NCBI GenBank assembly: GCA_025056175.1 | Contig: JANWWK010000050.1 | Coordinates: forward strand, 1 to 42,053 | Length of the DNA stretch: 42,053 nt | Direction: 5' to 3' | Source of the DNA: Anaerolineales bacterium | Lineage (GTDB): Bacteria > Chloroflexota > Anaerolineae > Anaerolineales > Villigracilaceae | Part shown: in pieces, positions 1-42,053 of the stretch | Position numbering within the stretch: position 1 is the first letter of the stretch | Layout of the letters: the number at the start of each line of letters is the position of its first letter | Notes under the pieces: generated by a model | The model's input: the letters and a program-made list of their open reading frames with translations, nothing else | Databases searched by the model: none | What the model was told of the DNA's origin: nothing | Position numbers and translations under genes: made by a program

Positions 1-14
1 CTGGGAGGTCTGCC

Positions 15-1442
15 ATGCCCCGCCTGACCCGTTTTCTGCTCGCTGCGCTGCTGCTGGCCCTCTCGGCCTGCCAGTCGGCCACCCCGCCGCCCACGCCGAC
101 CGTCTCGTCCACCGCTGCGCCCTCGTCCACCCCCCCCCCCCCCCCCACCCAAACCCCCAACCCAACCGCCACAGCGACCCCCACGCTGGAGCGGATTACG
201 CTCACCGGCACCTTTGGCCTCTCCCCAGAAATGGCTGGAAAATTTAAGGGCGCTGAAGCCCACATCCGCCGCAGCGAAGACGGACAAAACTTCCTCGTCA
301 CTGCCAGGATGAAAGACCCTCAAACCGGCGAGCTTGTGCCGGTTGAGCTTGTTCTTGTCCCAGGTTCTTTTTCAGATAACCCCAACATCAAAAATCCCCT
401 CTCTCCTCTGACTGTGCGGGCAGTTTTGCCTGCTGGACAAAGCCCTGAGTTTAGCGCTTCTGCCATCACTCCAACCCCTGAACCCACTCCTTCACCCTCA
501 GCCACAAAACATCCTGAACATACGCCAACGCCTGAAAACACCATCACCCCCGCTCTTGAGCCTTCTGCTAATCCTGAAACTTCCTCTTCTTTCAAAGAAT
601 ACACCCTTATCTGGAATGGCAAAGAGTTTCGGGTGGCTTATGAATTCCCAAAGCTGTTTGAAGGCATTGATACTGAAAACCCAACCTTCCATTACGAAAA
701 ATTGCAAGACGTGCCTTTTATTCCTATCGAAGACATTCAAAACGGCATTGCTGCCCAATCTGTCCTGACCAAAATTCAGCAGGACGGCTATCAACCGTTT
801 TACGATGACACTGTCTATTATTGGAAGAAAAATGGCGGATTTGCTCTCCAATTTATCATGACCCCCAAAAACGAAAAATTTGTTATCTTGAAAGCCAGAG
901 CCAATGACCGCGATACAACCAAAGGCGATGCGCCATTCAGCCGTAAAAATACTGCCATTCAAATCACTCCTTACTGGCTCAAAACCCAAATCGGCGAACA
1001 AGCCTATTACATCAATGCCCTCGCGCTTTTTGACCCTGCCAACCCCGACTCCCCAGATAAACGCGAATACAAAATCGTTTTTGGGTTGCCTATTTGGGTA
1101 GGTGAAGGCGAAAGTGTCATTTCTCTTGAAGACCTAAATTACGATTATTCAGCCTTTTACAAAGACCCAAAAAATGGCTTATTGCGGCCAAACAATATCC
1201 GACTTTACGCCGACGAAGCCTACCAAGCCAATCACCCCCTCCTCTCCCAGCTTTTGGCAATTGAAGGGAATGATGCGAGAGTATTGAATGGATTTAATCC
1301 GGATATTCAATATTATATAGACCAATTAAGCTCCGAAAACAGAATTATGGAATCACCAATGACAGGCCCTGGTTATCATGTCCCACTTGATAAATTAATC
1401 CAACAAATGCTCTTTATCTTTGAAGTGGGAGTAGCGCAGTGA
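15..1442 (+). CDS. Pro/Thr-rich lipoprotein with poly-C tract
   Basis: A 475-residue exported lipoprotein of unknown function. The start has an SD (GGAGG) a few bases upstream. Residues 1-19 form a signal peptide with a lipobox ending LSAC, so Cys19 would be lipidated and the protein anchored outside the membrane. Residues 20-60 are a Pro/Thr/Ser linker that contains a run of 17 C (130-146) encoding consecutive prolines. A second low-complexity Pro/Thr linker lies near residues 150-190. The C-terminal part (about 195-475) is globular with many aromatic residues, and I recognise no family in it. The first ~100 codons are closely matched by the broken inverted copy at 41424-41721. The coding sequence becomes more AT-rich towards its 3' end than its neighbours. 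The homopolymer makes the reading frame sensitive to slippage or sequencing error. Confidence 0.8.
   Translation: MPRLTRFLLAALLLALSACQSATPPPTPTVSSTAAPSSTPPPPPTQTPNPTATATPTLERITLTGTFGLSPEMAGKFKGAEAHIRRSEDGQNFLVTARMKDPQTGELVPVELVLVPGSFSDNPNIKNPLSPLTVRAVLPAGQSPEFSASAITPTPEPTPSPSATKHPEHTPTPENTITPALEPSANPETSSSFKEYTLIWNGKEFRVAYEFPKLFEGIDTENPTFHYEKLQDVPFIPIEDIQNGIAAQSVLTKIQQDGYQPFYDDTVYYWKKNGGFALQFIMTPKNEKFVILKARANDRDTTKGDAPFSRKNTAIQITPYWLKTQIGEQAYYINALALFDPANPDSPDKREYKIVFGLPIWVGEGESVISLEDLNYDYSAFYKDPKNGLLRPNNIRLYADEAYQANHPLLSQLLAIEGNDARVLNGFNPDIQYYIDQLSSENRIMESPMTGPGYHVPLDKLIQQMLFIFEVGVAQ
130..146 (+). repeat. 17-C homopolymer tract inside lipoprotein gene
   Basis: Seventeen consecutive C residues lie just after the signal-peptide region of the lipoprotein gene. 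As given, the frame stays open. A change of one or two bases would frameshift nearly the whole mature protein. The related copy at the right end has no such run at the same place. Confidence 0.95.
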
Positions 1443-1636
1443 ACAGTGGGCAGGGAGCAGGGAACTGTGACGGCGCTTGCCGTTTGCGGCCGCTTTCCTC
1501 TCCCGCCTTGTTCCCCGCAGGGGGCTTGCCTTCGCAGAGAGTTGGGAGAGGGTCAGGGTGAGGGTAGTCACACACGAGAGGGGTAGAGGAGGCGGATGGT
1601 TACCATCATTTGCGGTTATACTTGGAATGTTGTTCT
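1443..1636. other. Intergenic region with dispersed-repeat-like sequence
   Basis: This 194-base gap begins directly after the lipoprotein stop with a degenerate GTGAACAGTG/GCAGGGAGCAGGG run. It continues with an imperfect inverted repeat whose arms are CTCTCCC (about 1498) and GGGAGAG (about 1545), followed by a GGGTCAGGGTGAGGG-like stretch. Sequences of this style recur as dispersed intergenic repeats in many bacteria. I see no convincing small gene. A possible -10 box TATACT (1617-1622) precedes nadD. Confidence 0.5.
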
Positions 1637-2266
1637 ATGCCAAACCGCATTGGTATTTTTGGCGGCACCTTCGACCCGCCGCATCTCGGACACCTGATTT
1701 TGGCCGCCGAAGCGCAGGCGCAACTCGGGCTTGACCGTGTGTTATGGGTGCTTACACCCCAGCCGCCCCATAAGCCGGAGCGCGCTATCACCTCACTGGA
1801 ACACCGGCTCGAAATGTTGCGCCGCACCATTCACGGTTGCACCGGGTTTGAACTCTCTCTGGTCGAAATGGAACGAACCGGCCCGCATTACACCATAGAT
1901 ACCCTGTCCATTCTCCAGCAAAAAGATCCGACCGCGAAATTGGTTTTATTAATCGGCGGCGACTCGCTGCGTGACCTGCCCGGCTGGAGCCGCCCGGCTG
2001 AAATCGTTGCCGCAGTTCATGCCCTGGGCGTGATGCGCCGTCCCGACGACCGCATTGAACTCGAGACTCTTGAGCGGCTGTTCCCTGGTATTTCCTCCAA
2101 AATCCGCTTCGTAGATGCACCCCGGCTGGACATTTCCTCGTCTCTCATTCGTCAGCGAATTGCGGGTGGCGGACACTATCGCTACTATCTGCCGCCCGGC
2201 GTCTACGATTACATCCAGAAAAACCATCTTTACCGCGTCACTATCTCATCTTCGGTTGCCCGTTAA
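1637..2266 (+). CDS. nadD: Nicotinate-nucleotide adenylyltransferase
   Basis: Transfers AMP from ATP to nicotinate mononucleotide to give deamido-NAD in cytosolic NAD synthesis. The 209-residue length is usual for NadD. The nucleotidyltransferase signature GIFGGTFDPPHLGH lies at residues 5-18, with its T/HxGH core, and the C-terminal ISSSLIRQR matches the ISSTxIR motif. I chose the ATG at 1637 because the family motif begins a few residues later; an upstream in-frame ATG at 1610 would add nine atypical residues. There is no strong SD. TATACT at 1617-1622 could give a very short leader. The gene stands alone, convergent with the leftward genes that follow. Confidence 0.93.
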   Translation: MPNRIGIFGGTFDPPHLGHLILAAEAQAQLGLDRVLWVLTPQPPHKPERAITSLEHRLEMLRRTIHGCTGFELSLVEMERTGPHYTIDTLSILQQKDPTAKLVLLIGGDSLRDLPGWSRPAEIVAAVHALGVMRRPDDRIELETLERLFPGISSKIRFVDAPRLDISSSLIRQRIAGGGHYRYYLPPGVYDYIQKNHLYRVTISSSVAR

Positions 2267-2271
2267 CGGCG

Positions 2272-2297
2272 CGCGCCCCCTTAAAACAGCGGGCGCG
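2272..2297. terminator. GC-rich hairpin after nadD
   Basis: Arms CGCGCCC (2272-2278) and GGGCGCG (2291-2297) flank an AT-rich loop between two convergent genes. No clear U-tract follows, so its role in termination is uncertain. Confidence 0.3.
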
Positions 2298-2369
2298 GCC
2301 AGACCAACTCAGAGGGAGGAGAGAGTTTTTAAGCGGACGGAGGAGGAAGGCCGCCCGGCTTGGACAAAA

Positions 2370-2585
2370 TTAAAGTGGTTCGTGGTTCGGGTTCGTTCCA
2401 CACCAGACACAGGTGGGTTTATCGAACAGATTGCACTCTTTGGCGTTAGAACAGCGGCGGGCAGTGACACGCGGCGGGTCGGGAAGATAATCCATCGGGT
2501 ACACCACTTCTGTCTCAAAGGCCACCTCGTGACCTGCATGGTCGCAATAACGAACTTTGGTCACTTCCCAGCGTTTCTCTGCCAT
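2370..2585 (-). CDS. Small Cys-rich (putative zinc-ribbon) protein
   Basis: A 71-residue soluble protein of unknown function. It holds Cys in YCDH near residue 14 and a C-terminal cluster RRCSNAKEC...TCVWCGTNP that could bind zinc. The start at 2585 is chosen because a good SD (GGAGG, complement of 2591-2595) lies just upstream. A longer in-frame reading to 2687 has no SD. It is the last gene of a leftward series, about 107 bases after the sugar dehydrogenase gene, and may be co-transcribed with it. The metal-binding role is inference from the Cys pattern only. Confidence 0.65.
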   Translation of the reverse strand: MAEKRWEVTKVRYCDHAGHEVAFETEVVYPMDYLPDPPRVTARRCSNAKECNLFDKPTCVWCGTNPNHEPL

Positions 2586-2692
2586 ACGTACCTCCAAAGG
2601 TTGATTGTATTTTAGGCCATCCGGGTCAGGTTTGCCAGTGACAGGCGTCACAAGACGGGCTGACAAAGGACATATATCGGATGACATCTCTC

Positions 2693-3991
2693 CTATTTTT
2701 TCTCCAACCGGTACAGATTTCCGCGTGAATAATCGGCCAGATAGATTTCTCCGGCATCATCCAGTCCAAAGGTGGAGATTTGAAAACCGGTCTGGAAGAA
2801 CAGCGTTGCGGCGTTGAGAGGGTCACTCACGGCTGTTGTTTCAATGGGAAGCCCCCATACCTTGCCGGAGCAAAAATCGCCGAACAGGTAAATGCCCTGC
2901 CAGGCGGGGAGCGCGTTCCCGGTGTACGTTTCTCCACCGGTGACCGAGCAGCCCAGAGAGTGCGTGTATTCAGCAACTGGCGAGGTGAACTCTGGGCGAT
3001 TGTTGCCCTCATACGGGCGTGTTCCTTCCATTTCGTTCCAGCCAAAGTTAAACCCGCCCGGGGCGCCGCCGGGGACACGATTGATTTCCTCGCGCGCGTT
3101 TTGACCTACATCCGCAATCCACAAAAAGCCGCGCAGGTCGAAGGCGATTTTCCACGGGTTACGCAGGCCAAGCGCCCAGATTTCCGGAGCAACGTTGCCA
3201 GCGTTTACGAAGGGATTATCCGCAGGGATGCCATAAGGGTCGCCGTTGTCCACGTCAATCCGTAGAATTTTGCCCAGCAGTGAATTGTCCGCCTGCGCGT
3301 TATCGAATGGGTCGCCTTGAGAACCGCCATCGCCCAGCCCGATGTACAGATAGCCATCCGGGCCAAAGCGTAATGCCCCGCCGTTATGGTTGGCGTAAGG
3401 CTGTTGGGCGGTCAGCAGGCGTTTTTCACTGCGCGAGTCGGCCGTTGCCCCGTTGGCGGTGAAGCGCGAAATCCACACATCGCCGCTGCGGTCGGTGTAG
3501 TACACGTAAAAATAGCCATTTTGGACGAAATTGGGGTGAAAAGCCAGCCCTAACAACCCCTGTTCCGACGATTGGCTTCCCACCCGGTCGGTGATGTCGA
3601 GAAAGGGTTGGGTTTGTAATTCATCCTTCACCAGAACGCGGATTCGCCCGACCTTTTCCAGCACGAATAAGCGGTTAGACCCATCTCTCGCGCCGGTGAT
3701 GTCGGTGGGTTGGCGCAAGCCGCTGGCAATTAACCGCCAGGTGTATTCTTCGGGGTTTGGCAACACCCGTGGTGTTGGTTCTGCGGTTGGGGAAGGCGGT
3801 GGTGTCGTTACGTCTGGCGTTTGCTCTGGGGTTGAGGGTGGGGCAGTGGGCGGCGGCACGGTTGGGCTGGCAGGGGCTGCCGTTGGCGGCGGCGCGCTGG
3901 CGGTTGAGGTTGGTGCTGCGGCAGGCGCTCCGCACGCGGTGAGAAGTAAAAGCAGGGTCGAAATACCGATAAACAGATTGCACGCTTTCAT
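2693..3991 (-). CDS. PQQ-type sugar dehydrogenase family lipoprotein (GSDH)
   Basis: A 432-residue protein of the glucose/sorbosone dehydrogenase family, six-bladed beta-propellers that use PQQ to oxidise aldose sugars. It is exported as a lipoprotein: residues 1-20 are a signal peptide ending LTAC, then comes a long Pro/Thr linker (about 25-78). The propeller follows. Recognisable stretches are SGLRQPTDITGA, EQGLLGLAFHPNF and NHNGGALRFGPDGYLYIGLGDGG-like sequence, the last giving the His-Asn and Asp-Gly-Gly surroundings typical of the family. The start overlaps the stop of the upstream YkvA-like gene by four bases (ATGA), implying coupled translation. Substrate and true cofactor are not shown by the sequence; several family members are annotated only by fold. 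Confidence 0.87.
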   Translation of the reverse strand: MKACNLFIGISTLLLLLTACGAPAAAPTSTASAPPPTAAPASPTVPPPTAPPSTPEQTPDVTTPPPSPTAEPTPRVLPNPEEYTWRLIASGLRQPTDITGARDGSNRLFVLEKVGRIRVLVKDELQTQPFLDITDRVGSQSSEQGLLGLAFHPNFVQNGYFYVYYTDRSGDVWISRFTANGATADSRSEKRLLTAQQPYANHNGGALRFGPDGYLYIGLGDGGSQGDPFDNAQADNSLLGKILRIDVDNGDPYGIPADNPFVNAGNVAPEIWALGLRNPWKIAFDLRGFLWIADVGQNAREEINRVPGGAPGGFNFGWNEMEGTRPYEGNNRPEFTSPVAEYTHSLGCSVTGGETYTGNALPAWQGIYLFGDFCSGKVWGLPIETTAVSDPLNAATLFFQTGFQISTFGLDDAGEIYLADYSRGNLYRLEKK

Positions 3992-4380
3992 GAGTTCTCC
4001 CGACTCTCTTTGATGTCTATGACCTCTCCGTCAATCACTTCACCTTCTTCGGAAGGCCGTACGGCGGGTGTTATCTCACCGCCGAGCAAATCCTGCAAAT
4101 GTTCACGTACTACCCCAGGCGGACACATTTCCAGGAACAGATACAGCCCGGCCCACACGATGGCGATGTCGTCTGCCGTGCCGATGATGGGTGCGATGGC
4201 ATTGGGGATGAAATCGAGCGGTGAAATCAGGTACACCAGCGCACCAATTGGCAAGAGTTTCAGCAGGAAATTGACGCGTCCATCACCCATCAGCCGCAAG
4301 ATAAGCCGGGTACGCAGGGCAAAATCACGGAAGATGCTGCCCTGCGACGGGATAAGATTGCCGGAAGGGGGTTTATCCAT
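3988..4380 (-). CDS. YkvA family (DUF1232) membrane protein
   Basis: A 130-residue small membrane protein. The DUF1232 core reads LLKLLPIGALVYLISPLDFIPNAI, the family hallmark (YxxSPxDxIPxxxP-like), followed by GTADDIAIVWAGLYLF. One or two hydrophobic segments are visible. The acidic C-terminus (EEGEVIDGEVIDI) contains a repeated EVIDGEVIDI pattern. Start 4380 is preceded by a strong SD (CGGAGGAG). An upstream in-frame start at 4506 has none and would overlap the divergent gene's promoter. It is the first gene of the leftward set and shares an ATGA overlap with the dehydrogenase. Its biochemical function is unknown. Confidence 0.85.
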   Translation of the reverse strand: MDKPPSGNLIPSQGSIFRDFALRTRLILRLMGDGRVNFLLKLLPIGALVYLISPLDFIPNAIAPIIGTADDIAIVWAGLYLFLEMCPPGVVREHLQDLLGGEITPAVRPSEEGEVIDGEVIDIKESRENS

Positions 4381-4469
4381 ATCTCCTCCGAAAATGGTGG
4401 TGGAATGATAGTGTAGGAAGTTAAGAGCTGTGTGAAATCTACGCACGAAGCGCCGTTTGGTTGGCGTCA

Positions 4470-4497
4470 TTGTAAACCAAAAACCCTGTGATAGAAT
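4470..4497 (+). promoter_or_regulatory. Promoter for adenosyltransferase operon (leaderless)
   Basis: -35 TTGTAA (4470-4475), 16-base spacer, -10 TAGAAT (4492-4497). The predicted transcription start falls at or next to the ATG at 4505, and there is no SD, so the first message is probably leaderless. Confidence 0.55.
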
Positions 4498-4504
4498 AGC
4501 CCGC

Positions 4505-5053
4505 ATGTCCCCTTTTTACACCCGTACCGGAGATGAAGGCACGACCGGCCTGTTGGGCGAAGGCCGCGTGCCGAAGTTTGACCTGCGAATTGAGGCCCTG
4601 GGTGCGCTGGATGAAGCCACTGCTGCGCTGGGGCTGGCGCGTTCGCTGGTCCTCGCCCCCACTGTTGCCCCGCTTTTGATGGAAATTCAACGGGATTTGT
4701 ATCATCTCATGGCCGAAGTAGGCGCGACACCCGAAAACGCGGCACGTTTTCGCAAAATCGAAGCAGAGCGCGTACGCTGGCTGGAAGAGCAAACCGATGC
4801 AATCGAACAGCTGGTCACGCTTCCCAACGAGTTCATTTTGCCTGGCGAAACACCTGCCAGTGCGGCGCTTTCGCTGGCGCGCACGGTCGTTCGACGCGCT
4901 GAGCGGCGTGTGGTGGAGTTATTCCATGCCGGCGGGCTGGAAAATCGTGCTTTGCTCGCCTATTTGAACCGCCTTTCCTCGCTGTGTTTCGTGTTGGAAC
5001 TGCTCGAAAACCAATCGGCGGGGCAATCTACCCGCCTGGCAAAAGACCTATGA
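4505..5053 (+). CDS. Corrinoid adenosyltransferase, PduO type
   Basis: Adenosylates cob(I)alamin with ATP to make coenzyme B12 in the cytosol. The 182-residue protein shows the PduO-type N-terminal ATP motif YTRTGDEGTTGLLG (residues 5-18). It also has the conserved ARTVVRRAERRVV helix and YLNRLSSLCFVLE near the C-terminus. Start 4505 places the motif at the usual distance, and no SD is present. It opens a tightly packed operon: its stop overlaps the next start by ATGA. No cobalamin-dependent enzyme is visible in the window, so the partner enzyme is unknown. Confidence 0.92.
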   Translation: MSPFYTRTGDEGTTGLLGEGRVPKFDLRIEALGALDEATAALGLARSLVLAPTVAPLLMEIQRDLYHLMAEVGATPENAARFRKIEAERVRWLEEQTDAIEQLVTLPNEFILPGETPASAALSLARTVVRRAERRVVELFHAGGLENRALLAYLNRLSSLCFVLELLENQSAGQSTRLAKDL

Positions 5054-5754
5054 CCGGCACTTTTCTCAACGTTGTGGCGATATTGGCAGGCGGGATGCTG
5101 GGCTTGCTGGTTGGCGCGCGTCTTTCGGATAAACTGAAAGAAACCGTTGTTGCCGGGATGGGATTGTTTACCACCGCCGTTGGCCTGAAAATGTTTCTGG
5201 ACACGGAAAATGAACTCATCGTCTTGGGTGCGTTGCTGCTGGGGGCGATTCTGGGCGAAGGGTGGGGATTGGAAGACCATTTGCGGCGTTTGGGCCTGTG
5301 GCTCGAACGCCGCTTTGCAGGCGGTAGCGAGGACGAATCCAACCGCTTTGTGCGTGGGTTTATGACGGCTTCTTTACTCTATCTCATCGGCCCGATGGCG
5401 ATTCTCGGCGCGATAAGTGATGGCCTGACCGGCGATTACAAAACCCTGGCAATCAAATCGGTGCTGGATGGTTTTGCCTCGATTGCGTTTGCGTCCAGTC
5501 TGGGAATTGGTGTCTTGTTTTCGGCCATCCCCACGCTGGTTTATCAAGGTGGCATCAGCCTGCTGGCGGCGCAATTGAGTGTGCTCATCACTCCCTCGAT
5601 GATGGGCGAATTGACGGCGACCGGTGGAGTCTTGTTGATGGGCGTGGGGGTGAGTAGTTTGCTGGAGTTGAAGAAAATCCGTGTGGGAAATCTCTTGCCT
5701 GCGTTGCTTATCGCACCGTTAATTGTCTATGTGGTCGAAAAGGTGGTCAAATGA
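5050..5754 (+). CDS. DUF554 (YdfK/YqgA-like) membrane protein
   Basis: A 234-residue integral membrane protein of the DUF554 family, with about six or seven hydrophobic segments. The N-terminus TGTFLNVVAILAGGMLGLLVG and the segments GLFTTAVGLKM, LYLIGPMAILGAISDGLTGD and LLMGVGVSSLLELKKIRVGNLLPALLIAPL fit the family, which is thought to be transport-related but is not characterised. It overlaps the adenosyltransferase stop and the next gene start by ATGA at both ends, so the three genes are translated as a unit. The link to cobalamin metabolism is positional only. Confidence 0.85.
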   Translation: MTGTFLNVVAILAGGMLGLLVGARLSDKLKETVVAGMGLFTTAVGLKMFLDTENELIVLGALLLGAILGEGWGLEDHLRRLGLWLERRFAGGSEDESNRFVRGFMTASLLYLIGPMAILGAISDGLTGDYKTLAIKSVLDGFASIAFASSLGIGVLFSAIPTLVYQGGISLLAAQLSVLITPSMMGELTATGGVLLMGVGVSSLLELKKIRVGNLLPALLIAPLIVYVVEKVVK

Positions 5755-6710
5755 AGGCCTTGTGGCTTGAACATCGGCAATTGCGCCTGCGTGACGATGT
5801 CCCTATGCCTGCCCGGCGCGGCGAGGCGCTCATTCGGGTGCGTCTGGCAGGTGTGTGCGGTACCGACCTGGAGATGGTGAAGGGCTACTACCCCTTCACT
5901 GGTGTTCTCGGCCATGAATTCGTGGGCGAAGTGGTACAAATTGATGACGCGTGTTCCGATTGGCTGGGAAAACGGGTGGTGGGAGAAATCAACGCCGTGT
6001 GTGGGCAATGTGAACAGTGCCGAAACGGCAGGCCAACCCATTGTGAAAACCGCACGGTGTTGGGCATTCTGAATCGGGATGGTGTGTTCGCGGAATACGT
6101 GAGCCTGCCGCCCGATAACTTACATCGGGTGCCAGATTCTGTCCCCGATGAAGCGGCAGTGTTCACCGAGCCGCTGGCGGCGGCTTTGGAGATTCAACAG
6201 CAGGTGCAAATTCGGCCTACTGACCGCGTTTTGCTGGTGGGAGCAGGACGTCTGGGGCAGTTGATTGCCCAAACACTGGCGCTCACCGGTGCTGGTGTGC
6301 AGGTGGTGGCGCGGCACTCCCACCAGCAGGAGTTACTTCGCGCACGGGGTATCTCCGTCCTGAACGAAGCCGATGTTGCTTCACGCCGCTACGATGTGGT
6401 GGTTGAAGCAACCGGCTCTCCAGAGGGGTTTGCCCTGGCGCGTAAGGCCATCCGTCCGCGTGGAACCTTCGTGTTGAAAAGCACCTACAAAGGCGAAATC
6501 TCGCTCAATCTTTCCCCGCTGGTGGTGGATGAAATTACGATAGTCGGTTCGCGCTGTGGGCCGTTTGCACCGGCTCTGCGCCTGCTGGAAAAACGAGAAA
6601 TAGACCCAACGCCCCTGATTGCGGCAGAATTTGGGCTGAACGATGGCATACGCGCGTTCCAGGAGGCGGAAAAGCGCGGCGTATTGAAGGTTTTGCTTCG
6701 GAATGCGTGA
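5751..6710 (+). CDS. Zinc-dependent MDR alcohol dehydrogenase
   Basis: A 319-residue medium-chain dehydrogenase/reductase, slightly shorter than the usual 340-350. Catalytic zinc ligands are seen in GVCGTDLE (Cys near residue 33) and GHEFVGEVV (His-Glu near 52). The structural zinc loop CGQCEQCRNGRPTHCENR carries all four Cys. The NAD(P)-binding turn is VLLVGAGRLGQLIAQ. Substrate cannot be read from the sequence; threonine or polyol dehydrogenases are the nearest in style. It is the third gene of the overlapping operon (ATGA with the DUF554 gene) and is convergent with the GAF kinase downstream. Confidence 0.88.
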   Translation: MKALWLEHRQLRLRDDVPMPARRGEALIRVRLAGVCGTDLEMVKGYYPFTGVLGHEFVGEVVQIDDACSDWLGKRVVGEINAVCGQCEQCRNGRPTHCENRTVLGILNRDGVFAEYVSLPPDNLHRVPDSVPDEAAVFTEPLAAALEIQQQVQIRPTDRVLLVGAGRLGQLIAQTLALTGAGVQVVARHSHQQELLRARGISVLNEADVASRRYDVVVEATGSPEGFALARKAIRPRGTFVLKSTYKGEISLNLSPLVVDEITIVGSRCGPFAPALRLLEKREIDPTPLIAAEFGLNDGIRAFQEAEKRGVLKVLLRNA

Positions 6711-6732
6711 ACGGGGCTGACCGGGAGCGCGC

Positions 6733-7908
6733 TTAACGGGGGATGTAAACAGTAAACGTGGTACCTTCTCCCACTTTGCTGCGAACTTCGATGCGCCCGC
6801 CGTGTCCCTGCACAATCTGTTTGCAAATGGAAAGTCCCAGCCCGGTGCCGGTGGCTTTGGTTTCCAAACCTTTAACGCGATAGAATTTTTGAAACAGGTT
6901 GGGGAGTGCATCTTCCGGGATACCATATCCCGTGTCCGAAACGGAGAAAAACCAGTCTTTTTCTTTGTGCCCCGCGTTGACGGTGACTCGTCCGTTGGCG
7001 CGGTTGTATTTGATGGCGTTACTCATCAAGTTCATCAACACTTGTTTCAGTTTGTCGCGGTCACCGGCCACAATCGGCATGTCTTCAGGGATGTTGATTT
7101 CTATGGAGATGTGGTTTTCTTCGGCTTTAGAGCCAAGCACACCTTTACACTCCTGACAGAGTGGCTGGAACGGGAAACTCGATTTGTTGAACTGCACACG
7201 CCCCGATTCGAGCCGTGCCAGGTCTAGAAACGACGAGGCCAGCGCGTTCAAACGGATGGTCTCCTGGTGGATGTTAGAAATGATTTGCTCTGCTTGCTCG
7301 CGGGAAATTTCAGGGCGCAACAGGAGATAGGTGGCCGTGCTGAGCGAAGCCAGGGGGGTTCGGAGTTCATGGACAAATTCGGCAATCAGGTCAGACTGTT
7401 GAAACAGGCGAGTATTCTCGATGGCAACGGCGGCTTGCGCACCGAGAACGGTCAGCATGTCTTCATCGGTTTCGGTAAAGTCGCCATCCGCTTTGTTCAG
7501 CACTTCCAGCACGCCGACCACTTTTTCTTTGGTGATGAGCGGCACGCCCATCAGCGATTTGGTTTGAAAACTCAGGGTTTGCGCCACGTTCTTGAAGTAG
7601 CGGTTGTCTTTGCGGACGTCGCTAATCCGTACCGGCTCGCGGTGAATCACAATCCAACCGGCAATGCTATCCATGGGGATGACCATGCCGCGCATCATCG
7701 GGTCGGGGTTGGTGGCGGCTTGAAAGTAGAGTTCGCGGGCAGTATCATCATACAGGAGGATGGAGGCGGCTTCGGCTTCGGTAATATCGCGGGCGGCATG
7801 GATGATGCGGTTGAGCAGAGAATCGAGTTCAAGGGTGGAGGCCAGGTCGCGGGAAATCTCGATAAGCCGCTTATAGCGTTCCAGTCGTTTGGGGTAGTTT
7901 TCGAGCAT
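6733..7908 (-). CDS. Cytosolic GAF-domain histidine kinase
   Basis: A 391-residue sensor kinase without membrane segments. A GAF domain (about residues 25-170) precedes a HisKA domain with the H-box FVHELRTPL (phospho-His about 180). A HATPase domain follows, with N-box LMNLMSNAIKYN, G1 SVSDTGYGIPE and G2 GTGLGLSICK. Start 7908 lies one base past the stop of the upstream sirtuin gene, as expected in a tight operon. A longer start at 7968 would overlap the sirtuin gene by 59 bases. It is the last gene of the trio 9849-6733. The likely partner is the receiver-ATPase encoded first, but this is inference. Confidence 0.88.
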   Translation of the reverse strand: MLENYPKRLERYKRLIEISRDLASTLELDSLLNRIIHAARDITEAEAASILLYDDTARELYFQAATNPDPMMRGMVIPMDSIAGWIVIHREPVRISDVRKDNRYFKNVAQTLSFQTKSLMGVPLITKEKVVGVLEVLNKADGDFTETDEDMLTVLGAQAAVAIENTRLFQQSDLIAEFVHELRTPLASLSTATYLLLRPEISREQAEQIISNIHQETIRLNALASSFLDLARLESGRVQFNKSSFPFQPLCQECKGVLGSKAEENHISIEINIPEDMPIVAGDRDKLKQVLMNLMSNAIKYNRANGRVTVNAGHKEKDWFFSVSDTGYGIPEDALPNLFQKFYRVKGLETKATGTGLGLSICKQIVQGHGGRIEVRSKVGEGTTFTVYIPR

Positions 7909-7909
7909 A

Positions 7910-8677
7910 TCAAATCCGTTCTCCGATTGCTGGCAAGACGCGCGCCGCATCGTCTCGCAGCACGACATCGGCTCGCACGTTCAGGTAAGTGATGCTGTTG
8001 TTGATGATAATCAGGTGAGCGCCGCGGTCAATGGCCTGCATGGGAAGCCCCGCTACCGGCAGGACTTCGAGGGAGGAGCCAACGACCATCATCAGGTCAC
8101 AGGTGCGGGCTTCGCGTTGTGCCTCGAACCACGCTTTTTGGGGCAGTTGTTCGCCAAACAGGATGACATCCGGCTTGAGGATGGCGTCACAATCTGGGCA
8201 ATGGGGGATGTCACCGTTTTGAATGAAAGCCGGAAGGTAGGCTTCGTATCCCTGCTGACGATAACACTGCGTGCAGGAGAGCGTTCGCAATGTTCCATGC
8301 AACTCGATGACGCGCCGCGAACCGGCTTTTTGATGAAGCATGTCAATGTTCTGGGTCATCACGGCCTGAATGCGGCCTTTGGCTTCCCATTCGGCCAGCG
8401 TGATGTGACCGGGGTTGGGGCGTGCGTTAAAAATCTGGCTGGCGAGCGGTTGAAACCAGCGGAAGAACTGTTCTGGTGCGGTGCGAAAGGTCGTCAAAGA
8501 GGCCACTTCCAGCGGCTCGTCGCGTGACCACAGCCCCGTGCCTTCCGACCGGAAATCGGGAATGCCTGAGGGGGTAGAAAGACCGGCGCCGGTCAATACC
8601 ACCGCGTGCCGGGCTTTGGAGAGCAATTCAGCGGCGTATTTGATGAGTTCCAGGGTTTGGCCGGAAAAGGCAGGCAT
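7910..8677 (-). CDS. cobB: Sir2-family NAD-dependent protein deacylase
   Basis: A 255-residue sirtuin that removes acyl groups from lysines using NAD. Seen are the NAD motif GAGLSTPSGIPDFRS (about residues 30-44), TQNIDMLHQKAG, the catalytic His in IELHGTL, and the zinc module CTQC ... CPDC. The C-terminal NAD segment VVGSSLEVLPVAGLP is also present. The length is normal. Its ATG overlaps the upstream receiver-ATPase stop by one base (TGATG), and the GAF kinase begins one base after its stop. This strongly suggests co-translation with signalling proteins, which is an unusual setting for a sirtuin. Confidence 0.93.
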   Translation of the reverse strand: MPAFSGQTLELIKYAAELLSKARHAVVLTGAGLSTPSGIPDFRSEGTGLWSRDEPLEVASLTTFRTAPEQFFRWFQPLASQIFNARPNPGHITLAEWEAKGRIQAVMTQNIDMLHQKAGSRRVIELHGTLRTLSCTQCYRQQGYEAYLPAFIQNGDIPHCPDCDAILKPDVILFGEQLPQKAWFEAQREARTCDLMMVVGSSLEVLPVAGLPMQAIDRGAHLIIINNSITYLNVRADVVLRDDAARVLPAIGERI

Positions 8678-9849
8678 CAGGAAGAGGTGGAGCGGGGTGC
8701 GCGGGTTTCGATTTTCCGTGCCAGGCTGGCATATTGCTGGTTGGTCAGGCTTTCGTACTGTGCCAGATACGCCATGGTTTGCATCCGAATGGCCTGGAGC
8801 ATTAATTCGGGCGCAGGCGTAAAAGTGACTTCGATGGCGTATTTCAGCCGGTCTTGCACTTGCGGCACCGAGAGTTGCGCTTCGGAGCGCAGGCGATAAT
8901 TCACAGCGACGCGAATGCGGGTTTTATCCACGCCTGTTTCCACCAGGTCATCAATCAGGGCGCGGGAATGCCGCAGGGAATGCTCGAACGGTTCTACAAT
9001 GACGAGCAACTCGCTGAACGCGGGCGCGAGTTTTTGTGTGAGCGGGGTTAGACCACTGCCCAAATCTACGATGACGTATTTCGCCATGTAGCGCAGACGG
9101 TTGAGCAGCACCTCAAAGTGTTCGATGCGCGCTTGCAAAACACCATCTTTGGGCTGAGGGGAGGCGACGAGAATATCCAGGCCTGAAGGATGGACGATGA
9201 GACGTTCTTTGACGGCATTCCGGGTGATTTGACCGGCCTGTGGCAGAGTCAACAGTTCTACCAGCCCGGTTGTTTTGGGCAGGTTCAGGTCGTAAGCCAG
9301 CGTTCCCTGTCCGGGTCGGAATTCCGCCAGGATGGTGGACAGGTTGAGGGTCTTTTGGATGGCAACCGCCAGGTTAGAGGCAACCGTTGTAACGCCTAAT
9401 CCGCCGCGTGCTGCCAACACACCTATCAAGTGTGCAGGGGCTTCGCTTGGCCCGGTGGGTGGGTTGACTCTGGATTTGGCCGAGCGCGCCAGCAAGGCTT
9501 TGACGTGTGCTTGCAGTTCGGACGGGTGGGTGGGTTTGGTCAGGTAGTCGTCGGCGCCAGCCTCGAAGCCGGTCACTTTGTCATCTAACTGGCTTTTGGC
9601 TGTGAACATGAGGATGGGGATGTTGACCGTGAGTTGATTGGCGCGCAACTGCCGTGCTACTTCGTAGCCATCCATGCCGGGCATCATCACGTCCAGTAAA
9701 ACCAGGTCGGGCGGGTTCTCGAAGGCCATCTGAAGCCCCTGAGGCCCCGAACTGGCAGCCATGATGCTATAACCCTGTTTTTGCAACATCAGACCGACCA
9801 GACGCAGGGTATCCAGGTCGTCATCAATGATGAGAATCTTTTCGGCCAT
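8677..9849 (-). CDS. Receiver domain fused to CpaE/MinD-like ATPase
   Basis: A 390-residue two-domain protein. Residues 1-120 are a response-regulator receiver with acidic pair DDD (9-11), phospho-acceptor Asp53 in VLLDVMMPGMDG and Lys in MFTAKSQ. Residues 140-380 are a P-loop ATPase of the CpaE type. Its Walker A is the divergent ARGGLGVTTVASNLA seen in CpaE relatives, and KYVIVDLGSGLTPLTQ is a Walker B-like segment. CpaE proteins place pili or localise machinery at the cell pole; no pilus genes are visible here. Start 9849 has SD GGAG five bases upstream; a GTG at 9855 is too close to it. It is the first gene of the operon with the sirtuin and GAF kinase. Confidence 0.85.
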   Translation of the reverse strand: MAEKILIIDDDLDTLRLVGLMLQKQGYSIMAASSGPQGLQMAFENPPDLVLLDVMMPGMDGYEVARQLRANQLTVNIPILMFTAKSQLDDKVTGFEAGADDYLTKPTHPSELQAHVKALLARSAKSRVNPPTGPSEAPAHLIGVLAARGGLGVTTVASNLAVAIQKTLNLSTILAEFRPGQGTLAYDLNLPKTTGLVELLTLPQAGQITRNAVKERLIVHPSGLDILVASPQPKDGVLQARIEHFEVLLNRLRYMAKYVIVDLGSGLTPLTQKLAPAFSELLVIVEPFEHSLRHSRALIDDLVETGVDKTRIRVAVNYRLRSEAQLSVPQVQDRLKYAIEVTFTPAPELMLQAIRMQTMAYLAQYESLTNQQYASLARKIETRAPRSTSS

Positions 9850-9868
9850 TTCCACTCCAGGGAATTAA

Positions 9869-9874
9869 TCTATA
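9869..9874 (-). promoter_or_regulatory. Possible -10 box for receiver-ATPase operon
   Basis: On the minus strand TATAGA (complement of 9869-9874) lies about 20 bases before the chosen start at 9849. No convincing -35 was found. Confidence 0.3.
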
Positions 9875-9933
9875 TCAGTTTAGCATTAAGAGAATGTTCA
9901 ATCAAGCGATTGAAAAAAGGACGCGATGAACTT

Positions 9934-9966
9934 GTAACGAACCCACTAGTTGCCTGGCTTCGTTAC
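9934..9966. terminator. Hairpin with T-run in divergent intergenic region
   Basis: Arms GTAACGAA (9934-9941) and TTCGTTAC (9959-9966) are perfect complements and are followed on the plus strand by GCTTTTT. It lies between the divergent receiver-ATPase and PrsW genes, so no plus-strand gene upstream needs a terminator. It may stop antisense transcription or act as a protein site. Confidence 0.4.
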
Positions 9967-10025
9967 GCTTTTTGTGGTCACAAACAGTTTTTGCAGGCAA
10001 TTCATGAATGATACCCGGGTCAGGG

Positions 10026-10053
10026 TTGATTTTATCTTCATCCTCGATAAAAT
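10026..10053 (+). promoter_or_regulatory. Promoter for PrsW-like gene
   Basis: -35 TTGATT (10026-10031), 16-base spacer, -10 TAAAAT (10048-10053). This gives a leader of about 20 bases that carries the SD CTGGAGGG before the ATG at 10083. Confidence 0.55.
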
Positions 10054-10082
10054 GGATGTATCACTTTTTTCTGGAGGGTACG

Positions 10083-11072
10083 ATGGCATTTCTGGCGGCT
10101 TTGTTTTTTGGGTTTGTTCCCATGTTTTTGTTTGCCTACATCCTGTACTGGTTCGACCATTACGAGAAGGAGCCTCTGCCTTTGCTGGTGGGGGTCTTTG
10201 CCTGGGGGGCTGTGGTGGCGGCAGGCGGCTCGTATGTCTTGAACACCTTGTTTGGGATTAGCGTCTTTAGCCTGACCGGTTCGGAAGCGTTGAGTAACCT
10301 GACAACCGGCTCCATCAGCGCGCCGTTGTTTGAAGAGACTCTGAAGGGGTTGGCTGTGGTGGTGGTGTTTCTGGTTTTTCGGCGCGAATTGGACTCCATT
10401 CTGGATGGGATTGTGTACGCAGGGATTGCCGCACTCGGATTTGCGGCCACCGAGAATGTGTTGTACATCTGGCGCGGCTACATGGATGGCGGCTGGAACG
10501 GATTGCTGGCGCTGGTGGGGATTCGGGTTATCCTGGTGGGGTGGCAGCACCCGGTCTATACCTCGTTCATCGGCATGGGACTGGCGATTGCGCGCAACAA
10601 CCGCTCGTTTTTCGTCAAAATTTTGGCCGTGCTGGCGGGCTGGTTTGTGGCAATGTTTACGCACTCGGTTCACAATACACTCGCGGCGTTCACTTCTCTT
10701 GAAAACCTGACCTGTTTCATTGGCCTGTTTCTGGATTGGCTGGGCGTCTTCTTCCTGTTCGCTGTTATCATCTGGGCTGGCTGGAGCGAAAGCCGTAACA
10801 TTGCGCGGCACCTTAAGGAAGAGATGCAAATGGGAATTATCCAGGCCTATCACTACCACACAGCGACCTCTGCCTGGCGGCAGGGCATGGCACGAATTAC
10901 TGCTTTGTTCGGCGGCAACTATCGCGCCACCAGCCGCTTTTATCAGGTGATTGGTGAACTGGCGCACAAGAAACAGCAGCTGGCCCGACTGGGCGAAGAA
11001 GGCGGCAACAGCCTCATCATTCAACGCTATCGCGAGGAACTGGCGCAACTCGCGCCGCAGGTGCGTTCCTAG
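10083..11072 (+). CDS. PrsW-family intramembrane protease
   Basis: A 329-residue polytopic membrane protein of the PrsW family, part of the CAAX/ABI-like glutamic intramembrane metalloproteases. Seen are WFDHYEKEPLPLL near the N-terminus, the EExxK motif in FEETLKGLAVV, a His in WQHPVYTSFIGMGLA and another in FTHSVHN. These are the expected active-site positions. About eight hydrophobic segments are present, then a soluble, charged tail of about 80 residues. Start 10083 is chosen for its strong SD; a longer frame from 10008 has none. In Bacillus, PrsW cleaves an anti-sigma factor. No sigma or anti-sigma gene is next to this one, so its substrate is unknown. Confidence 0.85.
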   Translation: MAFLAALFFGFVPMFLFAYILYWFDHYEKEPLPLLVGVFAWGAVVAAGGSYVLNTLFGISVFSLTGSEALSNLTTGSISAPLFEETLKGLAVVVVFLVFRRELDSILDGIVYAGIAALGFAATENVLYIWRGYMDGGWNGLLALVGIRVILVGWQHPVYTSFIGMGLAIARNNRSFFVKILAVLAGWFVAMFTHSVHNTLAAFTSLENLTCFIGLFLDWLGVFFLFAVIIWAGWSESRNIARHLKEEMQMGIIQAYHYHTATSAWRQGMARITALFGGNYRATSRFYQVIGELAHKKQQLARLGEEGGNSLIIQRYREELAQLAPQVRS

Positions 11073-11087
11073 GATTCTGGTTTGTGG

Positions 11088-11093
11088 TAAAAT
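11088..11093 (+). promoter_or_regulatory. -10 box for tRNA-Arg
   Basis: TAAAAT lies 15 bases before the tRNA 5' end. A weak -35 candidate TTCCTA is at 11066-11071 with a 16-base spacer. Confidence 0.45.
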
Positions 11094-11107
11094 GTCCTGC
11101 GCGAAGT

Positions 11108-11179
11108 GCCCCCGTAGCTCAGTGGACAGAGCGTTGGCCTCCGGAGCCAAAGAGCGCAGTTCGAGTCTGCGCGGGGGTA
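11108..11179 (+). tRNA. tRNA-Arg (anticodon CCG)
   Basis: A full cloverleaf folds by eye. The acceptor stem is GCCCCCG with CGGGGGT (first pair G-U). The D stem is GCTC/GAGC. The anticodon stem TTGGC/GCCAA has loop CTCCGGA, giving anticodon CCG. The T stem is CGCAG/CTGCG with loop TTCGAGT. The discriminator is A at 11179 and CCA is not encoded. It reads the Arg codon CGG. Confidence 0.95.
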
Positions 11180-11183
11180 CAGC

Positions 11184-11212
11184 CGTAGGGCGAGAGAAAC
11201 TCTCGCCCTACG
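11184..11212. terminator. 13-bp hairpin shared by tRNA-Arg and kinase gene
   Basis: Perfect arms CGTAGGGCGAGAG (11184-11196) and CTCTCGCCCTACG (11200-11212) with an AAA loop, followed on the plus strand by ATAGTTTT. It lies five bases after the tRNA. On the minus strand the stop codon of the membrane histidine kinase (11208-11210) lies inside one arm. It probably ends the tRNA transcript and perhaps both convergent transcripts. Confidence 0.7.
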
Positions 11213-13547
11213 ATAGTTTTAATTTGACGGCGCTGCCCATCCGTACAGTTTTGCTTTCCCCTTGGGAGCGGAGCGGCAGAATGACGTGAAACGCACTGCC
11301 GGGGCATTTTTCTTCATCGTAGCCTGGGCTTTCAACCCAAATTTTGCCGCCATGTGCTTCTACGATGCCGCGTGAGAGTGCCAGTCCCAGCCCCACGCCC
11401 GCGCCCTTGAATTTGGTTTTTCCGGTCGAATGGCGGTTGAGCAACTCATTTGGCTTGTAGAATTTTGTAAAGATGACTTCCTGATAGGCTTTGTCCACGC
11501 CAACGCCGGTATCGGCCACGATGATTTCTACCCCGCCTTCGGGCAGGTCGCGATTGTTAGGCGGCACATGCCGTCCTGTGATGGTGATTTTGCCCTTGTT
11601 GGGAGTGAATTTGATGGCGTTAATAATCAGGTGATAGAACAGTTTTCTTAAGGTGTTGGGGTCGGCTTTGATGGAGGGGAGTTGCGGCAAATCCAGGCTC
11701 ATTTCCTGTTCTCGCTCTGCCGCGTATTTTGCCAGTTCTTGAAAGACGGCGCGCACCAGTTCGGTCACAAACACGTCCTGACGTTGCAAATCGAGTGTGC
11801 GCGTATCTAATTGTGCCACGTCGAACATCGAATCCATAATTTCGTGCAGGCGCAGTGTACCTTTATGAATGCCTTTGACGAAGGGCAGAATCTCCGGACT
11901 CAATGCCGGGTTTTCCAGCAACATTTCAGTATACCCTTTGATGGAGGTCAGAGGGGTGCGTAATTCATGTGAAGCGATGCTGATGAAGTTCGACTTGGTC
12001 ATCTCCAGTTTTGCCAGGTCGTGATTGGCTTTATCGAGAAACGCATAGGCTTCGCGCAATTGGGCGGTGAGTTTCTTCTGGCTATCGAACAGGCGGGCAT
12101 TTTCGAGCGCTACACCAGTCTGACTGGCGATGGCGGAGAGCAGGTTCAGGTCTTCGGCAGAATAGCGGCGCGGCTTGGGGCCGAGTGCCAGCAGGCCAAT
12201 CCACTCTCCGCGCGAGAAGATGGGAGCATACGCCTGTAACCCCAATTCACTGAACCATTTTCGCTCTGACAGGGAGGCTTCCCGAAAATCAGGGCTGAAG
12301 TCAATGTCGTCTTGTAACAGCGGCACGTGCTGTTCGCGGAAATAGGCCGAAATGGGACTATCGGCGCCCAGGACGATGGAATGACCTTTTTTGCGGCGTG
12401 AGGTGGTGCTTTGGGCGGGGGTGGTGCTGGTTTCTGCTTCCGCAGCGACGTTGTGCGGCCAGACCTCCCGCAGGCGAAATACCGGCTTATTCCCTTCGCC
12501 GATTTCCGGGTCTACCAGAAAGAGCATTCCCCGTTTGATTTCCAGGGCCTCCATAATGAGGCCGACTGCCACCGTTGCCAGGCGTTCCAAATCCAGAATG
12601 TTGCTAATCGATTGGGCATATTCTCGCAAGGTCTTGGAAGGGTCGTAACTCTCCAGCCGGAACATCCGGTTCACAAGTTTTCCCATCAGACTAAAGATGG
12701 GGGCAAACAACAAAGAGATGATGGCCGCAACCCCTGCGCCCACAAACAGGGTTTGGTATCCTGGTGTGTTGCGGAGCAGAGAATCGGCCAACCAGAACAT
12801 GCCGAGATACAGAATGACAATCAGCAGGGTGGAGAGTAGATAAATGAGCAGCTGGCGCAGGAAATCTTGCACATCCGGCAGGTGAGGCACCAGCACGGCG
12901 TACGACATCGCTATCACCGCCATCACCCGCAGAAAATCGCCCTCCACTCGGCTTAGCTGATAGAACAGGACGATTTCATTTGCCAGGGCGAATATCAGGA
13001 CTGGCGTCCAGAAGAAGACGCGGCTGCGCAAGAGCGGCTGTTGTGCTTCTCGCATGGTGCGGACAAAGTAGGCAATGCTCAGAGATGCGAAGAACAGCCA
13101 GGCAAAAAAGATGAGTGTGTAATTTTGATAAGCCACCACTCCTATTGAAAGGAGCATGCCGCCCCCCAGCCACGTCAGGGGAGTTACCCATTTTGCCAGA
13201 CGTTCGCTGCGGGAAGCAGAGGCATCCGTTTCAATTCGTTTCGTCTTTGAAGGCAGGGGCGGCAGGAAAGCGCGCAAACCCATGAAGAGCAGAAACGCTA
13301 ACATCACTGCGCCCGATTGGTCGAAGCGCAGGCGGTTGACGAAATCCATCCAGGGTAACCATCCATGCCGCCCCGCGGCCAATAGCGCGTGTAGGGTCAG
13401 TCCCAGCAGGGCATAGCCGGTCAGCCAAAAGGCCGGGGAGTTCCAGCCTTTGGCGCGCCGTGCCGCCAGAAACAGGACGACCAGATACGGCACCCCAAGC
13501 ACGGTGTCCAATATCAACAGTATCAGGTCCGGATTGCTCGCGCCCAT
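11208..13547 (-). CDS. Membrane histidine kinase with GAF domain
   Basis: A sensor kinase of 779 residues from this start. The first ~300 residues hold roughly eight hydrophobic segments, i.e. an integral membrane sensor region I cannot name. A GAF domain follows (about 320-490). A coiled linker leads to HisKA with the H-box SIASHELRTPL (His about 525). The HATPase domain has LIINAIKFTPN, IIVADTGVGVD and GAGVGLGLALSRGI. I chose the ATG at 13547 because a -10 box TATACT (complement of 13555-13560) ends seven bases before it, suggesting a leaderless start. A longer start at 13628 has no SD and would run over the divergent promoter. No partner regulator is adjacent. Confidence 0.82.
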   Translation of the reverse strand: MGASNPDLILLILDTVLGVPYLVVLFLAARRAKGWNSPAFWLTGYALLGLTLHALLAAGRHGWLPWMDFVNRLRFDQSGAVMLAFLLFMGLRAFLPPLPSKTKRIETDASASRSERLAKWVTPLTWLGGGMLLSIGVVAYQNYTLIFFAWLFFASLSIAYFVRTMREAQQPLLRSRVFFWTPVLIFALANEIVLFYQLSRVEGDFLRVMAVIAMSYAVLVPHLPDVQDFLRQLLIYLLSTLLIVILYLGMFWLADSLLRNTPGYQTLFVGAGVAAIISLLFAPIFSLMGKLVNRMFRLESYDPSKTLREYAQSISNILDLERLATVAVGLIMEALEIKRGMLFLVDPEIGEGNKPVFRLREVWPHNVAAEAETSTTPAQSTTSRRKKGHSIVLGADSPISAYFREQHVPLLQDDIDFSPDFREASLSERKWFSELGLQAYAPIFSRGEWIGLLALGPKPRRYSAEDLNLLSAIASQTGVALENARLFDSQKKLTAQLREAYAFLDKANHDLAKLEMTKSNFISIASHELRTPLTSIKGYTEMLLENPALSPEILPFVKGIHKGTLRLHEIMDSMFDVAQLDTRTLDLQRQDVFVTELVRAVFQELAKYAAEREQEMSLDLPQLPSIKADPNTLRKLFYHLIINAIKFTPNKGKITITGRHVPPNNRDLPEGGVEIIVADTGVGVDKAYQEVIFTKFYKPNELLNRHSTGKTKFKGAGVGLGLALSRGIVEAHGGKIWVESPGYDEEKCPGSAFHVILPLRSQGESKTVRMGSAVKLKLS

Positions 13548-13554
13548 CGGGTTA

Positions 13555-13560
13555 AGTATA
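13555..13560 (-). promoter_or_regulatory. -10 box for membrane kinase, leaderless geometry
   Basis: TATACT on the minus strand, seven bases before the ATG at 13547. No SD is present. No strong -35 was seen. Confidence 0.4.
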
Positions 13561-13606
13561 CTCGAAATCGCCCTGCTCCATTTCCCCCATTCGGCGGTGG
13601 ATGGTG

Positions 13607-13612
13607 TATAGT
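13607..13612 (+). promoter_or_regulatory. -10 box for GH13 gene
   Basis: TATAGT lies 37 bases before the ATG at 13649, leaving a short leader with the SD CAGGAG (about 13635-13640). The -35 is unclear. Confidence 0.4.
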
Positions 13613-13648
13613 TAACATGAACCGACATCTCACTCAGGAGACGCTGCC

Positions 13649-16411
13649 ATGAAGTCTTGTTTGCCGTTCGAGTTCCACGTTTCCCGCTGGGCGCGGGATA
13701 CTTACCGCTTCGAAGCCGGGTTGTTTGCCACCGATGGGCGCGTAGTCCTGGCCGATTTCAGCGCCGCCCGTCGTTTTGCTGCGCAGATGACCGCTGTGCG
13801 CGGCGCGCCTGTGCCGGCCAGCCACGTGTACGCAATGGGATTGATTGACGAAATTCTGCATATTCTCATTCGCCAATACGAACTGCAAAATCCCGGTGTG
13901 ATGCAGCGCGCCCTCTCTCAGGCCCGCGAGCGGATGGGCGCGCACGCGTTTGAGCAGGCACAATTGCGCTTTCTGGAAACCTTTCCTCCGGTGGCGGTGT
14001 ACCAGAATCAGATGACCGAAGCAGACTATTTGAATGGAGAAACAGCAGGCAGGCCACACCGTCAGACCACCCTGGAGGAGATGCTTATCCTGAACGTCAC
14101 CAACCAGAACCCGGCGGTCTTGCCATATAAGGAGTTATTCGATGACGAACCGCTCCGGCGTGGCACGGTGTATGAGGCGCTTGTTCAGGGACTGGCTGAT
14201 TTTTTGAATGCTGAACCGGCCTTTGGCGGAAGCGGCGCAGGAGAAACGCTTATCGAAGCCTTGCGCGCCCCGGCGCGCGTTGCGCCTTATTCTCTCGAAG
14301 GACAATTGCAATTTTTGCTCGAACGGTGGGGCGCGCTGTTGGGAGAGGCTTTCATCCAACGCATTTTGCGCGCCATGGATTTCGTTAAAGAAGATGCTAT
14401 TCGCGGCAACTTCGCGGGTGGTTTTGCCGGAAGCGCGCCAGTTCCTCAGTTTGGTGGTGCGTATGCCGAATACGAACGCTTCAGCCCGGATAGAGATTGG
14501 ATGCCGCGCTGTGTGCTGATTGCCAAGAACACCTACGTCTGGCTGGAGCAGTTGAGCCGCTGGTATCAGCGCGATATTCATACGCTGGATGCCATCCCCG
14601 ATGAAGAATTGGACAAACTGGCCGCGCGCGGAATCACCGGCCTGTGGCTGATTGGCCTTTGGGAGCGCAGCCGCGCCAGTCAGCGCATTAAACAACGTAT
14701 GGGTGACCACGATGCGGTGGCTTCGGCCTACTCGCTCTACTCCTACGACATCGCGGCCGATTTGGGCGGCTGGCCGGCGCTGGAGAACCTGCGCTGGCGT
14801 GCCTGGCAGCGCGGCATTCGGCTTTCGGCAGATATGGTGCCAAATCACATGGGCATTGATTCCAAATGGGTCATCGAACATCCCGACTGGTTTCTTTCTT
14901 TGCCTTACCCGCCCTATCCGGGTTACACCTTCGAGAGCGAAAATTTGTGCGATGACGAGCGGGTTGCCGTTATTCTGGAAGACCATTACTACTCTCGTTC
15001 CGATGCAGCGGTGGTGTTTAAGCGGATAGACCGCTGGACGGGGGATGTACGCTACATCTATCATGGCAACGATGGAACCTCGATGCCCTGGAACGATACG
15101 GCGCAGTTGAACTATCTCAAACCCGAAGTGCGCGAGGCCGTCATTCAGACCATTTTGCACGTGGCGCGTAACTTTCCAATTATCCGCTTCGATGCAGCCA
15201 TGACGCTTGCCAAGAAGCACATTCAACGCCTGTGGTTTCCGGAACCGGGTTCGGGCGGCGCCATCCCCTCGCGTGCCGAACACGGCATGACCCGCGCTGA
15301 GTTCGATGCGCTGATGCCCCAAGAGTTCTGGCGCGAGGTGGTGGACCGTGTGGCCGCTGAAGTGCCCGATACCCTGCTCCTGGCCGAAGCCTTCTGGCTG
15401 ATGGAAGGTTACTTTGTCCGCACCTTGGGGATGCACCGCGTGTACAATTCCGCTTTTATGCACATGATGCGCGATGAAGACAATGCCAAGTATCGCCAGG
15501 TAATGAAGAATACGCTGGAATTTGACCCGCAAATCATGAAGCGGTATGTCAACTTCATGAACAATCCTGATGAAAAAACGGCCATTGAGCAGTTTGGCGA
15601 TGGTGATAAGTACTTCGGCGTTGCAACCATGATGTCCACCTTGCCCGGCTTGCCGATGTTTGGACATGGGCAATTTGAGGGTTTCCGCGAAAAATATGGG
15701 ATGGAGTTTCGACGCCCGAAATGGGACGAATGGCCAAACGAAGGGCTGATTCGCGGTCACGAGTGGCGCATCTTCCCGCTTCTGCACAAACGCTACCTGT
15801 TTGCGGAGGTGGAAAACTTTTTGCTGTATGATTTCTTTGTGGAAGGCGGATATGTGAATGAAGACGTCTTCGCGCACAGCAACCGCTTTGGCGAAGAACG
15901 CGGCCTGGTGGTTTACCACAACAAGTACGCGCACACCGCCGGCTGGGTGAAAACTTCGGTCGGATACATGGATAAAGCCAGCGGGCAAATCGTTCAGCGC
16001 ACGCTGGCCGAAGGCTTGAACCTGCCCAAAGACGGCTACGCCATCTTCCGTGATTATGTCACCCATCTGGAATACATCCGTTCCTGCGCCGAGATGTGGG
16101 AGAAAGGGATGTTCTTTATTCTGGGCGCGTATCAGTGCCACGCGTTTCTGGATTGGCGTTTTGTGAGCGGAGAGAAGTGGCAAAAAGTGTATGAGGCGCT
16201 CAATGGCGCAGGGGTCGAGTCGCTTCAGGCCAGGTTTGATGAAATGTTCCCGCCTGTGCAAGAAACACCCAGAGTCGAGAAGAAGAAACGGGCGACCCGC
16301 AAGAAAACGCAAGAATCGATTTCCAGCGAAAAGAAACCTACCGTCCGCAGAGCGCGAACGTCAAAAAGGGGAAAAGCAGGGGATGAATCCGCGCCTTCGG
16401 ACATGCTATAA
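13649..16411 (+). CDS. GH13 alpha-amylase family protein with altered motif IV
   Basis: A 920-residue protein with a GH13 (beta/alpha)8 catalytic domain from about residue 310 to 740, after an N-terminal region of unknown fold. Motif I is DMVPNHMG (near 395). Motif II is IIRFDAAMTLAKKH with the nucleophile Asp (near 512). Motif III is LLAEAFW with the acid/base Glu (near 578). In motif IV the usual NHDE reads NNPDE (near 639): the stabilising Asp is kept but the preceding His is replaced. No signal peptide is seen, so it is probably cytosolic and acts on alpha-glucans. The C-terminal ~50 residues are Lys/Arg/Ser-rich and look disordered. The exact activity is not readable. Confidence 0.85.
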   Translation: MKSCLPFEFHVSRWARDTYRFEAGLFATDGRVVLADFSAARRFAAQMTAVRGAPVPASHVYAMGLIDEILHILIRQYELQNPGVMQRALSQARERMGAHAFEQAQLRFLETFPPVAVYQNQMTEADYLNGETAGRPHRQTTLEEMLILNVTNQNPAVLPYKELFDDEPLRRGTVYEALVQGLADFLNAEPAFGGSGAGETLIEALRAPARVAPYSLEGQLQFLLERWGALLGEAFIQRILRAMDFVKEDAIRGNFAGGFAGSAPVPQFGGAYAEYERFSPDRDWMPRCVLIAKNTYVWLEQLSRWYQRDIHTLDAIPDEELDKLAARGITGLWLIGLWERSRASQRIKQRMGDHDAVASAYSLYSYDIAADLGGWPALENLRWRAWQRGIRLSADMVPNHMGIDSKWVIEHPDWFLSLPYPPYPGYTFESENLCDDERVAVILEDHYYSRSDAAVVFKRIDRWTGDVRYIYHGNDGTSMPWNDTAQLNYLKPEVREAVIQTILHVARNFPIIRFDAAMTLAKKHIQRLWFPEPGSGGAIPSRAEHGMTRAEFDALMPQEFWREVVDRVAAEVPDTLLLAEAFWLMEGYFVRTLGMHRVYNSAFMHMMRDEDNAKYRQVMKNTLEFDPQIMKRYVNFMNNPDEKTAIEQFGDGDKYFGVATMMSTLPGLPMFGHGQFEGFREKYGMEFRRPKWDEWPNEGLIRGHEWRIFPLLHKRYLFAEVENFLLYDFFVEGGYVNEDVFAHSNRFGEERGLVVYHNKYAHTAGWVKTSVGYMDKASGQIVQRTLAEGLNLPKDGYAIFRDYVTHLEYIRSCAEMWEKGMFFILGAYQCHAFLDWRFVSGEKWQKVYEALNGAGVESLQARFDEMFPPVQETPRVEKKKRATRKKTQESISSEKKPTVRRARTSKRGKAGDESAPSDML

Positions 16412-16412
16412 T
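16407..16412 (+). promoter_or_regulatory. -10 box TATAAT overlapping GH13 stop
   Basis: A consensus TATAAT overlaps the TAA stop of the GH13 gene and could drive the exported-protein gene at 16482 with a leader of about 60 bases. No consensus -35 was found. Confidence 0.4.
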
Positions 16413-16481
16413 TTGGACGATTGCGGGTCAATTTTGATGCCCGCACATCCCAGACGAGATAAACGCGAAAGGATGGCAGAA

Positions 16482-17027
16482 ATGCCCAGAAAACTGAACT
16501 TTCACACTCTACTTGGCCCGCTGGTGGCGCTGTTGATGGTTCTGACACTTTTGCTGGTCAGCGCCACGCCTGCTTTTGCGGATGACGACCCGCCCAAGCC
16601 GATTCCCGGCTTAGGAAAAGTCAGCAATGCTGACCTGACCTCGATGTATAAAAAACTGCGCGCCTGGTACGACAGCCAGGCAATTGTCATTCGCGAATCG
16701 TATGAGCTGGCGAAGCAATTCCAGACCGTGATTGATTTCTACAAGAAAAAAGGCCGTGATGTGACCGGTCTGGAAACGGCGCTGGTGCGCTTCAATGACG
16801 AAATTATCAAAGCCGAAGCGGCGCGCGTCTATACCAACTCGTTATTCACGCGCAATGCCGGGTTCAACGGCTTCTTCGTGGTTCTGGACCGCTCGCTGGC
16901 CGCGCAAACTATTTTGGAAGCGCGCACCAGTCTGAAAGGGACGCACATGGATTTGGAAGAAGCGGTGCGAAACCTCAAGCGTGATTACAACGCCTGGAGA
17001 CGGTGGATGCTGGGCTACCAGAACTAG
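16482..17027 (+). CDS. Exported helical protein of unknown function
   Basis: A 181-residue protein. A signal peptide covers residues 1-33, with a long hydrophobic core and a likely cleavage site after AFA before DDDPPKP. The mature part is charged and predicted to be mainly helical (segments such as LTSMYKKLRAWYDSQAIVIRE and LEEAVRNLKRDYNAWRRWML). I recognise no family. Start 16482 is chosen because an AAAGGA SD lies about eight bases upstream; the ATG at 16473 sits almost on it. The next lipoprotein gene starts one base after its stop, so the two are probably made together and may act together outside the membrane. Confidence 0.75.
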   Translation: MPRKLNFHTLLGPLVALLMVLTLLLVSATPAFADDDPPKPIPGLGKVSNADLTSMYKKLRAWYDSQAIVIRESYELAKQFQTVIDFYKKKGRDVTGLETALVRFNDEIIKAEAARVYTNSLFTRNAGFNGFFVVLDRSLAAQTILEARTSLKGTHMDLEEAVRNLKRDYNAWRRWMLGYQN

Positions 17028-17028
17028 C

Positions 17029-17361
17029 ATGAACCTGCAAAAGCCTTCTTTTTTCCTTGCGCTGGGCCTGGTTTTGCTGGCTCTGCTGTCGGCCTGTGGT
17101 GGCAACGGAGATGCGCGCGAAGCCCAACCTTCGGCAACGCTCCCGCCCCCACAGGTGCGGGTTGGATTGCTCCCCACCTTTACTCCAGAGCCGGCCACGC
17201 TTACGCCCGTGCCTGAGGCAAGCGGCACGCCTACCCCTGCACCGCAAGTGCAGGCGTGGCCTACACTCGATGAGGAGCAGTATCTGCTCAATTTGATAGA
17301 CAGCATGATTGAAAAAATTGAACGGCGGTTGAACAACACCAACACGGATATTCGCCCATAG
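17029..17361 (+). CDS. Small Pro-rich lipoprotein
   Basis: A 110-residue lipoprotein of unknown function. The signal peptide ends LLSAC, with Cys near residue 22. A Pro/Thr-rich linker follows (about 30-80). Then comes a short helical tail, TLDEEQYLLNLIDSMIEKIERRLNNTNTD, that could mediate contact with a partner. There is no SD of its own. The ATG lies one base after the stop of the helical exported protein, so translation is probably coupled. The helical tail makes a complex with that neighbour plausible, but this is inference. Confidence 0.7.
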   Translation: MNLQKPSFFLALGLVLLALLSACGGNGDAREAQPSATLPPPQVRVGLLPTFTPEPATLTPVPEASGTPTPAPQVQAWPTLDEEQYLLNLIDSMIEKIERRLNNTNTDIRP

Positions 17362-17391
17362 CCATCCAATTCGACTGCACCCTGCATCTTC

Positions 17392-17419
17392 TTGACAGGT
17401 GCGAAATTCGGCGTAAAAT
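17392..17419 (+). promoter_or_regulatory. Strong promoter for NCS2 permease leader
   Basis: Consensus -35 TTGACA (17392-17397), 16-base spacer, -10 TAAAAT (17414-17419). Transcription would start near 17426, leaving a leader of about 160 bases before the permease. Confidence 0.75.
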
Positions 17420-17425
17420 CGGGCG

Positions 17426-17588
17426 CAATGTCTGCACAACATCGCTTCTGCAACGAACCGGGTGGCCTCCGCTGGCGGAAGGTGTTTCTATTTTGAAGCA
17501 ACCAAAAGAGTCGCGTTTTGCGGCTCTTTTTTTTGCTGCCATGGGTGTGTGGTCACCTGAGACGAAACCCCTATTCTCGGAGGAAGAA
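17426..17588 (+). promoter_or_regulatory. Attenuator-like 5' leader of NCS2 permease
   Basis: The leader between the promoter and the SD holds three elements in order. GCTTC (about 17443) can pair with GAAGC (about 17495) to close a domain. Inside that is a GC hairpin around CCTCCGC/GCGGAAGG (about 17465-17482). Then comes an intrinsic terminator (17505-17534) that ends 54 bases before the ATG. A terminator placed between promoter and gene points to control by attenuation or a riboswitch. I do not see a known purine-riboswitch or PyrR-loop consensus. Confidence 0.55.
17505..17534 (+). terminator. Intrinsic terminator in permease leader
   Basis: Stem AAAGAGTCGC (17505-17514) with GCGGCTCTTT (17520-17529), one G-T pair, loop GTTTT, and a T-run of eight (17527-17534). 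It lies upstream of the permease start, in the position of an attenuator. Confidence 0.8.
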
Positions 17589-18977
17589 ATGTTAAAACAA
17601 ACTGAAAAACGTCCCAAAATCATGGGCTACCTGCCCAATGATGTGCCGCCGTTTGGGCAAATCGTTTTGCTTGGTTTTCAACACGCGCTGACGATGTTTC
17701 CAGCGACGGTGCTGGTGGCCTTGTTGGTCGGTTTTCACACCAGCACAGTCCTGCTGGCTTCGGGCCTGGCAACGATTGCCGCTTTGCTCGGTTCGCGCTA
17801 TGGCATTGGAAAATTCATTCCCCTGTATTACGGCTCGTCGTTCAGTTACATTGCTGCTATCCTGGCGGTGACGAATGCCTCGTTTGGTCAACCGGTGAGC
17901 GATGAACTAATCCGCGTTGCGCAAGCCGGAATTGTCGCCACAGGTATTATCAATGTCCTGGTGGGGTTGCTGATTCGGTTTGCGGGCGGCAAACGTATGC
18001 TCGATACCATCCTACCGCCTATCGTCACTGGCTCTGTGGCAGCAGTTATCGGTCTGGCACTGGGCAAAGCAGCGCTGGACATGGCCTCTGGCGTCGCAGG
18101 CGGCATTTCTGGCGGCGATTTAAAATGGTGGAGCGTTGCGCTGGTGACGTTGTTTGCCACTATCCTGTTTTCGGTGTATTTGCAGGGCAAAGGGTTCATT
18201 GGAATGCTCCCCATTCTGCTGGGCGCGGTGGTGGGTTATGCCCTGGCAGCTTTGCTCGGCATGGTAGACTATTCCACCATCACCCAGGCGCGGGTCATCA
18301 CCGCACCGCACATCACCCTGCCGAGTTTTACCTCGGCTTTAAGCGCAACGGCCATCGTCAGCATTTCGGTCATGGCGATTGCCACTATCCCCGAAAGCAC
18401 CGCACACCTGTATCAGATTAGCCTGTACGTAGACCATCTGGCTGAGGAGCTCAAACAGCCCAAATATGGCCTCAGTCAATATGTCGGCCTGAATCTCATC
18501 CTGGATGGTATCGGCGATATGATTAATGGCCTGCTGGGCGGGGCAGCTGGCACCAATTACGGTGAAAACAACTCGCTGATGGTCATCACCCGTAACTATA
18601 GCGGTGTTTCTCTCATTGCAGCAGGAGTCATCGCCATTCTCATGTCATTCAGCGGTCATCTGGCAGGGATTGTGCAATCGGTGCCGACCGCGGTGAGCGG
18701 CGGGTTGGCAATTTACCTGTTCGGTGTCATTGGGATGCAGGGCATTGCGCTTCTGATTTCCGAAAAGGTGGATTTCTTCGACCCGAAAAATCTGGCAATT
18801 GGCGCAGTGGTAATGGTCATCGGCATCGGCGGACATATCGGTTTCCCTGGCGGATTCTTGCCCTTGCCGTTGCTGCAAAGTGTCTTCCCCTACGGTTGGC
18901 CTGCCATTGCGACCGGCGCGGTGGCAGGGATTTTGCTCAACCTGGTGTTTCAGGTCTTCCGTCCTGACGGAAAATAA
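17589..18977 (+). CDS. NCS2 family uracil/xanthine permease
   Basis: A 462-residue transporter of the nucleobase:cation symporter-2 family, with about 12-14 hydrophobic segments. The N-terminal QHALTMFPATVLVALLVGF is the classical family motif. The substrate-site region ATIPESTAHLYQIS and GGAAGTNYGENNSLMVITRNYSG (QNxG-like loop, here NYGEN) are typical of the UraA-like branch, and PTAVSGGLAIYLFG is also conserved. It most likely imports uracil. Start 17589 has the strong SD CGGAGGAA; a non-ATG upstream extension through the terminator is rejected. It is a single gene under a strong promoter and attenuator-like leader. Confidence 0.88.
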   Translation: MLKQTEKRPKIMGYLPNDVPPFGQIVLLGFQHALTMFPATVLVALLVGFHTSTVLLASGLATIAALLGSRYGIGKFIPLYYGSSFSYIAAILAVTNASFGQPVSDELIRVAQAGIVATGIINVLVGLLIRFAGGKRMLDTILPPIVTGSVAAVIGLALGKAALDMASGVAGGISGGDLKWWSVALVTLFATILFSVYLQGKGFIGMLPILLGAVVGYALAALLGMVDYSTITQARVITAPHITLPSFTSALSATAIVSISVMAIATIPESTAHLYQISLYVDHLAEELKQPKYGLSQYVGLNLILDGIGDMINGLLGGAAGTNYGENNSLMVITRNYSGVSLIAAGVIAILMSFSGHLAGIVQSVPTAVSGGLAIYLFGVIGMQGIALLISEKVDFFDPKNLAIGAVVMVIGIGGHIGFPGGFLPLPLLQSVFPYGWPAIATGAVAGILLNLVFQVFRPDGK

Positions 18978-19303
18978 TACGACTGGCGTAGTCTGCTCTG
19001 CAAACAACCTTTTGTACGCCACTTTTCGGTGAGACTCCGGGATTTGGCGTGAAAACCGGTACGCGCAAGACGCGGAATGGACGGAAACGCACGGAAAAAG
19101 CAGTTTGGATAACGATTTCTCTGTGTTGCTCCGTTTCTTCCGCGTTTTCCGTGTACAAAAAGCGCCGGTTTGCGGCTATTTCCCTTCTTTCTGCAGTGCT
19201 GCGAAGCGCACTGAAGGCGAATGCCTGGGGATAGACTTCAATTGGACTTCGCTGTGCTGTGCGGCGGTATAATCGAGCGATATTTCACAAAAAGGAGGTG
19301 TAC
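18978..19303. repeat. Non-coding region with imperfect palindromic repeat
   Basis: This 326-base stretch has no convincing gene. Positions about 19064-19155 form an imperfect inverted repeat. The plus-strand run ACGCGGAATGGACGGAAACG (19073-19092) is mirrored by the complement of CCGTTTCTTCCGCGTTTTCC (about 19131-19150). The wording resembles dispersed CACGGA/CGCGGA-type intergenic repeats. A -10 TATAAT (19268-19273) at the right edge belongs to the YitT gene. Confidence 0.5.
19268..19273 (+). promoter_or_regulatory. -10 box for YitT-family gene
   Basis: Consensus TATAAT, 31 bases before the ATG at 19304. The leader carries the strong SD AAAGGAGGTG (19291-19300). A -35 candidate TTGGAC (19242-19247) has an over-long 20-base spacer. 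Confidence 0.5.
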
Positions 19304-20167
19304 ATGAAGAAATACTGGCCTGCTTTGCGCGATTTCGCGCTGATTCTTGCCGGCACGCTCACTCAGGCCGTGGCGTTGCGGATTTTTTTTGTCCCGGCCA
19401 ACCTGGCCTCAGGCGGTGTGAGCGGCATTTCGCAACTCATTCATCATTTCACCGGCTGGCCGATTGGTCTGATGGTGTTTCTTGGCAATATCCCGCTCTT
19501 TTTGCTCGGCTGGCGTTTTTTGGGCGGACCGGGCTTTGTGCTGCGTACGGCGTTTGCGATTGCCACCTATTCGTTCTTTGCCGATGCGCTGTTGTGGCTT
19601 CCGTTTTTTCCGCCGCGCGGAATCACCGATGACATTGTATTAAATTCGCTGTATGGGGCGGTAGTGGCTGGTTTTGGGTATGGATTGGTGTATCGTGGAC
19701 GCGGCACCAGCGGGGGGAGCGACATCCTGGCGCGCATTCTCGTTCACTATCGCGGTATTTCAATGACCCAGAGTTACCTGATGACCGATACGCTTGTCAT
19801 TTTGGGCGCCGGTTTCGTTTTTGGGTGGAAAGAAGCGCTCTATGCAGTCATCACTCTTTACGTTAGCGGGTTGGTGGTGGATACCACAATGGAAGGCGGC
19901 GGCACTGTCCGCACGGCGCTGATTATCACGTCCAAAGCGGATGAAGTGGCGCAACGGATTTTGACCGATATGGAGCGTGGCGTGACTCGGCTGAGCGCAA
20001 CCGGCGGCTACACCGGTCAGCAACGCACTGTGTTATATGTGGTTCTCTCTCGTTCCGAAGTGCAAATTTTGAAAGACATCGTGCAAAGCATCGATGAACG
20101 CGCCTTCATGGTGGTTGGCGCAGCACATGAAGCCCTCGGCGAGGGGTTTCAGCCGTTTCAAAAGTGA
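19304..20167 (+). CDS. YitT family membrane protein (DUF161/DUF2179)
   Basis: A 287-residue protein. The N-terminal part has five or six membrane segments of the YitT type, including FFVPANLASGGVSGISQLIHH and the conserved GRGTSGGSDILARIL. The C-terminal ~85 residues form the soluble DUF2179 domain (TALIITSKADEVAQRILTDMERGVTRLSATGGYTGQ), where the R-x-T/S-x-x-x-A/G-GYTG stretch is typical. The family is widespread and its function is unknown; a transport role has been suggested. The gene has its own -10 box and a near-perfect SD, and is convergent with the ATPase cassette. Confidence 0.9.
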   Translation: MKKYWPALRDFALILAGTLTQAVALRIFFVPANLASGGVSGISQLIHHFTGWPIGLMVFLGNIPLFLLGWRFLGGPGFVLRTAFAIATYSFFADALLWLPFFPPRGITDDIVLNSLYGAVVAGFGYGLVYRGRGTSGGSDILARILVHYRGISMTQSYLMTDTLVILGAGFVFGWKEALYAVITLYVSGLVVDTTMEGGGTVRTALIITSKADEVAQRILTDMERGVTRLSATGGYTGQQRTVLYVVLSRSEVQILKDIVQSIDERAFMVVGAAHEALGEGFQPFQK

Positions 20168-20196
20168 CCGTCAGCGTGAAAATACTGCGGGTTTGG

Positions 20197-20228
20197 AGGA
20201 GCGAGCGCCAAGAAGCCCTCGTTCCTCT
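20197..20228. terminator. Hairpin between convergent genes
   Basis: Arms GAGGAGCGAG (20197-20206) and CTCGTTCCTC (20219-20228) pair along ten bases with one G-T. They lie between the YitT stop and the ATPase stop. No U-tract follows, so termination is only suggested by position. Confidence 0.35.
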
Positions 20229-20232
20229 GGCA

Positions 20233-21327
20233 TCATCCTGACGGCAGATTCTGCAAATAGGCAGCAAAGATGGGGCTGAAAATTTGCGGCACATGTCCCT
20301 CGCCGGCGATGAGCAATTTCTTGGCGCGCAGGGCTTTGATGGCGGGCGAAGCATCGGCCATGTTGCCTTTGGCAAAGTCGAGAATGCCGGCCTGCTCCTC
20401 CGGCTCCAGGCTTGCCAGCAGTTTACGGCATTCTTCTTTGATGGTCTCTTCTTTTGCCAGCCAGCGCGGGTCGAAGCGATAGGCAACCCCTTCCACGGTG
20501 CGGCGCATGTTTGTGAACAGGGCCAGGACGGTGCCGGGATGCCCGCCACTGACTTCGTAGATTTTCTCGCGGGCGGTTTCGTTCAACGGATATTCGAAGC
20601 GTGCTTCCAGCTGCAAGAGCATCGCACGGACATCTTGCCATGAATACGGGCCGATAGCAATCTGGTTACGAGAGAGCAGTTCATAAAATCCTTCGTGTTC
20701 GTTCAGGTTCGGGCGCAGGTAGGTGGGCGGGTTACGCATCAGCAGCGCGTAGCACAGGCGATTCTTGTTTGCGTCGCGAATGCCGCGTAAGTGCGCGAAC
20801 ACTTTAGCAGGCAGGTGGCGATAGGCTTCGTCGAATTCGTCCATCAGTAAGCATAATGAGAGGTCGTTATCCACTACCATCAGGTTGGTGATGACCAGTT
20901 CCAGAAAGCGCAGGGCTTTGAGCGTGTTTCCGGGCTGGTCTAACACTGGCAAAAGGAAGGTTTGCAGAAACCCTGCCGATTTTCGCTCGATTTCAGGGAT
21001 GCTGCATTGCCCCGAAACCTGCACGATGTTGAACAACATCAGTTCGTAAAATTCCCACTCCGAGTAATCGCTCAGGCGGTTCATATCCAGCCGGATGATG
21101 AGCGTGTGAGCGGCTTTTTCTCCCAGATAGTGCTGCTGAACATCGGTTCGTATCAGATGGTCGAGCAGGCGGGTTTTGCCCATGCTGCCTGCGCCAATCA
21201 GATAGCAGGAATCCGCGCTTTTGATACAGTCAAAGAGTGGTTTCAACACTTCCTGACGGTAGTGGACATCATGTTCCTTGCCGAGTTCGCGCATGGTGCT
21301 GGTTTGGCGTGGGTCTATGGGGTTCAT
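20233..21327 (-). CDS. P-loop ATPase (AAA/STAND-like) of SPFH cassette
   Basis: A 364-residue soluble ATPase. Walker A GAGSMGKT is at residues 45-52, after an N-terminal segment that includes RQEVLKPLFDCIKSADSCYLIG. Walker B LSLCLLMDEFDEAY has Asp163-Glu164. The C-terminal part (ARFEYPLNETAREKIYEVSGGHPGTVLAL and a winged-helix-like end) is the style of Orc/STAND-type ATPases, which switch or assemble on signal. Start 21327 has a GAGG SD; the longer in-frame reading to 21552 would overlap the upstream gene. It is the last gene of the leftward cassette. The role is unknown. Confidence 0.75.
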   Translation of the reverse strand: MNPIDPRQTSTMRELGKEHDVHYRQEVLKPLFDCIKSADSCYLIGAGSMGKTRLLDHLIRTDVQQHYLGEKAAHTLIIRLDMNRLSDYSEWEFYELMLFNIVQVSGQCSIPEIERKSAGFLQTFLLPVLDQPGNTLKALRFLELVITNLMVVDNDLSLCLLMDEFDEAYRHLPAKVFAHLRGIRDANKNRLCYALLMRNPPTYLRPNLNEHEGFYELLSRNQIAIGPYSWQDVRAMLLQLEARFEYPLNETAREKIYEVSGGHPGTVLALFTNMRRTVEGVAYRFDPRWLAKEETIKEECRKLLASLEPEEQAGILDFAKGNMADASPAIKALRAKKLLIAGEGHVPQIFSPIFAAYLQNLPSG

Positions 21328-21380
21328 GGGGTACCTCGTTGGGAGAATTGGTTCGAGAACAGAAATCAAAGGGAAGGGAC

Positions 21381-22472
21381 TCAGGGTTCCAGCGGTGGGA
21401 GAAAGGTGACTCCAGGCAGGCCGGGGTCCGGGGGATACGGCCACCGAAAGACACAACAGGTTTCGTTCAGGTCGGCCAGGTTGCTCAGGCGAGAAAGGCG
21501 CGTTGTTTGCTGGTGGAGCGGTGTCAACTCCAGAGATTGCAGGCGCGCACACCAGATTTGGGCAGCAGAGGAGTGGGCTGGATGGATGACAAAGAAGCCT
21601 GGCGCAAGCAAATCGGCACTTTCGCGCGTAAGTGCTGCCCCCACGGGCCGCACCAGCGAATCAGGGACGCCTGCCGGACAGAGCAGATGGACCTGCACCA
21701 GGTAGTACCGCTTCCAGGGGTTCAGACGTCGTTCGATGAACGGTTCGACCCACTTATCGAACGGTTGCGCCGGGTGTAGATTGGAAACTTCCTGATAGGG
21801 TACCGCTGCTACCGTTTTCATATCCCACAACAGTTGTCGCTCATCGCCTTCCAGGATGCCAGGCTGCAGGGTGACGTTGTACAGCACGGGGTGCGGAAAA
21901 TTTGCCAGCACACGCCAGATTTGCTCATCTGCCCGCTCACTCGTTTGCCAGAAACCGGTGATGTAGGCCAGGTTGTTGCGGGTGCGGATGGGGCTCTCAA
22001 AGCGCATAATCCGCGCCAGGCTCTGGGGATTCTGACACGCCGTCAGCAGGTCTTGACCGGTCAGTTTCCTGAACGTGGCACGGGTCAGGGCGGGGTGGAG
22101 TTTATAGTCGTAAGGAAAGGTGGAGGTGATTTCCCGGCAGTATTCGAGCGCTTTTTGATGCGCTGTGCTTTCGCTTTCGGCCTGCACTTTACCCAGCAGA
22201 GCCAGCACAATCCCTTCGCCGGGCAGCGTGTGCGCGCGTAAGGCCAGCACACGCGCACCCGCAGAAGGTTCTTTCAGCGGGTCGCCATGAAATTGAGACT
22301 CAATGAAGAGTTTTTGACGCTCCAGGGCTTCGCTCATCAACGCACCGGCATTGAAGCCCCAGCGCAATTTTTGCAGTTCTGCCAGTGGCTGAAGACACAC
22401 CTGCACGGCAAATTGTGCCTGCCAGCCGGTGGAGGCGGGTTGGAGTTCGACCCAAGGGGAGCGTGCTTCCAT
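21381..22472 (-). CDS. Unrecognised protein between SPFH and ATPase genes
   Basis: A 363-residue soluble protein. It has no signal peptide, no membrane segment and no P-loop. The N-terminal half is alpha/beta-like (VELQPASTGWQAQFAVQVCLQ, ARVLALRAHTLPGEGIVLALLG). The C-terminus ends ETCCVFRWPYPPDPGLPGVTFLPPLEP. That final segment reminds me of the FRLP...PG end of N-terminal regions in HerA/VirB4-like ATPases, but the motor itself is absent. The gene begins 15 bases after the SPFH stop and ends 53 bases before the ATPase start. It could be an adaptor that links the other two, which is inference only. Confidence 0.6.
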   Translation of the reverse strand: MEARSPWVELQPASTGWQAQFAVQVCLQPLAELQKLRWGFNAGALMSEALERQKLFIESQFHGDPLKEPSAGARVLALRAHTLPGEGIVLALLGKVQAESESTAHQKALEYCREITSTFPYDYKLHPALTRATFRKLTGQDLLTACQNPQSLARIMRFESPIRTRNNLAYITGFWQTSERADEQIWRVLANFPHPVLYNVTLQPGILEGDERQLLWDMKTVAAVPYQEVSNLHPAQPFDKWVEPFIERRLNPWKRYYLVQVHLLCPAGVPDSLVRPVGAALTRESADLLAPGFFVIHPAHSSAAQIWCARLQSLELTPLHQQTTRLSRLSNLADLNETCCVFRWPYPPDPGLPGVTFLPPLEP

Positions 22473-22487
22473 GCTGTTGGTCTCGAC

Positions 22488-23618
22488 TTATCGTTTTTTC
22501 TTGGGGATGAGCAGTTCGATGAACTCGTCCTGGGTTTCTCTGGCACCTGGCTGTTTGGGTTCGTTGACCGGCGGGCTTTCTATTTCGCCGGTGATATGCG
22601 GCATTTCGGAGAGGATTTTCTCGACCAGTTGTTTCAACTCCTCGATGCTGCGCGGGTTCCCCGGCAATGCCTGCGCGTTCATCAGCGTCTTGAGGGCCTC
22701 GATGCGCGCTTCGATGATTTTTAGGTTCTCCTGATGGCTGAAGCGGGGCAACTGCCGCATTTGTTCCAGCTCAACTGCCAGTTTTTCGGCTGCCAGCAAA
22801 ATTTCGCGGCGTGTTTTTTCATTTTCGGCCTGTTGCTGCGTCACGCTGCCTTGTTCTGCCGTCAGCAGGCGTTGTTTTTGGGTGATTTGCGCCCGTTGTT
22901 CGATTTGCTTCAGTTCGCGTTTGCCCGTTCGCATCTGCACGGCTTCCTGCTCGCGCACATCGAGCAGGCGCAGGTGTCCCTGCCGGTCCAGAACGTGAAC
23001 GTTGTGTAAGGTGAAGGGGCGGCAGGCCTCGCTCACGCTCACCTCGCGCTTGACCGCTTCTGAAATTTGCTCGTTGCTTATCATTGTTGGAACCGGCAAA
23101 TCCAATACTTCTTCTTGCGTCTCACCAATCAATTCATCGTGACGATGTGTGCGGATGATGTGCCGCAAGGCGGCTTCGCACGCTTTGACAAGCGCATCTA
23201 ACGGGTTGCGGATTTTCTGCACTGCCAGTGCATCGTTGACGGTAAACGTGATTCCGCAGGAAATTGTCACGTTGGCGCCGTCTGTCGTTGTCGCTCGTAC
23301 ATCAGGCAGGGTCATATACCGCTCCTGGCGGTCTACATAGTAGATTTTGTAACGACCGGGCGGCAATTTGATATACCCGCCTTGCGCAAGAAGGCGTTCT
23401 CCATCTGCCGAGACCACGATGGCTTCCAGGTTGGGAAAGGACGGAACATACCCTGCACCCAGCAGGTTCACCTCCAGCGGATACGGCCCGGATACGATTT
23501 CGTTTTCCCCGAACTGAGGCGGCAGCAACTGCTGACGGCGACCCCAAAACTCCGTTAACTTCTTGACGAGATTCAGGTCAAGGTTTTCTTCGCCTTCCTG
23601 GTCAGGAATCTGGTTCAT
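22488..23618 (-). CDS. SPFH/band-7 domain protein
   Basis: A 376-residue protein. An SPFH-like core spans about residues 55-235. It includes GYIKLPPGRYKIYYVDRQERYMTLPDVRATTTDGANVTISCGITFTVNDA, the strand pattern where band-7 proteins go from the ligand loop into the T-x-D-G-x-x-V turn. A long charged coiled coil (about 240-330, rich in Gln, Glu, Arg) follows, then a Pro-rich link and a C-terminal segment EFIELLIPKKKR. No N-terminal membrane helix or signal peptide is seen, which is unusual for a stomatin-like protein. Start 23618 has the SD GGGGAG; an upstream in-frame start at 23720 has none. It is the first gene of the three-gene cassette. Confidence 0.78.
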   Translation of the reverse strand: MNQIPDQEGEENLDLNLVKKLTEFWGRRQQLLPPQFGENEIVSGPYPLEVNLLGAGYVPSFPNLEAIVVSADGERLLAQGGYIKLPPGRYKIYYVDRQERYMTLPDVRATTTDGANVTISCGITFTVNDALAVQKIRNPLDALVKACEAALRHIIRTHRHDELIGETQEEVLDLPVPTMISNEQISEAVKREVSVSEACRPFTLHNVHVLDRQGHLRLLDVREQEAVQMRTGKRELKQIEQRAQITQKQRLLTAEQGSVTQQQAENEKTRREILLAAEKLAVELEQMRQLPRFSHQENLKIIEARIEALKTLMNAQALPGNPRSIEELKQLVEKILSEMPHITGEIESPPVNEPKQPGARETQDEFIELLIPKKKR

Positions 23619-23672
23619 GGCTGCACTCCCCGTGACGTGGACAAATGGTGAAAGAGAAGAAAAGAAGAACGG

Positions 23673-23686
23673 TGTTACGTGTAACA
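23673..23686. promoter_or_regulatory. Operator-like palindrome upstream of SPFH gene
   Basis: Arms TGTTAC (23673-23678) and GTAACA (23681-23686) flank a 2-base centre. On the minus strand a possible promoter lies just upstream: -35 TTGAAT (complement of 23715-23720) and -10 TATACA (complement of 23694-23699), 15-base spacer. The palindrome would then sit over the start of transcription, a usual repressor position. Confidence 0.45.
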
Positions 23687-23866
23687 ACATCAGTGTATAT
23701 CGAATTCGGAAAAAATTCAATCGGTTGGAGGAAATTTTCTAAAAAAGTCCTGCGGGCGATAAATCTCCGGGCAGAATAGCGCAAGAACCTTCCGTCGTAA
23801 CCAAAATAGATACGAATTTTGTTAACCCTGTCCGCTTGTTTTTACATTTTGCGGCGCAGAGATTGT

Positions 23867-23872
23867 TATAAT
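23867..23872 (+). promoter_or_regulatory. -10 box for bcp operon
   Basis: Consensus TATAAT, 21 bases before the chosen ATG at 23894. Another in-frame ATG at 23879 sits at the likely transcription start, but the GGAGG just after it serves as SD for 23894. Confidence 0.5.
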
Positions 23873-23893
23873 ACCGACATGGAGGAACAGACG

Positions 23894-24355
23894 ATGATAC
23901 CCACTCCCGGTACCCCCGCTCCCGATTTCGCACTTCCCGACGAAACCGGCGCTGTGCGCCGCCTGGCCGATTTTCGCGGTCAGACAATTGTGCTTTATTT
24001 TTATCCCAAAGACGATACGCCCGGCTGTACCACCGAAGCCTGTAACTTTCGGGATGACTATTCCGCTTACCAGGAAGCCGGTGTGACCATTCTGGGCGTT
24101 AGTCCGGATTCTCCCAAGTCGCATGCCAGGTTCAAAGAGAAATTTCAGCTTCCGTTCTCTCTCCTGGCGGATGAAGACCACCGCGTTTGCGAAGCCTATG
24201 GTGTGTGGGGTCAGAAGAAATTCATGGGCAAGGACTATATGGGCGTTTTGCGCACTACTTTTATTATTGACCCGGAAGGCAGGGTCAAGAAAGTGTTTGA
24301 GAACGTCAAGCCTGCTGAACACAGCGTTGAAGTGTTGGCCGCCGTTCGGGAGTGA
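23894..24355 (+). CDS. bcp: Thiol peroxidase, Bcp-type peroxiredoxin
   Basis: Reduces hydrogen peroxide and organic hydroperoxides using thioredoxin-type donors in the cytosol. The 153-residue protein shows APDFALPDETG, then the active site YFYPKDDTPGCTTEAC with peroxidatic Cys and a second Cys five residues later, the classical atypical 2-Cys Bcp spacing. FMGKDYMGVLRTTFIIDPEGRV is the conserved C-terminal part. Start 23894 is chosen over 23879 because of the SD GGAGGAACAG. It lies directly upstream of the NarL-type two-component pair, only nine bases from the kinase start, so redox control by the pair is plausible but not shown. Confidence 0.93.
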   Translation: MIPTPGTPAPDFALPDETGAVRRLADFRGQTIVLYFYPKDDTPGCTTEACNFRDDYSAYQEAGVTILGVSPDSPKSHARFKEKFQLPFSLLADEDHRVCEAYGVWGQKKFMGKDYMGVLRTTFIIDPEGRVKKVFENVKPAEHSVEVLAAVRE

Positions 24356-24364
24356 CCGTCGCGC

Positions 24365-26164
24365 ATGGATGACCGCGAACTGATTCGAGCGCGCTGGGCT
24401 ACCTTTGCCGCGCTTGTGCTGGTGTTTGGCTTCTACCTTTCAATGCAGGCTCCCTGGGCGCTGTGGGTTTCGGTTGTTATCACGCTTCTGACCGCTGGCC
24501 TGCTCACTGCTGTTCTGGAGTTTTGGCTTCGGCTTTCTCTGCGCCGCGTTGCGCGGCAGACACACGGAGAAGATACCCGTCAGCAGTTACAGGCAGTGCT
24601 TGCGCTACAACATAAATTCCTGCAGGCGCATTCCGAAAAAGACATCCTCGAAGCCGCATTGGAGAATGGACAGAGTATTCTACGTGCAGCGGGCGCATCG
24701 CTCATCCCTCTCGATGAATGGCGACAATCGCTCCCGGCGCTCATTCAGGGACAGGTGCCTTCGGCGGCTTTGCAAACCTGGTCTCAGCGCCTGACCAGCC
24801 CTGAAACCCGTCAGGCGTGTAAGAATTGCACCTCGCGGCATGGCGAACGAGGCTGCCCACTTCTTCCAGCGGAAACACCTTTTTCGGCGTATGTTGAGTG
24901 TTTTTTGCTTCAGAGCGGTGGGCGCGACGTGGGGATTGTGAATTTTTACTTTGATGAAAAGCCTGCCCTTGAGCCGGAAATCCGTCAATATATTGAAGAC
25001 ATTCTGCGACTTACCGGCCAGGCATTGGAAGCTCTACAAAAGCGCAATCAGGAAATTGGGGCATTGCTGTATCTGCAAACTTCGGCAACGCCGCGCTCCG
25101 ACCTTTCGGCCCTGCTTAAAAGCCTGCTGGAGAATATCCGCAAAACTCTGGCGGTTGATTTTGCGTTGCTTTACATTCCAACCGGCCTGCCGGGACAAAT
25201 TCAAACGACACCGCAAGTGTTTTCCTGCACTGATTCTTCCGCTGCCAAACCGCCCACGCTGCCCGATGAATTATTCCTGGAAGGCATCTGGAAGAGCGTT
25301 CTTTCCAGTGGAAACAGCCTTTCGCTTGAAAATGTGGCGCTGAACAAGCGGGAAACCTGGCGCGTTCTGCATGCGGTGCCGCTTATCTGGCAAGACCAGG
25401 GGCCTGAAGGCGTCTTGCTGTTGGGTTCCAATGCCGCACAGTCATTTGCTCAGCGTCATCAGGCTCTGCTCGAAACCCTGGCCGGGCAGGCTGCTCTGTT
25501 GATTCAAAATTCCCGCCTGATGGTACAACTCGAATACCAGGCGGTTGTGGATGAACGCGCCCGCCTGGCGCGCGAAATTCACGATGGTCTGGCACAAACG
25601 CTTGCGTTTCTCAAACTGCAGGCTGCGCAAATGCAAAACTACCTGCTGCGGGGCGAAACCGAGCGGCTTACCCGTACTCTACAAGCCAGTTACCGCACGC
25701 TCTCTGATGCCTACGTGGATGCCCGACAGGCCATCGAAAACCTGCGCCGCGCCCCGTCCGTCAGCCTGACCGATTGGGTAAGGCAGGTTGCCGCCGATTA
25801 CGAACAGGCCACCGGTCAAACGGTCTCGCTCGAGTCCTTCCATGTTTCGGTGGACTATCCGCCCAATGTGCAGGCGCAGTTGATTCGCATCATTCAAGAA
25901 GCGCTCAGCAATGTTCGCAAACATGCCGAAGCTGCCCGCGTTGCGATTCGCGGCTTTCAGACTGCCGAGAGCGTAACCATCGAAGTCAGTGATGATGGAA
26001 AAGGATTCACGCCCGAACAGGTGGATGACCACGCCCGTTTTGGCCTGCGCGGGATGCGTGAGCGCGCCGAGAGCATTGGCGCCGATTTTCAGATTGCCAG
26101 CCGGCCCGGAGCAGGGACGGTGGTTTCTCTGCGCCTGCCCTTGCCGGTGAAGGAGAAACCATGA
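24365..26164 (+). CDS. NarL-type membrane histidine kinase with Cys cluster
   Basis: A 599-residue kinase. Two membrane segments (about residues 10-55) are followed by two GAF-like sensor regions (about 75-225 and 235-390). The HisKA_3 motif LAREIHDGLAQTLAFLKLQ has the phospho-His near 406. The HATPase part contains IIQEALSNVRKHAEA and VSDDGKGF, then FGLRGMRERAESIGA. The first sensor region has Cys at CKNCTSRHGERGC (near 152, 155 and 164). This could hold a metal or an Fe-S cluster, recalling redox-sensing NreB-like kinases, although the spacing differs. Its stop overlaps the regulator gene by ATGA. The neighbouring Bcp gene suggests oxidative stress or oxygen sensing. Confidence 0.87.
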   Translation: MDDRELIRARWATFAALVLVFGFYLSMQAPWALWVSVVITLLTAGLLTAVLEFWLRLSLRRVARQTHGEDTRQQLQAVLALQHKFLQAHSEKDILEAALENGQSILRAAGASLIPLDEWRQSLPALIQGQVPSAALQTWSQRLTSPETRQACKNCTSRHGERGCPLLPAETPFSAYVECFLLQSGGRDVGIVNFYFDEKPALEPEIRQYIEDILRLTGQALEALQKRNQEIGALLYLQTSATPRSDLSALLKSLLENIRKTLAVDFALLYIPTGLPGQIQTTPQVFSCTDSSAAKPPTLPDELFLEGIWKSVLSSGNSLSLENVALNKRETWRVLHAVPLIWQDQGPEGVLLLGSNAAQSFAQRHQALLETLAGQAALLIQNSRLMVQLEYQAVVDERARLAREIHDGLAQTLAFLKLQAAQMQNYLLRGETERLTRTLQASYRTLSDAYVDARQAIENLRRAPSVSLTDWVRQVAADYEQATGQTVSLESFHVSVDYPPNVQAQLIRIIQEALSNVRKHAEAARVAIRGFQTAESVTIEVSDDGKGFTPEQVDDHARFGLRGMRERAESIGADFQIASRPGAGTVVSLRLPLPVKEKP

Positions 26165-26796
26165 ACCGCGTTCGGATTGTCGTCGTAGATGACCATGCCC
26201 TCTTCCGGCGGGGACTCATCAGCCTTCTGGAAGAAATGCCGGAGTTTCATGTGGTAGGCGAGGCCGCCAACGGACAAGAAGCTTTGACGGTGATTGAGCG
26301 CGCCCGCCCCGACATCATCCTGCTCGATATTAACATGCCGGTTCTGGATGGCCTGCAAACGTTAGCGGCCATCCGCAAAAAGGACTCTGCACAAAAGGTC
26401 TTGATGCTCACCATCTCCCAAAACGATGATGACCTGATTGGCGCGATTGTAGCTGGCGCCAACGGTTATGTGCTGAAGAACGCGGAACCGGAAATGCTCA
26501 AAAACACCATTTTACAGGTCTACTCGGGGAATTCGGTTCTCTCCCCCGAAGTGACGGCGCGCGTCTTGCAGGCCGTCCGCCGTTCTCAGAACGACCGCAA
26601 TCGTGGCCTGCTGAGCGAGCGCGAAATTGAAGTGCTGAAATGCCTGGCGCGCGGACAGACGACCGCCCAGATTGCCAGTGTTCTGTTCATTTCCGAAAAC
26701 ACCGTCAAAACCCACATTCGGCACATTTTGGAAAAAATGGAAGTTAACAACCGCGCTGAAGCGGTGGCAAAGGCAGCACAAATGGACCTGCTGTAA
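26161..26796 (+). CDS. NarL/LuxR-type response regulator
   Basis: A 211-residue DNA-binding regulator. The receiver begins VRIVVVDDHALFRRGL (acidic pair at 10-11), has phospho-acceptor Asp56 in IILLDINMP, and continues through MLTISQNDDDLIGAIVAGANGYVLKNA. The C-terminal LuxR-type helix-turn-helix is LSEREIEVLKCLARGQTTAQIASVLFISENTVKTHIRHILEKM. It is the cognate partner of the overlapping kinase. Possible targets are bcp or the cytochrome oxidase genes downstream, on position only. An intrinsic terminator follows immediately. Confidence 0.94.
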   Translation: MNRVRIVVVDDHALFRRGLISLLEEMPEFHVVGEAANGQEALTVIERARPDIILLDINMPVLDGLQTLAAIRKKDSAQKVLMLTISQNDDDLIGAIVAGANGYVLKNAEPEMLKNTILQVYSGNSVLSPEVTARVLQAVRRSQNDRNRGLLSEREIEVLKCLARGQTTAQIASVLFISENTVKTHIRHILEKMEVNNRAEAVAKAAQMDLL

Positions 26797-26826
26797 GGGT
26801 GATGAAGAAATCACCCGCTTTTTTCT
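26797..26826 (+). terminator. Terminator after the regulator gene
   Basis: Stem GGGTGAT (26797-26803) with ATCACCC (26810-26816), then GCTTTTTTCT. It begins right after the TAA stop. Confidence 0.8.
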
Positions 26827-26862
26827 CCGAAATCCCCCCAACGCAACCTGACGCTGACTGAC

Positions 26863-26907
26863 AAAACGGAGATAATTTGGTAAATTATCTCCGTTTTATT
26901 TTGTTTT
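26863..26907. terminator. 16-bp perfect hairpin with T-rich tail before cox genes
   Basis: Arms 26863-26878 and 26882-26897 are perfectly complementary (core CGGAGATAATTT / AAATTATCTCCG) around a GGT loop, followed by ATTTTGTTTT. It could be a second terminator. Alternatively it is a large operator or attenuator for the receiver-like gene 18 bases further on. A terminator already follows the regulator gene, so a second strong one is unusual. Confidence 0.6.
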
Positions 26908-26924
26908 AAGGTGCGAGAGTTTCG

Positions 26925-27287
26925 ATGAGCGATTCCCCTGCCCAAGCCCGGCGCATTCTGATTGTCTCGGCCAATCCGCTCTTTCGTGAAGGCTTGCGAA
27001 AGCTGTATGCGGAACGCTGGGGTGAACAATCGGCAACGGTTCACATGCTTACCACGCTGGAAGAAGCCTTGCCCGCCCTGGAAACACACCCCGACCTGGT
27101 GATTGTAGATTACGATGACAAGGCCATCAACCGCGAGGCATTTATGAGCCGCTTTGTAGCGGGAGAAGCCCCCATGCAGGTGATGCTGGTTTCGTTGCAG
27201 GAATCGGGGCAGGTGGTGGTCTACGACCGCCGCACGATGACCTTTGCTCAGGCTGAACACTGGTTGAGCAATCCCTGGGAGGGATAA
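26925..27287 (+). CDS. Degenerate receiver-domain protein before cox operon
   Basis: A 120-residue single-domain protein that resembles a NarL-type receiver. The start reads RRILIVSANPLFREGLRKLY where NarL proteins have VDDHPLFREGL, so the metal-binding acidic pair is replaced by Ser-Ala. The presumed phospho-acceptor Asp62 (PDLVIVDYDD) is kept. The C-terminal part is short and has no DNA-binding domain. Without the acidic pair, normal Mg-dependent phosphorylation is unlikely, so it may bind partners or sense in another way. It sits between a strong hairpin and coxB, 59 bases upstream of it, and may be co-transcribed with the oxidase. Confidence 0.7.
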   Translation: MSDSPAQARRILIVSANPLFREGLRKLYAERWGEQSATVHMLTTLEEALPALETHPDLVIVDYDDKAINREAFMSRFVAGEAPMQVMLVSLQESGQVVVYDRRTMTFAQAEHWLSNPWEG

Positions 27288-27346
27288 TCTCCCTGCCAGC
27301 AGGAGGCTCACTTCTTTATCGCATTTCCTCCGAGGAGAAACCCCTT

Positions 27347-28375
27347 ATGCAGAATGTGCGTCACTTTGTTATCCTTGCGGTTCTCATCGCCGTTGTTTCA
27401 GTGCTGACCTATTTGGGGTTGGATGCACTGGAATTGATGCCGGTGGCTGCCGCTGCCCAGGCCGCGCCGATTGACTGGCTGATGGACCTGCAAGTCAAAC
27501 TGATTGCCTTCTTCTTTGCGCTCATCGTTGTTCCGCTGGTATATAGCCTGGTGGTTTTTCGGCGCAAGCCCGGCGAAGCGGGCGATGGCGAGCACATCGA
27601 GGGCAGCACTTCGCTCGAAGTCACCTGGACGTTCATCCCCCTGGTCATCGTTGTCGTACTGGGATACATCGGCGCCGACAACCTCGCCCAGGTCAAGCGC
27701 GTGGACCCGCAGGCCGTCGAAATCAAGGTAGTCGGCTATCAATGGGGATGGCGTTTTGAATATCCTGAGGGCTTCGTCTCCAATACGCTGTACTTGCCGG
27801 TGAATAAACAGGCCGTTCTGAAGATGGAGTCCAGCGATGTGCTGCACTCCTTCTGGGTGCCGGAGTTTCGCGTCAAGCACGACCTGGTCCCAGGCCGGGT
27901 GGAAATTTACCGCATCACCCCCACGCTGATTGGAGACTATAAAGTGCGTTGTGCCGAGATTTGTGGCGCTTCGCATGCTTACATGGAATCGCCCATCAAA
28001 GTCATCAGCCAGGAAGAATATACTGCCTGGGTGAATGAACAGGCCGCAATTGCTGCTGCCGAAGCCGCAGCCGCCCTGGCGAACCCCGACCCCAAACGCG
28101 GCGAAAAGCTCTACAACGAAGCCGGGTGCAAAGCCTGTCACTCGATTGATGGCTCCAAAGGCGTTGGCCCGACCTGGAAAGGGTTGTGGGGGTCACAGGT
28201 GCCGCTGGCTGATGGCACGACCGTGCTGGCAGATGAGGCCTATATCACCGAATCCATTCGCAATCCTTCGGCCAAAGTGCATCAGGGCTTTTCTCCTAAT
28301 GCCATGCCCAGTTTTGCTTACCTGAAAGATGGGCAAATTGCTGACCTGATTGAATTCATCAAGACTCTCAAATAG
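27347..28375 (+). CDS. coxB: Cytochrome c oxidase subunit II fused to cytochrome c
   Basis: Subunit II of a caa3-type oxidase, 342 residues. An N-terminal hydrophobic segment (7-27) and two membrane helices (about 46-70 and 93-112) lead to the periplasm-facing cupredoxin domain. The CuA ligands are all visible: His167, Cys202, Glu204, Cys206, His210 and Met213. After an Ala-rich linker (232-246) comes a cytochrome c domain with haem site CKACH (261-265) and likely axial Met320. It accepts electrons and passes them to subunit I. The SD GAGGAG lies upstream, and the coxA gene starts 14 bases after its stop. Confidence 0.96.
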   Translation: MQNVRHFVILAVLIAVVSVLTYLGLDALELMPVAAAAQAAPIDWLMDLQVKLIAFFFALIVVPLVYSLVVFRRKPGEAGDGEHIEGSTSLEVTWTFIPLVIVVVLGYIGADNLAQVKRVDPQAVEIKVVGYQWGWRFEYPEGFVSNTLYLPVNKQAVLKMESSDVLHSFWVPEFRVKHDLVPGRVEIYRITPTLIGDYKVRCAEICGASHAYMESPIKVISQEEYTAWVNEQAAIAAAEAAAALANPDPKRGEKLYNEAGCKACHSIDGSKGVGPTWKGLWGSQVPLADGTTVLADEAYITESIRNPSAKVHQGFSPNAMPSFAYLKDGQIADLIEFIKTLK

Positions 28376-28389
28376 CGGGAGGATGAAGC

Positions 28390-30450
<2,061 letters not shown>

Positions 30451-30465
30451 TTCGGGAGGCCCTCT

Positions 30466-31257
30466 GTGACTCACGCTCACACCTCGCAACATTCCACGCA
30501 CGTTTCCAAAGACGCGCTTTTTCAGGGAGTGGTCATCTTCGTCCTGTTGGCCTTCCTCACCGCCGTCGAGTTTTTCATCGCTATCACCAACGCTTCGGTC
30601 TTGCTTCTTTCGGTGGCGGCCTTGCTCAAGGTCGGACTGGTCGTCTACTACTACATGCACGTCTACAAACTACTCGAAGACGATGACGAACACGACCACA
30701 CCAGTTTTGCCTGGAAACTGGCGACCAACCGTCTCGGCCTGTGGCTGTTCCTGCTCTCCGACGCTTTCGTCTTTGGCGGCATGTTCGTGGCACGTTTCAA
30801 TTTGCTCGGATTCACCCGCCCGCACCTGAATCAGGAACTTGGCCTGGTTGTCACTTCGGCGCTCCTGGTTTCCTCGTTCTTCATGAATCGCGGTGAAACG
30901 CAGATGGCGCTCGGTGATCGCAAGGGCTTTCTCATCAGCACCAGCATCACCTTCCTGCTGGGGCTGGCCTTCCTGCTCGGCGTGGTGTTCGTAGAATGGC
31001 CGGAAGCCATCCATGAAGGTCTCACTGTAGATGGCAGCGCCGCCGGGGGCATCTTCTTCCTGATGACCGGTATGCATGCGTTTCACGTTCTGACCGGCCT
31101 GATTTTCCTGCTGGTCATCCTTCGGAATGGGTGGCTCGGCCTCTACACGCCCGAACGACATTGGGCGGTGGAAGCGGCGGCGGTTTACTGGCACTTTGTG
31201 GATGTGGTCTGGATTTTCTACTACCCCGCTTTGTATTTGATTGGAAAAGCAATTTAG
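30466..31257 (+). CDS. coxC: Fused cytochrome oxidase subunits IV and III
   Basis: A 263-residue membrane protein starting with GTG behind the SD GGGAGG. Residues about 17-75 match small caa3 subunit IV in style: FFIAITNASVLLLSVAALLKVGLVVYYYMHV. After an acidic His-rich link (DDDEHDHTS) comes a subunit III body: NRLGLWLFLLSDAFVFGGMF, then FLMTGMHAFHVLTGLIFL, and WHFVDVVWIFYYPALYL at the end, all family hallmarks. Subunit IV and III are separate genes in many oxidases; here they are one polypeptide. It stabilises the core enzyme and is part of the same operon. Confidence 0.9.
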   Translation: MTHAHTSQHSTHVSKDALFQGVVIFVLLAFLTAVEFFIAITNASVLLLSVAALLKVGLVVYYYMHVYKLLEDDDEHDHTSFAWKLATNRLGLWLFLLSDAFVFGGMFVARFNLLGFTRPHLNQELGLVVTSALLVSSFFMNRGETQMALGDRKGFLISTSITFLLGLAFLLGVVFVEWPEAIHEGLTVDGSAAGGIFFLMTGMHAFHVLTGLIFLLVILRNGWLGLYTPERHWAVEAAAVYWHFVDVVWIFYYPALYLIGKAI

Positions 31258-31291
31258 TCGAGCGAGTCTTTGACTTGCTTGTGTGTTCTCT

Positions 31292-31807
31292 ATGCAACAG
31301 CAAATTCTTCGGCGCGTCCTGCTCTGGCTTGGCATTGGCATTCTTCTGGCGGTTGCTCTCAACGAAGGCAGTTTCTTTTTTCTGCGCAGCGAGGCAGGGC
31401 GCGCCCCGCGCGCCATCGAACTACTCATCCCCGCCGGCACGGCGGAACGTATGGCGCGCGGTGAGGCCAGCCCCGAAATTCCGGCAGATATGGTGTTTGT
31501 CATCGGGGATACGCTGGTTGTCCGCAACGAAGATAGCGTAGCCCATCGGCTGGGGCCGCTCTTTGTACCGGCCGGCACCTCCGCCAGCATGAAGCTTGAC
31601 CGTGCCGAAAATTTCATCTTCGAGTGTTCCTTTCAACCTTCTAACTATTTTGGCCTGGATGTGCGTGAACCTGTGACATGGGAAACCCGCATCTACGGCA
31701 TTCTGTTTGCGGGTGTGCCGCTCGGCCTGCTCCTTTCGCTCTATAGTTTTCTTATCTGGCCGCTGCGTCCCTCCGCTGACGGGAGCAAGGCGGGGAGGAA
31801 GGAATGA
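31292..31807 (+). CDS. Membrane-anchored cupredoxin-like protein in cox operon
   Basis: A 171-residue protein with an N-terminal membrane helix (about 7-28) and a C-terminal one (about 138-158). The domain between looks like a small beta-sandwich. It contains DMVFVIGDTLVVRNEDSVAHRLGPLFVPAGTSASMKL, the style of a cupredoxin in which VAHR would carry the first His ligand. The usual later Cys-His-Met set is incomplete: CSFQPSNYFGL has a Cys but no clear His or Met. It may be a copper-free structural or assembly protein. An alternative GTG start at 31283 would add three residues. Its stop overlaps the SURF1 start by ATGA. Confidence 0.65.
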   Translation: MQQQILRRVLLWLGIGILLAVALNEGSFFFLRSEAGRAPRAIELLIPAGTAERMARGEASPEIPADMVFVIGDTLVVRNEDSVAHRLGPLFVPAGTSASMKLDRAENFIFECSFQPSNYFGLDVREPVTWETRIYGILFAGVPLGLLLSLYSFLIWPLRPSADGSKAGRKE

Positions 31808-32547
31808 ACCTGCTCCTTGCCATGTTCAGCCGAAAATGGTGGTTCACCACCCTGCTGGTGCTTCTTGGTTCGGCGGTGTGCGTTCGCCTGGGAATCTGGC
31901 AGCTTGACCGACTGGAACAACGCCGTGCATTCAACGCGCACTACCTGGCGATGACCGCCCTGCCTCCGCTCGATTTGAACGCCGTTCCCCGCGAAGACCT
32001 GACCCGCATGGAATACCGCGCCGTGACCGTGACCGGCGTCTTCGACTTCGACCATCAGGTCGCTCTTCGTAACCGATACTATCAAAACGAATATGGCTAT
32101 CACCTGCTCACGCCCCTGGTTATGGCCGACGGGAGCGCGGTTCTGGTCGAACGTGGCTGGATTCCCGCCCAGGGCAACGCCGCGCCTGCTGACTGGCGCA
32201 AATATGACCAGCCGGGCGAGCAAACCATCAGCGGAATCATTCGTTTGGGTCAAACCAAACCAGATGTCGGCGGGGTGCCAGACCCGGAACTGGCTGAAGG
32301 TCAGAACCGTCTCGATTTTTGGAACATCGTCAACCTGGAGCGAATCTCCCTCCAAACCCCCTACCCGCTGCTGCCGGTTTTCATCCAACCCAATCCCGAT
32401 GACGCCCGCGGCGCGCCGCCCTACCCCTACCAGCCGGAAATCGAAATCACAGAAGGCCCACACTTCGGTTACGCCCTGCAATGGTTCACCTTCGCCTCGA
32501 TTTTGTTCTTTGGTTATCCCTTTTACCTGCGGAAAGCAGCACTCTAA
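31804..32547 (+). CDS. SURF1 family oxidase assembly protein
   Basis: A 247-residue protein needed for cytochrome oxidase assembly, probably by helping haem A insertion. The N-terminal membrane helix is WWFTTLLVLLGSAVCVRLGIWQLDRLEQRRAFN, the last part being the family signature GxWQxxRxxxK/R. A soluble loop follows with YRAVTVTGVFDFDHQVALRNR and VLVERGWIPA, and a C-terminal helix ends HFGYALQWFTFASILFFGYPFYLRK, also typical. It overlaps the cupredoxin-like gene by ATGA and precedes the haem synthesis fusion. Confidence 0.93.
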   Translation: MNLLLAMFSRKWWFTTLLVLLGSAVCVRLGIWQLDRLEQRRAFNAHYLAMTALPPLDLNAVPREDLTRMEYRAVTVTGVFDFDHQVALRNRYYQNEYGYHLLTPLVMADGSAVLVERGWIPAQGNAAPADWRKYDQPGEQTISGIIRLGQTKPDVGGVPDPELAEGQNRLDFWNIVNLERISLQTPYPLLPVFIQPNPDDARGAPPYPYQPEIEITEGPHFGYALQWFTFASILFFGYPFYLRKAAL

Positions 32548-32561
32548 GCCGTTTTACCGAA

Positions 32562-32577
32562 CGGTGGACATCCACCG
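32562..32577. other. Tight palindrome before haem synthase fusion
   Basis: CGGTGGA (32562-32568) and TCCACCG (32571-32577) are perfect complements with a two-base centre, between SURF1 and the haem synthase gene. It may be a protein site or a processing hairpin; nothing else supports it. Confidence 0.3.
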
Positions 32578-32605
32578 GAAGCCCTGTTTATCCTCTGGAG
32601 TTATG

Positions 32606-33919
32606 ATGAAATTCTCTCTCTCCACCTCGTTTGCCAAACTGACGCTCTTTACCCTGCTTGCGGTTGTCTTGTTGACTGCTGGGGGGCGGATGCTGGCCCA
32701 AACTGGCCTGAATGCGGATTGTGTCTGGCCGCTTTGCTTGCCGGGCAGTCTCTCCGCGGCGGCGCAGTTGTTTCATCGTCTGTCTGCGGGGGCTTCCGCT
32801 GTTCTCATGCTCGCCCTGCTTTTCCATGCCTGGCGTACCCAGCGCGACCATCGCCTGCTCTTGCCCTTGACTACCGTCACCGTTACGCTGTTCTTCGCGC
32901 AGGCTTTTGTCGGCGCGATTCTTGTCACCCGCGGCTTTCCGCTTCATTTGCAGGTCATGCACGCTCTCACGGCGTTGGCAGTGTGGGTGTTGCTCTGCGC
33001 CTTGACTCTGGCTGCCGGCCTCTATGCCCGTGATGCCGTAGCGTTTCCTCCGCTTGACCTGCGTCAACGCCTGCACGACTTTTTTATTCTGACCAAACCG
33101 GTCATTGTTTTGCTCCTGCTCGTGACCACCTTTGCCGGAATGGTGGCGGGCGCTAAAGCCTGGCCTTCGTTTTCCCTCGCATTTTGGACATTGCTCGGTG
33201 GTGCGCTGGCGGCGGGCGGCTCTGGCGCCATCAACCAGTACATTGACCGTGACCTGGATAAAAACATGCAGCGCACAGCCAGACGTCCCCTGGCCGCTGG
33301 ACGTATGACCCCTGCCGAAGGACTTTCGTTTGGGTTGGGTCTTTCCATCGTCAGCTTCTACATCATGGCTGGGCTGGTCAACCTGCTGGCTGCCTTCTTG
33401 ACTCTGGCGGGCATTCTTTACTACGTCGTTTTGTATTCCATGCTCCTGAAAAAAGCCACCGTGCAGAATATCGTCATTGGCGGCGGAGCAGGTGCCATAC
33501 CGCCGCTGGTGGGATGGGCTGCTGCCACTGGCACGCTCTCTCTGCCGGCGCTCATCCTGTTCCTGATAATTTTCATGTGGACCCCGCCGCATTTCTGGGC
33601 ATTGGCTATCGTTCGCCGCAAGGACTACGAACGTGCGGGCGTTCCCATGCTGCCGGTTATTCGCGGTGAAGCCGAAACCCGCAAACAGGTTCTGATTTAC
33701 ACCATTGAACTGGTGGCTGTGACCTTTCTGCTCCCGCTGATTGGCTACACCGGCACGGTTTACCTGCTTTCTGCCGCCTTGCTTGGGGGAATCTTGCTGT
33801 ATTACGCCTGGAGAGTATACAAACACGATGGCAACAAAGTTGCCTGGAGCATGTACCGTTACTCCAGCATGTATCTGGCTTTTCTCTTCCTGGCGTTGAT
33901 GGTGGATGCCTTGATATAA
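32606..33919 (+). CDS. ctaB: Half-size haem A synthase fused to haem O synthase
   Basis: A 437-residue fusion. Residues 1-145 hold four membrane helices like the first half of CtaA. Cys39 and Cys44 (DCVWPLC) correspond to the CtaA loop cysteine pair. His57, His74, His114 and His119 lie in helices, including FHRLSA and LHLQVMHAL. From about 155 the protein is CtaB, the farnesyltransferase that turns haem B into haem O. Its motif NQYIDRDLDKNMQRTARRPL has the Asp-rich site, and RRKDYERAGVPMLP the second one; about nine helices follow. Full-length CtaA has eight helices, so this is half. Start 32606 has the SD CTGGAG at good spacing; ATG 32603 is also possible. Confidence 0.85.
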   Translation: MKFSLSTSFAKLTLFTLLAVVLLTAGGRMLAQTGLNADCVWPLCLPGSLSAAAQLFHRLSAGASAVLMLALLFHAWRTQRDHRLLLPLTTVTVTLFFAQAFVGAILVTRGFPLHLQVMHALTALAVWVLLCALTLAAGLYARDAVAFPPLDLRQRLHDFFILTKPVIVLLLLVTTFAGMVAGAKAWPSFSLAFWTLLGGALAAGGSGAINQYIDRDLDKNMQRTARRPLAAGRMTPAEGLSFGLGLSIVSFYIMAGLVNLLAAFLTLAGILYYVVLYSMLLKKATVQNIVIGGGAGAIPPLVGWAAATGTLSLPALILFLIIFMWTPPHFWALAIVRRKDYERAGVPMLPVIRGEAETRKQVLIYTIELVAVTFLLPLIGYTGTVYLLSAALLGGILLYYAWRVYKHDGNKVAWSMYRYSSMYLAFLFLALMVDALI

Positions 33920-33944
33920 GGTCCACAACATTAGAATTGAATCA

Positions 33945-33956
33945 GACCAATCGGTC
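33945..33956. promoter_or_regulatory. Operator-like site upstream of ABC operon
   Basis: GACCAATCGGTC carries inverted arms GACC/GGTC, in the style of TetR-family sites. It lies 30 bases before the -10 box at 33986. No TetR gene is in the window. Confidence 0.35.
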
Positions 33957-33985
33957 GGTTTTGCACTTAAATCCCACCTTGGGGG

Positions 33986-33991
33986 TACAAT
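33986..33991 (+). promoter_or_regulatory. -10 box for ABC transporter operon
   Basis: TACAAT, 22 bases before the ATG at 34013. The SD GAGG is at 34003-34006. A -35 candidate TTGCAC (33961-33966) has a 19-base spacer. Confidence 0.45.
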
Positions 33992-34012
33992 ACAGCCCGG
34001 TTGAGGCCTTTT

Positions 34013-34759
34013 ATGGTCAATTCTCTGTTGTCCTCCGTTTCTTCTTCATCTGTTGCGCCCCTCATCGAATTGCGTGGCGTGGTCAAAACCTATGCGAGTG
34101 AAGCAGGAGAGTTTACCGCCCTCAAAGGGATTGATTTGCAAATCTACCCCGGCGAATTTCTGGGCATCATTGGCAAATCGGGAGCGGGTAAAAGCACCCT
34201 GCTGAACATGATAACCGGCGTAGACCATCTGACGCGGGGGGAAGTCATCGCTCGCATCGGACCGTCGCCGGTTTCGGTACATACCCTGGGCGAAAACGAC
34301 CTGGCCCTGTGGCGCGGACGTTCGATGGGCATCGTTTATCAGTCTTTTCAGTTGCTTCCCATGCTGACTTTGCTGGAAAACGTCATGTTGCCGATGGATT
34401 TGTGCGGCCTCTACCACCCGCGCGAAAGCCGCCGCCGCGCTCTGGAACTGCTGGAGATGGTCGAAATTGCCGAACATGCCAACAAACTCCCGGCCTTCAT
34501 CTCTGGTGGACAGCAGCAGCGCGTGGCAATTGCCCGCGCCCTGGCTAACGACCCGCCCGTGCTGGTGGCGGACGAGCCGACCGGCAGCCTCGATTCCGTC
34601 ACTGCTGACCACATCTTCGACCTGTTCGAGCGGCTGGTCGAACAAGGCAAAACTATCATCATGGTCACGCATGAAATGGCGCTCATGCCGCGCTTCAGTC
34701 GTCACATCCTCATCGAGGATGGGGAACTGGTCTCGACCCTTCAGCCAAAGGCCAACTGA
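34013..34759 (+). CDS. ABC transporter ATPase (MacB/LolD type), canonical
   Basis: A 248-residue nucleotide-binding subunit of the MacB/LolD branch. Walker A is GKSGAGKST, the Q-loop is VYQSFQLLP, the signature is [15 protein letters not shown], Walker B is [12 protein letters not shown], and the H-loop His is in MVTHEM. All catalytic motifs are intact. Start 34013 has SD GAGG six bases upstream; a TTG at 34001 is less likely. It is the first gene of a four-gene operon with a second ATPase (1 base gap), a permease and an adaptor lipoprotein. Such systems usually move lipids, lipoproteins, peptides or drugs from the membrane; the substrate is unknown. Confidence 0.9.
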
Positions 34760-34760
34760 C

Positions 34761-35918
34761 ATGACGATTCCACGTTCCTCCGTTGCCTCAACCATTTCTC
34801 CAGCCGCTTCGATGCTCGACATCCGCCGCGTGGTCAAAACTTTCAAAAATGCCGCCGGAGAATTTACCGTTTTGAAAGGCGTGGATTTGCAGGTAGCACG
34901 CGGCGAATTCGTCTCGATTGTCGGCAAATCTGGCAGTGGTAAAAGCACCTTGCTCAATATGATGACCGGCATAGACCGTCCGACCAGTGGTCAGGTCATT
35001 GTCAATGGACAGGATTTGTACACTGCGCTGGATGAATCTCAGCGCTCACGCTGGCGCGGCAAGAATCTGGGCATCGTCTTTCAGTTTTTTCAACTGCTGC
35101 CCATGCTCTCTCTGCTCGAAAACGTCATGCTGCCGATGGATTATGCCGGCCTGTACGATTTCGACGAACGTCCACGCCGCGCCATGCAATTGCTGGAGAT
35201 GGTGGGTCTGAAAGAACAGTCTGCCAAACTGCCGATGGCCGTCTCCACCGGGCAGCAACAACTGGCGGCGATAGCCCGCGCCCTGGCCTGCGACCCACCC
35301 CTGATTGTGGCCGACGAACCGACCGGCAATCTCGACTCGCGGACTGCGGATGTGGTCATCCAGATTTTTGAGCGCCTGGTTGCGGAGGGCAAAACCATCA
35401 TCATGGTCACGCACAACCCCTCTCTCACCGCGCGCACCACCCGCAACATCATTATCTCGGATGGTGAAATTGTCAACGAAACGGTTGCCCGCGCTCTGCC
35501 CCTGCTCAACCACCGGCAAATGTTGCAGGTCACCAAAAAGGTGCAGCGGCAGAGCGTCCCGCCGGGGCAGGCCATCCTGCGGCGCGATGAGCATGTAGAT
35601 ACGTTCTTCATCATCGAACGCGGCGAAGTAGAAATTGTTTTGCAAGGCAAAAACCGCCAGGATGTGACCGTTGCCCGCCTGAGCCCGGGAGAATACTTTG
35701 GCGAGGTGGAATTGATACGCGGCGGCAAAGCCCTGGCCGTCGTCCGCGCCGCGCCGGAAGCGCCGGTGGACTTGCTGACTCTGCCGCGCGAAGAATTTCT
35801 CACCCTGCTTGAAGCCTCTCCGCTGACCCGTGAAGCCATTGGCCGCATCGTTCAGAACCGTATCGAACAAAACCGCTCCATAGACCGGCGCGGCAAAGGC
35901 TGGTGGCCGTTCCGGTAA
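34761..35918 (+). CDS. ABC ATPase with degenerate signature and cNMP-binding domain
   Basis: A 385-residue protein. Residues 18-235 form a MacB-type ATPase with Walker A GKSGSGKST, Q-loop VFQFFQLLP, Walker B LIVADEPTGNLD and H-loop MVTHNP. The signature reads VSTGQQQLAAIARAL instead of SGGQQQR, so one composite ATP site should be weakened. Residues about 260-375 are a cyclic-nucleotide-binding-like beta roll (PPGQAILRRDEHVDTFFIIERGEVEIVL, LSPGEYFGEVELI). The roll has the usual FGE, but the Arg-Ser-Ala position that binds the phosphate is unclear (GGKALAVVRAA). It pairs naturally with the canonical ATPase one base upstream, and the nucleotide or other ligand could regulate transport. Confidence 0.87.
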   Translation: MTIPRSSVASTISPAASMLDIRRVVKTFKNAAGEFTVLKGVDLQVARGEFVSIVGKSGSGKSTLLNMMTGIDRPTSGQVIVNGQDLYTALDESQRSRWRGKNLGIVFQFFQLLPMLSLLENVMLPMDYAGLYDFDERPRRAMQLLEMVGLKEQSAKLPMAVSTGQQQLAAIARALACDPPLIVADEPTGNLDSRTADVVIQIFERLVAEGKTIIMVTHNPSLTARTTRNIIISDGEIVNETVARALPLLNHRQMLQVTKKVQRQSVPPGQAILRRDEHVDTFFIIERGEVEIVLQGKNRQDVTVARLSPGEYFGEVELIRGGKALAVVRAAPEAPVDLLTLPREEFLTLLEASPLTREAIGRIVQNRIEQNRSIDRRGKGWWPFR

Positions 35919-35942
35919 ATGTGATTCCTGATTCCTGCTTCC

Positions 35943-38375
35943 ATGAGACCTCGCTGGCGAAAAGTCCTCCTTGACCTGTTTGAAAACCCTACCCGCACCT
36001 TGCTGGTTGTCTTCTCGATTGCGGTAGGCGTGTTCTCCATTGGCGTGATTGCCGGCGCGTATGTCATCATCGCAAACGACATGAGCGCCAGTTACGCCGC
36101 CAACCGCCCGGCCAACATCGAACTCCGCATGGACGATTTCGACCGCGACTTTCTGCCGGTCATTGAAAACGCCCCGGAAATCGGAGATGTCGAACCGCGC
36201 CGGGTGTTCAACATCCGCGCCCGCGCTGCCAACAGCCAGGCGTGGACGACGCTCGACATCGTTGCCATCGAAGACTTTGACAAGAACGCCCTCAACCTGC
36301 TGACCCCCATGCAGGGACAATCCAAACCGGCCCGGCGCGAAATCGTCATCGAGCGCGAAGTGCTGAAAGAGATAGACATCCAGGTTGGCGAAGACCTGGT
36401 CTTTCAACTGCCCGATGGTTCGGAGAAAACCCTGCGGGTGGTGGGTATTGTGCAGGACCCCACCACTGGCGCGGACGATTTCCTGGCCCCGCCCTTCGCC
36501 TATATCACGATGGACACCCTGCCAACTCTGCGCCAGCCCGACCTGTTCAACCGCATTTACGCAACGGTGCAGGGCAACGGCAATGACGCGGAATACATCC
36601 GGCGCGTGGCTGCTGACCTGAAAGACCGCGTGGAGAAAAACGGCGTCACCGTCCGTCGCACGCGCAGCGCGCTCACCAACCAGCACCCACTGGCTTCCAC
36701 CGTCAACGCCATTCTGGGCATTTTGCTGGCGCTCGGCGTTTTGATAGTCTTCCTCTCCTCTTCACTGATTGCCAATACCCTGGCCGCCTTGCTCAACCAG
36801 CATTTGCGGCACATCGGCGTCATGAAGCTGGTCGGCGGGCGTGATAAACAAGTTTTTGCCATGTACCTGGTGATGATTCTCTCCTTTGGCCTGCTTGCGC
36901 TGGCGCTGGCTGTGCCGTTTGGCGGCATTGGCGCTTACGCCCTGGCCGAGTTCATCGCCAGTCAGTTGAGTTTCAACCTGCTTGGCTATCGCATTGTGCC
37001 GCTGGCCTTTGTGATTCAAATTGTGGTCGGCATTTTCGTCCCGCTGGTGGCCGGGTTTGGTCCCGTCATCAGCGGCTCGCGCGTTTCGGTGTTGAGCGCC
37101 ATCAGCGGCGACCTGGCTTCAGAAACGGGGAGCAAGCCCCAGCCCGGCGCGAAGCGCGAAACCCTCTTCGAGCGCTTCGAGAACGCCGTCAACGCGGCCC
37201 TCTTGCGGCGCGGAATCCATCTCCCGCGCCCCCTGCTCATCTCCCTGCGGAACACGTTCCGACGCAAACGCCGCCTGGCGCTGACCCTCTTCACCCTGAC
37301 GATGGGCGGGGCGATTTTTGTGGGCGTCTTCAACGTGCGCACGACGCTGTTTGCCTATATGGATAATGTAGGCCGCTATTTCGTGGCCGATGTGACCCTC
37401 GATTTCAGCCGTCCCTACCGCCTGAGCGAAATTGAGCAGGTTGCGCGCCAGGTGCCGGGCGTGCAATATGTGGAAGGCTGGGCTTTTGCTTCGGCGGAAA
37501 TTCTCTACCCCGATGGCACGGTGGCCGAAAACCTGGTGGTGCTGGCCCCGCCCGCCGGAAGCCGGCTGGTAGATGCCGAACCGGTTTCCGGGCGCTGGGT
37601 ACAGGCCGGTGATACCAAAGCCATTGCCATCACCGAAGGCATTTTGCGCAGTTTCCCCAACCTGAAACCGGGTGACTACCTCGACGTGAAAGTACGCGGA
37701 CAGCAAGACCGCTGGCAGGTGGTGGGCCTCTTCAAGTTCATTGACCGCGAAGGGCTGATTGCCTACGGCACATACGAATATTTCTCGCGTGAGACCAACC
37801 TTGCCAACCGTTCGGTCTCCTTCCGCGTGGTGACCGACCGCCATGACGAAGCCTATCAGCGCGAGATGAGCGAGAAACTCGATAAACACTTCCGCGATGC
37901 CGGCTACCAAATCAGCCAGGCGCGCCCCGGCCTTTCGGCGCTCAACAACGCCACCGAAAGCCTCGACATCCTGGTCATTTTCCTGCTCATCATGGCGCTG
38001 CTGACGGCAGTGGTCGGCGCGATGGGGTTGACCGGCACGATGGGCATGAACGTGCTGGAACGCACGCGCGAAATTGGCATTATGCGCGCCATCGGCGCGG
38101 TGGACGCCGAAATTATGCGCATGGTGATTGTGGAGGGCATGGTCATTGGCCTGATTTCGTGGGTGCTTGGCCTCTTCCTTTCCATCCCCATCACCTACGG
38201 CCTGTCGCTTATCGTCAGTCTGGCAGTCTTCGAGACCCCGATTGAGGTTGTCTTCACCCCGCTTGGCTATCTCATCTGGCTGGGGCTGGTTATCCTGCTC
38301 TCGGTGCTGGCGAGCGTCTTACCGGCGCGCAACGCCGCCCGGCTGACCATCCGAGAAGTGCTGGCGTATGAGTAA
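35943..38375 (+). CDS. ABC permease with two FtsX/MacB domains
   Basis: An 810-residue permease. TM1 is near residues 18-38, followed by an extracytoplasmic MacB-like region, three helices (about 255-390) with an FtsX domain, and a linker. A second repeat follows: TM near 440-460, an external region, and final helices LVIFLLIMALLTAVVGAMGL, VIVEGMVIGLISWVLGLFLSIPITYGL and LIWLGLVILLSVLASVLPARNAARLTIREVLAYE. The end PARNAARLTIREVLAYE is a family hallmark. One polypeptide thus carries both halves that other systems make from two subunits. It follows the two ATPases and precedes the adaptor. It probably presents substrate to the outer side of the membrane. Confidence 0.9.
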   Translation: MRPRWRKVLLDLFENPTRTLLVVFSIAVGVFSIGVIAGAYVIIANDMSASYAANRPANIELRMDDFDRDFLPVIENAPEIGDVEPRRVFNIRARAANSQAWTTLDIVAIEDFDKNALNLLTPMQGQSKPARREIVIEREVLKEIDIQVGEDLVFQLPDGSEKTLRVVGIVQDPTTGADDFLAPPFAYITMDTLPTLRQPDLFNRIYATVQGNGNDAEYIRRVAADLKDRVEKNGVTVRRTRSALTNQHPLASTVNAILGILLALGVLIVFLSSSLIANTLAALLNQHLRHIGVMKLVGGRDKQVFAMYLVMILSFGLLALALAVPFGGIGAYALAEFIASQLSFNLLGYRIVPLAFVIQIVVGIFVPLVAGFGPVISGSRVSVLSAISGDLASETGSKPQPGAKRETLFERFENAVNAALLRRGIHLPRPLLISLRNTFRRKRRLALTLFTLTMGGAIFVGVFNVRTTLFAYMDNVGRYFVADVTLDFSRPYRLSEIEQVARQVPGVQYVEGWAFASAEILYPDGTVAENLVVLAPPAGSRLVDAEPVSGRWVQAGDTKAIAITEGILRSFPNLKPGDYLDVKVRGQQDRWQVVGLFKFIDREGLIAYGTYEYFSRETNLANRSVSFRVVTDRHDEAYQREMSEKLDKHFRDAGYQISQARPGLSALNNATESLDILVIFLLIMALLTAVVGAMGLTGTMGMNVLERTREIGIMRAIGAVDAEIMRMVIVEGMVIGLISWVLGLFLSIPITYGLSLIVSLAVFETPIEVVFTPLGYLIWLGLVILLSVLASVLPARNAARLTIREVLAYE

Positions 38376-38455
38376 ATGCAGAATTCGGAATGATGAATGA
38401 TGAAGGATGAATGTAAATCTAATGCTGTGCGTATTCTTTTTTTCCTGAGGTTGCC
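38376..38455. other. Short intergenic region with ATGAATGA-type low-complexity repeat
   Basis: An 80-base gap containing GAATGATGAATGATGAAGG-like sequence, a pattern common in intergenic DNA. A T-run and the SD CTGAGG precede the adaptor gene. No promoter consensus is clear. Confidence 0.4.
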
Positions 38456-39604
38456 ATGACCAAAAAACTGCTTTTCGTTGTCCTTGCTTTTTCCCTGCTG
38501 TTGGCCGCTTGCGCCGCGCAGGCGACTCCTGCTCCCGCCGCCTCCGCGCCGGTGGCCGATTCTGGCGTCATTGCTGAGGGGCGCGTGTTGCCAGCCGAGA
38601 ATTTGCTCGTCTTTCCACAGGCGCGCGGCACCGTCACTGAAATCCTGGTGGAAGAAGGCCAGACGGTTTCCAAAGGCGAAGTTCTCATCCGCTTAGGCGA
38701 CCGCGAAGCGGCACAGGCGAACCTGGCCGCCGCCCAACTGGAACTGACGCAGGCCCAGCGCGCCTACGACGACTTCATCCGCGCTGCCGGGCTGAACGCT
38801 GCCGCCGCCTGGCAGGAGTACCAGCAGGCGCAAATTCGCCGCGCTGCCGCCCAAAAGGAATGGGAAAAGGTCAAACCGACCGATGTGCAGGACGAAATTG
38901 ACAAGGCCGAAGCCGATGTGCGTGACCTGAAGAAAAAACTGGAAGACGCGCAGGAAGAATTCGATAAGTACAAAGACCTGAAGACCGACAACCCCACCCG
39001 CCGCAAGGCTGAAGACGACCTGCGGACTGCCGAAGCGAACTACAACGAAGCCCTTCGCAAGGTGGAAGAACTTCGCCGCCGGATGGATGGCCCCAAAGCC
39101 GCGCTGGACGCCGCCCTGGCCGCCGAAGCCGAAGCCAGACGCAAGTTCGAGAACACTCTGAACGGCGTGGCCGACCCCGACCAAAAAGCCCTGCTCGAAG
39201 CGCGTCTGAATAACGCCAAAGCGCAGACCGCCACCGCCGAAAAGGCGCTCTACAATTACGACATCCGCGCCCCCTTCGATGGCGTAGTGACCGATGTCAA
39301 CGTCACTGTGGGCGAGCTGCTCGGCCCCGAAAAATTCGCCGTGCAGATGGCCGATTTCAGCGCCTGGTACGTGGAAACCACCGACCTGAACGAACTGGAG
39401 GTCGTGAACATCCGCGAAGGTCAGCAGGTCGAAATCCGCCCCGATGCGTTGGAGGCCCTGACGCTCACCGGCGTCGTCGAACACATCGGCCAATCGTTCC
39501 GCATTCAGGGCGGAGACGTGCTGTACAAAGTCAAAATCCGCCTGACCGAAGCCGACCCGGCCCTGCGCTGGGGCATGACGGTCGAGATTACCTTCTTGCC
39601 CTGA
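38456..39604 (+). CDS. HlyD-like adaptor lipoprotein
   Basis: A 382-residue efflux adaptor. The signal peptide ends LLAAC (Cys near 19), so it is a lipoprotein on the outer face of the membrane. A biotinyl-lipoyl half (VLPAENLLVFPQARGTVTEILVEEGQTVSKGEVLIRLGD) is followed by a long alpha-helical hairpin (about 82-265, rich in Ala, Glu, Lys). The second lipoyl half, YDIRAPFDGVVTDVNVTVGELLG, and a beta-barrel end complete the fold. It should work with the upstream permease and ATPases. In a single-membrane bacterium its role would be to dock outside partners rather than an outer-membrane channel; this last point is inference. Confidence 0.9.
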   Translation: MTKKLLFVVLAFSLLLAACAAQATPAPAASAPVADSGVIAEGRVLPAENLLVFPQARGTVTEILVEEGQTVSKGEVLIRLGDREAAQANLAAAQLELTQAQRAYDDFIRAAGLNAAAAWQEYQQAQIRRAAAQKEWEKVKPTDVQDEIDKAEADVRDLKKKLEDAQEEFDKYKDLKTDNPTRRKAEDDLRTAEANYNEALRKVEELRRRMDGPKAALDAALAAEAEARRKFENTLNGVADPDQKALLEARLNNAKAQTATAEKALYNYDIRAPFDGVVTDVNVTVGELLGPEKFAVQMADFSAWYVETTDLNELEVVNIREGQQVEIRPDALEALTLTGVVEHIGQSFRIQGGDVLYKVKIRLTEADPALRWGMTVEITFLP

Positions 39605-39619
39605 ACGCTTCTCGCGCTT

Positions 39620-40207
39620 ATGTGGGTCGAACCGGTTGTCCTGGAAGGAAACTTCGTCCGTCTGGAGCCGTTGCGTGAGGAACACGCCCATCCGCTGTTT
39701 CTCATTGGCAATGACGCTTCCATCTGGCGGTATATGCTCTACGGCGCATGGGATACGGAAGACAGGATGCTGGCGTGGGTGCGTGAGATGCTCAGGCGTC
39801 AGTCGGCTGGCACCGACCTGCCGTTTGTGGTTATCCACAAGGCCAGCGGCAGGGTGGCCGGCGCAACCCGCTACCTGGAAATCCGTCCGGCGCATCGCGG
39901 CCTGGAAATTGGCGGAACCTGGTACGGTCTGGAATTTCAGCGCACCGCTGTCAACACCGAGTCGAAATACCTGCTCCTGCGGCATGCCTTTGAGAGCCTC
40001 GGCGCTATCCGCGTACAGTTTAAGACCGACAGCCGGAACGAACGTTCTCAACGCGCCATTGAGCGGCTGGGGGCAGTGCGCGAGGGCCTGTTACGCAATC
40101 ACATGATTCTTGAAGATGGCACCGTTCGCCATTCGATTTATTACAGCATTCTCGATAGCGAATGGCCGTCTGTCAAAGCGCAGTTAGAGCAAAAACTGGC
40201 GACATGA
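39620..40207 (+). CDS. GNAT family N-acetyltransferase (RimJ/RimL-like)
   Basis: A 195-residue cytosolic acetyltransferase. It shows FVRLEPLREEHAHPLF at the N-terminus, ATRYLEIRPAHRGLEIGGTWYG in the middle, and the acetyl-CoA loop region SKYLLLRHAFESLGAIRVQFKTDSRNERSQRAIERLGAVREGLLRNHMI. These are typical of the RimJ/RimL branch, whose members acetylate protein N-termini or small molecules. The acceptor is unknown. It begins 15 bases after the adaptor stop without an SD of its own, and a strong palindromic terminator follows. Confidence 0.9.
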   Translation: MWVEPVVLEGNFVRLEPLREEHAHPLFLIGNDASIWRYMLYGAWDTEDRMLAWVREMLRRQSAGTDLPFVVIHKASGRVAGATRYLEIRPAHRGLEIGGTWYGLEFQRTAVNTESKYLLLRHAFESLGAIRVQFKTDSRNERSQRAIERLGAVREGLLRNHMILEDGTVRHSIYYSILDSEWPSVKAQLEQKLAT

Positions 40208-40216
40208 GCAAAGACA

Positions 40217-40244
40217 AAACCGCCCCGCAATTGCGGGGCGGTTT
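40217..40244. terminator. Perfect 28-bp palindromic terminator
   Basis: The arms AAACCGCCCCGCAA and TTGCGGGGCGGTTT are exact complements without a spacer. It lies nine bases after the acetyltransferase stop and three bases beyond the 3' end of tRNA-Leu on the other strand, so it can serve both convergent transcripts. Confidence 0.8.
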
Positions 40245-40247
40245 GTG

Positions 40248-40329
<82 letters not shown>

Positions 40330-40331
40330 AG

Positions 40332-40361
40332 GTTCGCTCAAACCCTGCGGTTTGAGCGAAC
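40332..40361 (-). other. 13-bp hairpin at the 5' side of tRNA-Leu
   Basis: Arms GTTCGCTCAAACC (40332-40344) and GGTTTGAGCGAAC (40349-40361), four-base loop, two bases before the tRNA 5' end. It overlaps the predicted transcription start near 40358, so most of it would be the 5' end of the pre-tRNA. Confidence 0.7.
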
Positions 40362-40364
40362 GGT

Positions 40365-40392
40365 ATTTTACTCCAGTTTAGCGATTTGTCAA
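40365..40392 (-). promoter_or_regulatory. Strong promoter for tRNA-Leu
   Basis: On the minus strand, consensus -35 TTGACA (complement of 40387-40392), 16-base spacer and -10 TAAAAT (complement of 40365-40370). It ends just before the terC stop region. Confidence 0.8.
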
Positions 40393-40397
40393 CACTT

Positions 40398-41201
40398 TCA
40401 TCGCCGCTTTTTCTTGACGGGTGTCGGTTGAACTGCCTGGACGGGGGCATACGGACTGTGCAATTGCACCGGTTCGCTTACGGCGCGCAGACGCATGTTC
40501 AGCAATTCCACAAACACCGAGAATCCCATCGCAAAATACACGTATCCTTTTTCGATGTGTTGATGCAGCCCCTCGGCTACCAGTGCCGTTCCAATCAACA
40601 GCAAAAACGAAAGCGCCAGTATTTTGACGGTGGGATGCCGGCTGACGAACGCACTGATAGGACCAGAAGCAAACAACATGATGATGACAGCGATAATCAC
40701 TGCCGTCACCATCACAGCAATCACACGTGCCATGCCCACCGCTGTGATGACCGAATCGAGCGAGAAGACAATATCGAGCAGGCCGATTTGAATCACAACC
40801 GCCGCAAGTGAAGAAGCTACCTTTTCTCCCGCGTGGCCACTTTTGCCTTCCAGCTTGTCGTGAATTTCGTGCGTTGCTTTGTAAATCAGGAACAATCCAC
40901 CGCCAAGCAGAATCAGGTCGCGTCCTGAAATGCCGATGTGCAACACCGGCAGGGTAAACAGCGGTTCTTCCAGTTTGATAATCCAGCTCAGCGAGAGCAG
41001 AAGCAAAATGCGGGTGACCAGCGCCAGCCCTAACCCCATCTGGCGTGCTTTTGCGCGCTGGTGTTCGGGCAGTTTATCCGCAAGAATGGAAATGAAAACG
41101 ATGTTATCAATCCCCAGCACGATTTCCAGGACGGTCAGTGTGAGCAGCGCAATCCCATTCTCGAGCGTGAACAGGTTTTCCACAGGCATCTCCTCAGACA
41201 T
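40398..41201 (-). CDS. TerC family membrane protein
   Basis: A 267-residue polytopic membrane protein with about seven helices. The TerC signature LEIVLGIDNIVFISILADKLP (residues about 22-42) and the second one LLDIVFSLDSVITAVGMA are both complete, each with the conserved Asp. The family is linked to tellurite resistance and to metal, often manganese, export. The C-terminus is short and basic (PVKKKRR). Start 41201 has no SD; TATTTT on the minus strand ends six bases before it, so it may be leaderless. The ATG at 41189 touches a GAGGAG and is a less likely alternative. It is a single gene, upstream of tRNA-Leu in the same direction. Confidence 0.92.
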   Translation of the reverse strand: MSEEMPVENLFTLENGIALLTLTVLEIVLGIDNIVFISILADKLPEHQRAKARQMGLGLALVTRILLLLSLSWIIKLEEPLFTLPVLHIGISGRDLILLGGGLFLIYKATHEIHDKLEGKSGHAGEKVASSLAAVVIQIGLLDIVFSLDSVITAVGMARVIAVMVTAVIIAVIIMLFASGPISAFVSRHPTVKILALSFLLLIGTALVAEGLHQHIEKGYVYFAMGFSVFVELLNMRLRAVSEPVQLHSPYAPVQAVQPTPVKKKRR

Positions 41202-41423
41202 ACAATCAAAATACTGCCCAATTCTACTTCCTTTTCTGGCAACTATCTACTGGATTTTCAACGCACAGTCGCCAGGCGTTTTGAAACCGTTGTGTTTCGT
41301 CTTGTCCGAACCGGTTTGATTACAGGTGCAGCTCGTTCTTTTGCGCATTCACAATGGATGGGTCTGGCTGCCTGCCGTCAACCGCACAGCGTGTTGCAGC
41401 TTTTGCCCCTCCCTGCTCACTGT
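41202..41423. other. Intergenic region without recognisable gene
   Basis: Between the TerC start and the pseudogene I see no RNA gene, convincing small gene or strong hairpin. At its right edge is the minus-strand AGTGAACAGTGAGCAGGGAG run that matches the sequence just after the stop of the first lipoprotein gene. Confidence 0.4.
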
Positions 41424-41721
41424 TCACTTTTTGGCAGTGACGAGGAAGTTTTGTCCGTCTTCGCTTCAGCGGATATGAGCATCAGCCCCCATGAATTTTC
41501 GAGCCATTTCTAGAGAAAGGCCAAAAGTGCGCGAAAGGGTGATGCGCTCTGGTGGCAGTCGCTGTGGCGGTTGAGGTGGGGGCTTCGGTGGAGGTCGGGC
41601 TGGGGGTGGACGAGGACACGGCGGTGGGCGAGACGGTCGGCGTGGGCGGCGGGGTGGCTGACTGGCAGGCCGAGAGGGCCAGCAGCAGCGCAGCGAGCAG
41701 GAAACGGGGCAGGCGGGGCAT
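41424..41721 (-). pseudogene. Broken, internally deleted copy of the lipoprotein gene
   Basis: On the minus strand this starts like the gene at 15, with the same SD (GGAGGTCTGCC), signal peptide and lipobox LSAC, and the Pro/Thr linker. It differs in being broken. A two-base deletion near codon 59 shifts the frame. When the frame is restored it continues as ERITL..TFGL..EMA.KF, matching residues about 59-77 of the intact protein. A TGA follows in place of an Arg codon, and then the shared SEDGQNFLVTA. Next the sequence jumps to the bases that follow the intact gene's stop. About 1.13 kb of the intact gene is thus missing. The 17-C run is absent here. Confidence 0.85.
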
Positions 41722-41741
41722 GGCAGACCTCCAAATTCGAT

Positions 41742-41747
41742 TATAAT
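41742..41747 (+). promoter_or_regulatory. -10 box TATAAT for coiled-coil gene
   Basis: Consensus TATAAT, 19 bases before the ATG at 41767, with CAGGAG as SD. It lies in the 45-base divergent gap beside the pseudogene. No -35 is clear. Confidence 0.5.
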
Positions 41748-41766
41748 CCTGGTCAGGAGCTCGTCT

Positions 41767-42053
41767 ATGGCCTTTGAAGTGCGCGATTACTACGACTTTA
41801 TGCGCCTGCTGCACCAGCACCCGGAATGGCAGGAAGAACTGCGTCGGCTGGTGCTGACGCGCGAGATTTTGGAACTGCCGGAAATTGTGCGGGAGCTGGC
41901 CGAAGTGCAGAAGCAGTTGGCCGAAGCACAGAAACGCACCGAACAGCGCATGGAAGAACTGGCCGAAGCACAGAAACGCACCGAACAGCGCGTGGAAGAA
42001 TTGGCCGAAGCGCAGAAACGCACCGAGCAGCGTGTGGAAGAACTGGCCGAAGC
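41767..42053 (+). CDS. Partial coiled-coil repeat protein, cut by window end
   Basis: The first 95 residues of a protein that continues beyond the window. Residues 1-40 read [21 protein letters not shown] and then a charged helix. From about residue 45 a 14-residue unit ([14 protein letters not shown]) repeats at least three times, which is two heptads per unit and thus a coiled coil. In the DNA this is a 42-base tandem repeat with few changes. The overall style resembles DUF3782-type proteins, in which such a coiled coil precedes a PD-(D/E)XK nuclease-like domain. The C-terminal domain is not visible, so this is only a suggestion. Promoter TATAAT and SD CAGGAG precede it. Confidence 0.75.
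41890..42053 (+). repeat. 42-bp tandem repeat in coiled-coil gene
   Basis: Units of 42 bases encoding a 14-residue heptad pair follow each other with only a few differences and continue to the window end. Copy number could change by slippage or recombination without changing the frame. Confidence 0.85.

What the first reader, a model, noticed from the sequence alone, without database searches (positions are those of the whole stretch)
20233..23618. SPFH + unknown + P-loop ATPase cassette: candidate undescribed system
Three leftward genes, 15 and 53 bases apart, encode a soluble SPFH/band-7 protein with a coiled coil, a 363-residue protein I cannot assign, and a STAND/Orc-like ATPase. SPFH proteins form ring or cage scaffolds and STAND-like ATPases act as signal switches. 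The two together with a dedicated third protein suggest a membrane-stress or defence-type module. The SPFH protein has no membrane anchor, which is unusual. A palindromic operator lies at its promoter. The function is unknown.
Basis: partly seen in the sequence, partly recalled or inferred. Interest (0 to 1): 0.75.

Follow-up and report, generated by a model that had tools for sequence, protein, structure and literature searches.

The report
Cut-down SPFH–STAND signalling operon
Three adjacent bacterial genes (a scaffold-type protein, a motor-less relative of a conjugation-pump domain, and a switch-type ATPase) are the remaining ends of a larger, apparently undescribed six-gene signalling operon found mostly in Chloroflexota, whose three middle kinase genes are missing from this genome.

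Summary
P0001 is an SPFH protein without a transmembrane segment. The 'unassignable' P0002 is now assigned: its predicted fold is the N-terminal domain of the type IV secretion ATPase VirB4/TrwK (Z 18.1 over 272 residues), and distant relatives carry this domain fused to a HerA-type ATPase. P0003 is a STAND-type NTPase.

The trio is not a complete system. In relatives these genes are the first two and the last of a six-gene operon; between them lie an S1-receiver-histidine kinase, a receiver-GAF-histidine kinase and a receiver-APH/TCAD9 kinase. SPFH precedes P0002 in 17 of 17 scanned loci; P0003 follows, never directly, in all 11 with enough downstream sequence. The syntenic relative L089 has all six genes; this genome lacks about 7.7 kb. 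The remaining genes show no faster evolution.

Most likely it is a phosphorelay-to-STAND signalling module of stress or defence type, here reduced to its core. Defence is suggested by linked CHAT, TPR and, once, Cas6/RAMP genes and by fast divergence; it is unproven. An assembly error is not excluded. My paper searches found no description of this combination.

The parts
22488..23618 (-). P0001, SPFH/band-7 protein, 376 aa, no transmembrane segment, charged C-terminal stretch
   Evidence: Pfam Band_7 E 2.3e-9; hydropathy maximum 1.17; an SPFH homologue is directly upstream of P0002 in 17 of 17 scanned loci
21381..22472 (-). P0002, stand-alone VirB4 N-terminal-domain-like protein, 363 aa, no ATPase motor
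   Evidence: AlphaFold2 model pLDDT 83.8, pTM 0.87; TrwK/VirB4 Foldseek E 2.2e-6 with TM-score 0.44, VIA Z 18.1, rmsd 3.5, 272 aligned, 6% identity; relatives fused to a HerA-type ATPase
20233..21327 (-). P0003, STAND-type NTPase, 364 aa (Walker A GAGSMGKT, Walker B-like LCLLMDEFDE, GGHPG motif)
   Evidence: Model (pLDDT 71.7) matches archaeal ATPase 2qen Z 17.9, NRC4 Z 16.5, CED-4 Z 15.9; GKT and DEFD invariant in 12 of 12 aligned
21328..21380 (-). Deletion junction: 53 bp between P0002 stop and ATPase start, where L089 carries about 7.7 kb with three genes
   Evidence: blastn: window 21387-23581 pairs with L089 11086-8888, window 19263-21338 with L089 20796-18769; no remnant detected beyond similarity at the ATPase ribosome-binding site
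23692..23720 (-). Conserved promoter-like block TTGNAT-N17-TACACT
   Evidence: AATTCGATATACACT identical in window, L089 and L114
23673..23686 (-). 14-bp palindrome TGTTACACGTAACA just downstream of the promoter-like block; not conserved as a palindrome

Best explanation
The trio is the scaffold-adaptor-switch core of a six-gene signalling operon. Shown by sequence, fold or gene order: (1) an SPFH protein, (2) a motor-less VirB4 N-terminal-domain protein, (3) in relatives two histidine kinases with receiver domains (one with an S1 domain, one with several GAF domains) and a receiver-APH/TCAD9 kinase with an intact HGDLHxDN loop, and (4) a STAND NTPase as last gene. Inferred: the SPFH protein assembles into a ring or cage; the VirB4-like domain docks on it; the GAF/receiver/histidine-kinase proteins sense an intracellular signal and pass phosphate to the receiver-APH kinase; this sets the ATP/ADP state of the STAND protein, which recruits or releases effectors. 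Candidate effectors beside the operon in some relatives are CHAT protease-like and AAA-TPR proteins. In this genome the three relay genes have been deleted. The remaining core may be driven by another relay (a GAF-protein/TCAD9 pair exists on contig C4), may respond directly to its trigger, or may be at an early stage of loss. The rivals below are not all exclusive of each other: two concern the fate of the trio, two the purpose of the operon.
For: Six-gene order in relatives. SPFH directly before P0002 in 17 of 17 scanned loci, P0003 after it in all 11 loci with at least 7,091 bases downstream. Synteny of window and L089 on both sides with the middle missing. No full-length copy of the S1-receiver-kinase and only a 32% paralogue of the receiver-APH gene elsewhere in this genome (100% complete by estimate). 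Domains, tested by Pfam in 2 of the 11 complete loci (L089, L037/L095): S1, receiver, GAF, HATPase, TCAD9/APH; HGDLHxDN loop in 11 of 11 receiver-APH proteins. VirB4 fold of P0002, STAND fold of P0003. Trio intact and not accelerated: window-only against L089-only changes 22 v 30, 25 v 24, 12 v 15; dN/dS about 0.05-0.1. Conflict-type neighbours: receiver-CHAT upstream in L101; CHAT, AAA-TPR and radical SAM in L037; radical SAM and TPR in L104, radical SAM in L102, TPR in L091; Cas6/RAMP genes just upstream of SPFH-P0002 in L073. Faster divergence: SPFH and P0002 71% and 70% identical to L089 against 85-96% for six flanking genes. Patchy: P0003 in 5 of 11 genomes of the genus, own included, some of them incomplete.
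Against: No interaction, ring assembly or phosphotransfer was tested. The STAND model is of moderate confidence (pLDDT 71.7). No PADLOC model fits the operon. No defence gene was seen next to the trio in this window, nor beside the operon in every relative. SPFH-P0002 pairs also occur with other or no partners: L015 no ATPase nearby, L014 a RelA/SpoT-TGS-AAA protein, L074 a receiver/winged-helix protein and a GAF-kinase instead. The loci are related genomes, so counts are not independent events. The deletion is seen in one assembly only.
Confidence: 0.6

Rival explanations
1. The trio is a decaying remnant: after loss of the relay genes it has no function and will disappear.
For: Unique arrangement: P0002 and ATPase adjacent in 0 of 11 scanned loci with both; relay genes not found elsewhere in the genome.
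Against: All three ORFs are intact with no excess changes on the window branch, though a very recent deletion would look the same.
Confidence: 0.2
2. The deletion is an assembly error, and the organism has the ordinary six-gene operon.
For: Only one assembly shows it; all three genus relatives whose contigs span the operon have the middle genes; no acceleration of the remaining genes.
Against: No full-length S1-receiver-kinase was found on other contigs. The join keeps the P0002 stop and the ATPase ribosome-binding site, and its 53 bp have no clear match in L089 beyond that site.
Confidence: 0.18
3. The operon is a membrane-stress module rather than defence: the SPFH scaffold senses envelope damage, as YdjI does with PspA in Bacillus subtilis, and the STAND protein triggers repair.
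For: YdjI is an SPFH protein needed to localise PspA to the membrane (PMC8581546, abstract read).
Against: No membrane protein or PspA-like gene was recognised in the operon (by eye); conflict-type neighbours and faster divergence fit defence better.
Confidence: 0.3
4. P0002 is part of a DNA-transfer or secretion machine, as VirB4 is, and the operon controls transfer.
For: VirB4 fold and HerA-fused relatives.
Against: The stand-alone form lacks the motor and sits with SPFH in 17 of 17 scanned loci; no other secretion gene was seen in the operons by eye; no match in 72,556 plasmid or 50,697 phage records.
Confidence: 0.07

Closest known systems
NTP-dependent conflict systems of multicellular bacteria (Kaur et al. 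2020, PMC7159879)
   Same: Multi-gene NTPase-based systems, rapid divergence, occurrence in Chloroflexi, STAND domains as partners (passages read); the receiver-APH protein of relatives matches the Pfam family named 'ternary complex associated domain 9'
   Different: No MoxR or vWA component; a scaffold of SPFH and VirB4-like domain and a histidine-kinase relay instead. In that paper's main text SPFH occurs once, in a reference title, TCAD not at all, and the authors report no histidine kinase among vWA-linked effectors.
VirB4/TrwK of type IV secretion systems
   Same: Fold of the N-terminal domain
   Different: No RecA-like motor domain; partner is an SPFH protein
STAND NTPases (archaeal PABY2304, CED-4, NRC4, Avs3)
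   Same: Fold and Walker motifs
   Different: No fused effector or repeat sensor; 364 aa; in relatives it shares an operon with a phosphorelay
Soluble SPFH proteins (SPFH8/9); YdjI of Bacillus subtilis
   Same: SPFH domain; for SPFH8/9 also the predicted lack of transmembrane helices (PMC2636767 passages; PMC8581546 abstract)
   Different: Partners: VirB4-like domain, kinases and STAND NTPase

Membership tests
SPFH/band-7 | Band_7 domain over the curated cut-off | tested here: met
   38 bits against 23.6
SPFH/band-7 | N-terminal membrane anchor (usual, not universal) | tested here: not met
   Hydropathy maximum 1.17 in the window protein; none of 18 reaches 1.6, the highest being 1.59 in L090. 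SPFH8/9 are members predicted to be soluble
VirB4 ATPase | N-terminal domain fold | tested here: met
   Z 18.1, rmsd 3.5, 272 aligned to 7o43_B
VirB4 ATPase | C-terminal RecA-like motor with Walker motifs | tested here: not met
   363 aa; the match spans model residues 4-357 and no P-loop family was matched
VirB4 ATPase | Other type IV secretion genes nearby | not tested
   Neighbours read by eye only
STAND NTPase | Walker A and B | tested here: met
   Invariant G50-K51-T52 and D163-E164-F165-D166 in 12 of 12
STAND NTPase | STAND fold (NTPase, helical and winged-helix parts) | tested here: met
   2qen Z 17.9, NRC4 Z 16.5, CED-4 Z 15.9; Orc/TnsC at 14.6 and below; model pLDDT 71.7
STAND NTPase | Fused sensor repeats or effector domain | tested here: not met
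   No extra domain by Pfam; 364 aa
MoxR-vWA ternary conflict systems | MoxR ATPase and vWA protein as core | tested here: not met
   None among the trio or the three relay genes of L089 and L037
MoxR-vWA ternary conflict systems | TCAD-type associated domain | tested here: met
   TCAD9 E 3.9e-23 in L089 and 5.3e-28 in L037, in relatives only
Known anti-phage systems (PADLOC) | Match to a system model | tested here: not met
   Trio: none at E <= 1. L089 relay proteins: only weak matches over the receiver domain of the S1-receiver-kinase. Neighbours in L037: BovA (6.6e-8) over the CHAT part, PDC-M71B (1.7e-5) over the TPR part, pVip (4.5e-15) over the radical-SAM part

The most novel reading that the evidence does not exclude
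A previously undescribed immune-type signalosome: an SPFH ring or cage carries a motor-less VirB4 domain as docking adaptor, and a histidine-kinase/receiver/APH relay on this platform arms a STAND switch that releases CHAT-type effectors; in the window genome the relay has been shed and the core senses its trigger directly.
Probability: 0.3. Interest if true: 0.82.

Novelty: new variant of a known kind. Interest (0 to 1): 0.6.

Why it matters
It links three protein classes that I did not find described together: SPFH scaffolds, a conjugation-pump domain used without its motor, and STAND switches in one operon with a two-component relay. If right, it would be a bacterial signalling platform that joins phosphorelay sensing to STAND-type switching, and it would give the little-studied soluble SPFH proteins a testable job. 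It also shows that a neat-looking cassette in one genome can be the ends of a larger operon.

Tried and rejected
Plasmid and phage records: no P0002 relative. Viral contigs with P0003: 24 stretches matched a pattern, no relative confirmed. Sequence-only search of solved structures gave nothing convincing for P0001 or P0003.

Remnants of the missing genes at the junction: the 53 bp resemble L089 only near the ATPase ribosome-binding site. With that site included, 8 of 500 shuffles scored as high against L089 (122 of 500 against L114, 38 of 500 against L090); without it, 259, 215 and 178 of 500. So no remnant is claimed.

The palindrome as an operator: rejected for lack of conservation in the two relatives examined.

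The P0003 family in general as a marker of the system: rejected. It was found in 19 of 121 genomes of the order, own included. In one search the neighbours of the ATPase were displayed for 11 of 15 loci (four were lost to an overlap filter); by eye, four of these 11 have a receiver-domain gene beside the ATPase. Two of the four lost loci were looked at again: in L038 and L039 an SPFH protein is adjacent without P0002 (Band_7 checked for L038 only); L051 and L052 were not.

Fused P0002 relatives: of 14 loci with a long or probably fused ORF (13, plus L088), an SPFH gene lies nearby in 3 (L072, L075, L088). In L075 it is sub-threshold for Band_7 and rests on my own SPFH profile. Eleven show no Band_7 match on the contig, several of them short. 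The ATPase part was confirmed by family search only in L012/L088 and L072; for the rest it is inferred from ORF length. In most the P0002-like part is at the front, in L085 and L087 in the middle. L084 (297 aa, cut by the contig end, no SPFH found on its contig) was left out of both counts. In L073 the P0002 frame has a stop shortly before the profile's end and the contig ends about 220 bases further on, so its stand-alone status is uncertain.

Literature: eight paper searches showed no description of this gene combination in the titles, abstracts and passages that I saw. Only open-licence PubMed Central papers were searched. PMC7159879, PMC2636767 and PMC10910872 were seen as passages, PMC8581546 as abstract and section list, all others as search listings.

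Selection analysis: synonymous sites are saturated (dS 0.9-4.5), so dN/dS values are rough; the YN00 method failed for the trio.
Full report
What is there. The window (42,053 bases, contig C51 of a 3.57-Mb genome in 95 contigs, estimated 100% complete) holds three leftward genes at 20233-23618, as described: SPFH (P0001), P0002 and an ATPase (P0003), 15 and 53 bp apart. The genome is probably an Anaerolineae bacterium: the closest locus found by scan, L089, is labelled so and is syntenic with the window.

The unknown protein. P0002 matched no Pfam, PADLOC or NCBIfam family at E <= 1. An AlphaFold2 model from 17 sequences (mean pLDDT 83.8, pTM 0.87) matches the N-terminal domain of TrwK/VirB4: Foldseek E 2.2e-6, though with a TM-score of only 0.44 and 8% identity; VIA Z 18.1 with rmsd 3.5 over 272 residues, against Z 10 for the next group, an ESX-3 component. 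Independently, a profile of P0002 and four relatives finds matches in 18 of 298 genomes of the class, own included. Thirteen of these 18 are in long or probably fused ORFs; where tested, the rest of the protein is a HerA/DUF87-type ATPase. So P0002 is a VirB4 N-terminal domain without its motor.

The ATPase. A model of P0003 (12 sequences, pLDDT 71.7, pTM 0.64) is closest to the archaeal ATPase 2qen (Z 17.9), then plant NRC4 (16.5) and CED-4 (15.9). Orc and TnsC proteins come lower, at 14.6 and below. Avs3 was among the Foldseek hits. Walker A and B are invariant in 12 of 12. This fits a STAND NTPase without extra domains.

The trio belongs to a six-gene operon. A scan of genome contigs (84,980 species) with four stand-alone P0002 proteins gave 17 loci, 16 labelled Chloroflexi, Chloroflexota or Anaerolineae/Anaerolineales and one Nitrospirae. 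Two of them (L095, L103) are the genomes G087 and G054 that had gone into the query and the SPFH profiles. SPFH lies directly upstream in 17 of 17. A P0003 homologue lies downstream in 11, namely every locus with at least 7,091 bases after P0002; the other six end within 2,505 bases. Between P0002 and P0003 the 11 loci have three genes (ten loci; in L100 the first is split into two ORFs) or two (L101, which lacks the S1 gene). Pfam was run on two of these loci: in L089 they are S1-receiver-HATPase, receiver-GAF-HATPase and receiver-TCAD9/APH; in L037 (= L095) the same, except that the receiver of the APH protein was not detected. In the other loci they were recognised by length and sequence. 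The APH loop HGDLHxDN is present in 11 of 11. Five further P0002 loci (window, L114, L015, L073, L074) also have SPFH adjacent. Of these only the window and L114 have a P0003 nearby, and in L114 with the three middle genes in between.

What happened in this genome. L089 (the same genome as G400) is syntenic on both sides. The window aligns to it except for about 7.7 kb between P0002 and the ATPase. In the genus, P0003 was found in 5 of 11 genomes, own included. All three relatives whose contigs span the operon (L117/L089, L114, L115/L090) have the middle genes; the fourth (L116) shows the last three genes before its contig ends. The window genome has no full-length S1-receiver-kinase elsewhere and only a 32% receiver-APH paralogue on C4, beside a GAF-protein gene. 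The trio is therefore best read as the operon with its relay genes deleted. An assembly error cannot be excluded.

Is the trio still constrained? With L114 as outgroup, changes on the window branch and on the L089 branch are 22 v 30 (SPFH), 25 v 24 (P0002) and 12 v 15 (ATPase). So there is no acceleration, which fits either continued function or a recent deletion. SPFH and P0002 diverge faster (71% and 70% identity to L089) than the ATPase (84%) and the six flanking genes compared (85-96%), as conflict systems often do.

Context. In some relatives, conflict-type genes lie beside the operon: a receiver-CHAT gene directly upstream in L101; CHAT, AAA-TPR and radical-SAM genes facing it in L037 (the AAA matches are below Pfam's cut-off); radical-SAM and TPR genes in L104, radical SAM in L102, TPR in L091. 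In L073 the SPFH-P0002 pair follows Cas6 and two RAMP genes on the same strand. TCAD9 appears among CRISPR-linked CARF/SAVED proteins in a figure legend of PMC10910872 (passage read). In L014 the pair is divergent from a RelA/SpoT-TGS-AAA protein, with Tn7-type TnsA and a Mu-transposase-like gene (sub-threshold) on the same contig. In L074 the upstream genes are a receiver/winged-helix protein, a receiver and a large GAF-kinase. In the window itself I saw no such genes beside the trio.

Mechanism. Shown: domain content, gene order, conservation and folds. Inferred: an SPFH ring as platform, the VirB4-like domain as adaptor, a phosphorelay as input, the STAND protein as output. The adaptor idea rests on the constant pairing of stand-alone P0002 with SPFH and on three fused relatives that also have SPFH nearby; eleven others do not. 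Defence is my favoured purpose, but only at about even odds with general stress signalling.

Novelty. The parts are known. The combination was not found in eight paper searches of an open-licence library. It does not meet the MoxR-vWA core of the published ternary systems. I rate it a new variant of a known kind (NTPase-centred bacterial signalling/conflict systems).

Noticed in passing
L073:222-6065: SPFH and P0002 homologues follow Cas6 and two RAMP genes on the same strand, as if they were accessory genes of a CRISPR locus, possibly type III.
   Followed up: partly
L072:1359-10665 and L088:539-10822: Cassette of DnaK-like, DnaJ/zinc-ribbon-like (by eye) and SPFH genes with a VirB4-NTD fused to a HerA-type ATPase; by eye the SPFH C-terminus looks like a UBC/RWD-type domain, but Pfam did not confirm this for the two proteins tested (L088 and L075).
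   Followed up: partly
L014:7657-13858: A 1,127-residue RelA/SpoT-TGS-AAA protein divergent from SPFH-P0002, with TnsA and a Mu-transposase-like gene on the same contig.
   Followed up: partly
L109:2765-7688 (window genome, contig C4): A separate pair of a GAF protein (kinase by eye) and a receiver-TCAD9 protein that could serve the trio in trans.
   Followed up: partly
L092, L094, L095, L096, L098, L099, L100, L102, L104, upstream of SPFH: A protein of about 186-215 residues (HD-like by eye; the one tested, in L095, has no Pfam or NCBIfam match) lies upstream of SPFH in 9 of 17 loci, sometimes with different genes further out: a possible seventh component.
   Followed up: partly
L038:6850-9180 and L039:3282-5622: P0003-like ATPase followed directly by an SPFH gene without P0002; the ATPases have a C-terminal extension that looks like a winged helix by eye.
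   Followed up: partly
L101:5573-8627: A receiver-TCAD9 gene and a receiver-CHAT protease-like gene directly upstream of the operon.
   Followed up: partly
L100:11071-13243: The S1-receiver-kinase gene is split into two ORFs (frameshift or sequencing error).
   Followed up: no
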